Shown here one piece after another: positions 1 through 64,000 of a DNA stretch of 64,000 bases; the stretch's first letter is position 1; each line of letters opens with the position of its first letter. Location: assembly GCF_010119615.1 (NCBI RefSeq), contig NZ_QOVG01000002.1, positions 372,001-436,000 of the forward strand, written 5' to 3'. Source of the DNA: Pseudoxanthomonas gei. Its GTDB lineage: Bacteria > Pseudomonadota > Gammaproteobacteria > Xanthomonadales > Xanthomonadaceae. Made by a program: the position numbers and the translations under genes. The notes under the pieces were generated by a model, which saw nothing but the letters and a program-made list of their open reading frames with translations, was not told the DNA's origin and searched no databases.

Positions 1-217
1 CATGCTCAACAGCGGCCAGCAGGCGGGCATTGCCGCCGTGGCGCCGGGTATTTCCGAGGCCCTGTTTGCCACCGCCATCGGCTTGTTCGTGGCGATTCCG
101 GCGGTGTGGGCGTTCAATCGATTCACCACGCGCGTGGAGCGCCTGTCGGTGCGTTACGAATCCTTCGCCGAGGAATTCAGCTCCATCCTGCAGCGCCAGT
201 CCGTTGGCGATGAATAA
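1..217 (+). CDS. tolQ: TolQ, C-terminal part only
   Basis: This is the last ~71 residues of an inner-membrane proton-channel protein of the Tol-Pal complex; the gene begins before the window. The visible part holds the final transmembrane helix ([20 protein letters not shown]) followed by a short charged cytoplasmic tail, as in the TolQ/ExbB/MotA family. TolQ and TolR form the motor that uses the proton gradient to energise TolA. tolR starts 12 nt after the stop, and the tolQ-R-A-B-pal order makes TolQ rather than ExbB the firm choice. Confidence 0.93.
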
Positions 218-229
218 GCGGGGCCGCAC

Positions 230-673
230 ATGACCGCCGCCATCTCGCGCCATCGCAAGCGCCGCAAGCTCAAATCCGAAATCAACGTCGTGCCCTATAT
301 CGACGTGATGCTGGTGCTGCTGATCATCTTCATGGTGACCGCGCCGCTGCTGACCCTGAGTGTCGACGTCACCTTGCCCAAGGCCAACGCAAAGGCCGTT
401 GAAAGCAAGGAGGATCCCATCGTGGTGGTCGCCTATCCCGATGGACGCATGGGATTGAAGCTGCCGGATGCTGACATCCAGGTGCTGGATACGGCCGCAT
501 TCGAGGCCACGCTGGCACCCATCGTGGCCCAGCAGGGCGGCGAGATGCGGGTGATGGTGGCCGCCGAGGGCGATGCCCCCTACCAGGTGGTGTTGACCGC
601 TATGGACGTGTTGAAAAAGGCCAAGGTCAAAAACGTCAGCCTGCTCACAGAATCAGGTGGCAATGCACGCTGA
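230..673 (+). CDS. tolR: TolR, Tol-Pal motor subunit
   Basis: ExbD/TolR-family protein of 147 residues with the standard plan: a short basic cytoplasmic N-terminus (SRHRKRRKLKSEINVVPYID), one transmembrane helix around residues 22-42 carrying the conserved Asp of the YIDVMLVLLIIFMV motif, then a periplasmic domain. The Asp is known in the family to take part in proton flow through the TolQ-TolR channel. It is encoded directly after tolQ and its last codons overlap the start of tolA, which suggests translational coupling within one operon. Confidence 0.95.
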   Translation: MTAAISRHRKRRKLKSEINVVPYIDVMLVLLIIFMVTAPLLTLSVDVTLPKANAKAVESKEDPIVVVAYPDGRMGLKLPDADIQVLDTAAFEATLAPIVAQQGGEMRVMVAAEGDAPYQVVLTAMDVLKKAKVKNVSLLTESGGNAR

Positions 674-1658
674 AGCTGCCCCACGCGCAGTGGCATTGCC
701 CGACGAGGGTTACGGGAAGGCCATCGCCTACGCCATTGCCATCCACGTGGCGCTGGCGCTGCTGCTGTGGCTTTCATCGTGGTTCTCCTGGGAGCATGAA
801 ACCGAATCCTCGGCCGGCCTGCCGGTGATGGACGCGTCGCTGGAAGCTTCGGCCTCGGAAATCCGTGCCGCCGAGCGTGCGCTGCAGCATGTGCCTGAAC
901 CACTGCCGCAGCCCGTGGAAGAAGTGGCCGAGGAGGAAACCGTGCCGCCTCCGCAGCCGATCGAGGAGCCGCGGCCACAGGATTCACCCACGCCGCAACA
1001 GCGGACCGCGCAGGAGCGCATTCCCGTTCCCGATACCCAGGACCAGGACGAGGCCAGCCGCCTGGCGGTTTCCCAGGAGAAGGCGCTGCGCGAGCAGGAG
1101 GCCAAGCGCCGCCAGGAACAGATCGACCTGACCGAGCAGAAGCGTGTGGAAGAGGCGCAGAAACAGCAGCGCCTGGCCAAGCAGCAGGAGGAGGCGGACA
1201 AGCAGAAGAAGCTGGACGAGATCCGGCGCCTGCGTGCCCAGGCCTCCAAGGATGCGCAGCTGGCGGAGCAGAAACTGCGTCAGCTGGCTGACGCGCGTGC
1301 ACGCCAGGCGTCGAGTGCAGCGCCAAGCGCCGCAGCCAGTTCCAGTGCACCGGCCGGCAACAACGGCGTGGATCCCAACCTGCGAGGCCAGTATGCCGCA
1401 GCGATCCGGGCCGCCGTGCTGGCCCAATGGACGCGCCCGGATTCGGTGCCCCTGGGCACGCGCTGCAAGGTCGTGATCAGGCAGAGCCCGGGTGGCAACG
1501 TGCTCAGCGCTGAAGTACAGCCCGGCTGCCCGATGGATGCGGCGGGGCAGGATTCGGTGGAACGCGCGGTGCTGAAGGCGCAACCCTTGCCCTATCGTGG
1601 TTTCGAACAGGTCTTTGCAAGGGAACTGATCCTGAATTTCGAAGCGCAGGACCGTTGA
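663..1658 (+). CDS. tolA: TolA, Tol-Pal energy transducer
   Basis: Inner-membrane protein of about 331 residues that links the TolQR motor to TolB/Pal. A single transmembrane segment ([20 protein letters not shown]) is followed by a Pro/Glu-rich stretch and a long Lys/Gln/Glu/Ala helical rod (roughly residues 125-220) typical of TolA domain II, then an Ala/Ser linker and a globular C-terminal TonB/TolA-like domain ([15 protein letters not shown]...). I chose the ATG at 663; an in-frame GTG at 657 would add two residues. The start overlaps the end of tolR by 11 nt. The sequence between domains is weakly conserved, so the call rests on architecture and operon position. Confidence 0.9.
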
Positions 1659-1741
1659 TCACACGGCCTTTCGTTCACGATTGCGAAGATATTCAGAGTC
1701 AGGCTGGTATCCCTTCCCCGCCCCCAAATTCCGAAGTGCCC

Positions 1742-3070
1742 ATGAAAACATTGCCGCATTGGCTGGCCGTAGCCGTACTCCTGTTGTCGCCATTCGCCGC
1801 CTCGGCGCAGCAGCAAGGCCTGGAAATCGACATCGTCGGCGGCAACGCCTCGGCCCTGCCCATTACCGTCGTGCCAATGGCCTACCAGGGAGGGGCAGGC
1901 GCCCCGGCCACCGATGTCGCCGCCGTCATCCGCGCCGACCTTGAGCGCTCCGGCGCCTTCCGCGCCCTGCCCGAAGCCAGCATCACCGAGCGCCCGACCC
2001 GCGGCGCCGAGGTGCAGTACCCGACCTGGCGTGCACTGAAGCAGGATTACCTGGTAGTCGGCCGCGTGGTCGATGCCGGCGCCGGCAGTTACCGGGTCGA
2101 ATACGAACTGTTCGACGTAGCCAAGCAGGAACGGCTGCTGGGCCTGGCCCTGACCGCGCGCTCCAACGCCATGCGCGATGTCGCCCACCAGGCGGCCGAT
2201 GCTATCTACGAGAAGATCCTCGGGATCCGCGGCGCATTCTGGACGCGCATTGCCTACATCACCCAGACCGGTCTGGGCAAAGACGCGCGCTACGCCCTGA
2301 TGGTTGCCGATTCGGATGGTTTCAATCCGCAGACCGTGGTGCGCTCCGCCGAGCCCCTGCTGTCGCCCTCATGGAGCCCGGACGGCAGCAAGCTCGCCTA
2401 TGTCAGCTTCGAGCGCGGCAATTCGTCCATCTACATCCAGAACATCACCACCGGTGCACGCGAACTGGTTTCCAGCTTCCGCGGCATCAATGGCGCGCCG
2501 ATGTTCTCCCCCGATGGCGGACGCCTGGCGTTGACCCTGTCGCGCAGTGGCAACCCCGAGATCTATGTCATGAACCTGGGCAGCAAGCAGCTGACCCAGC
2601 TGACCAACCAGTTCGGCATCGACACCGAGCCGACCTGGAGCGCGGACGGCGGCAGCATCTACTTCACTTCCGACCGCGGCGGCCGTCCGCAGATCTACCG
2701 CGTGCCGTCCAGTGGCGGCAGCGCCTCGCGGGTCACGTTCCAGGGGAACTACAACGCCACCGCCAGCGTGTCCTACGACGGCAAGAAGATCGCCGTGGCC
2801 CAGGGCAGCGGCAACAACTACCGCATCGCAATGATGGACAGCAGCCTTGGCGCGCCCCGCTGGAGCACGCTGTCGCCTGGCTCGCTGGACGAATCGCCGA
2901 GCTTCGCCCCCAACGCCAGCATGGTGCTGTACGCCGCCCGCGAGGGCCGCCGCGGGGTGCTGTATGCCGTTTCGGCCGATGCGCGGGTGCGCCAGCGGTT
3001 GGTCCTGGCCGACGGCGACGTGCGCGAGCCGGCTTGGTCACCCTACCGGACGCCACGCGCCAACCCGTAG
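1742..3070 (+). CDS. tolB: TolB, periplasmic Tol-Pal translocation protein
   Basis: Periplasmic protein of 442 residues. A signal peptide ([23 protein letters not shown]) precedes the N-terminal alpha/beta domain and a six-bladed beta-propeller, visible as repeats of the type [52 protein letters not shown]. TolB binds Pal through the propeller and TolA through its N-terminus. The open frame extends upstream to a TTG at 1655, but the ATG at 1742 is followed immediately by the signal peptide and is the sensible start. It sits between tolA and pal, 83 nt from tolA. Confidence 0.95.
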
Positions 3071-3144
3071 AAAACGGTTCCACCGTTAATTGTTAATATT
3101 GCGGTCAAGCTTACCCACCCCCGTGCCACGTTCGAGGATTTCCG

Positions 3145-3669
3145 ATGAATAACACCACCCGCGTCGTCATGCTCTCCCTGCTCTCCGTGGCCGTGCTGGC
3201 TGGCTGCAAGTCCAAGGCCGCCAAGGACACCACGCCGCCCACCGACACCACCACCGGAACGACTGGCACGGTGGTCGACAACACCACGGCCGCAGGCGCC
3301 TACGGCCCGAACGACCTGGACACCGATTCCTGCCTGCGCCAGCGCGTGGTTTATTTCGACCTGGACCAGGATTCGCTGAAGCCGGAGTTCCAGGCCATCG
3401 TCGGTTGCCACGCCAAGTACCTGCGTGATCGTCCTTCCTCGCGCATGAACCTGGAAGGCAATGCCGACGAACGCGGCAGCCGTGAGTACAACCTGGGCCT
3501 GGGCGAACGCCGTGGCAACGCCGTTTCCTCCGCCGTGCAGGCGCAGGGTGGTTCGGGCAGCCAGGTCAACGTGGTCAGCTACGGCGAAGAACGCCCGACC
3601 TGCACCGAATCGAACGAGGATTGCTGGGCCCGCAACCGTCGCGTCGAAATCGTGTACACGGCCAAGTAA
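3145..3669 (+). CDS. pal: Pal, peptidoglycan-associated lipoprotein
   Basis: Outer-membrane lipoprotein of 174 residues. The signal peptide ends in a clear lipobox (SVAVLAGC, Cys at residue 21), followed by a Thr/Asp-rich linker and a C-terminal OmpA-like domain binding peptidoglycan (VVYFDLDQDSLKPEFQAIV ... NLEGNADERGSREYNLGLGERRGNAV). It anchors the outer membrane to the wall and is recruited by TolB. The 74-nt gap after tolB contains a short hairpin (AACGGT-TCC-ACCGTT, 3073-3087) and AT-rich DNA, so pal may also have its own promoter. Confidence 0.96.
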   Translation: MNNTTRVVMLSLLSVAVLAGCKSKAAKDTTPPTDTTTGTTGTVVDNTTAAGAYGPNDLDTDSCLRQRVVYFDLDQDSLKPEFQAIVGCHAKYLRDRPSSRMNLEGNADERGSREYNLGLGERRGNAVSSAVQAQGGSGSQVNVVSYGEERPTCTESNEDCWARNRRVEIVYTAK

Positions 3670-3678
3670 GCGGCAACG

Positions 3679-4491
3679 ATGCGATTCCTTTCAGGATCCA
3701 TCCTGGTCATCGCGGCGGCCCTCGTGGCCGTCGCACCAGCCCATGCGCAACGCCAGAGCCTGGCCGATCGCGTGGCTGCGCTGGAAACCAAGTCCGCCAA
3801 TGACCGCGGCAACACCGATTTGCTCAACCAGGTCACCCAGCTGCGTACCGAAATGCAGCAGCTGCGCGACATGGTGGAACAGTTGCAGAACGAAAACGAG
3901 AAGTTGAAGCAGACCAGCCGGGACCAGTACCTGGACCTGGACGGCCGCCTCAACCGCCTGGAAGGCGGCACGGTTCCGGCACCTGCCGTTGCACCGCCCG
4001 CAGCGGCAGCACCCCCTGCAGGCAAGCCGGCCACTGCGGCGGCAACCCAGGAACGTCCACCGTCGGTGCATGGCGACGTCGGCGCAATGGCCAACGCCGG
4101 CGACGAGCGTGCGGCCTACAACGTGGCCTTTGATGCGTTGAAGGGCGGCAATTACGCCGATGCGGCGCAACTGTTCCTGAGTTTCCTGGAGCTGTATCCC
4201 AGCGGCGCCTATACCCCCAACGCGCTTTACTGGTTGGGTGAGAGCTATTACGTGACCCAGAACTACCAGTTGGCCGTGCAGCAGTTTCGCACCCTGCTGG
4301 ATCGCTATCCGACCCACGACAAGGCGTCGGGTGCGCTGTTGAAGCTCGGACTGGCCGAATATGGCCTGGGCAAGGTGGATGACGCCGAGCGCACCTTGAA
4401 CGAGGTCCTGACCCGCTATCCCGGCAGCGACGTCGCCCGCACCGCCGATGACCGCCTGCGGTCGATGCAGCTGGGCCGCAGCATCCGCTGA
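3679..4491 (+). CDS. cpoB: CpoB (YbgF), Tol-associated TPR cell-division coordinator
   Basis: Exported periplasmic protein of 270 residues: signal peptide (MRFLSGSILVIAAALVAVAPAHAQ), N-terminal coiled coil (about residues 28-95, heptads rich in Leu/Gln/Glu) that trimerises in the family, a Pro/Ala linker, and C-terminal tetratricopeptide repeats (AYNVAFDALKGGNYADAAQL, ALYWLGESYYVTQNYQLAVQ). In E. coli CpoB couples Tol function with PBP1b activity; an mrcB gene is also present in this window near 60 kb. It starts 9 nt after pal and closes the operon. Confidence 0.93.
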   Translation: MRFLSGSILVIAAALVAVAPAHAQRQSLADRVAALETKSANDRGNTDLLNQVTQLRTEMQQLRDMVEQLQNENEKLKQTSRDQYLDLDGRLNRLEGGTVPAPAVAPPAAAAPPAGKPATAAATQERPPSVHGDVGAMANAGDERAAYNVAFDALKGGNYADAAQLFLSFLELYPSGAYTPNALYWLGESYYVTQNYQLAVQQFRTLLDRYPTHDKASGALLKLGLAEYGLGKVDDAERTLNEVLTRYPGSDVARTADDRLRSMQLGRSIR

Positions 4492-4501
4492 ACCAGCAAT
4501 T

Positions 4502-4532
4502 CCGTAATCCAGTACCCGTAATCCCGTAATCC
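4502..4532. repeat. Three short CCGTAATCC repeats
   Basis: The 138-nt spacer between cpoB and queE contains CCGTAATCC at 4502, 4516 and 4524, the last two sharing one base. No protein or known site is recognised here. It could be simple slippage-derived sequence. Confidence 0.4.
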
Positions 4533-4629
4533 AGCAGCACCGCTTCGGGCACCAGCAACCCAGTCCGCTGGACCACAGACCGTGCATGCGCGCTGCCGTA
4601 TTCGAGCCGTGAAGTCCATAATTCCCGCC

Positions 4630-5310
4630 ATGAACGCCGCCATCCCCAGCGAAATCGTCCAGGCTTCCACCGACCGGCTGAAGATCACCGAGATATTCCT
4701 CTCCCTGCAGGGTGAGGCCGCGACTGCCGGATGGCCGACGGTGTTCGTGCGCCTGACCGGCTGCCCGCTGCGGTGCCAGTACTGCGATACCGCCTATGCA
4801 TTCCATGGTGGCGAATGGCGTGAGATCGCCGACATCGTGGCTGAAGTGGCCCGGCACGGCGTGCGCCACGTCTGCGTCACCGGCGGCGAGCCGCTGTCGC
4901 AGAAGCGCTGCCTGATCCTGCTGCGCGCGTTGTGCGACGCGGGTCATGACGTTTCCCTGGAGACCTCCGGCGCACTGGATATAGCCGACGTGGATGCGCG
5001 CGTATCAAGGGTGGTGGACATCAAGACGCCCGGGTCCGGGGAGCTGGCGCGCAATCGCTGGGAAAACCTGCCGCTGCTGACGGCGCGTGACCAGCTGAAG
5101 TTCGTTCTCTGCGGCCGCGAGGATTACGAATGGGCGCGCGAGCTCGTGCTGGCGCGCAAGCTGGACCAGCGTTGCGATGTATTGTTTTCGCCCAGCAAAT
5201 CGGATCTTTCACCCCGCGACCTGGCCGACTGGATCGTCGCCGACCGCCTGCCCGTGCGTTTCCAGATGCAGTTGCACAAGTTGCTGTGGAACGACGAGCC
5301 CGGCCGCTAG
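4630..5310 (+). CDS. queE: 7-carboxy-7-deazaguanine synthase QueE
   Basis: Radical SAM enzyme of 226 residues that converts 6-carboxytetrahydropterin to 7-carboxy-7-deazaguanine on the path to preQ0/queuosine. The [4Fe-4S]-binding Cys triad is visible as [10 protein letters not shown] (CxxxCxxC), preceded by the family N-terminus ([12 protein letters not shown]) and followed by a VTGGEPL glycine motif for S-adenosylmethionine. The reading frame extends to a GTG at 4582, but the ATG at 4630 gives the family N-terminus. queC follows, completing two consecutive steps of the pathway. Confidence 0.95.
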
Positions 5311-5316
5311 CCCATG

Positions 5317-5402
5317 TGGGAGCCGCGCAAGCTGTGACCGCACCGGAGCCTCCGGTAAAATCCTGCATCAGCAATTTTCGGTCGGAGCTTGCGCAGCTCC
5401 CA
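5317..5402. repeat. Inverted repeat between queE and queC (REP-like pair)
   Basis: Two 17-nt arms, TGGGAGCCGCGCAAGCT at 5317-5333 and AGCTTGCGCAGCTCCCA at 5386-5402, are reverse complements with one mismatch and enclose 52 nt. TGGGAGC-type palindromic units in intergenic DNA are common in Xanthomonas and Pseudomonas genomes (REP/BIME elements). It lies just before the queC start and could fold in the mRNA. Confidence 0.6.
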
Positions 5403-5423
5403 AGCCCAACTTCTGGAACACAC

Positions 5424-6092
5424 ATGAAAAACGCAGTTGTCCTCGTCTCCGGCGGCATGGATTCGGCCGTCGTGCTTGCCTTGGCACGCGAGGAAGGCTT
5501 CGCCGTGCATGCGCTCAGCGTGAGCTACGGGCAGCGCCACACTTCCGAACTGCAAGCCGCTGACCGGGTATCGGCGAGCCTGGGCGCGGTGGCGCACAAG
5601 ACGGTCAATGTCGACCTGCGTTCCATTGGCGGCTCGGCACTGACCGACTCTGACATCGAGGTGCCGGAGGCGGGCGGCCAGGGCATTCCCAGCACTTACG
5701 TGCCCGCACGCAACACCATCATGCTGTCTGTCGCGCTGGGCTGGGCCGAAGTGATTGGCGCCGCGGACATCTTCTGCGGCGTCAACGCAGTGGACTACTC
5801 CGGTTATCCGGATTGCCGGCCCGAGTTCATCGATGCGTTCGAACGGCTGGCCAACCTAGCCACCAAGGCCGGCGTCGAGGGCGCCGGACTGCGCATCCGC
5901 GCGCCCCTCATGACGATGGGCAAGGCCGACATCGTGCGCGAGGGCGTGCGCCTGGGCGTCGACTTCGGCCAGACCGTCTCCTGTTACCGCGCCGATGACC
6001 AGGGCCGCGCCTGCGGCCATTGCGACGCCTGTCAACTGCGCTCCGCCGGTTTCGCCGATGCCGGCGTGGCCGATCCCACCCGATACGCGTGA
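5424..6092 (+). CDS. queC: 7-cyano-7-deazaguanine synthase QueC
   Basis: ATP-dependent enzyme of 222 residues making preQ0 from 7-carboxy-7-deazaguanine and ammonia. The PP-loop SGGMDS lies at residues 9-14, and the C-terminal zinc site is seen as [20 protein letters not shown]. The long open frame starting at 5130 overlaps queE and is a read-through artefact; the ATG at 5424 begins the conserved [11 protein letters not shown]. queE and queC are adjacent, separated by a palindromic repeat. Confidence 0.96.
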
Positions 6093-6121
6093 TTCCGCAC
6101 ACGGCCCCTGTGCGCTAGAAT
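6093..6121 (+). promoter_or_regulatory. Possible promoter of tRNA-Lys
   Basis: TAGAAT at 6116-6121 resembles a -10 box; 17 nt upstream is TTCCGC (6093-6098), a poor -35. A GC hairpin (CCCGGC-GCAAG-GCCGGG) lies between it and the tRNA. Position fits a tRNA promoter, but the -35 match is weak. Confidence 0.35.
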
Positions 6122-6154
6122 GCCCCTCCCGGCGCAAGGCCGGGGGTTTCATGT

Positions 6155-6230
6155 GGGCCGTTAGCTCAGTTGGTAGAGCAGAAGACTTTTAATCTTTTGG
6201 TCGATGGTTCGAATCCATCACGGCCCACCA
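6155..6230 (+). tRNA. tRNA-Lys (anticodon TTT)
   Basis: A 76-nt cloverleaf with encoded CCA. The acceptor stem pairs GGGCCG (6155-6160) with CGGCCC (6221-6226), the discriminator is A and CCA ends at 6230. The D arm reads GCTCAGTTGGTAGAGC, the anticodon loop CTTTTAA has TTT at 6188-6190, and the T arm contains GGTTCGAATCC. Its 3' end is followed by an integrase remnant, which marks this tRNA as a past integration site. Confidence 0.97.
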
Positions 6231-6261
6231 TATCCCTGTTCCGAAGCATCCCCTAAAGTCC

Positions 6262-6289
6262 AAAAACCCTGCAGAAATGCCGGGTTTTT
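6262..6289 (+). terminator. Rho-independent terminator after tRNA-Lys
   Basis: AAAAACCC at 6262-6269 pairs with GGGTTTTT at 6282-6289; the inner part can extend through GCA-GAAA-TGC. The stem ends in a run of five T on the + strand and, because of the A run on the other side, could work in both directions. Confidence 0.75.
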
Positions 6290-6402
6290 CGCTATCTGGC
6301 GTCCCATAGCGTCGGGTAACGACTTTTGCAATCCGGGGCAACAGGGGCAACAGGGAGCAAGCTTGTGGGCGCAGGCATGCGCCCGAACCGAGTTGCCCCC
6401 AA

Positions 6403-6505
6403 ATGACCCTCACCGATGTTGCGATCCGCAAGGCTATTCCTACTGCCAGGTGCGGGGTCACGCCGATGGCGGCGGCCTGTATCTGGAGGTGTCGCCTCCG
6501 GTGTT
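6403..6505 (+). pseudogene. Remnant of a P4-type tyrosine integrase (N-terminus only)
   Basis: An ATG at 6403 opens with MTLTDVAIRKA, the usual beginning of P4-family integrases (DUF4102 arm-binding domain). About 30 nt later, in a different frame, the sequence reads HADGGGLYLEVSPP (from about 6458), matching the next hallmark DGGGLYLxV of the same domain. The two halves are separated by a small indel near 6436-6445, and nothing of the catalytic domain follows. It starts 172 nt downstream of the tRNA-Lys 3' end, the standard place for such an integrase. I read this as the scar of a lost genomic island or prophage. The exact 3' limit is uncertain. Confidence 0.75.
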
Positions 6506-6643
6506 GTCCGACAACCGGCCCTGTCATCCCGGGTCGGTGGGGATCCGACAATCAATGGACCGGAGAGCTCTCATGGGCTCCCTGGCGCCGCCTATGTCAG
6601 GTGAAGTCAGGCCGGGTCAACGGACAAAGCGGTCCGGGTCTCT

Positions 6644-7483
6644 TCAGTGCGACACGAGGAGTGGCAGCCGCGCCCGGGCCAGCACCGTGCGGGTCGCGCC
6701 ACCGAGGACGAACTCGCTGATGCGGGAACGGCCGATGGCACCCATCACCAGCAGGTCGGCATCGACGGCCTGGCAGCATTCCAGCAGCACGGCCCCGGCA
6801 TCATCATTGCCGCTGCACTGCTCCAGCACGACCGGCACGTCGTGGCGCGCCAGGTGCGCCGCCATGTCGGCTCCGGGATCCTCGCCGTACGTTGCGTGCG
6901 TGCGGGCTTCGGGCACCACGACCAGGTGCACCGCTTCGCATGCAGCCAGCAGCGGGAGCGCATCGGCGATGGCTTGCGTGGCTTCGGCACCGCCGTTCCA
7001 TCCGATGACCACACGGGTGGGAATGCGTTGCCATGGCCAGTCGGTGGGAACCAGCAGGCAAGGCCGGCCAGACTCGAAGACCGCGCGCTCGGACAGGCCG
7101 AGCATGGTGATGTCGTTGTTCTGCTCTGCAGGCGGTCCCAGCACGGCCAGGTCCGCGTGCCGGGCATGCAGCATCAGTGCCTCGGCGGTCTGGTTGTTGG
7201 ACTCGCGCCACTCGGCGGTAAAGCTGCGCCGCGCCGTCAACTGTTCGAACTCGGCGCGTATGAGCTCCAGCGCAGCAGCGGTGCGTTTGCGATAGGTCGC
7301 CAGCATGTCGGGCAGGGCAGCGCCGATGGCAAACCCCGCATGCGGGTTGAGCACCAGTGGCTCGGAGACGAAAGTGGCGATCAGGTGCGCCTGCGACCGT
7401 TTGGCCAGCGCCGCTGCATAGGCAAGGCGATCGCTGCATCCTGGTCCTGCTTCGAGGAAAACGACGAGATCCCTGAGTGACAT
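6644..7483 (-). CDS. Tandem universal stress protein (UspA family)
   Basis: Soluble cytoplasmic protein of 279 residues made of two UspA domains. The second domain ends in a near-complete nucleotide-binding signature (MGAIGRSRISEFVLGGATRT, GxxG-9x-G pattern), and the first begins LRDLVVFLEAGPG. The start at 7483 is preceded on the minus strand by GAAGGTGG, a good ribosome-binding site. Tandem Usp proteins are often induced by low oxygen or stationary phase, and a perfect FNR/Anr-type palindrome lies 57 nt upstream, supporting anaerobic control. The gene stands alone between the integrase scar and a long gene-free stretch. Confidence 0.88.
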   Translation of the reverse strand: MSLRDLVVFLEAGPGCSDRLAYAAALAKRSQAHLIATFVSEPLVLNPHAGFAIGAALPDMLATYRKRTAAALELIRAEFEQLTARRSFTAEWRESNNQTAEALMLHARHADLAVLGPPAEQNNDITMLGLSERAVFESGRPCLLVPTDWPWQRIPTRVVIGWNGGAEATQAIADALPLLAACEAVHLVVVPEARTHATYGEDPGADMAAHLARHDVPVVLEQCSGNDDAGAVLLECCQAVDADLLVMGAIGRSRISEFVLGGATRTVLARARLPLLVSH

Positions 7484-7539
7484 TCCACCTTCCTCCGCGC
7501 AGCCTGCATTGCACTATCCCGCCGGCGGCGCGAGGCGCT

Positions 7540-7553
7540 TTGATCTCGATCAA
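7540..7553. promoter_or_regulatory. FNR/Anr-like operator upstream of usp
   Basis: TTGATCTCGATCAA is an exact TTGAT-N4-ATCAA palindrome, the consensus of FNR/Anr oxygen-sensing regulators. Its centre is about 63 nt before the usp start codon on the minus strand, consistent with a class II site at -41.5 and a leader of about 20 nt. Confidence 0.65.
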
Positions 7554-8185
7554 GGTGGGAGCGATGCTCTGGTGATCGATGCACTGCCAGGTGCGCACGG
7601 AACACGCCAATGTGGTGTTGCGACGCAGCAGCCAGGCCGAGCCGTGTGTGACGCAAGCGGGATCAATGCTGTGTCCCACGAATGCAAGTGACCGCGCCAG
7701 GGACCCGCAGATCCAAGTCGCGCGCACGCCTGATGCGGACACCACGGGTGGCTACCACTACAGCTGGTGTACGCAAACGACGTGGATTGCAGGTGCGCAT
7801 GTCGCACGCGTCGCTAATGGCCACGTGCGCGAGAACAGCATGCTTGCCTCGCATTTCTCTGTTGCAATGAGGGAGTAAAAGCGCAAACACACTGCTTTTG
7901 CACTTGAATCGATGGCGCGTGCAAAAAATAAATGCATCGACGCCAAAGTGCCTGGACGAGTTTCAAGCAACGTCTGGACTGGATTGCCACTGCACTTGAA
8001 CGCTCATTGCGATTGGTCCGGTACGGCGGCGAAATGAACATGCATAACGTCCTGGTCGTAAAAATCCGGACCTTCTGCAGCCGATTCCCCATTGCGTATT
8101 TTTCGTTACACAACTTGTAAGTCAGACCTTGTTGCACTGCACGGTGACAAGGACATCAAAGCTTGATTAGGCTGCGCCCACTCAA

Positions 8186-8199
8186 TGTTAGCGCTACCA
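8186..8199. promoter_or_regulatory. XylR operator (xyl-box) of the receptor operon
   Basis: TGTTAGCGCTACCA here is the exact reverse complement of TGGTAGCGCTAACA, the XylR box described for xanthomonads. It is one of four such palindromes in the window. It precedes the TonB-receptor start by 317 nt. Confidence 0.85.
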
Positions 8200-8516
8200 C
8201 CGCAGCAAACGGCGGTAGCGATGACGGGTCGATGGGAGCTGGGGGCATTGCATGCGTCATTGCCGCGGGCTGAAAGACCGGTCTGGATTCCAGCGCGTTT
8301 TTTTGAGTCGCGGTCCGGAGCGGGCAGGCCATCGCCAGCGGGTGTCCCTGGGGAGGGCGCCAGATCCATCAAGGGAACCGGGAGGGGAGAGCAGATGGGA
8401 GATTTTCGATATCCAGGTATCGCGCGGAAAGCTGCTGAAGTCATGGCGGACGTTGACTCTTGTGCCGAAGGCGGAGCGCTCTCGGCAATTCACACACCAG
8501 TGCTGAGGGCACCCAA

Positions 8517-11500
8517 ATGAATCACAAGCTGAAGCGATTCAAGTCGAAAGCCATGTTCACTTTCGTGGGCGGTGCTTTCATCATCAACCCGGCGTTCGCC
8601 CAGGAAACCGAGGCGCAGGCCCAGGGCAGCACGCAGGCGACCGAGACACGACAGCAGGCCTCTGACGAGGCGACCAACCTCGATACCATCGTGGTTACCG
8701 GCATACGCGGAAGCCTTAACCAGGCCATGCAAGTCAAGCGCGATTCGGCCGGCGTGGTCGATGCGATCAGCGCCGAGGACATCGGCAAATTCCCTGACAC
8801 CAACCTGGCCGAATCGCTGCAGCGCATCACCGGCATCTCGATCGAGCGCCGCGATGGTGAAGGTGCGCAGGTGACTGCGCGTGGCTTCGGCCCCGAGTTC
8901 AACATGGTCACCCTCAATGGGCGCCAGATGCCGGGTGCGGATGCGTTCGGTGCGGCGGGACAGGTTGCCATCGGCGGCGTTGACGGCGGCACCCGTGCAT
9001 TCAATTTCGCCCAGCTCGCGGCCGAGGCCATCAACGGCATCGAGGTGTACAAGACCAGCCAGGCACAGGTCCCCAGCGGTGGCATCGGCGCCTCCATCAA
9101 TATCCTGACCGACCGGCCGTTCAACCATGAAGGCATAGTCGCCAGTGCCGGCGTCAAGGCGGTCTCCGACCAGTCACAGCCGTTCGACAACGACATCACC
9201 CCGGAAATCTCGGGGATCTTCAGCTACACCAATCCCGACAAGACCTTTGGCTTCGGCATCAGCGCAAGTTCGCAGAAGCGCAAGGGTGGGTCGGTGCAGG
9301 CGACCGAGAACTACTGGAACGTGCAGCCCTGGACCGGCAGCATGCCGGGCGACCCGGTGGTAGTGAACGAACCGGCCATTGGCGACCTCTACGCGCGGCC
9401 CAACGACTTGCGCTATGCGTTCTCCGAGTTCGAGCGCGAACGCGTCAACGGCCAGGCGGTCGTGCAGTTCGCGCCGACCGACAGCCTGACCTTGACCCTG
9501 GATTACACGTACTCGACCAACGAGATCACCGAGAATCGTGGCGAGCAGGCCATGTGGTTGCAGAACAGCAACTACACCAATGTGGAGTTTGACACCGGCG
9601 GCGCGGTGGCGACCCCCGTGTACATCCGCGAGATCGCAGGCACCAAGGACTTTGGCCTGGAACAGCAGCGCACCATGCAGAAGTACAAGCTGGGTTCGCT
9701 GGGATTCAATGCGGTCTGGGACGTCAGCGACGACTTCCGCTTGAGCTTCGACGCCCACAACTCGAAGAACGAGAGCCGGCCCAACGACCCGCTTACTGGT
9801 GGTGGTTCCATCTTCGCGAGTATCGCCGGCACCAACAATTGCACCACCGGCCCGCACTGCGGCGGGACGTGGGTACAGGAGTTGTTCTTCAACAACGGCC
9901 TGCCAGTTGGCTCGCAGACCTGGTATCCCACCACGCCGGACGCAGAGGCCGGCACCAACGGGGTGGTCAACCCCGGCTTTGTCGAGGGCGAGATCGGCTC
10001 GCAGGTGCTGCGCGTCAACGCGCAGACCCAAGTCAGTGAAATCAAGCAGGGTCGCATCGACGGCGAATGGAGCTTTGAGCGCGGCCGTTTCCAGTTCGGC
10101 GTGGACAGCTCGAAGCAGTCGACCCATCGGCTGCAGGCGGCGGAGAATTACCAGACCCTGGGGGACTGGGGCGTGGCCAACGTGGATGAGGACGTTGCCA
10201 ATGGCCTGATGGACCTCCTGCAGCCGGTCGACATCGTTGGCCTGTTCGACGACTACAGCATCGGCAGCAGCAATGGAGCGTGGCGGGGCAACGCCGGTCA
10301 GCTGGCGCAATGGGCCGCAGACAACTACGGCGTCCCCATTGGCGTGAGTTCGCAGAACTCCGCCGACAATCGTGTCGAGGAGAACACCAAATCAGCGTAT
10401 ATGCAGGTGCAGCTGGACGGCGAGCTGGGTGGCATGCGCACCAACACCCGCATCGGTGTGCGCTACGAGACCACCAAGGTGGTTTCCACCTCGGTCATCG
10501 CAATACCCGAGGCTGTGGAATGGCAAGCCAACAACGATTTCAGGATCGTGCTGTCCGATGAGCAGCAGCCTTTCAGCGAGAAGTCCAGTTACAGCTACGT
10601 CCTTCCAAACCTGGACTTCAGCATCGACTTCACGGACACGCTGAAAGGTCGCGTATCGTTCGGAAAGAGCATCGCGCGCGCACCTTTCGGCAATCTGTAT
10701 GCCGGCCCCGGGGCACAGCAACCGTTTGGTTCGGTATTGCTCGATCCCTCGGTCCGGGCGAGCGGCAGCGCGCAGAACCCGCGCCTGAAACCCCTGGAAT
10801 CGGACAACCTGGACCTGGCGTTGGAGTGGTACTTCGCAGATGCCAGCTATTTGTCGGTGACCTACTGGAACAAGTCGGTAGCCAACTTCATCGGCAACAC
10901 GGTGGCGCAGGAATCGCTGTATGGGTTGACAGATCCCACTTCCGGACCTGACGCGCAAGCGGCGCTGGCCTTCCTCCAGAGTGCGGCCTGCGTTACCCAG
11001 GTGGGAGCGGCCAATGCCGCCGCCTGCTCGGCCAATGACACCTCGCTGTTCACTGCCCTGGCGCTGCTGCGCAACGATCCCGCGGGGCTCGCAGCCTTCA
11101 ATGGGACGGGTGCGCAGCAACTGGCGACCGAAACCGCCTACAACCTTGTAGGTGAGGCCGACGACCCCCTGTACCTGTTCAACGTGAACCGGCCGGTCAA
11201 CCAGAACCAGGCCAAGCTGCATGGACTGGAAGTGGGTGGCCAGTACTTCTTCGGAGATTCGGGCTTTGGCATCCTCGCCAACTACACCTCGGTCAACGGC
11301 GATGTGGGCTACAACAACGCGGGCGATCCAGGTATCGACCAGTTCGCGTTGACCGGCCTCAGCGATACGGCCAACGCCATGTTCATGTATGAAAAGTTTG
11401 GCTGGTCAGTGCGCCTGGCGTGGAACTGGCGCGACGAGTACCTGATCCTCGCCAACCAGGGTGCCAGCCGCAATCCCTACTATGTGGAGAAGTACGAACA

Positions 11501-11669
11501 GTGGGACCTGAGCGTCAACTACGCGCTCGACGACCACTGGTCGTTCGGCCTGGAGGCGATCAACCTCACCGGCGAGGACGTGCGCTGGCACGCCCGCACC
11601 AGCGAGCAGATCGTCAAGCTGGCCGACCAGAGCCCGCGCTACATGCTTGGGGTACGTTACAAGTTCTGA
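8517..11669 (+). CDS. TonB-dependent receptor, probable xylo-oligosaccharide transporter
   Basis: Outer-membrane receptor of 1050 residues. A signal peptide (ending near NPAFAQ, residue 28) is followed by a TonB box-like segment DTIVVTGIR, a plug domain (SAEDIGKFPDTNLAESLQRI, GARGFG-type stretch, VTLNGRQMPG) and a beta-barrel ending in the aromatic C-terminal residue YKF. Length and motifs fit the large carbohydrate TonB receptors (TIGR01782 type) of Xanthomonas and Caulobacter. The frame extends to 8460, but the ATG at 8517 starts the signal peptide and follows GCTGAGGG. Substrate is inferred from the upstream xyl-box and the neighbouring xylanolytic genes. Confidence 0.93.
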   Translation: MNHKLKRFKSKAMFTFVGGAFIINPAFAQETEAQAQGSTQATETRQQASDEATNLDTIVVTGIRGSLNQAMQVKRDSAGVVDAISAEDIGKFPDTNLAESLQRITGISIERRDGEGAQVTARGFGPEFNMVTLNGRQMPGADAFGAAGQVAIGGVDGGTRAFNFAQLAAEAINGIEVYKTSQAQVPSGGIGASINILTDRPFNHEGIVASAGVKAVSDQSQPFDNDITPEISGIFSYTNPDKTFGFGISASSQKRKGGSVQATENYWNVQPWTGSMPGDPVVVNEPAIGDLYARPNDLRYAFSEFERERVNGQAVVQFAPTDSLTLTLDYTYSTNEITENRGEQAMWLQNSNYTNVEFDTGGAVATPVYIREIAGTKDFGLEQQRTMQKYKLGSLGFNAVWDVSDDFRLSFDAHNSKNESRPNDPLTGGGSIFASIAGTNNCTTGPHCGGTWVQELFFNNGLPVGSQTWYPTTPDAEAGTNGVVNPGFVEGEIGSQVLRVNAQTQVSEIKQGRIDGEWSFERGRFQFGVDSSKQSTHRLQAAENYQTLGDWGVANVDEDVANGLMDLLQPVDIVGLFDDYSIGSSNGAWRGNAGQLAQWAADNYGVPIGVSSQNSADNRVEENTKSAYMQVQLDGELGGMRTNTRIGVRYETTKVVSTSVIAIPEAVEWQANNDFRIVLSDEQQPFSEKSSYSYVLPNLDFSIDFTDTLKGRVSFGKSIARAPFGNLYAGPGAQQPFGSVLLDPSVRASGSAQNPRLKPLESDNLDLALEWYFADASYLSVTYWNKSVANFIGNTVAQESLYGLTDPTSGPDAQAALAFLQSAACVTQVGAANAAACSANDTSLFTALALLRNDPAGLAAFNGTGAQQLATETAYNLVGEADDPLYLFNVNRPVNQNQAKLHGLEVGGQYFFGDSGFGILANYTSVNGDVGYNNAGDPGIDQFALTGLSDTANAMFMYEKFGWSVRLAWNWRDEYLILANQGASRNPYYVEKYEQWDLSVNYALDDHWSFGLEAINLTGEDVRWHARTSEQIVKLADQSPRYMLGVRYKF

Positions 11670-11706
11670 GTCCTGCGATACATCCTCCCCGGATGTCGCG
11701 TGGCGG

Positions 11707-11734
11707 GACCGCTGCGAAAGCAGCGGTCTCTTTT
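11707..11734 (+). terminator. Strong terminator between receptor and SapC gene
   Basis: GACCGCTGC (11707-11715), loop GAAA, GCAGCGGTC (11720-11728), then TCTTTT: a perfect 9-bp stem with a GNRA loop and T-rich tail. It lies 38 nt after the receptor stop and 100 nt before the next gene, so it should reduce or end transcription into the downstream genes. Confidence 0.85.
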
Positions 11735-11834
11735 ATCAAGCAGCAAGCGCAAACCAGGGACGCTTGCTGGCGGATTGGTTTTCTGCAATCGTTGCCATGA
11801 TCGGAGTCGCACCCATTGCATCGCTGGAGCTGAG

Positions 11835-12593
11835 ATGGCCCGATACGAACTCCTCAACAACGTCACCCACAAGGAGCTGCGCGTAGCCACGCGATTCGGC
11901 CCGGAATTCGGCGACGACATCGGCATGCTGCAGGCATTCCCCAGCGAATATGCCGAGCTGCAGAGGGAATATCCGATCTTCTTCCGCAAGGACCGCGAAA
12001 GTGGCCAGTGGCAGTCGGTGGCCTTGCTGGGCTTCGAGCAGCGTGAAAACCTGTTCCTGCGCGACGGGCGCTGGAACGCGGCCTATCTTCCCGGCGCCGT
12101 CGCCAAGGGACCGTTCCTGATCGGATTCCAGGAACAGCGCATCGATGGAGAACTGCGCAAGGAGCCGGTCATCCATGTGGACGTGGAGCACCCGCGCGTC
12201 AGTTTCAGCGACGGCGAGCCCGCCTTCCTGCCGCAGGGAGGAAACAGCGCCTATCTTGAACACATCGCGGGCGTGTTGCGGGGCATCCGCGATGGTGCTG
12301 AATTCGGTGCGGCCATGTTCGCCGCCTTTGATTCGCTGGGCCTCATCCAGCCGGTCAACCTGGACGTGCAGCTCGACGACAGGCATCGGGTCAGCGTCAG
12401 CGGCCTTTATGGAATCGACCGCGAGGCGCTGGGCGCGCTGGAGGCCGGACCGTTGCGGCAGCTCAACCAGGCAGGATTCCTGGAAGGCGCGTATCTGGTC
12501 TTGGCTTCACTGCACAACATGCGCCGGTTGATGGCCGAAAAGCAGCGGCGCCTGCGGGAGCAGGACGGGCCGGCAACCGAACGGGCGGCGTGA
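11835..12593 (+). CDS. SapC family protein
   Basis: Protein of 252 residues of the SapC family (named after a Campylobacter S-layer-associated gene; biochemical role unknown). It opens MARYELLNNVTHKELRV, followed by YPIFFRKD and the FLRDGRWNAAYLPG region typical of the family. No signal peptide is seen. The frame runs back to 11700, across the terminator, but the conserved N-terminus begins at the ATG at 11835. It is the first of four genes that repeatedly accompany carbohydrate TonB receptors in xanthomonads and caulobacters; its stop overlaps the next start (GTGA). Confidence 0.88.
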   Translation: MARYELLNNVTHKELRVATRFGPEFGDDIGMLQAFPSEYAELQREYPIFFRKDRESGQWQSVALLGFEQRENLFLRDGRWNAAYLPGAVAKGPFLIGFQEQRIDGELRKEPVIHVDVEHPRVSFSDGEPAFLPQGGNSAYLEHIAGVLRGIRDGAEFGAAMFAAFDSLGLIQPVNLDVQLDDRHRVSVSGLYGIDREALGALEAGPLRQLNQAGFLEGAYLVLASLHNMRRLMAEKQRRLREQDGPATERAA

Positions 12594-13621
12594 CCGCGAT
12601 GAATGAGGGGCCAGCCAGCATCCGCGTGATCGAGGGCTGTCGTGGTGATGCCCTGCCGCTGGATGAACTGTTGTCCTCCGGTGAGCCGGCAATATTGAAA
12701 GGCGTTGTGCGTGACTGGGCCCTGGTGGGCGCAGGACGGCAGTCCAGACAGGCAGCGATGGACTACCTGCGCGGTTTCGACGCAGGAAAGCCGCTGCAGT
12801 ATTCCTTTGGTGATCCGGAGATTGCCGGGCGTCCGTTCTACAACGACGACTTCACCGAATTGAATTTCGAAGTCCGGCGCGGCGGCCTGGGCCAGGTCCT
12901 GGATGCGATTTCCGCGCACGTGGACGATCCCGCTCCGCCCACGTATTACGTGGCGTCATTGCTGGTCGACGGCGACCTGCCGGGCTTTCGCGAACACAAC
13001 GACCTGGACCTTGCAGGAAGTGGCGTGCAGGCGCCGCCCAGTATCTGGATCGGAAACCGGGTGGTGGCGTCCTGCCATTTCGACGCACCCAACAACCTGG
13101 CCTGCTGCGCGGTAGGCCGGCGCCGGTTCACGCTGTTTCCGCCGGAGCAGATTTCCAATCTCTATCCCGGTCCACTGGAGCCGACACCCGGTGGCCAGGT
13201 GGTCAGCGTGGTGGATTTCTCCAACCCTGATTACGGGCGTTACCCACGGTTTCGCCAGGCGTTGGCCGCGGCCCAGGGCGCGGAGCTCGAAGCGGGTGAC
13301 GCACTCTTCATCCCCAGCATGTGGTGGCACCACGTCCAGAGCCTGGAACCGTTCAACGTGCTGGTAAATTACTGGTGGAGCAGCATGCCGGCCTACATCC
13401 CGGCGCCGCTGCAGGCGCTGCAACATGCGCTGTGGACCATCCGCGACCGGCCCGAGCAGGAAAAACAGGCCTGGCGCGAGGTGTTTGAACATTACGTATT
13501 CGGACCCCGCGAACAGGCGGGTGAACACCTGCCCGCGGCAGCACGCGGTCCGTTGGGTCCGGTGGACGAAACGCTGGCACGCCGGCTTCGCGCGATGCTG
13601 ATTGGCAAGCTCAACCGCTGA
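12590..13621 (+). CDS. Cupin/JmjC-like (cupin_8) putative 2-oxoglutarate oxygenase
   Basis: Protein of about 343 residues resembling the cupin_8/JmjC-fold Fe(II) dioxygenases. Visible features are the HxD iron ligands in SCHFDAPNNLACC, the FTLFPPEQISNLYPGPL strand turn and a distal His in IPSMWWHHVQSL. Family members hydroxylate proteins or small molecules; the substrate here is unknown. The GTG start at 12590 overlaps the SapC stop by 4 nt; an ATG at 12599 in the same frame is an alternative. It lies in an apparent operon between SapC and the tryptophan-halogenase-like gene. Confidence 0.82.
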   Translation: MTAMNEGPASIRVIEGCRGDALPLDELLSSGEPAILKGVVRDWALVGAGRQSRQAAMDYLRGFDAGKPLQYSFGDPEIAGRPFYNDDFTELNFEVRRGGLGQVLDAISAHVDDPAPPTYYVASLLVDGDLPGFREHNDLDLAGSGVQAPPSIWIGNRVVASCHFDAPNNLACCAVGRRRFTLFPPEQISNLYPGPLEPTPGGQVVSVVDFSNPDYGRYPRFRQALAAAQGAELEAGDALFIPSMWWHHVQSLEPFNVLVNYWWSSMPAYIPAPLQALQHALWTIRDRPEQEKQAWREVFEHYVFGPREQAGEHLPAAARGPLGPVDETLARRLRAMLIGKLNR

Positions 13622-13672
13622 GCGGGAAGCGGACATGCGCCATGCGCATCCATTGCAGAAGGGGAAGTCGAC

Positions 13673-15193
13673 GTGGATAAGGGCCAGATTCGCAAAGTGG
13701 TGATCGCCGGCGGTGGCACGGCCGGCTGGCTTGCCGCCTGCGCGCTATCGCACCAGTTCCGCGAACGCCTGGACATCACCCTGGTGGAGTCCGAACAGAT
13801 CGGCACCGTAGGGGTCGGCGAATCGACGGTGCCGCCTATCCGCACCTTCCATCGTTTCCTGCAGATCGACGAGCCGGATTTCCTGCGCGCGGTGGCCGGC
13901 ACCTTCAAGCTTTCCATTTCCTTCGAGAACTGGCGCCGTCCCGGCGATCGTTTCATCCACCCCTTCGGCACCACCGGACAGGGCACGCTGGCCTGTGCCT
14001 TCCATCATTTCTGGTTGGACAGCCTGCGCCGCGGCATGCCTTCGGAACTGGGTGATTTCTGCCTGGAAACACTGGCCTCACGGGTGGACCGGTTCTCGCT
14101 GGGGGAGCAGTCCCAGGTAAATTATGCCTACCACTTCGATGCGGGGCTCTATGCGCGCTTCCTGCGAAGCATCGCCGAGGGCTACGGGCTCAAGCGCGTG
14201 GAAGGCAAGATCCGCGAGGTTCGGCAGCACGCCGATTCCGGCTTCGTGGAATCGCTGGTGCTGGAAGACGGGCAGGTGCTCGAAGGCGACCTGTTCATCG
14301 ACTGCACCGGCTTTCGCGGCCTGCTCATTGAGCAGGCCCTGCATACCGGCTACGAAGACTGGAACAACTGGCTGCCCAGCGACCGCGCGGTGGCCGTGCA
14401 GACCGAACCAGTCGGTCCGCCGGTGCCCTACACGCGTGCGATCGCGCACGAAGCCGGCTGGCGCTGGCATATCCCGCTGCAGCATCGCGTCGGTTGCGGG
14501 CTGGTTTTCTCCAGCCGCCACATGTCCGATGACGAGGCCACCGCCAAGTTGTTGCGTGACGTCGGCGCGCCGCCGATCCGCGACCCCTGGCTGGTGCCGT
14601 TCCGCACCGGGCGCAGGCTGAAAGCCTGGAACAGGAACGTGGTGTCGCTGGGTCTGGCCAGTGGTTTCATCGAGCCGCTGGAATCGACCAGCATCCACCT
14701 GGCGATCAGCTCGGTGTTCAGGCTGATCCAGCTGTTTCCTTTCGATGGCATTGCACCGAGCCTGGTCGACCTGTTCAACGACGTCAGCCGTTCGGAAATG
14801 GAACACGTGCGCGATTTCATCATCCTGCACTACCACGCCAACCAGCGCGACGAACCGATGTGGAAGGAATGTCGCGAGATGGAGCTGCCGGAATCGCTGG
14901 ACATGCGTCTGCGTGCCTGGCGTGAACGCGCGCACGCCTGGCAGGGTGCTGACGAATTGTTCCGTGTCGATTCGTGGACTCACGTGCTGCTGGGGCAGGG
15001 CATCATGCCCGGCGAGCATCACCCGCTGGCGCGCGCGTTGTCAGAGCAGGACATGCGCAGGTTGCTTGACTCGCTTCGCCAGCCCATCGAACGCGCGGTG
15101 GGGCAGATGCCATCGCAGCAGGAATTCATCGAGCGCTACTGCAAGGCGCCCCCCGCCGTCTGGGGCGCCCGTGCCCCGGCTGCGATGGCCTAG
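13673..15193 (+). CDS. Tryptophan 7-halogenase family flavoprotein
   Basis: FAD-dependent halogenase-like enzyme of 506 residues. It has the dinucleotide-binding GGGTAGW near residues 12-18, the WxWxIP signature as WRWHIP (263-268), a Lys at residue 79 (GTFKLSISF) that matches the catalytic Lys79 of PrnA, and the FIEPLEST segment (Glu334/Glu337) carrying the catalytic Glu region. All key residues therefore appear intact. The GTG start follows GGGGAAG. Sugar-locus relatives are common in xanthomonads but their substrate is not established; free tryptophan is only one possibility. It is the third gene of the receptor-linked quartet. Confidence 0.9.
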   Translation: MDKGQIRKVVIAGGGTAGWLAACALSHQFRERLDITLVESEQIGTVGVGESTVPPIRTFHRFLQIDEPDFLRAVAGTFKLSISFENWRRPGDRFIHPFGTTGQGTLACAFHHFWLDSLRRGMPSELGDFCLETLASRVDRFSLGEQSQVNYAYHFDAGLYARFLRSIAEGYGLKRVEGKIREVRQHADSGFVESLVLEDGQVLEGDLFIDCTGFRGLLIEQALHTGYEDWNNWLPSDRAVAVQTEPVGPPVPYTRAIAHEAGWRWHIPLQHRVGCGLVFSSRHMSDDEATAKLLRDVGAPPIRDPWLVPFRTGRRLKAWNRNVVSLGLASGFIEPLESTSIHLAISSVFRLIQLFPFDGIAPSLVDLFNDVSRSEMEHVRDFIILHYHANQRDEPMWKECREMELPESLDMRLRAWRERAHAWQGADELFRVDSWTHVLLGQGIMPGEHHPLARALSEQDMRRLLDSLRQPIERAVGQMPSQQEFIERYCKAPPAVWGARAPAAMA

Positions 15194-15210
15194 ACGAAGC
15201 CGGGACGCCC

Positions 15211-15909
15211 ATGCTGCTCGAACACCATCCCGGCCTGCGCGTCAGCAAGCTTTCCCTCGGCAGCGAGGGAGCGCCATTGCTGGTCATCGACAACCTGGTT
15301 GCCGATCCGGAACGCCTGGCGCGCAAGGCAGCACGCAGCCAGTTCGTTGCGCAGGCGTCGATGTTTCCGGGCATCCGGGCGCCGGCACCGCTTTCCTACC
15401 AGTACTTCCTTGAGACGACGTTGAACCCGCTGCTGGAGGAATGCTTCAGCATGCAGCCGGGCCGCTTCGTCTTCCCGATGTGCCATTTCTCCCTGGTGAC
15501 CTTGCCGCCCGGCAAGCTGGAATTCCTGCAGCGCGTCCCGCACATCGACTCGGTGAGCGCCGACGGCCTGGCCAGCGTGCACTACCTGTTCCACGGGGAC
15601 TGGGGTGGCACCGACTTCTACCGCCACAGGCGCAGCGGCTTCGAGTCCATAGACCTGGCGCGCCGGGAATCCTATTTCCAATGCCTGGAACAGCAGCGCC
15701 TGGATTCCGGCGGCCAGACGGATGGTTACATCGGCGGCGACACCAGCCTCTTCGAACGTATTGCGCAAGTACAGGGCGTGTTCAACCGCATGGTGGTGTA
15801 CCGACGCAACTCCCTGCATTCCGGCAGCATCGACAACAGCCGCGTGCCGCCACCCGATCCCATGACGGGACGCCTCTCCATCAATACCTTCATCGACGTG
15901 CTGCATTGA
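15211..15909 (+). CDS. DUF6445 family protein
   Basis: Protein of 232 residues without signal peptide, matching in outline the DUF6445 proteins found beside tryptophan-halogenase genes. A HxD pair (VPHIDS) and a later His (YRRNSLHSGSID), followed by a conserved Arg (TGRLSINTF), resemble the metal and 2-oxoglutarate ligands of prolyl-4-hydroxylase-like Fe(II) dioxygenases; this is my inference from spacing. It begins 17 nt after the halogenase and is followed after 106 nt by a GH3 gene. Function is unknown. Confidence 0.75.
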   Translation: MLLEHHPGLRVSKLSLGSEGAPLLVIDNLVADPERLARKAARSQFVAQASMFPGIRAPAPLSYQYFLETTLNPLLEECFSMQPGRFVFPMCHFSLVTLPPGKLEFLQRVPHIDSVSADGLASVHYLFHGDWGGTDFYRHRRSGFESIDLARRESYFQCLEQQRLDSGGQTDGYIGGDTSLFERIAQVQGVFNRMVVYRRNSLHSGSIDNSRVPPPDPMTGRLSINTFIDVLH

Positions 15910-16015
15910 AGGCAGCCGAGCCACACGTAATCCGCCTTGGTTGCTTCCAGCGCACAGCCAACGCTTTCCCCCACCACGCTGAATATCCGCAGGAATTCGC
16001 AAGGAACCGAACGAC

Positions 16016-18613
16016 ATGAAGCCAGTCCACCATTCACCTGCGGCTGCACCGCGTCTTCGTCTGCGGCGGGCAGCGCTTTTCCATGTGCTTGCCATGGTGA
16101 TTGGCGGGGTGGCCTCGGCCGCAGCCGCAGCCCAGCAGCCTGAGTCGGATCGCGTACCCGGCAATGAGACGGCGCGCGCGCATCCGGAGTTGTGGCCGGC
16201 GTTGCAATCCCCATTGGCGCCTGACCCGGCACTTGAACGGCGTGTGCGGCAGTTGTTGTCCAGAATGACCGTGGAAGAAAAAGTGGGCCAGGTGGTGCAG
16301 GGCGACATCGCCAGCGTGACCCCGGACGACGTACGCAAATACCGGCTCGGCTCGGTGCTGGCGGGCGGCAATTCCGATCCGGGCAACGACTATCGCGCCA
16401 CCGCTGCGCAATGGGTCGCGTTGGCTGACGCTTATTACGACGCGTCCATGGACATTGGTGGTGGCCACAACGCCATACCGTTGCTGTTCGGCATCGATGC
16501 GGTGCACGGCCACAACAACCTGGTGGGGGCAACGCTGTTCCCCCACAACATCGGGCTGGGTGCGGCGCGGGATCCTGAACTGCTGCGCGAGATCGCAGCC
16601 GCCACTGCGGTCGAGCTTCGCGCCACCGGCCTGGACTGGACCTTTGCACCGACGCTGGCGGTTCCGCGCGACGATCGCTGGGGGCGCACCTATGAAGGCT
16701 ATTCGGAGCATCCCGAGATCGTGGCGCTGTATGCGGAGCCGCTGGTCGAAGGCCTGCAGGGCAAGGCCAACAGCCGGTCGTTCCTGTCGCCCGAGCACGT
16801 GATCGCCACGGCCAAGCACTTCCTGGGGGACGGCGGCACGTACGAGGGCCGAGACCAGGGCGATGCAAGAATCAGCGAGCAGGAATTGCGCGACATGCAG
16901 GGCGCCGGCTATCCGCCCGCGCTGAAGGCCGGCGTGCAGGCGGTCATGGCGTCGTTCTCAAGCTGGAACGGCACGCGGATGCACGGCAACGAAAGCCTGC
17001 TGACGGAAGTGCTTAAAAAGCGCATGGGGTTTGACGGATTCGTGGTCGGCGACTGGAATGCGCAAGGCCAGATTCCGGGCTGCACCAATACCGACTGTCC
17101 CGCTGCGGTCAATGCCGGCGTGGACATGATGATGACGCCTGATACCTGGAAGGGCTATTACGAAACCACGCTCAAGCATGTGCAATCGGGGCGCATTTCG
17201 ATGCAGCGCCTGGATGATGCGGTGACCCGCATCCTCCGGGTGAAAATGCGGGCCGGCCTGTTTGAAGCCGGACGACCCTCGCGACGTCCACTTGCCGGAA
17301 ACGCAGCCCTGCTGGGCGACCCCAAGCACCGTGCCCTGGCACGGCGCGCGGTGCGCGAATCACTGGTATTGCTGAAGAACCAGGGAGGGATCCTGCCGCT
17401 CGATCCCAAGGCCAGCGTACTGGTCGCCGGCGATGGCGCCGATGACATCGGCAAGCAATCCGGTGGCTGGACCCTGACCTGGCAAGGCACTGGCCTGAAG
17501 GCGTCCGATTTCCCCAGGGCGCAATCGATCTGGTCCGGCATTGCCGAACAGGTGAGGGCTGCAGGCGGCAAGGCCACGCTGTCGGTGGACGGAAAATATT
17601 CGGCCAGGCCCGATGTGGCCGTGGTGGTGTTTGGCGAAGATCCCTATGCCGAATTCCAGGGCGACATCAAGTCGGTTGCCTACAAGCCGAATAACACGGC
17701 CGACCTGGAACTCATCAAACGCCTGAAACAGGAAGGGATTCCGGTCGTGGCCGTGTTCCTGTCGGGTCGTCCGCTGTGGGTGAACCGGGAAATCAATGCG
17801 TCCGATGCCTTCGTCGCGGCCTGGCTGCCAGGCTCGGAAGGCGGCGGCGTGGCCGATGTGCTGCTGCGCGACCGCCAAGGTAAGGTGGCCCACGATTTCA
17901 CCGGCAAGCTGTCCTACTCGTGGCCGCGCAGTGCGGCGCAGTCTCCTGTCAACGCGGGGCAAGGGGGCACTCCGCCACAGTTCGCCTACGGTTATGGCCT
18001 CAAGTACGGCCAGGATGGAAACCTTGCGGCATTGGACGAAGATCCCGGACTGGATCTCAGTGCGCTGCAGAGCGCGCGCTACTTCGAGAAGGGCGGAGTA
18101 GCCAAGGGCTGGCGCCTGCGCCTGGACCACGCCGGCGCGCCGGTCTATGTGGAGCGCGCGGGCGATACGCATGATGCCGGCATCACCGTGGTGGCCGTCG
18201 ACCACAAGGCCCAGGAAGACGCCTGGCGGTATGCATGGAAGGCGCCGGGCATTTCCAGCATCGCCTTCGTCGCGCCGGAACCGCTGGACCTCAGCCGTGA
18301 AACCAATGGCGACGTGTTGCTGGTGATGACCATGCGTATTGAAGCCACGCCAGCGGCCGACACCGCACTGTTCGTCGAATGCGGCGACAAATGCGCTGGA
18401 CGGGTGGCGGTTGGCGCGCAACTGGCGAAGTTGCCTGCCAACCAGTGGATGAGCGTGGCGCTGCCGTTGAAGTGCTTCGCCAGCGCCGGTGCCAATATGG
18501 CCAGCCTCACGGTGCCGGCAGGCATCGAATCGCTGCAGGGAAACCAGTTGGCAATCAGTGAGGTCGGCTATGGAACGGTGTCGGACCATGTGCTTGCGTG
18601 CGAGGCGCCCTGA
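16016..18613 (+). CDS. GH3 family beta-glucosidase/beta-xylosidase, exported
   Basis: Glycoside hydrolase family 3 enzyme of 865 residues with an N-terminal signal-like hydrophobic segment ending in an Ala-rich cleavage region (about residue 40). The catalytic (beta/alpha)8 domain shows LFGIDAVHGHNN, AKHFLGDGGTYEGRDQG and the nucleophile Asp in FVVGDWNAQGQ. The second domain (LVLLKNQGGILPLD ... VVFGEDPYAE) follows, and a C-terminal beta-rich extension makes it longer than minimal GH3 enzymes. GH3 enzymes remove terminal glucose or xylose; in this locus action on xylan- or glucan-derived oligosaccharides is likely but specificity cannot be read from sequence. Confidence 0.92.
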   Translation: MKPVHHSPAAAPRLRLRRAALFHVLAMVIGGVASAAAAAQQPESDRVPGNETARAHPELWPALQSPLAPDPALERRVRQLLSRMTVEEKVGQVVQGDIASVTPDDVRKYRLGSVLAGGNSDPGNDYRATAAQWVALADAYYDASMDIGGGHNAIPLLFGIDAVHGHNNLVGATLFPHNIGLGAARDPELLREIAAATAVELRATGLDWTFAPTLAVPRDDRWGRTYEGYSEHPEIVALYAEPLVEGLQGKANSRSFLSPEHVIATAKHFLGDGGTYEGRDQGDARISEQELRDMQGAGYPPALKAGVQAVMASFSSWNGTRMHGNESLLTEVLKKRMGFDGFVVGDWNAQGQIPGCTNTDCPAAVNAGVDMMMTPDTWKGYYETTLKHVQSGRISMQRLDDAVTRILRVKMRAGLFEAGRPSRRPLAGNAALLGDPKHRALARRAVRESLVLLKNQGGILPLDPKASVLVAGDGADDIGKQSGGWTLTWQGTGLKASDFPRAQSIWSGIAEQVRAAGGKATLSVDGKYSARPDVAVVVFGEDPYAEFQGDIKSVAYKPNNTADLELIKRLKQEGIPVVAVFLSGRPLWVNREINASDAFVAAWLPGSEGGGVADVLLRDRQGKVAHDFTGKLSYSWPRSAAQSPVNAGQGGTPPQFAYGYGLKYGQDGNLAALDEDPGLDLSALQSARYFEKGGVAKGWRLRLDHAGAPVYVERAGDTHDAGITVVAVDHKAQEDAWRYAWKAPGISSIAFVAPEPLDLSRETNGDVLLVMTMRIEATPAADTALFVECGDKCAGRVAVGAQLAKLPANQWMSVALPLKCFASAGANMASLTVPAGIESLQGNQLAISEVGYGTVSDHVLACEAP

Positions 18614-18847
18614 AATGCAGGCCGCCCCGGGGCACGGCCGGGCAGCATCGGGCAGCAACCCGACGCTTCTGCACGGGCGCAATCGATGCCATCCCCGGCG
18701 TCCCAAGCCAATGATCCAGAAAGGATTCTGCGATGCAGCACGATTTTTTCGGTGGCGGCCGGTAAAGTGCATATCCACCACAACCTGCCCGAGAAGCAAC
18801 TTGAAATCAGCTCTTCCCGCCATCCGGCCTTTTTTTTGCAACCCGAA

Positions 18848-18861
18848 TGGTAGCGCTAACT
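18848..18861. promoter_or_regulatory. XylR operator (xyl-box) of xylBA
   Basis: TGGTAGCGCTAACT matches the xyl-box at 13 of 14 positions. It is 25 nt before the xylB start and 11 nt before the GGAGGA ribosome-binding site, so bound repressor would sit over the promoter or transcription start. Confidence 0.85.
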
Positions 18862-18886
18862 CTTTTTGTGTTGGAGGATGTTTTCG

Positions 18887-20380
18887 ATGACCCTCACCGC
18901 CGGCATCGACGCAGGAACGCAAAGCGTGAAGGTCGTGGTGTACGACGACCAGGCCCGTCGCGTCGTTGCTGCCGCCAGCGCGCCGCTGGAGTTGTCGAGC
19001 GGGGAAGATGGCAGCCGCGAACAGCATCCCGATGCCTGGGTGGCGGCAGTACGCAGCTGTTTCGGTGCGCTGGATGCGGAACTGCGCGGCAGGATCAAGG
19101 CCATCTCGGTCTCCGGCCAGCAGCATGGCTTCGTCGCCCTTGATGCGCAGGGCGAGGTGCTGGCCCCGGCCAAGCTCTGGTGCGACACCAGCAGCAGTGC
19201 CGAATGCGTGGAGATCATGGACGCGGTGGGCGGAGCGGAGCGCAGCATCGCACTGGCCGGCAATCCGATCCTGGCCGGTTACACCGCCTCCAAGTTGCCC
19301 TGGACGCGCAAGCATCGCCCCGACGTGTATCAGCGGCTGGCAACGATCCTGCTGCCGCACGACTACCTGAATTTCTGGCTCACCGGTCGGGCGTTCTGCG
19401 AACACGGCGACGCTTCGGGAACCGGCTGGATGGACGTGCGCACGCGGCAGTGGTCTGCGGAAATGCTGCACGCCATCGACGCCGAACGCGACCTGACCCC
19501 GTGCCTGCCGCCCTTGGTGGCCAGCGACCGCGTCTTCCAATTGCAGCCTGGGCGCGCCGACGAGCTCGGCCTGGCGCGCGAGGTCATCGTGGCGGTGGGT
19601 GGCGGCGACAACATGATGGCGGCCATCGGCACCGGTTGCGTAGTGCCCGGCAGGCTGGCGATGAGCCTGGGCACCTCCGGCACGCTGTTTGCGTATTCGG
19701 ATGCCGCCATGGTCGATCCCGACGGTAGCTGGGCGGCCTTCTGTTCGTCCACCGGCGGCTGGCTGCCGCTGATCTGCACCATGAATTGCACGGTTGCCAC
19801 CGAGACCATTGCCAGGCTATTCGGTTTCAGCACGCGCGACGGCGACGTGCATATCGAGTCCACCACGCCGGGCGCCGGTGGCCTGACCCTGCTGCCGTTC
19901 CTCAATGGCGAACGCACTCCCGACCTGCCGCTCGCCAAGGGCGTACTGACTGGCATGGGTACGCACAACGCCAGCGCCGCCCATTTCTACCGCGCCGCGA
20001 TGGAGGGTGCGACCTTCACCCTGAAGCACGGCTACGACGCCTTCCTGGCGGCGGGCATGCAGTTCGATCGCATCGTACTGACCGGAGGCGGCGCCACCAG
20101 CGCCGCATGGCGCCAGATGGTGGCCGATGTATTCGACCTGCCGGTGGAAGTACCGCGTGAAGCCGAGGGCGCCGCATTCGGCGCCGCGTTGCAGGCCTTG
20201 TGGGCTTGCTCGCTCGCGCAGGGCGCCGATCTTTCCCTGGCCGAACTGGTCGATGCGCACGTCGGCATAGATGCCGCGCTTGCCTGTACGCCGGAACCGT
20301 CGCGCGTGGCCGCCTATCGCGAGCCCTACCGCAGATTCCTGGAACACCTTGTCGCCGTCAGGCAGCTCTACACGGCGTGA
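18887..20380 (+). CDS. xylB: Xylulokinase
   Basis: FGGY-family sugar kinase of 497 residues phosphorylating D-xylulose to D-xylulose 5-phosphate. The N-terminal ATPase signature [15 protein letters not shown], the [14 protein letters not shown] motif characteristic of xylulokinases, and the C-terminal [18 protein letters not shown] nucleotide-binding loop are present. The ATG at 18887 is preceded by GGAGGA at 18873; an upstream TTG at 18866 is rejected because it includes that site. xylA follows 40 nt downstream and a xyl-box lies just upstream. Confidence 0.95.
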
Positions 20381-20420
20381 CAAGCCCTCCCACTTGCAAA
20401 TACCACCGTTAGGAACCGTC

Positions 20421-21755
20421 ATGAACACTCAATTCTTCATAGGCGCACGGGAATACTTCCCCGGCATAGGCAGCATCCCGTTCGAGGGAAGCGGTTCGGA
20501 CAATCCGCTCGCATTCAAGGTCTACGAGCCTGGCAGGATGATCGGCGGAAAGACCATGGCCGAGCACCTGCGCTTCGCGGTCTGCTACTGGCATACCTTC
20601 ACCAATGCCGGCCATGATCCCTTCGGGCCGGGTACGCGCCGTTTCCCCTGGGAAGCCGGCTCGCCAATGGCCACCGCCGAGGCCAAGGTCGACGCGGCCT
20701 TCGAATTCTTCACCAAGCTGGGCGTGCCCTACTGGTGCTTCCACGACGTCGACCTGGCGCCGGACGCCGAGGACATCGGTGAGTACGAGAAGAACCTCAA
20801 GCACATGGTCGCGCTGGCCAAGGAGCGCCAGGCCGCCACCGGCATGAAATTGCTGTGGGGCACGGCCAACCTGTTCTCGCACCCGCGCTACATGAATGGT
20901 GCATCGACCAATCCGGATTTCGCCGTGGTGGCGCGCGCCGCGGTGCAGGTCAAGGCGGCGCTGGATGCCACCGTTGAACTGGGCGGCGAGCACTACGTGT
21001 TCTGGGGCGGCCGCGAAGGCTATGCCACGCTGGCCAACACCCAGATGAAACGCGAACTCGAGCACTTCGCGCGCTTCCTGACCATGGCGCGCGACTACGG
21101 GCGCAGCATCGGCCTGAAGGGCAATTTCCTGATCGAGCCCAAGCCGATGGAGCCGATGAAGCACCAGTACGATTTCGACAGCGCCACCGTGTCAGGTTTC
21201 CTGCAGCAGCATGGGCTGGACAAGGACTTCAAGCTCAATATCGAGGCCAACCACGCCACCCTGTCGGGCCACACCTTCGAACACGATCTGCAGGTGGCCT
21301 CCGATCATGGCCTGCTGGGCAGCATCGATGCCAACCGCGGCAATGCGCAGAACGGCTGGGATACCGACCAGTTCCCGACCGACCTTTACGACACGGTGGC
21401 CGCCATGCTGGTAGTGCTGCGCCAGGGCGGCCTGGAAGGCGGCCTGAACTTCGACGCCAAGGCGCGTCGCGAGTCCACCGACATGGAGGATCTTTTCATC
21501 GCCCATATCGGCGGCATGGATAGCTTCGCGCGCGGTCTTGAAGTCGCGCATGCGCTCTTGAACGATTCGCCGTGGGAGCAGTGGCGAAGCGCGCGCTATG
21601 CCAGTTTCGACAGCGGCGCGGGCCGGGATTTCGAACAGGGCCGGCTGTCCCTGGCCGACCTGCACGCGCTGGCGCTGGGGCAGGACGAACCACGCCAGAT
21701 CAGCGGCAAGCAGGAGCGTTACGAGAACCTGCTCAACCAGTATCTGCTGCGCTGA
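20421..21755 (+). CDS. xylA: Xylose isomerase
   Basis: Class II xylose isomerase of 444 residues converting D-xylose to D-xylulose in the cytoplasm. Conserved active-site stretches are visible: [19 protein letters not shown]-type [11 protein letters not shown] with the catalytic His, [10 protein letters not shown], and the metal ligands in [27 protein letters not shown] and GSIDANRG. The ATG at 20421 follows AGGAA; the longer frame from 20271 overlaps xylB. It forms an operon with xylB and is followed by an 11-bp hairpin. Confidence 0.96.
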
Positions 21756-21768
21756 TCCCGGTGCCGAT

Positions 21769-21794
21769 GCAGGAACGCCATCGGGCGTTCCTGC
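21769..21794 (+). terminator. Hairpin after xylA, probable terminator
   Basis: GCAGGAACGCC (21769-21779), loop ATCG, GGCGTTCCTGC (21784-21794): a perfect 11-bp stem 13 nt after the xylA stop. There is no T tract, so it may act as an mRNA-stabilising end or a weak terminator between xylA and the converging xylR. Confidence 0.55.
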
Positions 21795-21879
21795 AGTCGC
21801 CGAAGGCCCCGCGGCAACCCGTCTGCATGTGATGACCTATTCCAGCAGGCCAGGATGACGGGGAAAGCGGCGCGCGAGC

Positions 21880-22986
21880 TCAGCCCTTATTCGCCCGCTT
21901 GCGCTTGGCAAGCGGTGCCACCGAATCACGAATGACCAGCTGATAGGGAGTCACATGGTCCACCACCATGCGCACACTGCGATCCTTGCGCCGGATGTTG
22001 CGCATCAGGATGTCGATGGCGGAGTCGGCCATGTCGGAGATGGGCTGGTGGATGGTGGTCAGTTCGGGCCACACCGTGGTCGCGGCAAAAGTGTCGTCGA
22101 ACCCGACTACCGACAGGTCGCGCGGTACATCGAGGCCCTTGCGGTGTGCGACCGAGATGACGGCAGAGGCCATGTCATCGTTGCTGGCGAAAATGGCGGT
22201 GGGCGCGAGCCGGTGCGCCAGCATTTTTTCACTGGCCTCCAGGCCGGACCGGTAGGTGTAGTAACCCTGCTCGACCAGGCTTTCGTCATGGGTGATCCCC
22301 GCCTCGGACAGGGCGGCCTGGAAGCCTTCGTAGCGGTGCGCACTGGCGGTCTGGTTGGGGTGGCCCTTGATATAGCCGATGCGGCTATGGCCCTGGGCGA
22401 TCAGGTGGGCGGTGATTTCCTTGCTGGCGCGGAAGTCATCAATCCGCACGCACGAGATCTCGTTGCTGAAACGGCCCGACGCGATCGCCACGACGGGCAC
22501 GCCGGCACTCACGAATTCCTTGATCACCGCCTTGGACTCGCAAAGCGGCGGCGGCAGGATCACGCCCGCGACCGTCTTGGCGAGCACGCGTGCCGCATTG
22601 CGCTGCTCGTCGGCGCCAAGATTGTCCCAGGTGTCGATGACCAGCTGGGCCGCGGTGCGGGCCGCGCCACTCAAGGCGCCTACCAGCAGTTCGCGAAGGT
22701 AGGCCGAGCTGGGGTTGGTGTAGATCAAGGCAATGCGGGTGTGTTGCGCAGTGGCCAGCGAGCTGGCTGCAAGGTTTGGGGTATAGCCCAGCTCCTGCAC
22801 GGCGCGCATGACGTTCTCGCGCGTGGAATCACGCACCTTGCCCTGGCTGTTCACCACGCGCGACACCGTCATCGGCGATACGCCAGCGAGCAGGGCCACT
22901 TCATCGATGGTGACGGCGCGTCCCTTCCGGCGTATCGATTTCCTGGGTTTTTCCAACGCTCCCACCTTTGCTCTGCTGCCGGCCAT
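21880..22986 (-). CDS. xylR: LacI-family repressor XylR of the xylan regulon
   Basis: Transcriptional regulator of 368 residues. The LacI helix-turn-helix lies at residues 25-46 (VTIDEVALLAGVSPMTVSRVVN) with the hinge region LGYTPNLAASSLA, followed by a periplasmic-binding-protein-like sugar domain (IFASNDDMASAVISVA, LSVVGFDDTFAATTVWPELT). The N-terminus is about 20 basic residues longer than usual. The xyl-box at 23071 lies 85 nt upstream of its start and in front of the divergent agu67A operon, so autoregulation is likely. Effector is inferred to be xylose, a xylo-oligosaccharide or a glucuronate derivative; the sequence does not decide which. Confidence 0.9.
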   Translation of the reverse strand: MAGSRAKVGALEKPRKSIRRKGRAVTIDEVALLAGVSPMTVSRVVNSQGKVRDSTRENVMRAVQELGYTPNLAASSLATAQHTRIALIYTNPSSAYLRELLVGALSGAARTAAQLVIDTWDNLGADEQRNAARVLAKTVAGVILPPPLCESKAVIKEFVSAGVPVVAIASGRFSNEISCVRIDDFRASKEITAHLIAQGHSRIGYIKGHPNQTASAHRYEGFQAALSEAGITHDESLVEQGYYTYRSGLEASEKMLAHRLAPTAIFASNDDMASAVISVAHRKGLDVPRDLSVVGFDDTFAATTVWPELTTIHQPISDMADSAIDILMRNIRRKDRSVRMVVDHVTPYQLVIRDSVAPLAKRKRANKG

Positions 22987-23070
22987 GCACGCACCGCGCG
23001 AGCGATCCGTGCATGACGCATGTAACCCGCCTCAACCGGAGTCAGGGGCCTGGCATGATGACTGCGTCGA

Positions 23071-23084
23071 TGGTAACGCTAACA
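23071..23084. promoter_or_regulatory. XylR operator (xyl-box) between xylR and agu67A
   Basis: TGGTAACGCTAACA matches the xyl-box with one change (A for G at position 6). It lies in the divergent region between xylR and the alpha-glucuronidase operon and could control both. Confidence 0.8.
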
Positions 23085-23144
23085 AGCCCATGCGGCGAGC
23101 GTGCCGGGCGCTGCAATGGGCGTGTCGCAGCCCGGGCTGGCCTA

Positions 23145-25327
23145 TTGTCCGACCCCAGCCCCGATCGCTTCTCCAGGCTGTTCGTGCTGCTGGCCTGGCT
23201 GTTCATGGCCATGTTCGCCACGCCGCGCGCACATGCAGAAGACGGTCATGAACTCTGGCTGCGCTATCGACCGTTGGCTGCCGCGGTTGCGAAGATCTAT
23301 CGATCCCAGGCCACGCAACTCATCGCCGCCCAGGACACGCCGATGCAGGCCGCAGCCCGGGCGGAATTGCAACGTGGCCTCGAGGGCTTGCTGGGGAAAG
23401 CACCGCCCGGCGTCGCTGGAATAAGCAGCGATGGCGCCATCATCATCGGCACGCCGCGTTCGTCCCCAGTTCTAGCGCGCCTTGGGCTGGACCTTGACGA
23501 CCTGGGTGGCGAGGGTTACCTGATTCGCAGCCTGCTCGTCGATGGCCGCAAAACCACAGTGATCGCGGCAAACGAAGACATAGGCACGCTTCATGGCGTT
23601 TTCCATCTGCTGCGGTTGCTGCAAACCGGTCAATCACTGGCGCACCTGGAACTGCGTGAATCGCCCCGGCTGAAATTGAGGTTGCTCGATCACTGGGACA
23701 ACCTGGATGGTTACGTGGAGCGCGGCTATGCAGGGTCCTCGATCTGGGACTGGGACACGCTGCCCGGTTACCTGGCGCCACGCTATATCGAGTACGCGCG
23801 CGCCAATGCCTCGCTGGGTATCAATGGCACGGTACTCAACAACGTAAACGCCAGCGCATTGAGCCTGAGTGCAGCCTACGTGGCCAAGGCGGCTGCGGTG
23901 GCGGGCGTTTTGCGCCCTTATGGGATCCGTGTGTTCCTCAGCGCGCGCTTCAGCGCGCCGATGGAGATCGGCGGCCTGGCCACGGCGGACCCACTGGATC
24001 CTGCAGTGCAGGCCTGGTGGCGAGCGAAGGCCGATGAAATCTATCGGGCCATTCCCGACTTTGGCGGCTTCCTGGTCAAGGCCAACTCGGAAGGGCAGCC
24101 CGGGCCCCAGGACTACCGCCGGTCGCACGCCGATGGGGCGAACCTGCTTGCCGACGCACTGGCGCCGCATGGTGGCACGGTGATGTGGCGGGCCTTCGTC
24201 TATTCCCATGAGCAGCCCGATGACCGCGCCAGACAGGCTTACGACGAATTCGTCCCGCTGGACGGCAAGTTCCGCGACAACGTGCTGGTGCAGGTCAAGA
24301 ATGGACCGGTCGACTTCCAGCCGCGCGAGCCGTTCCATCCCTTGTTCGGCGCGATGCCTGCAACGCCATGGTGATGGAATTCCAGATCACCAAGGAATAC
24401 CTGGGTTTCGCCACGCACCTGGTGTACCTGGGGCCGCTGTACGAGGAAGCCCTGCGGGCCGAAACCATGGCACGCGGCAAGGGGTCCACCGTGGCCAGGG
24501 TGATCGACGGATCACTGCATGGACACGCATTGAGCGGCATGGCCGGCGTCGCCAATATCGGTACCGACCGCAACTGGAGCGGCTCGCATTTCGACCAGGC
24601 CAACTGGTACGCGTTTGGCCGCTTGGCCTGGGATCCGGGTCTGTCCGCGCGCGACATCGCCACGGACTGGGTGAAGATGACCTTCTGCAACGACGATCGC
24701 TTCGTCGTGCCCGTGGTGGAAATGATGATGGGTTCGCGGCAGTCGGCGGTGGATTACATGACGCCGCTGGGCCTGCATCACCTGATGGGGCGCGGCCATC
24801 ACTATGGGCCGGCGCCGTGGCTTGCAGGCGGGCCACGCGCCGACTGGACCTCGGTTTACTACCATCGCGCCGACAAACACGGAATAGGTTTCGACCGTTC
24901 CCGCCACGGCAGCAATGCGGTCGCGCAGTATTTTCCGGCGGTGGCCCGCCAGTTCGACGACCTCCGGCGCGTGCCCGAGGATTACCTGCTGTGGTTCCAC
25001 CATGTCGACTGGGATTACAGGACCCGGTCGGGACGGATCCTGTGGGACGAGCTGGTGCACCGCTACACACGTGGCGTGGACTATGTGCGGACGATGCGTG
25101 GCACCTGGGAGGGCCTGGCGCCTTACGTGGACAGCGAGCGACAAGCGCAGGTGACCGCGCTACTTGTCATCCAGGAGCGCGAAGCGCAGTGGTGGCGTGA
25201 TGCCAGCATTGCCTATTTCCAGACCTTCTCGCAACGCAAGCTGCCTGCCGGTTATGCGCCGCCCGCCCATTCGCTCGCCTATTACAAGGCCCTGGAGTTT
25301 CCGGACGCACCAGGAGATGGGCGATGA
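23145..25327 (+). pseudogene. agu67A: GH67 alpha-glucuronidase, split by a frameshift
   Basis: This would encode an exported alpha-glucuronidase of about 727 residues releasing 4-O-methylglucuronate from xylo-oligosaccharides. The first frame has a signal peptide (RLFVLLAWLFMAMFATPRAHA), the family N-domain and the catalytic acids: Glu in VKANSEGQPG (codon 24090), Asp in PLDGKF (24261) and Glu in REPFHPLF (24327). It stops at TGA 24372-24374. The protein then continues in another frame from 24368 (VMEFQITKEYLGFATH...) through the whole helical C-terminal domain to 25327. One base appears missing near 24369: an extra base would read TPLVMEF. The start is uncertain; TTG 23145 and GTG 23184 both give a signal peptide, while ATG 23055 would place the operator inside the gene. 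The two frames overlap as ATGGTGATG, so two separate polypeptides are possible. Confidence 0.82.
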
Positions 25328-27318
25328 TCGCTGCCTCCGTCTTCAACACGCTTTATCGGCACCTGTTCTTCAGTGCGCTCGCGGTTTCGCTGCCATGGGT
25401 GGGCATGGCGCAAGCTCACGCGGCGGTGCCGGCCGAGTTACCGCTGCTGCACGCCATGTTCCAGGATCACGCGGTGCTGCAGCGCGGCCAGCCAATCCGC
25501 GTATGGGGCAGCGCCACGCCGGGGCAGGATGTGCGGGTTGCGCTGGCTGGCAGCCGCGGCCGCGCGCGCGCCGACGGCGAGGGCCGATGGCAGGTGTCGC
25601 TGCCTGCATTGCCGGCGGGCGGACCGCATCGCCTGACGGTCAGGTCTGGCCAGCGTACCCAGAGTCTCGAGGATGTCCTGGTCGGTGACGTCTGGCTGTG
25701 TTCCGGCCAATCGAACATGGAGCTGCCGGTAAGGCGATCGCTGGACGCGGATTCGGAGATCGCCGGTGCAGCGGCTCCCACCCTGCGGCTGTTGACCGTG
25801 CCGCAGGCGGCCAGCGTGGTTGAACTTGATACGTTCCAGACCGCAGTGCACTGGCAGACCGTAAGCCCCGGCACGCTGCGTGATTTTTCGGCGGCCTGTT
25901 TTTATTTCGCGCGGGAACTGCAGAAGAAGGTGGCGGTGCCGATGGGGCTGGTCAGTGCGGCGTGGGGTGGTTCACGCATCGAAGCCTGGATGAGTACAGC
26001 AGCATTGCGCGCGGAAGGTCGACACGATGACGGACTGGACGCGTTGGCGCTTTATGCCCGCGACCCGGCCGATGGCGCCCGACGTTGGGGTGAAATCTGG
26101 CAGCGCTGGTGGCAACAGCGCGCAGGAGTGGCCGCGGTTGACAAGCCATGGAACCCGTCCCAGGCGCCGGTCGGCCAGTGGCGAAAAGCGCCGGCTGCGC
26201 TGGGCGCATGGGAGTATTGGGGCGAGCCGGCGCTGGCCGACTACAACGGCATGGTCTGGTATCGCACGACCGTGCGGCTCAGCGCAGCCCAGGCTGCACA
26301 GCAAGCCACGCTCGAGCTTGGCGCTATCGACGAGACCGACATGACCTGGGTCAACGGCCGCGGCGTGGGTAGCGCCTATGACCCCGGCTCGGGCCGTCGA
26401 TACGTGCTTCCACCAGGATTGCTGCGCGTAGGCGACAACAGCGTGGTGGTGAACGTGCTGGATACCTATCGCGATGGCGGCATGAATGCGCCTGCCTCCG
26501 CCTACCGGCTGAGTTTCGGCGATGGCACCAGTGTGCTTCTGCAGGGATGGAGGTACCGTGCGGCGCCCGGCGACGGCGCGCCGCCCAGCGCGCCCTGGCA
26601 GACCGCAGGCGGCCTGGCCAGCCTGTACAACGGCATGATCGCGCCTATCGGCCCCTACGGCTTGCGCGGCGTGCTCTGGTACCAGGGCGAGTCCAACACC
26701 GGCGAGTCCGGCAGCTACCAGGCGTTGCTGAAGACCCTCAGCCGCGATTGGCGAACACGATTCGGCGCGGCACTGCCGTTTTTGGTCGTGCAGCTTGCGG
26801 GCTACGGCATGCCGCCCACGCATCCACGTGAAAGTGGCTGGGCGGGATTGCGCGAGGCGCAGCGGCAGTTTGCCTACGAGGATCCACATGCGGCGCTGGT
26901 GGTTGCGCTGGACATTGGCGACCGTTACGACATCCACCCACCGAACAAGCAGGAACTCGGCCGTCGCCTGGCACGCGCGGCGCGCGCGCTCGTGTACGGG
27001 CAGCCCTTGGCGGCTTCCGGGCCGGTGCCCGTGTCCGCAAGACGCGAGGACGACACAGTCATCGTCCGCTTTGCAGAAGCAAGCGAGCCGCTGCTGGCCT
27101 ACGGCGCGGACACGCCGGTGGGCTTCGAGCTTTGCGGGGCCGCGCCGGGCAGTTGTCGCTATGCCACTGCCCGTATTCGTGGCCAGGAAGTGGTATTGCA
27201 CGGACCGTTGGAACAGCCTGCCACCCGCGTCCGCTATGGCTGGGCCGACAATCCGGTTGTCACCCTGTTCGACAGCAGCGGGCTGCCGGCAGGCCCATTC
27301 GAAATGGAGATTCCATGA
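25324..27318 (+). CDS. Sialate-O-acetylesterase-type acetylxylan esterase
   Basis: SGNH-hydrolase of 664 residues with an N-terminal signal peptide (to about AHA, residue 33). The nucleophile block is VWLCSGQSNMELP, the second block WYQGESNTGES, and the catalytic Asp-x-x-His is seen as YDIHPPNKQELG. A beta-sandwich insertion (about residues 310-390) interrupts the esterase fold, as in sialate-O-acetylesterases. In xylan loci such enzymes are thought to remove acetyl groups from xylose or glucuronate decorations. The start ATG overlaps the agu67A stop (ATGA) and its own stop overlaps the next start in the same way. Confidence 0.88.
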   Translation: MIAASVFNTLYRHLFFSALAVSLPWVGMAQAHAAVPAELPLLHAMFQDHAVLQRGQPIRVWGSATPGQDVRVALAGSRGRARADGEGRWQVSLPALPAGGPHRLTVRSGQRTQSLEDVLVGDVWLCSGQSNMELPVRRSLDADSEIAGAAAPTLRLLTVPQAASVVELDTFQTAVHWQTVSPGTLRDFSAACFYFARELQKKVAVPMGLVSAAWGGSRIEAWMSTAALRAEGRHDDGLDALALYARDPADGARRWGEIWQRWWQQRAGVAAVDKPWNPSQAPVGQWRKAPAALGAWEYWGEPALADYNGMVWYRTTVRLSAAQAAQQATLELGAIDETDMTWVNGRGVGSAYDPGSGRRYVLPPGLLRVGDNSVVVNVLDTYRDGGMNAPASAYRLSFGDGTSVLLQGWRYRAAPGDGAPPSAPWQTAGGLASLYNGMIAPIGPYGLRGVLWYQGESNTGESGSYQALLKTLSRDWRTRFGAALPFLVVQLAGYGMPPTHPRESGWAGLREAQRQFAYEDPHAALVVALDIGDRYDIHPPNKQELGRRLARAARALVYGQPLAASGPVPVSARREDDTVIVRFAEASEPLLAYGADTPVGFELCGAAPGSCRYATARIRGQEVVLHGPLEQPATRVRYGWADNPVVTLFDSSGLPAGPFEMEIP

Positions 27319-29039
27319 GCGCCCCTACCTACCCTCCGTGCTGGTTCGCCGAGAAGCGGGAAATCGCGATAACGCGGATGATCACCGTGTTGTTGCTGCT
27401 GTTCCCGGCGATGCTCGCGTCGCCCGTGCTTGCGCAGGAGTCGGTGCTGTTCGACTGGTTCGAATACCAGGGCCACGATGCGGTATTCGAGGCGCCGCTT
27501 CCGCAAGGCAGTTATCGCAATCCCATACTGGCCGGGTTCCATCCCGACCCCAGCATCACCCGGGCCGGCGACCGCTTTTACCTGGTCACCTCCAGCTTCG
27601 CGTTCTTTCCAGGCATCCCCGTGTTCGAGAGCGGGGACCTGGTGCACTGGAAGCAGATCGGCAACGTCATCGATCGCCCATCGCAACTCGACTTCGATGG
27701 GCTGGGCATGTCGCGCGGTGTGTTCGCGCCCTCCATCGACTATCACGACGGCATCTTCTACGTGGTCAACACCGCCGTCGACAGTGGCGGAAACTTCCTG
27801 GCTACCGCCGTCGACCCGGCCGGTCCCTGGTCCGGTCCCATCTGGCTGCCGACCATCGGCGGGATCGACCCGTCGCTGTTCTTCGACGACGACGGGCGCA
27901 CCTACCTGCTCAACAACGATGCACCGGTCGGCGCGCCGCGCTACGACGGCCACCGCGCGATCTGGATGCAGGAATTCGACCTTGCCAGGAAGCAGCCGTT
28001 CGGTCCGCGCAAGGTGTTGATCGATGGCGGCGTCGATCCGTCGACGAACCCGATCTGGATCGAAGGCCCGCATATCTTCAAGCGCGATGGCTGGTATTAC
28101 CTCAACTGTGCCGAGGGCGGCACCGGTCCGCAGCATTCGCAGGTAATCCTGCGCAGCCGCGCGGTATGGGGACCGTACCAGCCGTATGAAAAGAATCCCA
28201 TCCTGACCCAGCGCGACCTGCCCACTGACCGTGTCCATCCCATCACCAACGCGGGCCATGCCGACCTGGTGGAAGGACTGGATGGCCGCTGGTGGGCCAC
28301 CTTCCTGGCCAGCCGCAACTATGGGGAGGTGCACTACAACACCGGCCGCGAGACCTTCCTCTTGCCTGTGGAATGGAGGGATGGCTGGCCGATGATCCTC
28401 GAGCCAGGCCTGGAAATTCCCTACCTTGGGCGTGGTCCTGGCTTCATGGCGCATGCGGCAGCGCAGGCACCCGCCACGGGTAACTTCATTTGGCGCGATG
28501 AATTCGACACGCTGGCGCTGGGAAAGGAATGGATGTTCGTGCGCGTGCCCAAGTTGCAATGGGCCGACCTGGCCGGCCACCCCGGACAACTCGCGATCCG
28601 GCCCTTGGCTGAAACGCTGGACACCCTGCGCAATCCCGCATTCCTGGCCCGTCGACAACAGCACACAAGCTTCAATGCCAGCGTCGCCTTGCAGGTACCG
28701 GCCGAAGCGGGCATCGAGGCCGGCATGGCCGCGTTCCAGAACGAAGCCAACTGGTATTTCCTGGGTGTGCGGCGCAAGGGGACAGGGTTGGAACTGTTCC
28801 TGGAAAAGAGCAGTCGCGAGGGCAGGCAGGTCGTGGCGACCCGGGGCCTGCCCGCGATGGATTCCTTGAAGTTCAAGGTCGAGGGAAACGAAGGCGACTA
28901 CTCATTCGGCTTCGACGCCGGGCACGGTTGGCAGTGGTTGAGCCAGCACCAGGACGGGACGGTGCTCAGCACCGATATGGCAGGTGGATTCATAGGTGCC
29001 GTCATCGGGCCGCATGCCCGCATCGCGTCCGGTAAATGA
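27315..29039 (+). CDS. Exported GH43 beta-xylosidase/alpha-L-arabinofuranosidase
   Basis: Five-bladed beta-propeller glycosidase of up to 574 residues. The catalytic base Asp is in GFHPDPSITRAGDRFYLV, the pKa-modulating Asp in GGIDPSLFFDDDGRTYLL and the acid Glu in WIEGPHIFKRDGWYYL. A C-terminal beta-sandwich (GH43_C2/DUF1349-like) begins near FIWRDEFDTLALGKEW. The ATG at 27315 overlaps the esterase stop; an internal ATG at 27378 begins a cleaner signal peptide (MITVLLLLFPAMLASPVLAQ) and may be the true start. It is the third gene of the agu67A operon and would trim xylose or arabinose from oligosaccharides in the periplasm. Confidence 0.9.
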   Translation: MSAPTYPPCWFAEKREIAITRMITVLLLLFPAMLASPVLAQESVLFDWFEYQGHDAVFEAPLPQGSYRNPILAGFHPDPSITRAGDRFYLVTSSFAFFPGIPVFESGDLVHWKQIGNVIDRPSQLDFDGLGMSRGVFAPSIDYHDGIFYVVNTAVDSGGNFLATAVDPAGPWSGPIWLPTIGGIDPSLFFDDDGRTYLLNNDAPVGAPRYDGHRAIWMQEFDLARKQPFGPRKVLIDGGVDPSTNPIWIEGPHIFKRDGWYYLNCAEGGTGPQHSQVILRSRAVWGPYQPYEKNPILTQRDLPTDRVHPITNAGHADLVEGLDGRWWATFLASRNYGEVHYNTGRETFLLPVEWRDGWPMILEPGLEIPYLGRGPGFMAHAAAQAPATGNFIWRDEFDTLALGKEWMFVRVPKLQWADLAGHPGQLAIRPLAETLDTLRNPAFLARRQQHTSFNASVALQVPAEAGIEAGMAAFQNEANWYFLGVRRKGTGLELFLEKSSREGRQVVATRGLPAMDSLKFKVEGNEGDYSFGFDAGHGWQWLSQHQDGTVLSTDMAGGFIGAVIGPHARIASGK

Positions 29040-29158
29040 CTGGCTTAAACATGCGATCCGGAAAGTAGCAGGTCACCCCTTGGCCAATCCTGCAGCGAGC
29101 GCCTCAAGACCTGTGAACCGCGGACAATAAGACCTCCGGCGATGAGCAAGGCGTCGCT

Positions 29159-30178
29159 TCAGCGCACGGGGTTGGGCTGGTCGCTGCCGCCATGCAGGTT
29201 GTCTGTCTGCCCGGCGATGTATTTCCGCAGCCACCGCAGCGCGGGGCGCTCGCTGCCGTCTTCGCGCACCAGGTTGGCGCCCTGCTTCATGCGCCAGAGG
29301 CCCGGCCGGAAACCCCACAAGGTGATGCCATGCACACCCGGATGTTCCCAGAAAACGGGGAAGATCCGCTGGTAATCCCGCAGCTGCGCTTCGTCGGTGG
29401 GACCGTCGACGTCCAGCTCGGTTACGTAAATCGGCAGGCCGCTCGAGGCCAGGCGATCAAGGTTGGCGCGGTGCGTCGACATCGGAGTCTCGGTGGTGGT
29501 GGCGAAGGCATGGCCCTGCACGCCTATTGCATCCACCAGTTTCTCCTTCATCAGCAATTCGATGATGCCCAGGTACCGCGTTGTATCGGCATCGCTGTTG
29601 GTGATGCTGTAATCGTTGATCATCAGCCTTGCGTGCGGGAAATGCTTGCGCGCCAGGCGGAAGGACTCGAGCACCCACTCCCAGCCACTGGCGCCGTTCC
29701 CGCCCAGCGCTTCCAGGTAGTGTCCGCCGCCCTCATCGTCCTTGGCAGGAGGATCATGCAGCGGTTCGTTGACCACTTCGACGAAATCCAGTTCCGGGTA
29801 GCGCGCCGCAACGGCAGCGAACCACTCCTCGATCTCTTCGCGCTGCTCCTGCGGGGGTAGCTGCTCGATCCACTCCGGCTGCTGGTTGCCCCAGACCATG
29901 ACATGCATCTGGAACGGCATGGCATGGTGTTGCGCGAACTCATAGGCCTGGTCCAGTGCGCTCCAGTCCATGATGTCGCGCCGCACTTCAACATTTCCCC
30001 ACTTGCCGCCGTTTTCCGGCGTGACCTTGTTCCAGTAGTCGGCGAACCCGTGTACCTGCTCCGCGCTGTAGGCGCTGCCCAGGAATTTGCCATTACCGTC
30101 AGCCAGCGGCGCGCCATAGACGTGGGTGGCAAACAACAGCGCGGCCACCGTGCTGGTCAGGATCTGTTTTTTTTTCAT
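29159..30178 (-). CDS. Endo-1,4-beta-xylanase, family GH10
   Basis: Exported single-domain GH10 enzyme of 339 residues with signal peptide (MKKKQILTSTVAALLFATHVYG). Acid/base Glu138 lies in VEVVNEPL and nucleophile Glu254 in IYVTELDVDG; the substrate-binding stretches NKVTPENGGKWG and HVMVWGNQQPEW are also typical. No carbohydrate-binding module is attached, so it may work on soluble or periplasmic xylo-oligosaccharides as much as on polymer. The gene faces the GH43 gene tail to tail and reads away from the symporter gene; the xyl-box at 30402 is 224 nt upstream. Confidence 0.95.
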   Translation of the reverse strand: MKKKQILTSTVAALLFATHVYGAPLADGNGKFLGSAYSAEQVHGFADYWNKVTPENGGKWGNVEVRRDIMDWSALDQAYEFAQHHAMPFQMHVMVWGNQQPEWIEQLPPQEQREEIEEWFAAVAARYPELDFVEVVNEPLHDPPAKDDEGGGHYLEALGGNGASGWEWVLESFRLARKHFPHARLMINDYSITNSDADTTRYLGIIELLMKEKLVDAIGVQGHAFATTTETPMSTHRANLDRLASSGLPIYVTELDVDGPTDEAQLRDYQRIFPVFWEHPGVHGITLWGFRPGLWRMKQGANLVREDGSERPALRWLRKYIAGQTDNLHGGSDQPNPVR

Positions 30179-30699
30179 GTCGGGTTTCCCGTCAGTGTGT
30201 CGGTTGCAGGCAAGGAGAGTGGGTTCGCGGCGCGATGCGCTTCGACACCTGGCCCCTGTAAGGCTCTATGGCACTCGCTGTCATCGGACGCTTGGGTTGG
30301 CGGCAAAATATTTCCCTTCGTTTCGTAACGGCGTAACACGCGCTGGCATTGCCTTGGAACCGTCCTAGATCCATGTTGCTGCGCAGCGTGCAGCCCCGCA
30401 ATGATAGCGCTAACATTTTCTCCGGGATGCGCAGTATCGGGGCAATATCGTGTGCAAGTACAGTCGCTTGGCGGGGACCGGACACGCGGACGAAGTCAGC
30501 TGAAGGGAGTGTTGCCGGTGAGGGCAGAAGCAGCCAGGATCCTGTCCACGAGTGTTGGCCTCGGCCTGCAGTTGCGCAGGGTAGGCGATGTTCCATCTCC
30601 CAGGTTTTCAAGGCCCGCATCGGTGCTCCCACACCGTGCGGGCATCCATAGCGCGCCAGGCCCAGCGGCCCGGTTGAACCTCCTTGCAGGAATGAACCG
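30179..30699. other. Divergent regulatory region, xyn10 and symporter
   Basis: 521 nt without a recognisable gene between the leftward GH10 xylanase and the rightward symporter. It contains the xyl-box at 30402-30415. DNA between the box and the symporter (285 nt) is GC-rich and resembles an untranslated leader; a purine-rich ribosome-binding site (GCAGGA) lies at its end. Confidence 0.5.
30402..30415. promoter_or_regulatory. XylR operator (xyl-box), xyn10/symporter
   Basis: TGATAGCGCTAACA matches the xyl-box with one change (A for G at position 3). It lies between divergent genes and may control the symporter-GH43-epimerase operon, the xylanase, or both. Confidence 0.85.
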
Positions 30700-32184
30700 G
30701 TGCCCATGAATACAGTTGCTGAAACCCTGTCGGCCAGGGAAAAGATCGGCTACAGCCTGGGCGACCTGGCGGCCAACCTGATCTTCCAGACCTTCATCAC
30801 CTTCCTCGCCTTCTTCTACACCGACGTATACCGGATACCGGCCAGCACCGCGGCCAAGATAATTTTTACCGGTGGACTGCTCGGCGCATTCGTCTTCACC
30901 CCAGTGGTCGGCCTGATCGCCGATCGTACCCGCACGCGCTGGGGCAAGTTCCGGCCGTGGATCCTGTGGACCGCAATCCCCTTCGGCGTGCTTTCGCTGC
31001 TGGCCTTCAGCACGCCCGACCTGGGCCCACAGGGCAAGGTCTTGTACGCAATGGCCACCTACACCCTGCTGGTCATGGTCTACGCCGCCAATAACCTGCC
31101 GTATTCGGCGCTGAGCGGCGTGCTGACCGGCAACATGGCCCAGCGCAACAGCCTGTCCTCATATCGCTTCGTGGCGGTGATGGTCGCGCAGTTCGTCATC
31201 CAGGTGCTGCTGCTGCCGCTGGTGCTGATCCTGGGCGGCGGCGACAAGGTGCAGGGTTTCCACAACACCATGGCGCTGTTCGCGGTGGTGGGCACGGTGT
31301 TCTTTCTGATCACCTTTTTCACCACCCGCGAGCGCATCGTTCCCGCGGCCGGGCAGAAGTCCAGCATCCGCGAGGACCTGACCGACCTCACCCGCAACAA
31401 GCCCTGGCTGTTGATCCTGGCGCTGACCATCCTGGTGTTCATCAACCTTGCCCTGAAAGGCGGCATGTACGTCTACTACTTCAAGTACTACCTTGATGCG
31501 GGGCAACTGGCGCAGTTTCTTGAGAACGTCGGTTTCAACCGCTTCATCGCCGGACTGAACGCGGCACTGACCGGCGTCGGGTTGAGCGGGTTCCAATGGC
31601 CGAAGGACCCGCCGACTTCGGCCTTCAGCCTGTTCAATGCCGGCGGCATCATCTTCATGATCATCGGCATCGGCTTCTCCAAGCGGCTCGCCGACCGCTT
31701 CGGCAAGCGCGACGTGTTCGGCGCCGCTCTGTTCGTCTCCACCCTGTGCCTGCTGGCGTTCTGGTTCTATTCGCCGTCTTCCATCGGCCTGGTGGTCGTG
31801 ACCTACATCCTGCATGGTTTCTTCTACGGCATCACCATCCCGTTGCTGTGGGCGATGGTCGCCGACGTAGCCGACTGGTCGGAGTGGAAGAACAACCGCC
31901 GCGCCACTGCGATCACCTTTTCGGCGGTGCTGTGCGGATTGAAGATCGGATTGAGCATTGGCGGGTCGCTGGTGGCCGGCATCCTGGCGTATTACGGCTA
32001 CAGCCCTGACCTGGCCGCGCAGTCACCCGAGGCGGTGCATGGCATCAAGCTGGCGATCAGCGTGTACTGCTCGATACCCTTCCTGGTCTGCGTGGCCCTG
32101 CTGTTTCTGTACGAAATAGACAAGACCATGGAATCGCGCATAGAGCAGGAGCTTGGCGCGCGCCGGGCGCAGGCCGCCGCGTGA
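30700..32184 (+). CDS. GPH-family cation/sugar symporter, probable xyloside importer
   Basis: Inner-membrane transporter of 494 residues with about 12 transmembrane helices, of the glycoside-pentoside-hexuronide (MelB/XylP/YicJ) family: KIGYSLGDLAANLIFQTFITFLAFFYTD start, GLIADRTRTRWGKFRPWILW loop after helix 2-3, and MVADVADWSEWKNNRRATAI before helix 10. The family imports sugars with H+ or Na+. The GTG at 30700 is 7 nt after GCAGGA; ATG 30706 is the alternative. It leads an operon with a cytoplasmic GH43 enzyme, so it probably brings in xylo- or arabinoxylo-oligosaccharides or xylose. Confidence 0.9.
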   Translation: MPMNTVAETLSAREKIGYSLGDLAANLIFQTFITFLAFFYTDVYRIPASTAAKIIFTGGLLGAFVFTPVVGLIADRTRTRWGKFRPWILWTAIPFGVLSLLAFSTPDLGPQGKVLYAMATYTLLVMVYAANNLPYSALSGVLTGNMAQRNSLSSYRFVAVMVAQFVIQVLLLPLVLILGGGDKVQGFHNTMALFAVVGTVFFLITFFTTRERIVPAAGQKSSIREDLTDLTRNKPWLLILALTILVFINLALKGGMYVYYFKYYLDAGQLAQFLENVGFNRFIAGLNAALTGVGLSGFQWPKDPPTSAFSLFNAGGIIFMIIGIGFSKRLADRFGKRDVFGAALFVSTLCLLAFWFYSPSSIGLVVVTYILHGFFYGITIPLLWAMVADVADWSEWKNNRRATAITFSAVLCGLKIGLSIGGSLVAGILAYYGYSPDLAAQSPEAVHGIKLAISVYCSIPFLVCVALLFLYEIDKTMESRIEQELGARRAQAAA

Positions 32185-32217
32185 TTTGCCGACGGCTTTC
32201 CGTGATGGAGGCAACCC

Positions 32218-33234
32218 ATGTCCGATGAATTCTCCCGTGCCCAGCTCAAGGCCCTGGCCGAGAAAGCCATCTCGCAACCACTGGTCTGCCATATCTATAC
32301 TGCCGACCCCTCGGCCCATGTGTTCGGGGGAAAGGTCTATATCTATCCATCGCATGACATCGATGCCGGCATTGCCTTCAACGATGAAGGCGATCACTTC
32401 GGCATGCAGGACTACCATGTCTTGCGCATGGATTCACCCGAGGGCCAAGCGGTCGATTGCGGCGTTGCCCTGCATATCAGGGATGTGCCCTGGGCCGAAC
32501 GGCAGATGTGGGCGCCTGACATCGCGCAGCGCGATGGCCGCTACTACTTCTACTTCCCTGCCAAGCGCGCGGACGGCATTTTCCAGATCGGAGTCGCCGT
32601 GGGCGATGATCCCGAAGGCCCGTTCGTGCCGGAACCACTGCCCATCGAAGGTAGCTACTCGATAGACCCGGCCGCCTTCGTTGACGACGATGGCAGCTGC
32701 TACCTTTATTTCGGTGGCATCTGGGGCGGGCAGCTGCAGAAGTACCGTGACAACCTGCATGACCCCTCGCACCTCGAGCCCACCGACGGAGAGCCCGCGC
32801 TCGGGCCGCGCGTCGCGCAACTGGGTGCGGACATGAAGCAGTTCGCCGAAGCGCCTCGTGAAGTCAGTATCGTCGACGAAAGCGGGCAACCGCTGCGCGC
32901 CGACGACCACGCGCGGCGGTACTTCGAAGGTCCGTGGATGCACAAGCATCAGGGCCGCTATTACCTGTCCTATTCGACTGGCAATACCCACCTGCTGTGT
33001 TATGCCATTGGCGACAATCCTTACGGGCCATTCGTGTACCAAGGCGTGGTGCTGCAGCCGGTGGTCGGCTGGACGACGCACCACTCCATCTGTGAATTCC
33101 AGGGTCGCTGGTACCTGTTCTATCACGACTCACTTCTGTCCGGCGGGGCGGCCCATCTGCGCTCGGTCAAAGTGACGGAGCTCCACTACGACGACCAGGG
33201 CAGGATCCGGACCATCGATCCCTATGGCGGCTGA
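32218..33234 (+). CDS. Cytoplasmic GH43 beta-xylosidase/arabinofuranosidase
   Basis: Family 43 glycosidase of 338 residues without signal peptide, unlike the other GH43 in the locus. The catalytic base lies in IYTADPSAHVFGGKVYIY, the second Asp in SIDPAAFVDDDGSCYLYF and the acid Glu in YFEGPWMHKHQGRYYLSYS. The start follows GGAGG at good spacing. Located directly after the symporter and overlapping the epimerase start, it probably hydrolyses imported oligosaccharides to xylose or arabinose in the cytoplasm. Confidence 0.92.
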   Translation: MSDEFSRAQLKALAEKAISQPLVCHIYTADPSAHVFGGKVYIYPSHDIDAGIAFNDEGDHFGMQDYHVLRMDSPEGQAVDCGVALHIRDVPWAERQMWAPDIAQRDGRYYFYFPAKRADGIFQIGVAVGDDPEGPFVPEPLPIEGSYSIDPAAFVDDDGSCYLYFGGIWGGQLQKYRDNLHDPSHLEPTDGEPALGPRVAQLGADMKQFAEAPREVSIVDESGQPLRADDHARRYFEGPWMHKHQGRYYLSYSTGNTHLLCYAIGDNPYGPFVYQGVVLQPVVGWTTHHSICEFQGRWYLFYHDSLLSGGAAHLRSVKVTELHYDDQGRIRTIDPYGG

Positions 33235-34060
33235 GTCCAGGCCGGCACCCGCTACGGATGCAATGGCCCCGCTCGACACCGGGCCGCTCATCGAGATCCG
33301 TCGTGGGTCGCTGGTTGTGGCCATCGCACCTCAGGCAGGCGGGCGCATTGCGCAGATCCGCCGCCAGGGCGTGGATCATCTGGTCGGCCATGGCGAATCC
33401 ACCGCGGCCGTCATCGCCTGGGGAAGCTTCCCGATGGTTCCGTGGGCCGGGCGCATTCGCGAAGGCCGCTTCGGCTTCCAGGGCCGGTCGTATCAACTCC
33501 TGCGCAACCTGGGCTCCCACGCCATCCACGGTGTCGGCTTCGCAATGCCCTGGAGTGTGACCAGACAGGAAGCCGCATTTGTCGAACTGGCGCTGAGCCT
33601 GCCGCAGGATGAGTCCTGGCCTTTCGGTGGAAGCGCACAACAGCGCCTGGCCGTGACCGCAGACCGGCTGGAGATGACCTTGTCGGTGCGGGCAGGGCGC
33701 TTGCCCATGCCTGCCGTCATTGGCTGGCATCCCTGGTTCCGCAAGCCCGATCGCATGTCGTTCTCGCCAGCGCATATGTTCCCGCGCGATGAGCAGGGCA
33801 TTGCGACCCTGCCGTTGCAGGAACCGCTCCCCGGACCCTGGGACGATTGCTTCATCAACCACGACCCGGTGTTGCTCGAGCTTTCAGGACAGCAATTGCG
33901 CCTGAGCTCCGATTGCCAGCACTGGGTCGTCTACGATGCCACTGCCGCCGCGACCTGCATCGAACCACAGAGCGGCTCTCCCGATGCCTTCAACCTGGCG
34001 CCTGCGACCCTGGAGCCCGGGACGGCCATCGAACGGAAGTTCCTGATCGAATGGCTGTAA
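33224..34060 (+). CDS. Aldose 1-epimerase (mutarotase) family protein
   Basis: Galactose-mutarotase-fold protein of 278 residues. The catalytic His residues are likely those in LGSHAIHGVGF and IGWHPWFRKPD, and the Glu in CIEPQSGSPDAFN. It overlaps the GH43 stop by 11 nt and is the last gene of the symporter operon. It would interconvert alpha and beta anomers of xylose or arabinose released by the preceding glycosidase, speeding use by XylA. No signal peptide is present. Confidence 0.88.
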   Translation: MAAESRPAPATDAMAPLDTGPLIEIRRGSLVVAIAPQAGGRIAQIRRQGVDHLVGHGESTAAVIAWGSFPMVPWAGRIREGRFGFQGRSYQLLRNLGSHAIHGVGFAMPWSVTRQEAAFVELALSLPQDESWPFGGSAQQRLAVTADRLEMTLSVRAGRLPMPAVIGWHPWFRKPDRMSFSPAHMFPRDEQGIATLPLQEPLPGPWDDCFINHDPVLLELSGQQLRLSSDCQHWVVYDATAAATCIEPQSGSPDAFNLAPATLEPGTAIERKFLIEWL

Positions 34061-34160
34061 GGCCGACAGCCGCGGCAGGCGTTTCATGGAAAAAGTCCGA
34101 TCAGGTTTCAGGCAAGGCTGGCGTTTCCAGGCTCCGGCCAGCGACGAGGATTGCCGGGGC

Positions 34161-35156
34161 CTACTCGACCTGCTGCGGAAGCAGGACGAGCTTTCCAATG
34201 GCCTGCCTTGCCAGCAGGGCATCAAGCGCTTGCGATGCCTGGGACAACGGGTAGCGCTTTGAAATCAGCGGATGGATGCTGCGTTCTCGCAACCAGGTGA
34301 ACAGCAGCGCCATGTTCTCCGCGTTCAGGGCCGGCTCGCGCCGCACGAAATCGCCCCAGAACACCCCGACCAGCGCGCTGCCCTTCAGCAGCAGCAGGTT
34401 GGCCGGAATCTTCGGGATCTCGCCAGCGGCAAAGCCCACCACCAGGTAACGCCCGCGCCAGCCCACGCTGCGGAATGCAGGCTCGGCAAGATCGCCGCCG
34501 ACCGGGTCGTAGACCACGTCGACGCCGCGGCCTTCGGTGATTGCCTTGATCCGTTCGCGCAGATCCTCGCTGGCATAGTCGATTGTCTCGTCGGCACCCG
34601 CCGCACGCGCCGCCGCCAGCTTCGCGGCCGATGAAGCGGCGGCAATCACGCGCATGCCGAGCAGTTTGCCGATCTCCACCGCGGCCAGTCCCACGCCACC
34701 GCCGGCGCCCAGCACCAGCAAGGTTTCGCCGGGCTGCGCCTGGGCGCGATCCTTCAACGCATGCAGCGAAGTGCCGTAAGTCAGCACGAAGCTGCCGGCC
34801 AGTTCCAGGTCCTCATCGCTGATGTTGGCGGGCAGCGGAATCGTATTGGCTGCATCGACCACGACTTCCTGCGCATAGGCACCATGGGAAGTGATGCCGA
34901 CGACAAGATCGCCCACCTGCAGGCCTTTTACCTCGCTGCCGACGGCAATGATCTCGCCCGACAGCTCGCCGCCCGGGGAGAAGGGAAATTCCGGCTTGAA
35001 CTGGTACTTGCCCGCCACCATCAACGCATCGGGAAAATTGACCGCGGCGACGCGAGTTCGCACCAGTACCTGCTTGGGTCCGGGCACGGGCGAGGGCAGG
35101 TCACGCAGTTGCAGCGACGAGGGAGTTCCCCAGGCTTCACAGACGATGGCTTTCAT
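34161..35156 (-). CDS. NADPH:quinone oxidoreductase family protein
   Basis: Medium-chain dehydrogenase/reductase of 331 residues, zinc-free quinone oxidoreductase type. It has the GroES-like N-domain (PGGELSGEIIAVGSEVKGLQVGD), the Rossmann motif VLGAGGGVGLAAVEIGKLLG, and VYDPVGGDLAEPAFRS. Its place at the end of an IclR/acyl-CoA dehydrogenase unit suggests an enoyl-CoA or quinone reductase role in the same catabolic pathway; the substrate is not evident. It starts 46 nt after the IclR gene on the same strand. Confidence 0.87.
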   Translation of the reverse strand: MKAIVCEAWGTPSSLQLRDLPSPVPGPKQVLVRTRVAAVNFPDALMVAGKYQFKPEFPFSPGGELSGEIIAVGSEVKGLQVGDLVVGITSHGAYAQEVVVDAANTIPLPANISDEDLELAGSFVLTYGTSLHALKDRAQAQPGETLLVLGAGGGVGLAAVEIGKLLGMRVIAAASSAAKLAAARAAGADETIDYASEDLRERIKAITEGRGVDVVYDPVGGDLAEPAFRSVGWRGRYLVVGFAAGEIPKIPANLLLLKGSALVGVFWGDFVRREPALNAENMALLFTWLRERSIHPLISKRYPLSQASQALDALLARQAIGKLVLLPQQVE

Positions 35157-35202
35157 GACGGCTCCGACAGTTCGTTGATGTTGCGTAATCGCGATTCCGG
35201 GT

Positions 35203-36027
35203 TCAGAACTTGCCTTCGGTCATGGCATGGACCTTGTCGCGCAGCGCCACCAGGCGTGGCCCGAAATCGTTGACGAGCTTTTCCCGGGTCATCACCGACA
35301 CGCGTCCGCTGCAGTTGAAGGCCAGCACGCGGCTGCCGTCGGCCGACACCATCGGCACGCCGATGGCGAACACCTCCGGGTTCCAGTCGCCCATCGAGAA
35401 GCAGAATCCGTAGTGCTCGTAATCCTTGCGCGCCTTGACGATGCCGTCGCGCAGCTTGGGCCAGTAGCCCGGCTCGCATTCCTGTTCCAGGCGCCTGAGG
35501 TGATTTTCGAACACGTCGATCGGCCGGGTGGCCAGGTCGGCGCGGCCCAACGCGGTTGAGCCGTGCGGCACGCGCGCGCCTGCGGCCAGGTTCATCTGGA
35601 AGGTCGGGTCGCCCTGGCACACCTCCATCAGCACCATGCGGTCGCGGTCGCGATCGCCGGTGGCCAGCATCACCGCCGATTGGGTGTAGTCGGCCAGTTC
35701 GCGCATCAACGGCCGCGCGATCGCCACGACGTCATTGCCCTTCATGAAGGCATGGCCCAGCGACAGCACCGCCGTGCCCAAGGAATATTTTTCCTGGGCG
35801 GCCGAGTAGTTGAGATAGCCCAGCGCCGCCAGGGTGAAGGTGAAACGCGACACCGTGGCCTTGGGAAGGCCGGTCTCTCGAGAAATGTCCTGGTTGCCCA
35901 GGTACTGCGCTCCCTGCTCGAAGCAGCGCAGGATCGAAAACGCGCGCGAGACCGAGGTGACGAACAGCGGATGCGATGCGTCGATGGGATGGTTGAAGGT
36001 TTCGAGGCTGCGTTTCGGGTTGCCCAT
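35203..36027 (-). CDS. IclR-family transcriptional regulator
   Basis: Regulator of 274 residues: winged helix-turn-helix at about residues 24-75 (SRAFSILRCFEQG ... DISRETGLPKATVSRFTFTLAALGYL) and a C-terminal effector domain (RVPHGSTALGRA, FAIGVPMVSADGSRVLAFNC). IclR proteins typically control catabolic operons for aromatic, short-chain or fatty acids. It lies between an acyl-CoA dehydrogenase and a quinone oxidoreductase, all on the minus strand with gaps of about 50 nt, so it probably controls this cluster. Confidence 0.9.
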   Translation of the reverse strand: MGNPKRSLETFNHPIDASHPLFVTSVSRAFSILRCFEQGAQYLGNQDISRETGLPKATVSRFTFTLAALGYLNYSAAQEKYSLGTAVLSLGHAFMKGNDVVAIARPLMRELADYTQSAVMLATGDRDRDRMVLMEVCQGDPTFQMNLAAGARVPHGSTALGRADLATRPIDVFENHLRRLEQECEPGYWPKLRDGIVKARKDYEHYGFCFSMGDWNPEVFAIGVPMVSADGSRVLAFNCSGRVSVMTREKLVNDFGPRLVALRDKVHAMTEGKF

Positions 36028-36084
36028 GGTGTGTTCCGTATCAGTGGCGCTGCCCAGGCGCGTGCCTGGGTCGGCCGGTAAGGC

Positions 36085-37317
36085 TCAGGCGGGCGCCTGC
36101 ACTGCGTGCCTGGCCAGTTCCAGCCGCGCGATGGTGCCGCGATGCACTTCGTCAGGACCATCGGCGATGCGCAGCGTGCGCACGCCTGCATACATGGCCG
36201 CCAGCGGGAAATCCGCGGTGACGCCCGCGCCTCCGTGGGCCTGGATGGACCAGTCGATGATCCGGCAGGCGATGTTGGGCGCGACCACCTTGATCATCGC
36301 GATCTCCGCGCGCGCGCCCTTGTTGCCTACCGTGTCCATCATGTAGGCCGCCTTGAGCGTCAGCAGGCGCGCCTGCTCGATCATGCAGCGCGACTCGGCG
36401 ATGCGTTCGTGCCACACCGACTGGTCGGCTACCCGCTTGCCGAACGCCACGCGCGATTGCAGGCGCTGGCACATCAGTTCCAGCGCACGCTCGGCCACGC
36501 CTATGGAGCGCATGCAGTGATGGATGCGTCCCGGCCCCAGCCGCCCCTGCGCGATTTCAAAACCCCGGCCTTCGCCCAGCAACAGGTTGGCGGCAGGCAC
36601 GCGCACCTCGTGCAGCGCGATTTCCATGTGTCCATGCGGTGCGTCGTCGTAGCCGAATACCGGCAGGTGCCTTATCACCTCAATGCCCGGGGTATTGGCG
36701 GGCACCAGCAGCATCGATTGCTGCTGGTGGGTTGCGGCGGCCGGATCGGTCTTGCCCATCACGATGTAGAGCGCGCAGCGCGGATCACCGGCGCCGGAGG
36801 CAAACCATTTGCGCCCGTTGATCACGTACTCGTCGCCCTCGCGGCGCATCGAGCACTGGATGCTGGTGGCATCCGAAGAAGCGACTGCCGGTTCGGTCAT
36901 CAGGAAGGCCGAGCGGATGTCGCCCGCCAGCAGCGGTTCCAGCCATTGCTGTTTTTGCGCTTCGCTGCCGTAGCGCTCGATGGTTTCCATGTTGCCGGTG
37001 TCGGGTGCCGAGCAATTGAACACCTCTGGCGCCCACATCACCCGCCCCATGATTTCGCACAGCGGGGCGTACTCCAGGTTGGACAGGCCTTGGGGCGCGC
37101 GTTCGGACCTGGGCAGGAACAGGTTCCACAGTCCAAGCGCGCGCGCCTTCGGCTTCAGCTGTTCGACGACCTGGAGCGGCAGCCAGGGAGTGCCGGCTGC
37201 ATGGTTGCGTCCAAGCTCCTCCAGGTACCGCGGCTCTGCCGGCGAAATGGATTCGTCGAAGAAGCGCTGCAGCCGCGTGCGCAGGTCGTCGACTTTGGCG
37301 CTGTAGGAAAAATCCAT
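36085..37317 (-). CDS. Acyl-CoA dehydrogenase
   Basis: Flavoprotein of about 410 residues ([20 protein letters not shown] start). The FAD/substrate signatures are [20 protein letters not shown] and [22 protein letters not shown], and the C-terminus has [19 protein letters not shown], a form close to ACAD10/11-like enzymes. The frame reaches back to 37485, but ATG 37317 (or 37320) has GGGAG directly upstream. It heads a leftward unit with IclR and the oxidoreductase and is divergent from the comB-like gene. It would introduce an alpha,beta double bond into an acyl-CoA of unknown chain type. Confidence 0.9.
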
Positions 37318-37512
37318 CATCACTCCCATCTGCCGCAAACTGGAAGTTCCATTATCCGGAACCTGATTCTGATAGCTAGCTTTCATCCTAGGTCGCACCA
37401 TCAGGTCTGGCAAGCCCGAAATATGAGCTTGTTGCGTGCGTGGCAGTGCAAGTACGATGGTTGGGCGACATTGCACAAGTTCCAATGTGCGGAACTATAG
37501 GGATGGTTTCTG

Positions 37513-38226
37513 ATGCCGAAGCTGCACGTGCTGCTGAAGAAGGAAGAAGTCGATTCCGCGCGCCTTGAGGGCAAGGTCGTGATCGTCCTGGACGTGCTGT
37601 TCGGGACCTCCACCATCGTCCACGCGTTTGCGCAGGGAATCGTGTCCCTCTGGCCGGCGCGCGATGCCGCCGAGGCCCACCGCATCGCTGCAAACCTCGA
37701 CCAGCCGATGCTTGCCGGCGAGTTCCTGGCCGCCACCCTGCCGGGCTTCGCCCCGCCCACGCCGCTGGCATTGGCGGCCTGCGGCCTGCGTGGTGCCACT
37801 GTGGTGTACGCGACCACCAATGGCACGGCGGCCCTGGCCAACAGTTCCAATGCAGCCTTCGTCTATGTGGGCGCACTTTTGAACGGCGCCGCCCTGGTGG
37901 CACGCGTCACGCTCCTGCACCCCGACGCGCAGGTGCTGATCGTGTGTTCCGGATCGATGGAGCGCTTCAACCTGGAGGATTTCTACGGCGCCGGCCACCT
38001 GGTCGCCCACTTCGAGCGCCGCGGCAACTACGAGTTCACCGATGCGGCGCAAGCGGCGCTGTTGCTCTACCACGGCTGCGCCGCCCGCACCGCCCTGGGC
38101 GCATCCAGGGTGGGGCAAATGATGCTGGCGCAGGGTCTGCAGCATGAAGTCGATTGCGCCGCCCGGCTCGACGTGCTGGAGGTGGTGCCGGAGCTGCGCG
38201 ACGGCTGCGTGCGGCTGGCGGCATGA
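37513..38226 (+). CDS. ComB-like 2-phosphosulfolactate phosphatase family protein
   Basis: Protein of 237 residues of the ComB family (Mg-dependent 2-phosphosulfolactate phosphatase of coenzyme M synthesis in methanogens). Family features are KVVIVLDVLFGTSTIVHAF at the N-terminus, the YATTNGTAAL loop and VLIVCSGS. In a bacterium without any other coenzyme M gene in view, the real substrate is probably different. It heads the rightward acyl-CoA cluster, 91 nt before the bifunctional beta-oxidation gene, but has no obvious link to that chemistry. Confidence 0.8.
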   Translation: MPKLHVLLKKEEVDSARLEGKVVIVLDVLFGTSTIVHAFAQGIVSLWPARDAAEAHRIAANLDQPMLAGEFLAATLPGFAPPTPLALAACGLRGATVVYATTNGTAALANSSNAAFVYVGALLNGAALVARVTLLHPDAQVLIVCSGSMERFNLEDFYGAGHLVAHFERRGNYEFTDAAQAALLLYHGCAARTALGASRVGQMMLAQGLQHEVDCAARLDVLEVVPELRDGCVRLAA

Positions 38227-38316
38227 CCACTTTCGTCCTTCTGCAGTCACCCATGCAATCCCGTTCGCTACTTCCCGTTCGTCCAATCCCGTTTGCACCT
38301 GCCACAGGAACTGCAC

Positions 38317-40398
38317 ATGTCAGTCAGTCATGAAACCCGCGACGGCGTCGCCATCGTCACCCTGCAGAACCCGCCGGTGAATGGACTGGGCCTGGCGACG
38401 CGCCGCGGCCTGGTCGAAGCACTGGCGCATGCGCTTGCAGATGCCTCGGTAGAAGCCATCGTGGTCACCGGCGGTGCGCGTGCGTTTTCCGGGGGCGCCG
38501 ACATTCGCGAATTAAACCGGCCCGAATCCGGCATGGAGCCCACCCTTCCCACCGTGATTGCCGCATTCGAGAACAGCAGCAAGCCGGTGGTCGCCGCGAT
38601 CGAGGGGCTGGCGCTGGGCGGTGGCCTGGAACTGGCGCTGGGCATGCATCACCGCGTTGCCGGTAGCCGCGCGCAGATCGGGCTGCCGGAAGTGAAACTC
38701 GGCCTGCTGCCGGGTGCCGGGGGCACCCAGCGTCTGCCGCGCGCGGTCGGGCTGGAGACCGCGGTGAACATGATCATCTCCGGCGCACCCGTCGCTGCAG
38801 GCAAGCTGGCACAAAGCCGGTTGTTCGATCGCGTAGTGGATACCGACGTCGTGCAGGCAGCCATCGAAGTGGCCAAGGAAGCCGCCGCGTCCGGCGAACT
38901 GCACAAGGTGCGCGACTGGACGGTCGAGCACCCCGAAGCGGCCGTATTCCTTGCATCGGCGCGCACGGCGGTCGCGGCGGCATCGGCCCACTATCCGGCG
39001 CCACTCAGATGCCTGGATGCAATCGAGGCTGCGGTGAACCTGCCCTTCGACCAGGGCATCGAGACCGAACGGGCGGCTTTCGCCGATCTGATCCAGACCC
39101 CCGAGTCGAAGGCACTGCGTCATGCCTTCTTCTCCGAGCGCGCAGCGGGCAAGATTGCCGATGTCGGTGCGGATGTGGCGGTGCGCGAGGTCAAGCAGGT
39201 CGGCGTGGTCGGCGCCGGCACCATGGGCGCGGGCATCAGCATGAACTTCCTCAACGCCGGGATTCCGGTGACCTTGCTGGAAACCAGCCAGGACGCGCTG
39301 GATCGTGGCCTGGCCACCATCCGCAGGAACTACGAGGGCAGCGCGAAGAAGGGCAAGTTGACCGCCGAACAGGTGGAGCAGCGCATGGGCCTGCTGACGC
39401 CGACGCTCGAGTATGCAGACCTGAAGCACGCCGACCTGATCGTCGAGGCGGTGTTCGAGGAATACAGCGTCAAGGAATCTGTGTTCAGCCAGCTCGATGC
39501 GGTTGCCAGGCCAGGCGCCATCCTGGCCAGCAATACCTCCACCCTGGATGTGGATCGCATCGCCGCGTTCACCGGGCGTCCGCAGGACGTGCTGGGCCTG
39601 CATTTCTTCAGCCCGGCCAATGTGATGAAGCTGCTGGAAGTGGTGCGCGGCAAGGCCACGGCAAAGGACGTGCTGGCGACCGTGATGGCGCTGTCGAAGA
39701 AGATCGGCAAGACCGCCGTGGTGTCCGGCGTGTGCGATGGCTTCATCGGCAACCGCATGATCGAGCAGTACAGCAGGCAGGCAGGCTTCCTGCTCGACGA
39801 AGGCGCGCTGCCGCAGCAGATCGACCGGGCCATGGAAGCCTTCGGCTTCGCCATGGGCCCGTTCCGCATGGGCGACCTGGCCGGCAACGACATCGGTTGG
39901 GCGATCCGCAAGCGGCGTTACGTGGAAAAGCCGCACATGACCTATTCGAAGACCGCCGACCTGCTCTGCGAACTGGGCCGCTACGGCCAGAAGACCGGCG
40001 CGGGCTGGTACGACTACAGGCCTGGTGATCGCACCGCGCATCCATCGCAGTTGGTCAACGAGTTGATCGAAAGGCATTCCACCGATATCGGCCTGGTGCG
40101 CCGTGCGATCAGCGACGGGGAAATTGTCGAGCGGCTGGTCTACGCACTGGTGAACGAAGGCGCGCAGCTCCTGCAAGAGGACATCGCATCCAAGGCCTCG
40201 GACATCGACATCGTCTACCTGGCCGGGTACGGCTTCCCGGTCTGGCGTGGCGGCCCCATGTTTTACGCCGATACAGTCGGCTTGGACAAAGTGGTGGCCG
40301 CGATGCGCCGCTATGGCAAAGGCCATGAGGGCGCGGCGTGGGAACCGGCACCGCTGCTGCTGCAACTGGCAGAGGCCGGCAGGACATTCAACCCATGA
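38317..40398 (+). CDS. Bifunctional enoyl-CoA hydratase/3-hydroxyacyl-CoA dehydrogenase
   Basis: Fused beta-oxidation enzyme of 693 residues. Residues 1-190 form a crotonase domain (GGARAFSGGADIREL, IEGLALGGGLELALGMHHRV, PEVKLGLLPGAGGTQRLPR). From about residue 295 the NAD-binding GVVGAGTMGAGISMNFLNAGI begins the dehydrogenase, with the catalytic His in GLHFFSPANVMKLLEVV and two C-terminal domains. Order and length match FadB/FadJ and peroxisomal bifunctional enzymes. I chose the ATG at 38317 after AGGAA; an upstream TTG at 38293 is possible. Followed by two acyl-CoA dehydrogenases. Confidence 0.93.
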   Translation: MSVSHETRDGVAIVTLQNPPVNGLGLATRRGLVEALAHALADASVEAIVVTGGARAFSGGADIRELNRPESGMEPTLPTVIAAFENSSKPVVAAIEGLALGGGLELALGMHHRVAGSRAQIGLPEVKLGLLPGAGGTQRLPRAVGLETAVNMIISGAPVAAGKLAQSRLFDRVVDTDVVQAAIEVAKEAAASGELHKVRDWTVEHPEAAVFLASARTAVAAASAHYPAPLRCLDAIEAAVNLPFDQGIETERAAFADLIQTPESKALRHAFFSERAAGKIADVGADVAVREVKQVGVVGAGTMGAGISMNFLNAGIPVTLLETSQDALDRGLATIRRNYEGSAKKGKLTAEQVEQRMGLLTPTLEYADLKHADLIVEAVFEEYSVKESVFSQLDAVARPGAILASNTSTLDVDRIAAFTGRPQDVLGLHFFSPANVMKLLEVVRGKATAKDVLATVMALSKKIGKTAVVSGVCDGFIGNRMIEQYSRQAGFLLDEGALPQQIDRAMEAFGFAMGPFRMGDLAGNDIGWAIRKRRYVEKPHMTYSKTADLLCELGRYGQKTGAGWYDYRPGDRTAHPSQLVNELIERHSTDIGLVRRAISDGEIVERLVYALVNEGAQLLQEDIASKASDIDIVYLAGYGFPVWRGGPMFYADTVGLDKVVAAMRRYGKGHEGAAWEPAPLLLQLAEAGRTFNP

Positions 40399-40533
40399 GT
40401 GCGGCGCTGCATTGCAATCGGACACAACGGTCGGTCTCCACTTGGCCCAGGACGTCGCACAGGGCTGGATCGCAAGACAGAAACCCGCGCCTGCCCATTT
40501 CATCGAACCGCTAAATTCAGCCCCGGAGCCCGC

Positions 40534-41694
<1,161 letters not shown>

Positions 41695-41716
41695 TCACAC
41701 GCATCAGGAGCTGGCC

Positions 41717-42835
41717 ATGGACTTTGCCTTCAATGACGAACAGCAGATGCTGCTGGACACCACGCGCCGCTTCATCGCCGGGCGCTACAGCTTCGAACAG
41801 CGCAACCAGGTGCTGGGCTCGGCGGACGGATGGTCGCGCGAGGTGTGGGCGCAACTGGCCGACCTGGGCTTGCTGGCCATCAACATCCCTGAAGAACAGG
41901 GCGGCATCGGTGCCGGGCCGCTGGGAACCATGCTGGTCGGCAATGCCATCGGTGAAGGCCTGCTGCTGGAGCCATTCTGGTCCAGCGCAGTGGTCGCCAC
42001 GCACGCCATCGGGACGCTGGCTTCGTCGGCACAGCGCGCTGCACTGCTGCCGGCATTGGCCAGTGGCGAGTCGATCGCGGTACTGGCCCATGACGAAGCG
42101 GGTACCCGCTTTGACGCAATGAACGTCGAGATGACCGCGGTTGCCCGAGGCGATGGTTGGGAACTGCAGGGCAGGAAGTGCGCCGTCTACCATGCGTCCG
42201 CCGCCAACGTTTTGCTGGTGTCGGCGAAAGTGGGCAGCGAACTGGGGGTGTTCATGGTGCCGTCCGATGCCACGGGAATGCAGCTCAGCGCGTTCACCAC
42301 CGTGGACGGGCAGGCTGCGGCGGACGTGGCGTTCGACCAGGTGATGCTGGGTGCCGAAGCGCGGCTCGGTGGCGATGCACATGAGACATTGCCGGCGGTA
42401 CTCGACTACGCACTGGCGGCGCTGTGTGCAGAAGCGTTCGGCGCCATGGACCGCATCCTCGCCGCCACCATCGCCTACAGCCGCGCGCGGGTGCAGTTCG
42501 GCGCGCCGATCGGCAGCTTCCAGGCTCTGCAGCACCGCATGGCCGACATGTTCATGCACCTGGAGCAGGCCCGCTCCATGTCCTACCTGGCCGCATCGCA
42601 ATGCCTCAATCCCGATGCGCAGGCACGTGGCCAGGCGCTGTCCGCGGCCAAGGCGCTGATGGGCCAGGCCGCGCGATTCATCGGCCAGCAGTCGGTGCAG
42701 TTGCACGGCGGCATGGGCATGACCGACGAGCTGGATGTCAGCCATTATTTCAAGCGCCTGCTGGCGTTTGAATTGCGCTGTGGCAGCAGCGACCAGCATC
42801 TGGAAAATTACCGCTCCGGACTGCGTGCCGCCTGA
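41717..42835 (+). CDS. Acyl-CoA dehydrogenase (second of pair)
   Basis: Acyl-CoA dehydrogenase family protein of 372 residues (MDFAFNDEQQMLLDTTRRFI). The central flavin-binding segment normally reading xxTExxxGSD is replaced by VLAHDEAGTRFDAMNVEM, while the C-terminal QLHGGMGMTDELDVSHYFKRL is kept. Degenerate partners of this kind often form heterocomplexes with a complete dehydrogenase, here the gene 22 nt upstream. Substrate unknown. The following oxidoreductase gene starts 84 nt later. Confidence 0.88.
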   Translation: MDFAFNDEQQMLLDTTRRFIAGRYSFEQRNQVLGSADGWSREVWAQLADLGLLAINIPEEQGGIGAGPLGTMLVGNAIGEGLLLEPFWSSAVVATHAIGTLASSAQRAALLPALASGESIAVLAHDEAGTRFDAMNVEMTAVARGDGWELQGRKCAVYHASAANVLLVSAKVGSELGVFMVPSDATGMQLSAFTTVDGQAAADVAFDQVMLGAEARLGGDAHETLPAVLDYALAALCAEAFGAMDRILAATIAYSRARVQFGAPIGSFQALQHRMADMFMHLEQARSMSYLAASQCLNPDAQARGQALSAAKALMGQAARFIGQQSVQLHGGMGMTDELDVSHYFKRLLAFELRCGSSDQHLENYRSGLRAA

Positions 42836-42919
42836 CTGGAAAGCCGTTGCGCAGGCCTTCGATGACGCCCGCTTTCGCGCAGTTGGTCTATCCTCGGCGC
42901 CTGGTGCAGGAGCAGGTCC

Positions 42920-45241
42920 ATGAGCGAGCGCAAGGTTCCGGGAGTCGACGATTACCAGGGTCCCGCCGGTGGCTGGGGTTCGCTCGCTGCGGTGGCGCGC
43001 GTGCTGAAGGGGCAGATGGCGGTGGGTCGCGAGACCGCGGCGCTGCGACGGGTCAACCAGCCGGCAGGCTTCGATTGCCCGGGCTGTGCCTGGCCTGATC
43101 CCAGGCACACCTCATCCTTCGAGTTCTGCGAGAACGGCGCCAAGGCGGTGTCGTGGGAAGCGACCGGCAAGCGCGCCACGCCCGGGTTCTTCGCCGCCCA
43201 CACCTTGTCCGAATTGTGGGAGTGGAGCGACCACGCGCTGGAGGGCGAAGGCCGGCTCACCCATCCGATGGCCTATGACCCGGCCAGCGACCGCTACCTG
43301 CCGACCAGCTGGGAAGACGCCTTTCAAGCCATTGGCGCCGGACTGCGCGCGCTGCCGCATCCGGACATGGCCGAGTTCTACACCTCGGGCCGCACCTCCA
43401 ACGAGGCCGCGTTCCTGTACCAGCTGATGGTGCGCGAATACGGCACCAACAATTTCCCGGACTGCTCCAACATGTGCCACGAGGCCACCAGCGTCGGCCT
43501 TCCCGATTCGATCGGCGTCGGCAAGGGCACGGTGACGCTGGAGGATTTCGAACACTGCGACGCGCTTTTCAGCTTTGGCCACAATCCGGGCACCAACCAT
43601 CCGCGCATGCTGGGCACGCTGCGCGAGATATCGAAACGCGGCGTGCCGATCATCGCGGTCAATCCGCTGCGCGAACGCGGGCTGGAGCGCTTCACCTCGC
43701 CGCAGGATCCCGGCGAAATGCTCACCAATCGCTCCACGCCGATAGCGCAGACCTATTACCAGGTCAAGATCGGCGGCGACGTGGCCCTGCTCAAGGGCAT
43801 GATGAAGTGGCTGCTGGAAGCCGATGCCGTCGACCTTGCGGCCGGCGGAAAGGGTGTGCTGGACCACGACTTCATCGCCGGACACACCACCGGCATCGAG
43901 GGCTTGCGAGCGGACCTCGCGGCCACGCGCTGGGACGACATCATCGAAGTGTCCGGCCTGGCACGCAGCGACATCGAGGCGGCCGCGCAGGTGTACGCGC
44001 AGGCCGAAAGCGTGATCCTCTGCTACGGCATGGGCATGACCCAGCATCGCTTCGGCACGCGCAACGTGCAGCAGATGGCCAACCTGATGCTGCTGCGCGG
44101 GAACATCGGCCGCCCCGGCGCCGGCATCGCGCCGATCCGCGGCCACTCCAACGTGCAGGGCGACCGCACCGTAGGCATCACCGAGAAGCCGACCCAGGCG
44201 CTGGTCGATGCGATCCAGCGCACCTATGGCTTCGAGTTCCCGCTGACCCACGGCCACGATGCGGTGGAGGCGGTGCGGGCCATCCGCGATGGCCGTTCCA
44301 AGGCGCTGGTGTGCCTGGGCGGCAACCTGGCGGTGGCGATCTCCGACCCGGAAACCACGTTCCCGGCGATGCGCAAGCTCGACCTGGTCGTGCACATCGC
44401 CACCAAGCTCAATCGCTCGCATCTGATTCCGGCGAAGCAGGCCTTCCTGCTGCCGTGCCTGGGCCGCACTGAACTGGACCTGCAAAATGGTGTGGTGCAA
44501 TCGGTGACGGTGGAAGACTCGATGTCGATGGTGCACGCCTCGCAGGGCGGGCTGAAGCCTGCTTCCGAACATCTGCTGTCCGAGCCCGCCATCGTCGCCG
44601 GCATCGCGCGCGCCACGCTGCCCCGGACGAAAGTGGACTGGCAGGGCCTGGTCGCCGACTACGGCCGCATTCGCGACGACATCGAGTCGGTGTTCCCGAT
44701 CTTCCAGGACTACAACCGGCGTGTGCGCGAGCCCGGCGGCTTCCGCCTGCCGGTCGGTGCCTCGGTGCGCGACTGGGGTGGCCCCGACAAGAAAGCGAAA
44801 TTCCTGGTCTCGCCTGGCCTCAACGAGGACCTGCGCAACAACGACGCCGGCGTGCTGACCATGACCACGATCCGCTCGCACGACCAGTACAACACCACGA
44901 TCTACGGTTTCAGCGACCGCTACCGTGGCATCAACGGGCGGCGTGACGTGGTTTTCATGAATGCCGTGGACATGGAAGAGCGCAAGCTGGTGCATGGCGA
45001 TCGCATCGACGTGGAAGCATGCGGGTCAGCCAGTGCAACGCGCTCCGTATCGCGCAGCGTGCGCGGTTTCATCGCGGTGCGATACGACATCCCACGTGGT
45101 TCCACTGCCATGTATTACCCCGAAGGCAATTGCCTGGTGGCGCTGGACAGCCACGACCCGCAGTCGGGTACACCCGCCTACAAGTCGATCCCGGTGCGAA
45201 TCGTCGCGGCCCGCGATCCAGAAGCAGATGGTGGCGGCTGA
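42920..45241 (+). CDS. FdhF/YdeP-family molybdopterin oxidoreductase
   Basis: Large oxidoreductase of 773 residues of the formate-dehydrogenase-H-like YdeP group. It has the molybdopterin domains (FYTSGRTSNEAAFLYQLMVREYGTNN, MLLRGNIGRPGAGIAPIRGHSNVQG, and a C-terminal molydopterin dinucleotide-binding domain with TMTTIRSHDQYNTTIYG). The N-terminus has only the Cys pair FDCPGCAWPD and lacks the full four-Cys iron-sulfur motif of classical formate dehydrogenases, as in YdeP. fdhD overlaps its 3' end, so it probably receives a sulfurated Mo/bis-MGD cofactor. The physiological substrate is not known; YdeP is tied to acid resistance in E. coli. Confidence 0.9.
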   Translation: MSERKVPGVDDYQGPAGGWGSLAAVARVLKGQMAVGRETAALRRVNQPAGFDCPGCAWPDPRHTSSFEFCENGAKAVSWEATGKRATPGFFAAHTLSELWEWSDHALEGEGRLTHPMAYDPASDRYLPTSWEDAFQAIGAGLRALPHPDMAEFYTSGRTSNEAAFLYQLMVREYGTNNFPDCSNMCHEATSVGLPDSIGVGKGTVTLEDFEHCDALFSFGHNPGTNHPRMLGTLREISKRGVPIIAVNPLRERGLERFTSPQDPGEMLTNRSTPIAQTYYQVKIGGDVALLKGMMKWLLEADAVDLAAGGKGVLDHDFIAGHTTGIEGLRADLAATRWDDIIEVSGLARSDIEAAAQVYAQAESVILCYGMGMTQHRFGTRNVQQMANLMLLRGNIGRPGAGIAPIRGHSNVQGDRTVGITEKPTQALVDAIQRTYGFEFPLTHGHDAVEAVRAIRDGRSKALVCLGGNLAVAISDPETTFPAMRKLDLVVHIATKLNRSHLIPAKQAFLLPCLGRTELDLQNGVVQSVTVEDSMSMVHASQGGLKPASEHLLSEPAIVAGIARATLPRTKVDWQGLVADYGRIRDDIESVFPIFQDYNRRVREPGGFRLPVGASVRDWGGPDKKAKFLVSPGLNEDLRNNDAGVLTMTTIRSHDQYNTTIYGFSDRYRGINGRRDVVFMNAVDMEERKLVHGDRIDVEACGSASATRSVSRSVRGFIAVRYDIPRGSTAMYYPEGNCLVALDSHDPQSGTPAYKSIPVRIVAARDPEADGGG

Positions 45242-46076
45242 TCCCGTCGCCGGCGCTGGCGTGGCAAGCCGTGCCGTGCTGGAGGTGCGGGCCGGTGTCG
45301 CCGAGCCGAAGCTGGACCTGCTGGCAGAGGAGGTCCCGGTCGGCGTGCATTACGACGGCATCCCGTTCGCGGTGATGATGGCTTCGCCGGGAAACCTGCT
45401 GGATTTCGCGCACGGGTTTTCGCTGACCGAGCGTGGCATCGCTTGCGGCGGCATCGTGGAAGTCGACGTGCGCGATGTGCTGGAAGGCATCGTGCTGGAC
45501 ATTCGAACCACCGATCCCGCTTCGGCCATGATGTCTTCGGACCAGACCCGGCTGATGCCAGGCCGCAGTGGTTGCGGCATCTGTGGCAGCCGCCTGCTGG
45601 AGGAGGTGGTCAGGCAACCGGCCGCGGTCGGCGAAGGCGTCGTGCTGGCAGCGCAGGCACTGGAAGTCGCGTTGGTTGCTTTGCAGGACCGGCAACCCTT
45701 GAATGCCGCCACCGGCGCGATCCATGCGGCGGCCTGGTGCAACGTTTATGGCACGGTAGTTGAGGTGCGCGAGGACGTGGGCCGCCACAACGCGCTGGAC
45801 AAGCTGATCGGCGCGATGTTGCGCGCAGGCATCGATCCGGCCACGGGTTTCGCACTGGTGACCAGCCGTGCGAGCTACGAGATGGTCACCAAGGCCGCGA
45901 TTGCCGGTATCCCGCTGCTGGCCGCGATTTCCGCGCCGACGGCTTTGGCGGTCGACCTGGCGCAGTCGTGCGGGCTGACCCTGGCCGGCTTTGTCCGTCC
46001 CGGAAGGCATGTGGTGTACAGCCATCCGTGGCGGCTGCGAGTTCGGCCGCGGCAAGCAGCGGAGCATGCTTCTTGA
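45228..46076 (+). CDS. fdhD: FdhD, sulfurtransferase for molybdenum cofactor
   Basis: Formate dehydrogenase accessory protein of 282 residues that passes sulfur from IscS to the Mo cofactor. The functional CxxC is in GRSGCGICGSRLLEEV; FAHGFSLTERGI, DVGRHNALDKLIGAML and SRASYEMVTKAAIAGIPLL are family blocks. The frame runs far upstream inside fdhF, but the ATG at 45228 begins the family N-terminus and overlaps the oxidoreductase stop by 14 nt. Gene order implies service to the preceding oxidoreductase. Confidence 0.93.
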   Translation: MVAADPVAGAGVASRAVLEVRAGVAEPKLDLLAEEVPVGVHYDGIPFAVMMASPGNLLDFAHGFSLTERGIACGGIVEVDVRDVLEGIVLDIRTTDPASAMMSSDQTRLMPGRSGCGICGSRLLEEVVRQPAAVGEGVVLAAQALEVALVALQDRQPLNAATGAIHAAAWCNVYGTVVEVREDVGRHNALDKLIGAMLRAGIDPATGFALVTSRASYEMVTKAAIAGIPLLAAISAPTALAVDLAQSCGLTLAGFVRPGRHVVYSHPWRLRVRPRQAAEHAS

Positions 46077-46122
46077 GACCTGTCCGAGAACAAGTTTGCG
46101 TGTGTGCCGGCTTCGGGCTTTG

Positions 46123-46216
46123 CCCCCTTTGGCAAAGGGGGCTACGGGGGATTTGCTCTTGATCTTGCTTAGTGAGCAAGAGCAAATCCCCCTCAATCCC
46201 CCTTTTCCAAAGGGGG
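46123..46216. repeat. Palindromic element, copy A (at the mobA 3' end)
   Basis: A ~94-nt near-perfect hairpin sequence: the left arm starts CCCCCTTTGGCAAAGGGGG (46123-46141) and continues GGGGGATTTGCTCTTG; the right arm starts CAAGAGCAAATCCCCC and ends CCCCCTTTTCCAAAGGGGG (46198-46216). The arms of about 39 nt are reverse complements with a few changes, separated by about 15 nt. It lies between convergent fdhD and mobA; the mobA stop codon is inside it. A second copy is within hrpA (51284-51366). Confidence 0.88.
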
Positions 46217-46804
46217 AGGCCGAAGCGCCAGGTCCGCACGTTCCTGCGGCGTGTTGATATTGCGCAATGATCCATCCGCGGGTGCAGCAAGCAGCAGCGT
46301 GGCGACCAGGGCCAGGGCATTGCGCAGGCCATGGCGGCCGCTGCCTGACTCCCGCGCCAGCGCCTGCAAGGCTGCGGGTTCCCATACCGCGCACAGCGGC
46401 TCGGGCTGGCCATCCTCTTCACAGCGATAGGCAATGGCTGCGTGCCGGCCGTCACGCGCACGTACCAGCGCGGCCAGGGTCGACGGCTGCAGGAGCGGCA
46501 GGTCGCAGGCCACCACCAGCCAGGCAGCTTCGGGACGCGCTGCGTGCGCCGCAAGCAGGCCCGCCGCCGCTCCAATGCCGTCCACTGCATCAACAAGTGC
46601 GGGTAGCGCGTTGCGCACGGGTTCTTCGCGCTGGTCGGCACGCAGGGACACGAAGCACTCCTGCACGCTGGGCATGAGCCGCTGCCAGGTCGCCAGCACC
46701 TGCGGCCCGTCACCGTAAGCGATGAGCGCCTTGTCCTCGCCCATCCGCATGCTGTGGCCGCCGGTCAGGACCAGGCCATGCAGTACCGGCAACGGCTGGG
46801 CCAT
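46193..46804 (-). CDS. mobA: Molybdenum cofactor guanylyltransferase MobA
   Basis: Nucleotidyltransferase of 203 residues joining GMP to molybdopterin to give the guanine dinucleotide cofactor. The GT-A signature LTGGHSMRMGEDKAL lies near the N-terminus, VVACDLPLL is the metal-binding strand, and the C-terminus has RNINTPQE typical of MobA. The last residues (PPPLEKGD) and the stop codon come from the palindromic element that overlaps the 3' end. It begins 5 nt after the recQ stop on the same strand and converges with fdhD. Confidence 0.92.
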   Translation of the reverse strand: MAQPLPVLHGLVLTGGHSMRMGEDKALIAYGDGPQVLATWQRLMPSVQECFVSLRADQREEPVRNALPALVDAVDGIGAAAGLLAAHAARPEAAWLVVACDLPLLQPSTLAALVRARDGRHAAIAYRCEEDGQPEPLCAVWEPAALQALARESGSGRHGLRNALALVATLLLAAPADGSLRNINTPQERADLALRPPPLEKGD

Positions 46805-46809
46805 CACGC

Positions 46810-48612
46810 TCAGCCCTGTTCGCGGACGATCTCGAGCACCTGCGGTCCATAACGCTCGAGCTTGGTGCCGCCGATGCCGCCGACCCGTCCCAGGTCGTCC
46901 AGGCTTTCGGGCCTCTGTTCGGCGATGTTGCGCAGGGTACTGTCGTGGAAGATCACGTAGGCCGGCACGTTCTGCTCGCGCGCCAGTTGCGCGCGCAGGT
47001 CGCGCAAGGCGCCGAACAGGGAAAGATCCTGCGGCTGCACCGACACGCCGGTGCGCGGGCCGCGGTCGCGTTCGCGCGCCTTCTTGCCGGCAACTTCCTT
47101 TCGCAGGACCACGTTCTGGCGGCCGGTGAGCACCGCGCGGCTTGCATCGGTCAGGCGCAGTCCGCCGAACGCCTCGGTGTCCACTTCCAGCAGGCCGGTG
47201 GCCACCAGCTGGCGGAACACGCCGCGCCACGATTTGGCGTCCAGGTCCTTGCCGATGCCGTAGGTGCTGAGCTTGTCGTGGCCGAACTGCTGGATGCGCT
47301 CGTTCTCGCTGCCGCGCAACACGTCGATGAGGTGCACGGCCCCGAAACGCTGGCCGGTGCGATAGACGCAGCTCAACGCCTTCTGCGCAGCCAGGGTCGC
47401 GTCCCAGCTGGCGGCTGGCTGCAGGCAGTTGTCGCAATTTCCGCAGGCATTCGGGTAGGTTTCACCGAAGCCCGCGAGCAGCACCTGGCGGCGGCACTGC
47501 ATCGATTCGCAATAACCCAGCAGCTGGTCCAGTTTACGGCGTTCCAGTTGCTTGCGTTCCTCGCCGGCCTCGGACTGCTCGATCATCTGCTTCAACAGCA
47601 CCATGTCGCCCAGGCCGTAGCAGAGCCAGGCCTCGGCCGGCTCGCCATCGCGGCCGGCGCGGCCGGTTTCCTGGTAATAGCCTTCCAGCGACTTGGGCAG
47701 GTCCGTGTGCGCGACGAAACGCACGTCGGGCTTGTCTATGCCCATGCCGAAGGCAATGGTGGCCACCATGACCACCCCGTCCTCGCGCAGGAAGCGCCGC
47801 TGGTTGCCGGCGCGCACTTCGGCATCCAGTCCGGCGTGGTAAGGCAGCGCCTTGAAGCCCAGGCCGGCCAGCGTCGCGGCGGTTTCATCGACCTTGCGCC
47901 GCGACAGGCAATAGACGATGCCGGCCTCGTCGCGGTGGGTGGCCAGGAAATCCAGCAGCTGCCGCTTGCCGTTGTCCTTCTGGGCCACGTTGTAGCGGAT
48001 ATTGGGCCGGTCGAAGGAGCTGACGAACCACTCGGCATCCTCCAGCTGCAGCCGCTCGGCGATCTCGCGCTGGGTCGGTGGATCGGCGGTGGCGGTCAGG
48101 GCGATGCGCGGCACTTCGGGCCAGCGTTCGTGCAGCACGGTGAGCTCGCGATACTCGCGCCGGAAGTCGTGGCCCCACTGCGAAACGCAATGCGCTTCAT
48201 CGATGGCGAACAGTGCGATCGACGAACGATCCAGCAGCGACAGGAAACGCGGCGTCAGCAGGCGCTCCGGCGCCACGTACAGCAGGTCCAGCTCGCCGGC
48301 CAGCAGCGCGCGCTCCACCCGGCCCGCGGCTTCGGCATCCAGGGTGGAATTCAGGAACTCGGCGCGCACGCCGACCTGGCGCAGCGCCTCGACCTGGTCC
48401 TGCATGAGCGCGATCAATGGTGAGATCACCAGGCCCACGCCTTCGCGCAGCAAGGCCGGCACCTGGTAGCACAGCGACTTGCCGCCGCCGGTGGGCATCA
48501 GCACCAGCGCGTCGCCGCCGCCAATGATGTGTTCGATGATGGCCCGCTGCGGCCCACGAAAATCGGCGTGGCCGAAGATTCGCTGCAGCAGGTCCTGGGG
48601 TGATTCAGTCAT
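46810..48612 (-). CDS. recQ: ATP-dependent DNA helicase RecQ
   Basis: 3'-5' DNA helicase of 600 residues. Walker A MPTGGGKSLCYQ, DEAH box FAIDEAHCVSQWGHDFR and motif VI YYQETGRAGRDGEPAEA are present, followed by a zinc-binding domain (CYCESMQCRR... NACGNCDNC), an RQC winged helix and a C-terminal HRDC domain (QNVPAYVIFHDSTLRNIAEQRP). Standard RecQ length and order. mobA follows immediately; dps lies upstream with a strong terminator in between. Confidence 0.96.
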   Translation of the reverse strand: MTESPQDLLQRIFGHADFRGPQRAIIEHIIGGGDALVLMPTGGGKSLCYQVPALLREGVGLVISPLIALMQDQVEALRQVGVRAEFLNSTLDAEAAGRVERALLAGELDLLYVAPERLLTPRFLSLLDRSSIALFAIDEAHCVSQWGHDFRREYRELTVLHERWPEVPRIALTATADPPTQREIAERLQLEDAEWFVSSFDRPNIRYNVAQKDNGKRQLLDFLATHRDEAGIVYCLSRRKVDETAATLAGLGFKALPYHAGLDAEVRAGNQRRFLREDGVVMVATIAFGMGIDKPDVRFVAHTDLPKSLEGYYQETGRAGRDGEPAEAWLCYGLGDMVLLKQMIEQSEAGEERKQLERRKLDQLLGYCESMQCRRQVLLAGFGETYPNACGNCDNCLQPAASWDATLAAQKALSCVYRTGQRFGAVHLIDVLRGSENERIQQFGHDKLSTYGIGKDLDAKSWRGVFRQLVATGLLEVDTEAFGGLRLTDASRAVLTGRQNVVLRKEVAGKKARERDRGPRTGVSVQPQDLSLFGALRDLRAQLAREQNVPAYVIFHDSTLRNIAEQRPESLDDLGRVGGIGGTKLERYGPQVLEIVREQG

Positions 48613-48648
48613 GCAATCAGGGTACCAGCGCGGTCAAGTGAAGGACCA

Positions 48649-48681
48649 AGGAAAACGCCCGGACAGGCCGGGCGTTTTCCT
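48649..48681 (-). terminator. Terminator after dps
   Basis: AGGAAAACGCCCGG (48649-48662) pairs with CCGGGCGTTTTCCT (48668-48681) around a 5-nt loop, a perfect 14-bp stem. On the minus strand it follows the dps stop by 20 nt and carries the T run within the distal arm; it separates dps from recQ. Confidence 0.8.
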
Positions 48682-48701
48682 GAATCAAGGCGGTGGAAAC
48701 C

Positions 48702-49292
48702 TTACTGCAGCAAGGAGCGCAGCATCCAGGCGTATTTCTCGTGGGTCTGCAGGCGCTGGGTCAGCAGGTCCTCGGTGGGGGCGTCGTCGGCCTCGTCGGC
48801 GATTTCAAGCGCCGAGCGCGCGGTGCGGCACACCGCCTCGTTGCCGACCACCAGCTGGCGGACCATCTCGTGCCAGTCGGCGCTGTTGGTCAGGCCCGGC
48901 TCCTCGGGAATCGAGGACAGGGCAATGAATTCGTGATAGGAGCCAGGCGCGTTGAAGCCCAGGGCGCGGATGCGTTCAGCGATCTCATCCAGCGCGTTCC
49001 ACTGCTCGGTGTACTGGGCCTCGAACATGTTGTGCAGGGCGTTGAACATGGAGCCGGTGACGTTCCAATGGAAGTTGTGGGTCTTCAGGTACAGGGTGTA
49101 GCTGTCGGCCAGGAAACGCGACAGGCCATCGGCGATCTTCTTGCGATCGCCCGCATCGATCCCAATATCGATATTGGGTGCGGTCGGCGCGGCTGAAGCC
49201 AGCCTGGCCTCGGCGGCAGTGGATGGCTTGGCCGAAGTGCCCTTAGGCGCGGTCTTGCTCCCGGTCTTGCTCTTTGCTTGCTTGCTGGCCAT
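48702..49292 (-). CDS. dps: Dps/ferritin-like DNA-protecting protein
   Basis: Ferritin-fold protein of 196 residues. The ferroxidase motif NFHWNVTGSMFNALHNMFEAQY and the KTHNFHW helix identify Dps. A 45-residue Lys/Ala/Ser-rich N-terminal tail (SKQAKSKTGSKTAPKGTSAKP) is longer than in E. coli and probably binds DNA. The frame extends to 49391, but the ATG at 49292 follows AAGGAG at 8 nt. Dps oxidises and stores iron and shields DNA under starvation or peroxide stress. It is transcribed divergently from hrpA. Confidence 0.93.
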   Translation of the reverse strand: MASKQAKSKTGSKTAPKGTSAKPSTAAEARLASAAPTAPNIDIGIDAGDRKKIADGLSRFLADSYTLYLKTHNFHWNVTGSMFNALHNMFEAQYTEQWNALDEIAERIRALGFNAPGSYHEFIALSSIPEEPGLTNSADWHEMVRQLVVGNEAVCRTARSALEIADEADDAPTEDLLTQRLQTHEKYAWMLRSLLQ

Positions 49293-49339
49293 CTGGACAC
49301 TCCTTGAGGTGGGATAGGCGACAATGATCAAGGTAACGC

Positions 49340-52300
49340 ATGTCGTGTAATCAAAAGATTCACTGCCACCGATCGATGGGTACTGCAGCAATCGAAAACA
49401 AGGACCTCGCCGCCGCGCGCCGTGCCATCGACGGAGCGCTGACGCGCGACCGTGGGCGCCTGCATGGGCTGTGGTCGCGCTGGCAGGGCAAGCCGGCCGA
49501 TGCCGCGACCCGCGCTGCTTTCGAGCTGGCGCTGGCCCAATCCAGCGCCAGGGTCACTGCCCGCGCTGCTTCGGCGCCCAGGGTGACTTTGGACGATTCG
49601 CTCCCGATCGCACGTGAAGCCGAAAAGATCGTCGAGCTGATCCGCGCCCATCCGGTGGTGGTGATCGCAGGCGAGACCGGTTCCGGCAAGACCACCCAGC
49701 TGCCCAAGCTGTGCCTGGCTGCCGGCCGTGGCGTCGCCGGCATGATCGGCTGCACCCAGCCGCGGCGGATCGCGGCGCGCGCGGTCGCCCGGCGCGTGGC
49801 CGAGGAGTTGGGCACGCAGATCGGAAGCGGGCCGGCAGGCGGCGCGGTCGGCTTCCAGGTCCGCTTCAATGACCAGGTCGGCGACGACACCCGCATCAAG
49901 TTCATGACCGACGGCATCCTGCTGGCCGAGATCGCCTCGGACCGGTGGCTGTCAGCCTACGACACCATCATCGTCGACGAGGCCCACGAACGCAGCCTCA
50001 ACATCGACTTCCTGCTCGGCTTCCTGAAGCAGCTGCTGCGCAAGCGGCGCGACCTCAAGGTGATCGTCACTTCGGCCACCATCGACACCGGCCGTTTCTC
50101 GCGCCACTTCGACGACGCGCCGGTGATCGACGTGGAAGGGCGCACCTTCCCGGTCGAGGTGCGCTACCGCCCGCTGGAAGGGGAGGGCGATGCGGAAGGC
50201 GAAGGACGGCAGGGTGATCGCACGGTCAACGACGCCATCGTGGCCGCCATCGACGAGATCACCCGCCAGGATCCACGTGGCGACGTGCTGATGTTCCTGC
50301 CGGGCGAACGCGAGATCCGCGATGCGCACCAGGCGCTGGAGCGCCGCAAGTACCGCGACACCGAAGTGACGCCGCTGTACGCGCGCCTGTCCGCGCGCGA
50401 CCAGGACAAGGTGTTCAATCCCGGCATCAGGCGCCGGCTGGTGCTGGCGACCAATGTCGCCGAGACCTCGCTGACCGTGCCGCGCATCAAGTACGTGGTC
50501 GACCCTGGCTATGCGCGCGTCAAGCGCTACAGCCCGCGGCAGAAGCTCGACCGCCTGCATATCGAACCGGTGTCGCAGGCCAGTGCCAACCAGCGCAAGG
50601 GTCGTTGCGGGCGTATTTCCGACGGTATCTGCTACCGCCTGTATGCCGAAGCCGACTTCGAATCGCGGCCCGAGTTCACCGATCCCGAGATCCGCCGCAG
50701 CAGCCTGTCCGGGGTGATCCTGCGCATGCTGGCGCTGGGCCTGGGTCGCATCGAGGACTTCCCGTTCCTGGAGCCGCCGGACGAACGCGCGATCGCCGAC
50801 GGCTGGCAGCAGCTGGTGGAACTGGGTGCGGTGGGCGGCTCCGAACGTGGCAGCGACAAGACCCTCACCACCATCGGCAAGCAGATGTCGCGCCTGCCGG
50901 TCGACGTCAAGCTGGCGCGCATGCTGGTGGCTGCGCAGGGCAATGGCTCGTTGCGCGAGATGATCGTGATCGCCTCGTTCCTGGGCATCCAGGACCCGCG
51001 CGAACGCCCGCCCGAGGCACGCGAGGCCGCGGACAATGCACACGCGAAGTTCGCCGACCCCAAATCCGAATTCATCGGTATCCTCAAGCTGTGGCAGGGT
51101 TATCGCGAGGCCCATGAGGAGCTGACGCAGTCGAAGCTGCGTGACTGGTGCGAGCGCCATTTCCTCGGCTTCCTGCGCATGCGCGAATGGCGCGAGCTGC
51201 ATCGGCAGCTGCTGCTGATGTGCAACGAGCTGGGCTGGGAGCTTGATGAGGTTTCCGCCACGGCAAAGCCAGATGAAGCGCTCCCCCCTTTGGAAAAGGA
51301 GGGCAGGGGGGATTCGCTCTCCGCGCGGAAAGCAAATCCCCCTCGATCCCCCTTGTCCAAAGGGGGAAGACAAGCAGGCGAAGCTGATCGCCTGGCCGCG
51401 GAGATGCCGCATTCCGCATACGTCTCGCTGCACCGCGCGCTGCTCGCCGGCCTGCCGACCCAGGTCGGCCACAAGACCGAGAAGGGCGATTTCCTGGCCC
51501 CGCGCCAGCGCCGCTACCACCTGTTTCCCGGCTCCACGTTGGCGAAGAAGCCACCGGCGTGGGTGCTCAGTGCGACGTTGCTGGACACCGCGCGCGTCTG
51601 GGGCATGACCAATGCCGCCATCGAGCCGGACTGGGTGATTGCCGAATTGCCACACCTGCTGGCGCGCAAGCATTTCGATGCGCACTGGTCGCGCGCGCAG
51701 GGCCATGTGCTGGCCTCCGAGCAGATCAGCCTGTTCGGACTGGTGCTGGCGCCGAAGAAACCGGTGCATTACGGCCGCATCGCGCCAGTGGAAGCGCATG
51801 ACCTCTTCGTGCGCCAGGGCCTGGTGACCGGCGAAATCAACACCCGCGCCAGTTTTGTTGCCGACAACCTCAAGGTGCTGGAGCAGGCGCACGAGGAAGA
51901 AGCCAAGCTGCGGCGTGCCGGCATCGTTGCCGATGAGGACTGGCAGGCGCGCTGGTACCTGGACCGCATTCCGTCGGACCTGCATTCGGCGGCCGGGCTG
52001 GACGCCTGGTACAAAAAGCTGGCGCCGGAAGCGCGGCGGGCGCTGCACTGGTCGCTGGTCGACCTGTTGCCAGGCGAGGGCAGCGAGGAAGACCGCTTCC
52101 CCAAATATTTTCCGCTTGGCGATGCGCGCCTGCCGCTGCACTACAGGTTCGAGCCGGGCGCAGTTGACGACGGCGTGACCCTGGAGGTGCCGCTGCACCT
52201 GCTCAACGCGCTGGATGCCGCGCGCCTGTCGTGGCTGGCGCCCGGCTTCATCGGCGAGAAGGCTGCCGAACTGATCCGCAGCCTGCCCAAGGCGATGCGC

Positions 52301-53443
52301 CGCAACTACGTGCCGGCGCCGGATTACGGGCGCGCGTTCGCCGAGGCGTTCCCGCAGCCCGGCGCCGATGACATCCGCGGCGAACTGGGGCGGTTCCTGT
52401 CGCGTGCCACCGGCGTGCCGGTGGCGGCGCTGGATTTCGACGAGGCCGCACTGGAGCCGCACCTGCGCATGAACCTGCGCCTGCGCGCCGACGATGGCCA
52501 GGTGCTGGCCGAATCACGCGAACTGGAAACATTGCGCGCCGGCTTCGGCGATCGTGCCGGCCATGCCTTCGCCGCGCGCGCCGGGCGCGAGATGGCGGCC
52601 CGGGGCTTGCGCGAGTTCCCCGCCAATGCGATTCCGCTGCAGGTGCCTGGCGAAGCCGGCGTGCCTGCCTATCCCGCATTGGTGGACGAAGGCGAAAGCG
52701 TGGCGTTGCGGGTGTTCGCCGACCGCAGCGAAGCCGATGCTGCACATCCGCAGGGCGTGCGCCGTTTGCTGGACATCGCCCTGGCCGACAAGGCCAAGCA
52801 GGCGCGCAAGCAGCTGCCGGTGTCACCCAAGACCGGGCTGCTGTACGCGGCGATCGAATCGCAGGAGCGCCTGCGCGGCGATCTGGTCGAGGCCGCGCTC
52901 AATGCCGTGCTGGCCGAGGGCCTGGGCGACATCCGCGACCGCGCGGCTTTCGAGCGCCGCAGCGAGGAGGCATCACGCAAGCTTTTTCCCGAAGCAATGG
53001 AACGGTTGAAGCTGGCCGAAGCCATCCTCTCGGCCGTGGCCGAACTCAAGCCGCAGCTGGAATCAAAGCTGATGGGCTGGGCCGGCGGCAATCTCGATGA
53101 CCTGCGCCGGCAGCTCGCCGCGCTGGTCCATGCCGGTTTCCTGCGCGATACGCCGGCCGACGCACTGGCGCAGTTCCCGCGCTATCTGAAGGCGATGCGC
53201 CTGCGTGCCGAACGCGCGCTGCGCGACCCCACCCGCGACCAGGCACGCATGCTGGAGTTGAGGCCCTTCATTGACGCGCTGGAGCAGACATCACCCGGCG
53301 GCAGCGCGAATGCGGCCGCGTGGCAGGCCCTGCGTTGGGACCTCGAGGAATTGCGGGTGTCGCTCTTCGCGCAGGAACTGGGCGCGCGCGCCGGCATTTC
53401 GCAGAAGAAACTCGCCCAGCGCCTGGCAGCATTGCGCAGCTAG
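49340..53443 (+). CDS. hrpA: ATP-dependent RNA helicase HrpA
   Basis: DEAH-box RNA helicase of 1367 residues. Walker A is AGETGSGKTTQLPK (about residue 112), the DEAH box IIVDEAHERSLNIDFLLG, motif VI QRKGRCGRISDGICYRLY; helicase-associated and OB-like domains follow, then the long C-terminal DUF3418 region characteristic of HrpA. E. coli HrpA helps rescue stalled ribosomes. Residues ~649-676 (PPLEKEGRGDSL ... NPPRSPLSKGG) are encoded by an inserted palindromic repeat, without loss of frame. The start could also be the ATG at 49376; the first ATG has AGGT nearby. Confidence 0.93.
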   Translation: MSCNQKIHCHRSMGTAAIENKDLAAARRAIDGALTRDRGRLHGLWSRWQGKPADAATRAAFELALAQSSARVTARAASAPRVTLDDSLPIAREAEKIVELIRAHPVVVIAGETGSGKTTQLPKLCLAAGRGVAGMIGCTQPRRIAARAVARRVAEELGTQIGSGPAGGAVGFQVRFNDQVGDDTRIKFMTDGILLAEIASDRWLSAYDTIIVDEAHERSLNIDFLLGFLKQLLRKRRDLKVIVTSATIDTGRFSRHFDDAPVIDVEGRTFPVEVRYRPLEGEGDAEGEGRQGDRTVNDAIVAAIDEITRQDPRGDVLMFLPGEREIRDAHQALERRKYRDTEVTPLYARLSARDQDKVFNPGIRRRLVLATNVAETSLTVPRIKYVVDPGYARVKRYSPRQKLDRLHIEPVSQASANQRKGRCGRISDGICYRLYAEADFESRPEFTDPEIRRSSLSGVILRMLALGLGRIEDFPFLEPPDERAIADGWQQLVELGAVGGSERGSDKTLTTIGKQMSRLPVDVKLARMLVAAQGNGSLREMIVIASFLGIQDPRERPPEAREAADNAHAKFADPKSEFIGILKLWQGYREAHEELTQSKLRDWCERHFLGFLRMREWRELHRQLLLMCNELGWELDEVSATAKPDEALPPLEKEGRGDSLSARKANPPRSPLSKGGRQAGEADRLAAEMPHSAYVSLHRALLAGLPTQVGHKTEKGDFLAPRQRRYHLFPGSTLAKKPPAWVLSATLLDTARVWGMTNAAIEPDWVIAELPHLLARKHFDAHWSRAQGHVLASEQISLFGLVLAPKKPVHYGRIAPVEAHDLFVRQGLVTGEINTRASFVADNLKVLEQAHEEEAKLRRAGIVADEDWQARWYLDRIPSDLHSAAGLDAWYKKLAPEARRALHWSLVDLLPGEGSEEDRFPKYFPLGDARLPLHYRFEPGAVDDGVTLEVPLHLLNALDAARLSWLAPGFIGEKAAELIRSLPKAMRRNYVPAPDYGRAFAEAFPQPGADDIRGELGRFLSRATGVPVAALDFDEAALEPHLRMNLRLRADDGQVLAESRELETLRAGFGDRAGHAFAARAGREMAARGLREFPANAIPLQVPGEAGVPAYPALVDEGESVALRVFADRSEADAAHPQGVRRLLDIALADKAKQARKQLPVSPKTGLLYAAIESQERLRGDLVEAALNAVLAEGLGDIRDRAAFERRSEEASRKLFPEAMERLKLAEAILSAVAELKPQLESKLMGWAGGNLDDLRRQLAALVHAGFLRDTPADALAQFPRYLKAMRLRAERALRDPTRDQARMLELRPFIDALEQTSPGGSANAAAWQALRWDLEELRVSLFAQELGARAGISQKKLAQRLAALRS
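51284..51366. repeat. Palindromic element, copy B (in frame inside hrpA)
   Basis: An 83-nt sequence starting CCCCCTTTGGAAAAGGAGGG and ending CCCCCTTGTCCAAAGGGGG, with inner arms GGGGGGATTCGCTCTC and AGCAAATCCCCCTCGATC. It shares arms with copy A at 46123-46216 but the central loop is shorter. It lies within hrpA and is translated as part of it. Confidence 0.85.
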
Positions 53444-53555
53444 CGGGTGCAGCCGGCGTCATTGCCCCTGGACTGCCGCAAAGGGCGGGCGACTGCAGTG
53501 CAGGCCGCTGGAAAACAAGGCGGACTGGCCGCCGTGTTCTCGCGCCTGCCAACGG

Positions 53556-54074
53556 TTATTTGATGCGACGGACCTTGGCGGCGGTGTTGTAACCATCGAT
53601 CCGCATGAACCAGTTGTTGAACATGCCCGGCTTGATGGTGACCTTGGCGTCGGTCCGCTTGACCCCGGCCAGCGAGGCCGGTTCGATCTGTTCCCAGACC
53701 TGGCCATTGGCGAGCGTGTACTTGCGGCCATTGGCGAACCCCTTGAACTCGCCGACGATGGTGCTGGCGATGGGTTCACTGGTTCCAAAGTCGAAGAACC
53801 CGCGGTTCTTCTCGGTCACTTCCTTGCGTCCTTCTTCCTTGGCGGCTTCGGTGGCGACCTCGACCGCCTTCGCGGTTTCCTGGCCGACCTTGTGCTGCAG
53901 CCAGTTATTCAGCGCTGCCAGTTCCCGCGCGCTCAACTTGTCCAGGCCAGCGGCCTTGAATTCATCGGCGCTCATCTGCTGTTCCACGTTCGCGGCCTGC
54001 GGCGTGGACTGGCTCCATGCCAGCGGGGCAAAAGCCAACATCAGCACGGCGAACGGGATGCGAAGTGATTTCAT
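53556..54074 (-). CDS. Exported protein of unknown function
   Basis: Protein of 172 residues with a clear signal peptide (MKSLRIPFAVLMLAFAPLAWSQ). The middle is Ala/Lys/Glu-rich and likely helical (about residues 55-90), and the end forms a compact segment with GEFKGFANGRKYTLANGQVWEQIEP and PGMFNNWFMRIDGYNTAAKVRRIK. The YTLxNGQVWxQ segment resembles a small beta-domain seen in periplasmic proteins of xanthomonads, but I do not recognise a named family. It is transcribed towards hrpA and divergently from relA. Confidence 0.75.
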   Translation of the reverse strand: MKSLRIPFAVLMLAFAPLAWSQSTPQAANVEQQMSADEFKAAGLDKLSARELAALNNWLQHKVGQETAKAVEVATEAAKEEGRKEVTEKNRGFFDFGTSEPIASTIVGEFKGFANGRKYTLANGQVWEQIEPASLAGVKRTDAKVTIKPGMFNNWFMRIDGYNTAAKVRRIK

Positions 54075-54133
54075 GGTTGTTCCTCTGGGCGCAAGGCCGC
54101 TAGTGTAGACACAACTTCCGGAAAACCACCGCC

Positions 54134-56332
54134 TTGGACACCTCCCCCACCAGCGCGCTGCGGCCCTGGCTGCAATCCCGTTCAGCCGAGGCCTTGCCTG
54201 CCGAACTGCGTTCAGCCCTTGCCGATCCGGCCCTTGCAGCGGCCGTGGCGGTCGGCATGCCGGACCCGGTCAAGGTGCTGGTGGACACCTTGGACATACT
54301 CACCGCGCTGTCGGCGGACGGCGATGTGCTGGCGGCCGCATTGCTGTTCGGCATGCCGGCCCTTCAGCCCGTGCTGAAGCCGTTGCTGGATCGCCAGCCC
54401 GGCATCGCCGGCCTGCTGGACGGCCAGAACGCCGCGGCGCAGGTCTGGGCCCTGCATGCCGAGCGCGCCGTGCCCGGCAGCAGCGAGGGCCTGCGCCGCC
54501 TGCTGCTGTCCATCGTCCATGACATGCGCGTGGTCCCCATCCTGCTGGCGCGGCAACTGGCGCGGATGCGCGTTGCCGCCAGCCTGCCCGTGGGCGAGCG
54601 CCGGCTGCTGGCCCAGCTCACCCGCGACATCCATGCGCCGCTGGCCAACCGCCTGGGCATCTGGCAACTGAAATGGGAGCTGGAAGACCTGGCCTTCCGC
54701 CACCTAGAGCCCGACACCTACCGCCAGCTCGCGCAGCAACTCGATGAAAAACGCGCCGGCCGCGAGCGTTACATCGAGTCAGTGAAATCCACCCTGCGCG
54801 CCGCGCTGGCCGAACATGGCATCGAGGCCGAGATCAGTGGGCGGCCCAAGCACATCTACAGCATCTGGCGGAAGATGCAGAAGAAGCAGGTGTCGATGGA
54901 GGAACTCTACGACCTGCGGGCGCTGCGCGTGGCGGTGGCCGATGTCGCCGCCTGCTACGCCGCGCTGGGCGTGGTGCATGCCACGTGGTTGCCGATCCCC
55001 AGCGAATTCGACGACTACATCGCCCGGCCCAAGCCCAACGACTACCGTTCGCTGCATACCGCGGTGATCGGCCCGGAGGGGCGCACGCTGGAAGTCCAGA
55101 TCCGCACCCACGAGATGCACGCCCAGGCCGAACTGGGCGTGGCTGCGCACTGGCGCTACAAGGAAGGCGGCAGGGAAGGCAAGGGCAACGAAAACAGGGG
55201 CGCCAGCAAGGCCTTCGACCGCAAGATCGCGTGGATGCGCCAGTTGCTGGAGCAGAGCGGCGAAGGGGGGCGCGGGCAAGGCGGCCGCGATGAAGGCGAA
55301 GCACTGGCCGGCGAACTCGACGCGCAACTGGCCGAAGAACGCATCTACACGCTGACCCCCAAGGGCGAAGTCATCGACCTGCCGCGCGGCGGCACCGTGC
55401 TCGACTTCGCCTACCACGTGCACACCATGGTCGGGCATCGCACCCGCGGGGCCAAGGTCAACGGCCGCATCGTGCCGCTGGACCACGCGCTCCGCAGCGG
55501 CGATCGCGTGGAGATCCTGACCGCCAAGACCGGCGAGCCGCGCCGCGACTGGCTGCTGACCAGTAATGCATTCCTGGCCAGCGGGCGCGCGCGCGACAAG
55601 GTGCGCGCCTGGTTCCACAAGCTGGACCGCGCCCGCAACGTGCAGGCCGGTCGCGAGGTGCTGGAGCGTGAGCTCAAGCGGCTTGGCCTGAACAACGCCG
55701 ACCTGGCGCCGATGGCCAGGAAATTCCATGCCGAGAACATCGACGAACTCTATATCCAGGTCGCACTGGGCGATGTGGGGCCCAGCCAGATCGGCCGCGC
55801 CTTGCATGAAGAGCTCCGCGCCGCCAGCGAGCCGCCGCCATCCAGCCCGGTGCGGCGGGTGCCCAGGCGTGCGCCGGCGCCTTCGAAATCGAAATTCACC
55901 GTGCAGGGCGTCGGCAATCTGTTGGTGCAGCTGGCGCGTTGTTGCCAGCCGGTGCCGGGCGAAGCCATTGCCGGCTACCTCACCCGTGGCCGCGGCGTCA
56001 CCGTGCATCGTGCCGACTGCCCCGCATTGCTGCGCCTGGCGGGCACCAGTCCCCAGCGCGTGTTGCCGGTGGAGTGGGGTGTGGCAGGCGGAGGCTATGA
56101 GGTCGACGTGCAGTTGCGTGGACTCGATCGCAAGGGCCTGCTGAAGGACATCACCACGCTGATCGCGCAGGAAGATGCCAACGTCACCGACATCCAGAGC
56201 GACAACGTGCGCGGCAGCGGCCAGGTGCTGTTGCGGCTGCGCCTGAAGGTCGCCGACTACGGCCAGCTCTCGACTCTGCTCGGCAAGCTGGAGGCGCTGC
56301 CGGGGGTCGAGGAAGCGCGACGTTCAGGCTGA
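54134..56332 (+). CDS. relA: (p)ppGpp synthetase RelA
   Basis: Rel/Spo homologue of 732 residues. The N-terminal HD-like region lacks the His-Asp metal motif of active hydrolases, whereas the synthetase site is intact: GRPKHIYSIWRKM and EFDDYIARPKPNDYRSLHT, with the acidic EFDD of monofunctional RelA. A TGS domain (RIYTLTPKGEVIDLPRGGTVLDFAYHVH), a Cys-containing segment (LVQLARCCQPVPGEAIAGYL) and a C-terminal ACT domain (RKGLLKDITTLIAQEDANVTDI) follow. It makes ppGpp on starved ribosomes. The TTG start at 54134 precedes MDTSPTSALRP; a better start is not evident. Confidence 0.92.
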   Translation: MDTSPTSALRPWLQSRSAEALPAELRSALADPALAAAVAVGMPDPVKVLVDTLDILTALSADGDVLAAALLFGMPALQPVLKPLLDRQPGIAGLLDGQNAAAQVWALHAERAVPGSSEGLRRLLLSIVHDMRVVPILLARQLARMRVAASLPVGERRLLAQLTRDIHAPLANRLGIWQLKWELEDLAFRHLEPDTYRQLAQQLDEKRAGRERYIESVKSTLRAALAEHGIEAEISGRPKHIYSIWRKMQKKQVSMEELYDLRALRVAVADVAACYAALGVVHATWLPIPSEFDDYIARPKPNDYRSLHTAVIGPEGRTLEVQIRTHEMHAQAELGVAAHWRYKEGGREGKGNENRGASKAFDRKIAWMRQLLEQSGEGGRGQGGRDEGEALAGELDAQLAEERIYTLTPKGEVIDLPRGGTVLDFAYHVHTMVGHRTRGAKVNGRIVPLDHALRSGDRVEILTAKTGEPRRDWLLTSNAFLASGRARDKVRAWFHKLDRARNVQAGREVLERELKRLGLNNADLAPMARKFHAENIDELYIQVALGDVGPSQIGRALHEELRAASEPPPSSPVRRVPRRAPAPSKSKFTVQGVGNLLVQLARCCQPVPGEAIAGYLTRGRGVTVHRADCPALLRLAGTSPQRVLPVEWGVAGGGYEVDVQLRGLDRKGLLKDITTLIAQEDANVTDIQSDNVRGSGQVLLRLRLKVADYGQLSTLLGKLEALPGVEEARRSG

Positions 56333-56352
56333 ATGCTTATGCTGGCGCGGTG

Positions 56353-57912
56353 ATGCGCGAACCCGACAATCGGCCCGGTGGCAGGGTGGAACCGGTGGCC
56401 GACTGGCTGCAGGAAGTGGAATTCCGCCGGCCGCCGCCGCGTCGTCTGCCGGCATGGCGCGATCGCCGTCATTGGCGCTGGATCGCCGCGCTGCTGGTGA
56501 TGCTGGCGCTTACTGTTGTGGTATTCCGCCACCCGCTGGCCAAGCTGGTGTGGCCGGACATGCGCGTGCAGCGGCTGCTGGATGACGCCGAACTTGCCAT
56601 GCGCCAGGGCCGCCTGAGCAACCCCGATGGCAGCGGCGCGCGGCAGCGCTTCGAAGCAGCCCAGGCACTGGATGCCGACCGCAGCGAAGCCCGTGACGGA
56701 CTCTCGCGACTTGCGCTGGCCGCCGTCGCGCAGGCCCGCGCCCAGCTGCAGGCCAACCGTCTTGACCAGGCACGCCAGTCGCTGCAGCTGGCGCGTGAAC
56801 TGCAGGTGCCGCAGGCCGAAGCCGACGCGGTGGCCGAGCAGCTGCGGCAGCGGGAATCCGCCCATGCGGGGCTGGACGAACTGGTGCGTCGCGCCGAAAC
56901 CGCGCGGGCTGCGGGGCAACTGCAAATCGCATTGCCCCTGTACCAGCGCGTGCTGGCCCTGCAGCCCACCCATACCGCGGCGCTGGAAGGCCGCGAGGAC
57001 GCACTCTCGGAACTGTTGCAGCAGGCACGACGCGCCATTGCCGACGGTGAGCTTGCCAGGGGCGCCGGCCTGGTGGCACAGGCCCGTGAACAGGATGCCG
57101 GCCACGTCGACCTGCCGGAGGCGCAGGCCCAACTGGCCCGCGCCGCTGACCTGCGTCGCAGCCGCGCCGACGCCGACCTGCGCCGGCAGAAGCTGCAGCC
57201 GGCCCTGGAGGGCTACCGGCAGGTGCTCCACGCGGTGCCCGGCGACCCCGCGGCCGCGCAGGGCATCGAGCGCGTCGCCACGGCCTACGCGCAACGGGCG
57301 GCGCGGGAAGCGGCCGATTTCAGGTTCGACGCGGCGCAGGACTCGCTTGCCAGCGCGCGTGACATCGCGCCGCGCGCTGCGGTGGTGGTGGAAGCCGAAC
57401 AGGCCTTGGTGCGCGCGCGCCAGGCACAGTTGCGGCTGGTTTCCCCGCTGCCTGGGCGAGAGCGCCAGCGCCGCACGCAGGCCCTGCTGGCGTCGATGCA
57501 GGAAGCCGAGGCGCGCGGCGAGTGGCTGACCCCGCCGGGTGAAAGCGCCTACGACAAGCTGCGCGCCGCCCAGGCGATCTCTCCGGCGGACCCTGCGGTG
57601 CAGCGCGCCTCCCGGCGCCTGCTGCCGGCGGTGCGCGCGTGCCTGGAAGACGAGCTGCGCGCCAACCGCATACGCCGCGCACGCGCCTGCTACGACGCCT
57701 GGCAGGCCCTGCAGCCCCGCGATGCCGGCCTGGCCGGGGCGCGCAGGCAGCTGGCCTCGAAATGGATCGCCGTGGGCGACGAGCGACTGGGGTCCGGCGA
57801 TGTGGAGTTCGCGGCGCTGGCCCTGCGCGAAGCGCAGGCGCTGGATGCCGCTGCGCCGGGACTCGATGCGTTCGCTGCACGCGTGCACAGCGCGCATCAG
57901 GGCGACCGCTAG
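56353..57912 (+). CDS. Membrane-anchored TPR-rich protein, function unknown
   Basis: Protein of about 519 residues with a Pro/Arg-rich cytoplasmic N-terminus, one transmembrane helix (WIAALLVMLALTVVVF, about residues 38-55) and a long periplasmic part made of Ala/Arg/Gln-rich helical hairpins that look like degenerate tetratricopeptide repeats (ALPLYQRVLALQPTHTAALEG, ALEGYRQVLHAVPGDPAAAQG). No catalytic motif is seen. GTG at 56350 is an alternative start. The end overlaps the converging glycosyltransferase gene by 4 bp. A scaffold role in the envelope is a guess. Confidence 0.75.
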   Translation: MREPDNRPGGRVEPVADWLQEVEFRRPPPRRLPAWRDRRHWRWIAALLVMLALTVVVFRHPLAKLVWPDMRVQRLLDDAELAMRQGRLSNPDGSGARQRFEAAQALDADRSEARDGLSRLALAAVAQARAQLQANRLDQARQSLQLARELQVPQAEADAVAEQLRQRESAHAGLDELVRRAETARAAGQLQIALPLYQRVLALQPTHTAALEGREDALSELLQQARRAIADGELARGAGLVAQAREQDAGHVDLPEAQAQLARAADLRRSRADADLRRQKLQPALEGYRQVLHAVPGDPAAAQGIERVATAYAQRAAREAADFRFDAAQDSLASARDIAPRAAVVVEAEQALVRARQAQLRLVSPLPGRERQRRTQALLASMQEAEARGEWLTPPGESAYDKLRAAQAISPADPAVQRASRRLLPAVRACLEDELRANRIRRARACYDAWQALQPRDAGLAGARRQLASKWIAVGDERLGSGDVEFAALALREAQALDAAAPGLDAFAARVHSAHQGDR

Positions 57913-60008
57913 GACGCGAAGAACACCTTGTCCACGACTTCGCGCGCCGCCTGCATGGAGAAATGGCGCGCCACGTTGTCCAGGCCATTGCGCGACAGCA
58001 GGTTCCACAAGGCCTCGTCCTGGTACAGCCCGGCCACCGCATCGGCGAAGCCCTGCGGATCATCGGCCACCAGGACGTCCACGCCATCAGCCAGGTGCAT
58101 GCCTTCCACCGCGGTCGTCGTCGCCACCACCGGCTGGCCGTGCGCCATGCTCAGGTTGACCTTGCCCTTCACCCCGGCGCCATAGCGCAATGGCGCCACC
58201 GCGATACGCAGGCTCTCCATCATCGGCACCAGGTCCGGAACGTGCCCATGCACCACCACGCCCTCCCGCCCGGCCAGTGCGCGGACCGCGTCCGGCGGAT
58301 CGCTGCCCACGCAATGGAAAACCACGTCCGGCAGCCGCGCCCGCAGCAACGGCATCACTTGACCTGCGAACCACACCACCGCATCCACGTTGGGCGGGTG
58401 GCGGAAGCCGCCAACGAACACCAGGTCATGGCGCTGGGCGAACGAGGCGCCGGCGCCGGCGACCTCGTGCAGGTTCGACAGCAGTTCGATATGCGCTGCG
58501 GGGGCATCGGCCGCAAGCAGTTCGCGCTCCATGGTGCTGACCACCAGGGTGACGTCGGCGTCGGCAATGACCTTCAGTTCGCTGTCGCGGGTGCGCAGGG
58601 CGGCCGCGCGCAGGCCTGCGTCGCCGGCCATCTCGGCGCCGCGCGCCTCGCGCAGGTAATGCAGGTCCACGCTGTCGAACACGATCCGGGCCTGCGGGGC
58701 GTGGCGCTTGACCAGCGGCAGGAACTCGCTGGCCACGTAGTGCCGCGACAGCAGCACCACGTCGAAGCGAGGTCCATGCTCGCGCAGCCACGCCGGCGCG
58801 CGCGCGGCGAACGGTGCGTACCACGCCTCCACGCCCAGCTGTTGCAGGGCCTCGGTATAGCGGCCGCCGTGCTGGCGGTTGGCCGCAAGGAACACCACGT
58901 GCGCGCCCTGTTCGCGCAGCAGGCGCATCAGGTTGAACATGCGCAGGGAGCCCGAGTCATGGTCCGGCCGTGGTGTCAGCGCATCGACGATCAGGACCTG
59001 GCGCCGGTAATGCTGGCGCGTGAGTTCCACCACTGGCGCCTCATGGTCCGGATGGCTTGGCAGTGCGTGGCGCCAGCGCGCCTCGAACTTCTCGCGGTTG
59101 CGCACCTGGTAGGCCTTGATGCCGGCGTTGGGATCGGTGCCGGCGGTGATGCCTTCCAGGTGCACTACTTTCGAGGCTGGCTGGTACAACACGTCGTGCC
59201 CCAGCGAGCGCAGGCGCAGGCCCAGGTCGGTGTCCTCGTAATAGGCGGGCGAGAAATGCGTGTCGAAACCGCCGGCTTCGGCGAACAATGCCGCAGGCAC
59301 CGCGATCGCCGCGCCGGAGCAATAGTCGACCTGGCGCAGGTAGGAGAACGCAGGATGCAGCGGCGACTGGAAACGGCCGAGGTTGTCGGCGCGCCCGTCA
59401 TCGCGCACCACGCCGCCGGCTTCCTGCAGGCGCCCGTCCGGATAGATCAGCTGCGCGCCCACCAGGCCGGCGCGCGGCTGCGTGCGAAAGGTATCCAGCA
59501 ACGCATCCAGCCAGCCGGGCTGCGGCACGGTGTCGTTGTTGAGGAATACCAGCACTTCGCCGCGCGCGCGCGCCGCGCCGTCGTTGCAGGCCGCGATGAA
59601 GCCGCCGTTCTGGGCCCGGCGATGGAAGTGCAGGCCTGCCACTTGCCCCATCCACGCCTGGGTCTGGTCGCTGGAGCCGTCATCGATCACCAGGATTTCG
59701 CAGGTCGCAAGGGGCGGGTGTTCGGCCAGCGCGCGCAGGCAGGTCAACGTGTGCGCGACCTGGTTGTAGACCGGAATGATGAGGCTGGCCCGCGGCGCCT
59801 CGCTGTCGGGTACCGCGAAGGGCGCGAAGGGCGCGTCCTGCGGGAAGTACAGCGCCGCGCGCTGGGTCAGGGGCACGCGTTCGAACTGGCGCTTCACCCG
59901 CGCCCAGGTCGCGCGCCAGCCACGCGCCCGCAGGCTGGTGGTGCCACGACGGACCAGCCCCAGCGCACGTTGCCATTGGAAGCGCAGATCGGCCAGGGAA
60001 ATCGACAT
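57909..60008 (-). CDS. Two-domain glycosyltransferase (GT2 + GT4-like)
   Basis: Cytoplasmic protein of 699 residues with two glycosyltransferase domains. Residues ~73-300 form a GT2 domain (ASLIIPVYNQVAHTLTCLRAL, LVIDDGSSDQT, LVFLNNDTVPQPGWLDAL, SPAYYEDTDLGLRLRSLGHDVLYQP). Residues ~335-690 form a GT-B/GT4-like domain (HDLVFVGGFRHPPNVDAVVWF, IAVAPLRYGAGVKGKVNLSMAHGQPVVATTTAVEGM). Such fusions build O-antigen, capsule or exopolysaccharide chains. The gene stands alone between an unrelated TPR gene and mrcB, outside any visible polysaccharide cluster. Confidence 0.88.
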   Translation of the reverse strand: MSISLADLRFQWQRALGLVRRGTTSLRARGWRATWARVKRQFERVPLTQRAALYFPQDAPFAPFAVPDSEAPRASLIIPVYNQVAHTLTCLRALAEHPPLATCEILVIDDGSSDQTQAWMGQVAGLHFHRRAQNGGFIAACNDGAARARGEVLVFLNNDTVPQPGWLDALLDTFRTQPRAGLVGAQLIYPDGRLQEAGGVVRDDGRADNLGRFQSPLHPAFSYLRQVDYCSGAAIAVPAALFAEAGGFDTHFSPAYYEDTDLGLRLRSLGHDVLYQPASKVVHLEGITAGTDPNAGIKAYQVRNREKFEARWRHALPSHPDHEAPVVELTRQHYRRQVLIVDALTPRPDHDSGSLRMFNLMRLLREQGAHVVFLAANRQHGGRYTEALQQLGVEAWYAPFAARAPAWLREHGPRFDVVLLSRHYVASEFLPLVKRHAPQARIVFDSVDLHYLREARGAEMAGDAGLRAAALRTRDSELKVIADADVTLVVSTMERELLAADAPAAHIELLSNLHEVAGAGASFAQRHDLVFVGGFRHPPNVDAVVWFAGQVMPLLRARLPDVVFHCVGSDPPDAVRALAGREGVVVHGHVPDLVPMMESLRIAVAPLRYGAGVKGKVNLSMAHGQPVVATTTAVEGMHLADGVDVLVADDPQGFADAVAGLYQDEALWNLLSRNGLDNVARHFSMQAAREVVDKVFFAS

Positions 60009-60103
60009 TGAGCTGCAACTCCGGCTGAGCGAAAGGCACCTGCATGCACTCGCTGCAGGGCGGGCTGCGCTAGACTCGCCCGAATTCCCATTGTCGCATC
60101 CCC

Positions 60104-62530
60104 GTGCCGCGCTACGACTACGACGACCAAGACGACGACATCGACGATCTCGACCAAGCGCATCCCTGGCGGCAGCGACTGGTCACCTGGGCACTGGCCG
60201 CACTGGGCCTGGGGCTCGGTTTCCTGATCCCCTACACGTTGTACCTGAACCACCAGGTCAGCCAGCGTTTCGGTGCCCTGCAGTGGCAGTTGCCGACCCG
60301 TGTGTATGCGCGGCCGCTGCAGCTGGCTTCCGGCGTGGCCATGGATGCGCAGACCCTGAAGACCGAACTGGACGCGGCCTCGTATCGCGATGACGGTGCC
60401 GGCCAGCGGCCAGGCACCTATGCGAAGGAAGGCGGGCGCTTCACCATTGCCAGCCGCGGCTTCACCGACGTGGACGCCACGGTGCCCGCCCGCCGCGTGC
60501 AGGTCTCGCTGTCTGGCGGCCGCGTTGCCGCCGTGCGCGACCCGGACCGCAAGCAGAACCTGGAATCGGCGCGCCTGGATCCGGCGCGCATCGCCACCCT
60601 CTACGGACAGAAGCAGGAGGAGCGCCGCCTGGTGCGCCTGGAGGAAGTGCCCGAGCTGCTGGTCACCGGCCTGCAGGCCGTCGAGGACCGCGACTTCAAT
60701 ACCCACCATGGCATCGACCTCAGCGGCATCGCCCGCGCCTTGTGGGTCACCGTGCGTTCGGGCGGCGAGAGCAGGCAGGGCGCCAGCACGCTGACCCAGC
60801 AGCTGGCGCGCAGCGGCCTGCTGGGCATCGGCAAGGAAGTCACGGTCAGCCGCAAGTTCAACGAGATCCTGTTCGCCCTGATCCTGGAGGCGCGCTACGA
60901 CAAGCGCACCATCCTGGAGGCGTACATGAACCAGGTGTACATGGGCCAGCGCGGCAGCCAGGCCATCCATGGCGTGGCCGCGGCGTCGGAATTCTGGTTC
61001 GGGCGCGAACTCGATGCGCTGACCACCGAGCAGATCGCGCTGCTGATCGGCATCGTCAAGGGTCCGTCCCACTACGACCCGCGCCGCAATCCCGAGCGTG
61101 CGCTGGCCCGCCGCAACCTGGCCCTGGACAAGCTGCATGAAACCGGCCTGGTCCCGGACACCGAATGGAAGCGCGCCCGCAACGCGCCGTTGGGCGTGAC
61201 CAAGACCCCGGGCATGGCCGCGGCCAACCGCTTCCCCGCCTATGTCGACCTGGTGCGCCGGCAGCTGGCGCGCGACTATCCGGAGAACCTGCTGCAGGGC
61301 GCCGGCCTTAGCGTGCTCACCGGCATGTCGCCCTCGGCCCAGGCCTACGCCGAAGGCGCGGTGGCGCGCACGCTGAAGTCGGTGGAAAACAAGCGCCGTC
61401 CGCCTTTGCAGGCCGGCCTGGTGCTGACCGACGTGCATGACGGCGATGTGCTGGCCGTGGTCGGCAGCCGCAACGTGTCGCAGCCCGGCTTCAACCGCGC
61501 GGTGGAAGCGCAGCGTCCGGTCGGTTCCCTGCTCAAGCCCTTCGTCTACCTGCTGGCACTGGCCCAGCCGGACAACTATTCGCTGGCCAGCTACGTCGAT
61601 GATGCGCCGGTCACCGTGCAGCTCGGCAAGGGCAAGCGCTGGACCCCGGGCAATTCCGACAACCGCAGCCACGGCTCGGTGCGGCTGGTCGATGCGCTGG
61701 CCCACTCCTACAACCAGGCCACCGTGCGCATCGGCATGAAGGTCGATCCGGAACGCCTGTCCAGCCTGATCCGGGTGCTCGCCGGCATCAAGTCCGATCC
61801 CAATCCCTCGTTGATCCTGGGCGCCACCGACCAGAGCCCGTATGCGATGGCGCAGCTGTACCAGTTCCTCGCCTCCGGCGGCGAGATCCAGCCGCTGCAT
61901 GCGGTGCGCGGCGTGCTCGACCGCAACGGCAGGCTGCTCAAGCGCTACGACAAGACCCCGGCGCCGGCACAGGAAGGCGACTCCATCGCCGCCCACCTGA
62001 TCAGCATCGCCCTGCAGCAGGTGGTCAGCAACGGCACCGGTCGCCAGTTGCTCGGCGACGGCCTGGGCCGGCTGCAGTCGGCCGGCAAGACCGGCACCAG
62101 CAACGATGGCCGCGACAGCTGGTATGCCGGCTACACCGGCGACCACCTTGCGGTCGTGTGGATGGGCAACGACCAGAACGAACAGACCGGCCTGTATGGC
62201 GCCACCGGCGCAATGCGGGTGTGGTCCGGAATCTTCTCGCGCCTGCCCAGTGCACCGCTGACGGTCTCGGGCAAGGGCCTGGACTGGCAGTGGGTCGCCG
62301 GTGGCAATGCCACCGATGCCAGCTGCCCCGGTGCGCGGCAGCTGCCGTTCGTGGCCGGTTTCGCGCCCGCCTACGCGCCCTGCGTCATCCAGCAGTCACC
62401 CGACGACTACGGCACCGAAGGCGAAGGTGAAGGCGAGGGTGGTGGTGGCTGGCGCAGCTGGTTCGGCCTGGATCGCGACAAGGAAGCGCCGCCCCCGCCC
62501 CCGGAGCCGGCGCCGCAACCGCAGCCGTAA
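60104..62530 (+). CDS. mrcB: Penicillin-binding protein 1B
   Basis: Bifunctional class A peptidoglycan synthase of 808 residues: acidic cytoplasmic tail, one transmembrane helix (LVTWALAALGLGLGFLIPYT), a UB2H-like domain, a GT51 transglycosylase (catalytic Glu in AVEDRDFNTHHG; RQGASTLTQQLARSG; EAYMNQVYMGQRG) and a transpeptidase with SxxK in PVGSLLKPF, SxN in HSYNQAT and KTGTS near the end. UB2H marks it as PBP1b. The GTG at 60104 begins MPRYDYDDQDDD. CpoB, which regulates PBP1b, is encoded at the other end of the window. The lipoprotein downstream may be co-transcribed. Confidence 0.94.
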   Translation: MPRYDYDDQDDDIDDLDQAHPWRQRLVTWALAALGLGLGFLIPYTLYLNHQVSQRFGALQWQLPTRVYARPLQLASGVAMDAQTLKTELDAASYRDDGAGQRPGTYAKEGGRFTIASRGFTDVDATVPARRVQVSLSGGRVAAVRDPDRKQNLESARLDPARIATLYGQKQEERRLVRLEEVPELLVTGLQAVEDRDFNTHHGIDLSGIARALWVTVRSGGESRQGASTLTQQLARSGLLGIGKEVTVSRKFNEILFALILEARYDKRTILEAYMNQVYMGQRGSQAIHGVAAASEFWFGRELDALTTEQIALLIGIVKGPSHYDPRRNPERALARRNLALDKLHETGLVPDTEWKRARNAPLGVTKTPGMAAANRFPAYVDLVRRQLARDYPENLLQGAGLSVLTGMSPSAQAYAEGAVARTLKSVENKRRPPLQAGLVLTDVHDGDVLAVVGSRNVSQPGFNRAVEAQRPVGSLLKPFVYLLALAQPDNYSLASYVDDAPVTVQLGKGKRWTPGNSDNRSHGSVRLVDALAHSYNQATVRIGMKVDPERLSSLIRVLAGIKSDPNPSLILGATDQSPYAMAQLYQFLASGGEIQPLHAVRGVLDRNGRLLKRYDKTPAPAQEGDSIAAHLISIALQQVVSNGTGRQLLGDGLGRLQSAGKTGTSNDGRDSWYAGYTGDHLAVVWMGNDQNEQTGLYGATGAMRVWSGIFSRLPSAPLTVSGKGLDWQWVAGGNATDASCPGARQLPFVAGFAPAYAPCVIQQSPDDYGTEGEGEGEGGGGWRSWFGLDRDKEAPPPPPEPAPQPQP

Positions 62531-62543
62531 ACCTGTGATCAAG

Positions 62544-63074
62544 ATGAAGCCGTCCACGAAATCCGCGCTCCTGGGACTCATGCTGGTGCTGTCCGGCTGC
62601 GCCGGCACGCCCGGCGCACAGGCGCCAGGCCCAGTTGCGACGCCCGCGGTCGCGCCCGAAGTGCGCCTCGCCAACGTCATCGCCGCCGCCAAGGGCGCCG
62701 ATGACCGTGAACTCGCCGTGCAGCCATTGCGCGACCCGCAAGTGCAGGACCTGCGCGAGGATTCCACCGCTGCCATCGCCGTGCGCAACTACGGCGCGGC
62801 CGCCGAAGCGCTGAACCAGGCGCTGCTGATCGCGCCCGATGATCCTGCGATCCTGCAGGAGCGCGCCGAAGTGGCCCTGCTGCAAGGCGAAAACGAACGC
62901 GCCGACACCCTGGCCAGGCGCGCCTTCGAGCTGGGTTCCCGGGTCGGCCCGTTGTGCCGCCGGCACTGGGCCACCATCGAGCAGGCCCGCCTGGCGCGTG
63001 GCCTGGCGCAGGACGCCCAATCGGCGCACGTGCAGATCGCCGCCTGCACCGTGGCCGGCCTGCTGCGGATGTAG
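62544..63074 (+). CDS. Small TPR lipoprotein downstream of PBP1b
   Basis: Lipoprotein of 176 residues: signal peptide with lipobox LSGC (ALLGLMLVLSGC, Cys near residue 20), a Pro/Ala linker and a short TPR-like helical domain (AVRNYGAAAEALNQALLIAPDDPAIL ... GENERADTLARRAFELG). It starts 13 nt after mrcB and is probably in its operon. Position invites comparison with LpoB, the outer-membrane activator of PBP1b, but the fold seems TPR-like rather than LpoB-like; a PBP1b-partner role is only an inference. GTG at 62535 is an alternative start. Confidence 0.78.
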   Translation: MKPSTKSALLGLMLVLSGCAGTPGAQAPGPVATPAVAPEVRLANVIAAAKGADDRELAVQPLRDPQVQDLREDSTAAIAVRNYGAAAEALNQALLIAPDDPAILQERAEVALLQGENERADTLARRAFELGSRVGPLCRRHWATIEQARLARGLAQDAQSAHVQIAACTVAGLLRM

Positions 63075-63118
63075 GGCGTTCGCCCGGTAAACTGGCTGCC
63101 CCCCACCCACCCGTGTGG

Positions 63119-63136
63119 AGCCGAGCTTGCTCGGCT
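63119..63136. repeat. Small palindrome upstream of yoaA
   Basis: AGCCGAGCTTGCTCGGCT is a perfect 8-bp inverted repeat with a 2-nt centre in the 222-nt spacer after the lipoprotein gene. With the preceding GTGTGG it resembles the TGTGGGAGC units of REP-like elements seen also near 5317. The remainder of this spacer shows nothing recognisable. Confidence 0.5.
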
Positions 63137-63296
63137 GTCCCGCGCCCCATGACACCAAGGCATCGGACCACGCGCGCAAGCCATCCGGGCCGGCCCGGAC
63201 CTCCACGCGGTGGCTTTCCTGCCGCTACAGCCAACCACAGCCAGCCCTCCCGCGTTAACGGACAGGGAGCTTTCAACAGGATCGTCCTTCCCCCCA

Positions 63297-64000
63297 ATGT
63301 CCCAACTCGCCCAAGCCAGCCGTGACGCCCTCAGCGAGGGTGGGGCACTGTCCAGCCAGCTCGACAACTTCGTGCCCCGCGAGGCGCAGCAGCGCCTGTC
63401 CACGGCGATTGCCGACGCCTTCGAAAGCCGCGAAGTGCTGCTGGCCGAGGCCGGCACCGGCACCGGCAAGACCTTCGCCTACCTGGTGCCGGCGTTGCTG
63501 TCGGGCCTGAAGACCATCATTTCCACCGGCACCCGGGCCCTGCAGGACCAGCTCTACCACCGCGACCTGCCACGCGTGCGCAATGCGCTGGGAACCGGCC
63601 TGAAGTCGGCCCTGCTGAAAGGCCGCGCCAACTACCTGTGCAAGTACCGGCTGGAACAGGCCAAGGGCGAGCCGAAGTTCACCACCCGCGAACAGATCTC
63701 GCAGTTCCAGCGCATCGTGGCCTGGGGCGGGCGCACCCACTTCGGCGACATGGCCGAGCTGGAAGCGCTGCCCGATGATTCGCCGCTGCTGCCCATGGTC
63801 ACGTCCACCAACGACAACTGCCTGGGCACCGACTGCCCGTTCTGGGGCGACTGCTTCGTGGTGCAGGCGCGCCAGCGCGCCCAGTCGGCCGACATCGTGG
63901 TGGTCAACCACCACCTGCTATTGGCCGACCTGGCGCTGAAGCAGGAAGGCTTCGGCGAAATCCTGCCGGGCGCCCAGGCCTTCGTCATCGACGAGGCCCA
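63297..64000 (+). CDS. yoaA: YoaA-type Fe-S DNA helicase (XPD/DinG family), N-terminal part
   Basis: Partial gene running off the window; 234 residues are visible. It opens MSQLAQASRDALSEGG, then QLDNFVPREAQQRLSTAIADAF and Walker A LLAEAGTGTGKTFAYL, motif Ia TIISTGTRALQDQLYHRDLP, and the four Cys of the iron-sulfur domain: YLCKYRL, then NCLGTDCPFWGDC with the C-x4-C-x5-C spacing of YoaA/DinG. The DEAH box (VIDEA) is cut by the window end. The family unwinds DNA 5'-3' during replication-fork repair. The N-terminus without a UvrC-like insertion favours YoaA over DinG. Confidence 0.9.
   Translation, partial: MSQLAQASRDALSEGGALSSQLDNFVPREAQQRLSTAIADAFESREVLLAEAGTGTGKTFAYLVPALLSGLKTIISTGTRALQDQLYHRDLPRVRNALGTGLKSALLKGRANYLCKYRLEQAKGEPKFTTREQISQFQRIVAWGGRTHFGDMAELEALPDDSPLLPMVTSTNDNCLGTDCPFWGDCFVVQARQRAQSADIVVVNHHLLLADLALKQEGFGEILPGAQAFVIDEA

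Follow-up and report, generated by a model that had tools for sequence, protein, structure and literature searches.

A SapC, cupin, halogenase and DUF6445 gene set linked to TonB-dependent receptors: a candidate receptor-modification cassette

Gene arrangement at the locus

The 64,000-nucleotide stretch of Pseudoxanthomonas gei DNA analysed here (the window) carries a xylan locus encoding an FGGY kinase, a GH67 enzyme, a SASA esterase, two GH43 enzymes, a GH10 enzyme and an MFS_2 transporter, together with a xylose-isomerase-like protein that scores right at its profile cut-off. Within this locus, a quartet of genes lies downstream of a TonB-dependent receptor gene (TIGR01782) and is followed by a GH3 gene that begins at 16016, beyond DUF6445. 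The features considered are as follows.

8517..11669, + strand: TonB-dependent receptor (TIGR01782, by profile match), cassette partner and proposed substrate
8910..8933, + strand: presumed receptor plug signature, TLNGRQMP in consensus, typical of cassette-linked receptors
10167..10169, + strand: tentative candidate for a modified Trp in a (D/N)W(G/S)-type loop (W570, numbered from the TTG at 8460)
11705..11730, + strand: terminator-like hairpin in the receptor/SapC gap, 11 pairs with a T tail
11835..12593, + strand: SapC family protein (PF07277, by Pfam profile), proposed adaptor or chaperone
12590..13621, + strand: Cupin_8/FIH-like Fe(II)/2OG hydroxylase (by Pfam; ligands H163, D165, H247)
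13673..15193, + strand: flavin-dependent halogenase of the Xcc4156/BrvH type, 'halogenase B' (by Pfam; K79, E337, WxWxI motif)
15211..15909, + strand: DUF6445, putative prolyl-hydroxylase-like Fe(II)/2OG oxygenase (by Pfam and predicted fold; H111, D113, H203, R221)

Open reading frames and profiles agree on the tight packing between receptor and GH3 that an earlier note on this DNA had described, with intergenic distances of -4 nt (an overlap) for SapC/cupin, 51 nt for cupin/halogenase and 17 nt for halogenase/DUF6445. The receptor frame (8460-11669) opens with a TTG at 8460, its likely start being the ATG at 8517; the SapC frame opens with a GTG at 11700, and its start was placed at the ATG at 11835 because the MARYELL start is conserved in relatives. 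Among the genome contigs searched, 19 loci encode a close DUF6445 relative. The same five-gene order is kept in 18 of these, and the arrangement is therefore not a matter of chance; the 19th locus is interrupted by a contig boundary.

Relatives and conserved residues of the encoded proteins

SapC matches PF07277 over its full length (212 bits), the cupin matches Cupin_8 (240 bits) and the last protein matches the DUF6445 family of Pfam (259 bits), all far above cut-off; the halogenase matches Trp_halogenase (PF04820) at 637 bits, spanning profile positions 1-457 of 458. The earlier note had read HxD...H ligands in the cupin, an apparently intact catalytic Lys79 and Glu region in the halogenase and HxD...H...R in DUF6445, and had taken the first and last as putative Fe(II) oxygenases; alignment upholds each of these motifs. 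The cupin iron triad, H163-x-D165...H247, is shared by 90% or more of the 40 rows aligned. In the halogenase, K79, E337, W263, W265 and I267 are each kept by no fewer than 90% of 69 rows, of which 65 differ at the C-terminus. The H111-x-D113...H203...R221 set of DUF6445 is present in at least 90% of 39 rows (35 distinct); in 20 sequences H111, D113 and R221 are invariant, and H203 occurs in at least 90%.

The closest solved relative of the cupin is FIH (E 5e-20), the HIF asparaginyl hydroxylase, which with JMJD5/JMJD7 makes up its best solved relatives and has the same iron triad; these proteins are eukaryotic, and their similarity to the cupin lies mostly in the catalytic core (residues 159-279). 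By analogy with FIH, the cupin may hydroxylate a protein side chain. The predicted model of DUF6445 (pLDDT 86, pTM 0.87) has the double-stranded beta-helix fold of 2OG oxygenases. Its nearest folds are the prolyl hydroxylases OGFOD1 (Z 15.5, 177 residues at 2.8 A), Tpa1 and PHD2, at an identity of about 10-16%, and its best Foldseek match is P3H1 (E 3e-5); the fold is also common to natural-product 2OG enzymes, among which PasI (Z 14.0), PolD (Z 12.8), HygX and SnoN match. We regard DUF6445, on the basis of this model, as a putative prolyl-hydroxylase-like 2OG oxygenase.

For the halogenase, the best solved relatives are Xcc4156 (PDB 6y1w, E 8e-162), then 9luq, then BrvH (PDB 6frl, E 7e-138), with MibH (5uao) a weaker match (E 9e-61). 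Passages of PMC5945002 and PMC7336383 report that Xcc4156 and BrvH have an open active site and possibly a peptide substrate, and that both act on free indole in vitro, where BrvH-type enzymes use indole derivatives in place of free tryptophan; the native substrates of this type are described there, in the 2020 paper, as unknown. In passages of the same papers, Xcc4156 is given as 26% identical to MibH (PMC7336383), and MibH, from the pathway of the lantibiotic NAI-107, is said to have an open site like BrvH and to chlorinate Trp only inside a peptide (PMC5945002). MibH serves here as a working model for the window halogenase, although it works in a RiPP setting, unlike the receptor-linked cassette. 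Papers on these relatives, together with our reading of the motif, suggest that K79, E337 and WxWxI(P) are the catalytic residues and motif of the window halogenase, and the solved relatives make an open active site probable. A passage of PMC5945002 places a second halogenase gene upstream of BrvH, as is also seen in cassettes with two halogenases. The word TonB is absent from the main texts on Xcc4156 and BrvH (PMC7336383, PMC5945002); the receptor linkage described below, from relatives of the window halogenase, is what the present analysis adds.

By their nearest relatives and the DUF6445 fold, the cassette enzymes look protein- or peptide-directed. Folds alone leave a protein substrate unproven, since the DUF6445 model matches natural-product enzymes and the solved relatives of the cupin also include C2orf60 (3al5), a tRNA hydroxylase.

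The SapC model was poor (pLDDT 59) and gave no structural match at E<=0.001. We sampled 80 SapC regions among the matches listed, favouring long contigs and variety and including one from the window's own genome. A halogenase is present in 22, and in 20 of those 22 a receptor lies directly upstream of the block. Linked SapC proteins largely form a clade of their own (35/39, support 0.998) that contains no unlinked ones. SapC as such was rejected as a marker of the cassette, as 58 of the 80 regions are without a halogenase and the unlinked proteins fall outside that clade. In locus L093, SapC adjoins a giant exported-type RTX-repeat protein; its neighbour in L106 and L110 is a protein of roughly 2600 aa, and a halogenase lies close by.

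Linkage to TonB-dependent receptors across genomes

With the window receptor as query (E<=1e-80, with no more than two candidates per genome scored), 26 similar receptors were recovered from 20 of 299 Pseudomonadota genomes. All 26 adjoin cassette genes, as established in three separate region surveys (21, four and one); this co-occurrence survey bears out the earlier note, which had called the set receptor-linked and had named a lack of conserved linkage in other genomes among the results that would speak against it. The halogenase occurs at E<=1e-80 in 36 of the 299 genomes, and 33 of these 36 also have a TIGR01782 receptor, which 48 genomes carry (up to five halogenase and three receptor candidates scored per genome).

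Among the matches listed, a TonB-receptor-type gene lies within about 7 kb of 99 of 111 halogenases: 65 with a listed receptor no more than 6 kb away, one in L142, 26 in 21 fetched regions and seven by Pfam, three of the latter having a receptor of the OMP_b-brl_4 type. The receptor calls in L245 and L247 rest on weak profile matches, at 56 and 75 bits. For the other 12 halogenases (L222, two in L224, L235, L239, L240, L243, L244, L246, G328, L106 and L110), no receptor was seen in the stretch examined when selected large ORFs were compared with Pfam. The G328 halogenase stands at a contig start beside SapC, and L244 and L246 do have a receptor at distances of about 7 and 8 kb, on or past the region edge.

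In Xanthomonas, SapC-Pass1-halogenase genes are reported to lie beside GlcNAc receptors (Boulanger et al. 2014), reportedly the same gene set adjoining TonB-dependent receptors.

Tree distances for receptor and halogenase B correlate at 0.97 over 35 loci (kinship uncorrected), and correlations among receptor, halogenase B, SapC and cupin range from 0.88 to 0.97. Such values are the expectation for a jointly inherited operon, and both linkage and common residues could stem from shared descent of one operon. The genes might then serve a general stress, redox or halide function, being co-inherited with the receptor and not acting on it. We consider this unlikely: no receptor of the window type was found without the set (at most two per genome scored), and active-site residues are kept across distant loci. 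Both observations point to a role connected with the receptor.

The earlier note had also offered aromatic decorations of xylan, such as ferulate, as a substrate. The position of the window copy within a xylan locus favours this, as do the preference of BrvH-type halogenases for indole derivatives over free tryptophan in vitro (passages of PMC5945002 and PMC7336383) and the two L224 halogenases, which adjoin a GH67 gene in a region where no receptor was detected. The wider distribution of the set gives the proposal little support. The same set lies beside GH3 and/or GH1 genes in L103, L114, L127, L134 and L159, and in L129 an agarase-CBM protein is flanked by part of the set; this speaks against a xylan-specific substrate. 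A scan of flanking genes covered 20 neighbours from 15 loci and gave a carbohydrate-related match in 7 loci and none, or an unrelated family, in 8; no xylan-specific gene was among the neighbours scanned at those GH1, GH3 and agarase-type loci. We therefore rejected a role in xylan decoration as the main explanation and regard it as very improbable. As a caveat, GH3 is present in the window's xylan locus too.

The receptor clade and its conserved residues

The window receptor scores 753 bits against TIGR01782, for which the curated NCBIfam cut-off is 310. In a receptor tree that excluded matches below 350 bits or 750 aa, and that omitted the short-locus copies L061, L063 and L085, whose genes are represented through longer loci, 38 of 40 linked receptors form one group. 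The remaining two, L139 and L150, fall outside it and are flanked by a partial set only.

Three residues shared across the clade are rare outside it: W366 (38/38 clade receptors against 4/32 comparison rows), H433 (38/38 against 0/32) and W990 (38/38 against 3/32). The 32 comparison rows (27 distinct) came from 20 hand-picked regions of unlinked receptors and from matches already fetched, and include L139, L150 and, in addition, L152, L172, L178 and L180, four receptors with just part of the cassette nearby. The Trp of the (D/N)WG loop is present in all 35 clade receptors beside both cupin and halogenase B and in none of the three lacking these, which form one branch; some receptors that lack the set have it too. 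Overall, receptor residues do not follow individual cassette genes cleanly. DUF6445 adjoins 24 of the 38 clade receptors, and no proline in the clade alignment tracks its presence. W567 was considered as a halogenase target, having seemed tied to two-halogenase loci, and was discarded: it is also present in loci without halogenase A, the column tracking receptor subclade and not that enzyme.

The receptor-SapC gap

A hairpin with a T-rich tail recurs in 15 of 19 orthologous receptor-SapC gaps. The terminator scan as a whole returned 7 sites against 6.3 in shuffles, that is, no excess, and what supports the hairpin at 11705-11730 is therefore its individual strength (z -3.1) together with this recurrence. 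It may hold enzyme expression under the level of the receptor. A precursor peptide encoded in the gap was also looked for, none being apparent by eye in the 19 aligned loci, where the terminator-like hairpin was found instead; nor did these alignments reveal a conserved extra or small ORF.

The gap bears on two further explanations. Enzymes producing or tailoring a small molecule, or else a ribosomal peptide, for import or sensing by the receptor would fit the observation that natural-product pathways commonly employ halogenases and 2OG enzymes. The match of such 2OG enzymes to the DUF6445 model points the same way, as does the use of free indole by Xcc4156 and BrvH in vitro (passages of PMC5945002 and PMC7336383). 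Against this, the gap inspected contains no conserved small ORF, no scaffold-making gene was matched among the neighbours scanned in the xylan locus and the 15 loci, and the glycan enzymes beside the receptors differ between loci; we judge the explanation quite improbable. Alternatively, the cassette, still protein-directed, may modify another exported protein that is encoded in or near the loci and partners the receptor. The same enzyme families would serve, and SapC stands beside giant exported-type proteins in L093, L106 and L110. Yet the receptor is the sole constant partner in receptor loci, the flanking genes scanned vary, and the gap lacks a conserved extra ORF, all of which make this alternative fairly improbable.

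A proposed role in receptor modification

That the set accompanies this receptor type across widely differing bacteria hints at chemical decoration of the receptor itself. Our preferred reading, to which we assign a probability of roughly 0.4, is that the quartet is a cassette for protein modification and that its dedicated target is the adjoining TonB-dependent receptor. What the analysis itself establishes is the gene set, its intact motifs, the predicted DUF6445 fold and the linkage.

In the mechanism that we infer, the receptor would be the substrate and would be modified as an unfolded precursor, prior to export, by enzymes working in the cytoplasm; their N-termini show no obvious signal peptide by eye. 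SapC would bind this precursor or offer it to the enzymes. Particular residues would be hydroxylated by the FIH-like cupin and, where present, by the prolyl-hydroxylase-like DUF6445, and an aromatic one, with tryptophan the best candidate, would be the target of the presumably open-site halogenase. The terminator-like hairpin 3' of the receptor gene may keep the enzymes below the level of the receptor, as would fit catalysts of an abundant product. The benefit might lie in tuned sugar binding, or in guarding this surface protein against phages, bacteriocins or proteases.

It is tempting to go further and propose that an outer-membrane nutrient receptor is halogenated and hydroxylated post-translationally by a co-encoded cytoplasmic cassette, that such receptors are the native substrates of BrvH/Xcc4156-type halogenases, and that most halogenases of this type in Pseudomonadota serve surface proteins and not natural products; we offer this fuller picture as a tentative possibility. 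The near-constant tie to one receptor clade does provide a concrete, testable candidate substrate for these halogenases. If the proposal is correct, protein halogenation and FIH/PHD-type hydroxylation would extend to an outer-membrane transporter, the cassette enzymes would be a source of peptide-halogenating biocatalysts, and the annotation of sugar-receptor loci would change.

The full-text literature searched, outside which most subscription papers fall, yielded no established role for the set, in keeping with the earlier note. One paper, PMC11337851, reports halogenase transcripts and a TonB receptor separately, with no gene linkage in the passages concerned, and speculates there on a role for the halogenase in virus-host receptor interactions.

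Results

Gene set and setting

Four tightly packed genes follow a TonB-dependent receptor, and their ORF positions bear out the packing and coordinates first described. All four give strong Pfam scores (SapC, Cupin_8, Trp_halogenase and DUF6445).

8517-11669, + strand, TonB-dependent receptor (PF00593 and Plug; TIGR01782); its ORF opens at TTG 8460, from which residues are numbered
11705-11730, hairpin (11 base pairs) followed by a T tail, in the receptor-SapC gap
11835-12593, + strand, SapC protein
12590-13621, + strand, Cupin_8 protein
13673-15193, + strand, flavin-dependent halogenase
15211-15909, + strand, DUF6445 protein

The xylan setting is real, since a FGGY kinase, a xylose-isomerase-like protein, GH67, a SASA esterase, two GH43 enzymes, GH10 and an MFS_2 transporter lie around the quartet, which is flanked by the receptor on one side and a GH3 enzyme on the other. 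The GH67 alpha-glucuronidase gene (22968-25327) occupies two frames (ORFs 22968-24374 and 24368-25327), whereas its two halves directly abut each other in relatives, locus L040 for example; the split is either a frameshift or a sequencing error. The hairpin is more stable than its shuffles (z -3.1), and one with a T-rich tail occurs in 15 of 19 orthologous receptor-SapC gaps.

Linkage to the receptor

The co-occurrence survey that the earlier note proposed supports linkage of the set to TonB receptors. With the receptor as query, 299 genomes, at most two candidates being scored in each, yielded 26 matches in 20 genomes, and cassette genes lie beside all 26: in the short flank of 21, at four further cassette loci (L114, L134, L135 and L143) and, for the last, as a SapC gene directly downstream. 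A halogenase at E<=1e-80 was present in 36 of 299 genomes, 33 of which belong to the 48 with a TIGR01782 receptor, and a TonB-receptor-type gene lies within about 7 kb of 99 of the 111 halogenases listed (12 exceptions). The SapC survey covered 80 regions, 79 from other Pseudomonadota loci plus L087, the second receptor locus of the same genome; 22 hold a halogenase, and the block is immediately preceded by a TIGR01782-type receptor in 20 of them, with a cupin also present in 16/20 and DUF6445 in 5/20. The complete order receptor-SapC-cupin-halogenase-DUF6445 recurs in 18 of 19 genome_contigs loci encoding a close DUF6445 relative, the 19th being cut by its contig; among the named relatives recovered through DUF6445, Pseudoxanthomonas, Luteimonas, Lysobacter and Stenotrophomonas predominate.

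The 3.43 Mb genome itself carries two SapC genes and three strong halogenase matches, all within two receptor loci, this one and L087 (receptor-halogenase-SapC-cupin-halogenase). Two more ORFs on its contig C5 give weak partial halogenase-family matches, and contig C9 holds a second, weak DUF6445 match.

Halogenases, cupins or DUF6445 also occur near some receptors that fall outside the main clade, with up to four halogenases (L180). Each of L180, L236 and L241 has a cupin by a TonB receptor together with three or four halogenase ORFs, weak partial matches in some cases, and no SapC match. A stop-to-stop ORF grouped with a receptor and a halogenase (L227:7444-10047) has a C-terminal 2OG-FeII_Oxy_5 domain, adding a third type of 2OG enzyme to the cupin and DUF6445 types found by receptors. 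L224, with two halogenases near a GH67 gene and no receptor detected within the fetched region, is a possible receptor-free xylan case.

It had been suggested that the set might act on decorations of xylan. Among 15 other cassette loci, scanned across 20 neighbours, seven had a carbohydrate-related match: GH3 and GH1 (L134), GH3 (L103, L127, L159), GH1 (L114), an agarase-CBM protein (L129, where the set is reduced to halogenase and SapC) and an MFS_2 transporter (L135); in the remaining eight there was no match or one to an unrelated family. Association with GH1, GH3 and agarase-CBM genes makes a xylan-bound substrate less likely, with the caveat that GH3 also occurs in the xylan locus described here and that the glycans served at the other loci may include xylan. 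The constant element across cassette loci is the receptor.

Receptor signatures

A FastTree phylogeny with 70 receptor rows unites 38 of the 40 linked receptors in one group; the two outside it (L139 and L150) have partial sets. Common to these 38 and rarely seen in the remaining 32 rows (27 of them distinct) are the plug consensus TLNGRQMP (N148, P158), W366, H433 and W990. Receptor residues that follow single cassette genes were sought as candidate modification sites. A Trp of (D/N)W(G/S) type is found in 35/35 receptors beside a cupin and a halogenase of the present type (halogenase B, the Xcc4156/BrvH type) and in 0/3 without them, all of one branch; a similar motif also occurs in some receptors lacking the set. 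One Trp column seemed to track the second halogenase of some loci and turned out to be a subclade trait. Over 35 loci, the receptor-halogenase B pair shows the highest correlation of tree distances (0.97, against 0.88-0.94 for the five remaining pairs), uncorrected for shared ancestry.

Active sites and solved relatives

In alignments from halogenase-bearing loci, at least 90% of rows keep the cupin H163-x-D165...H247, the halogenase K79, E337, W263, W265 and I267, and the DUF6445 H111-x-D113...H203...R221, the last confirmed in a second alignment. This conservation is consistent with the putative metal ligands and intact halogenase Lys and Glu that the earlier note had picked out.

The DUF6445 structure, predicted with confidence (pLDDT 86, pTM 0.87), resembles prolyl and lysyl hydroxylases: Foldseek placed P3H1, PHD2 and a Pseudomonas P4H within its first five matches, and a second comparison placed OGFOD1 top (Z 15.5, 177 residues, 2.8 A), with Tpa1 close behind. 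The fold alone leaves the substrate class unsettled because natural-product 2OG enzymes appear in the same lists (PasI, Z 14.0; PolD, 12.8; HygX; SnoN). The cupin's best solved relative is FIH, with C2orf60, JMJD5 and JMJD7 lower in the list, and those of the halogenase are Xcc4156, 9luq and BrvH. BrvH and Xcc4156 are reported to have an open, solvent-exposed active site and to accept indole and refuse free tryptophan; a peptide substrate has been suggested, the native substrates being given as unknown (PMC5945002, PMC7336383).

Discussion

Each family of the set is already known, and close relatives of the halogenase are solved enzymes. Full-text searches, with most subscription papers outside their reach, found no paper assigning the set a function, in keeping with the earlier note. 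SapC, Pass1-like and halogenase genes by receptors have reportedly been noted earlier in Xanthomonas.

The best-supported reading is that the cassette matures its receptor, to which we give a tentative probability of roughly 0.4, because the modification is hypothetical so far and the linkage could be accounted for by joint inheritance of an operon. If the cassette does mature the receptor, SapC would present the unfolded chain, the cupin and DUF6445 proteins would hydroxylate it, and an exposed aromatic residue would be the target of the halogenase. No signal peptide is apparent by eye at any of the four N-termini; hence their access to the receptor would be limited to the time before its export. 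Partial termination at the hairpin could leave the receptor plentiful and the enzymes scarce.

SapC neighbours elsewhere would fit, without proving, a general role alongside exported proteins: SapC adjoins an RTX-repeat protein at L093 and lies beside another receptor at L132. A solo SapC at L091 has a SecA-like protein on one side and, on the other, a protein with weak M50/HlyD-type matches. At L106 and L110, possibly further loci for modification of an exported protein, SapC lies by a giant protein (~2600 aa), with a divergent halogenase nearby; the giant protein's N-terminal LEPRVLL-type motif is one we take to be LEPR-XLL. By eye, the start of one L106 ORF resembles that of a radical SAM enzyme (CxxxCxxC).
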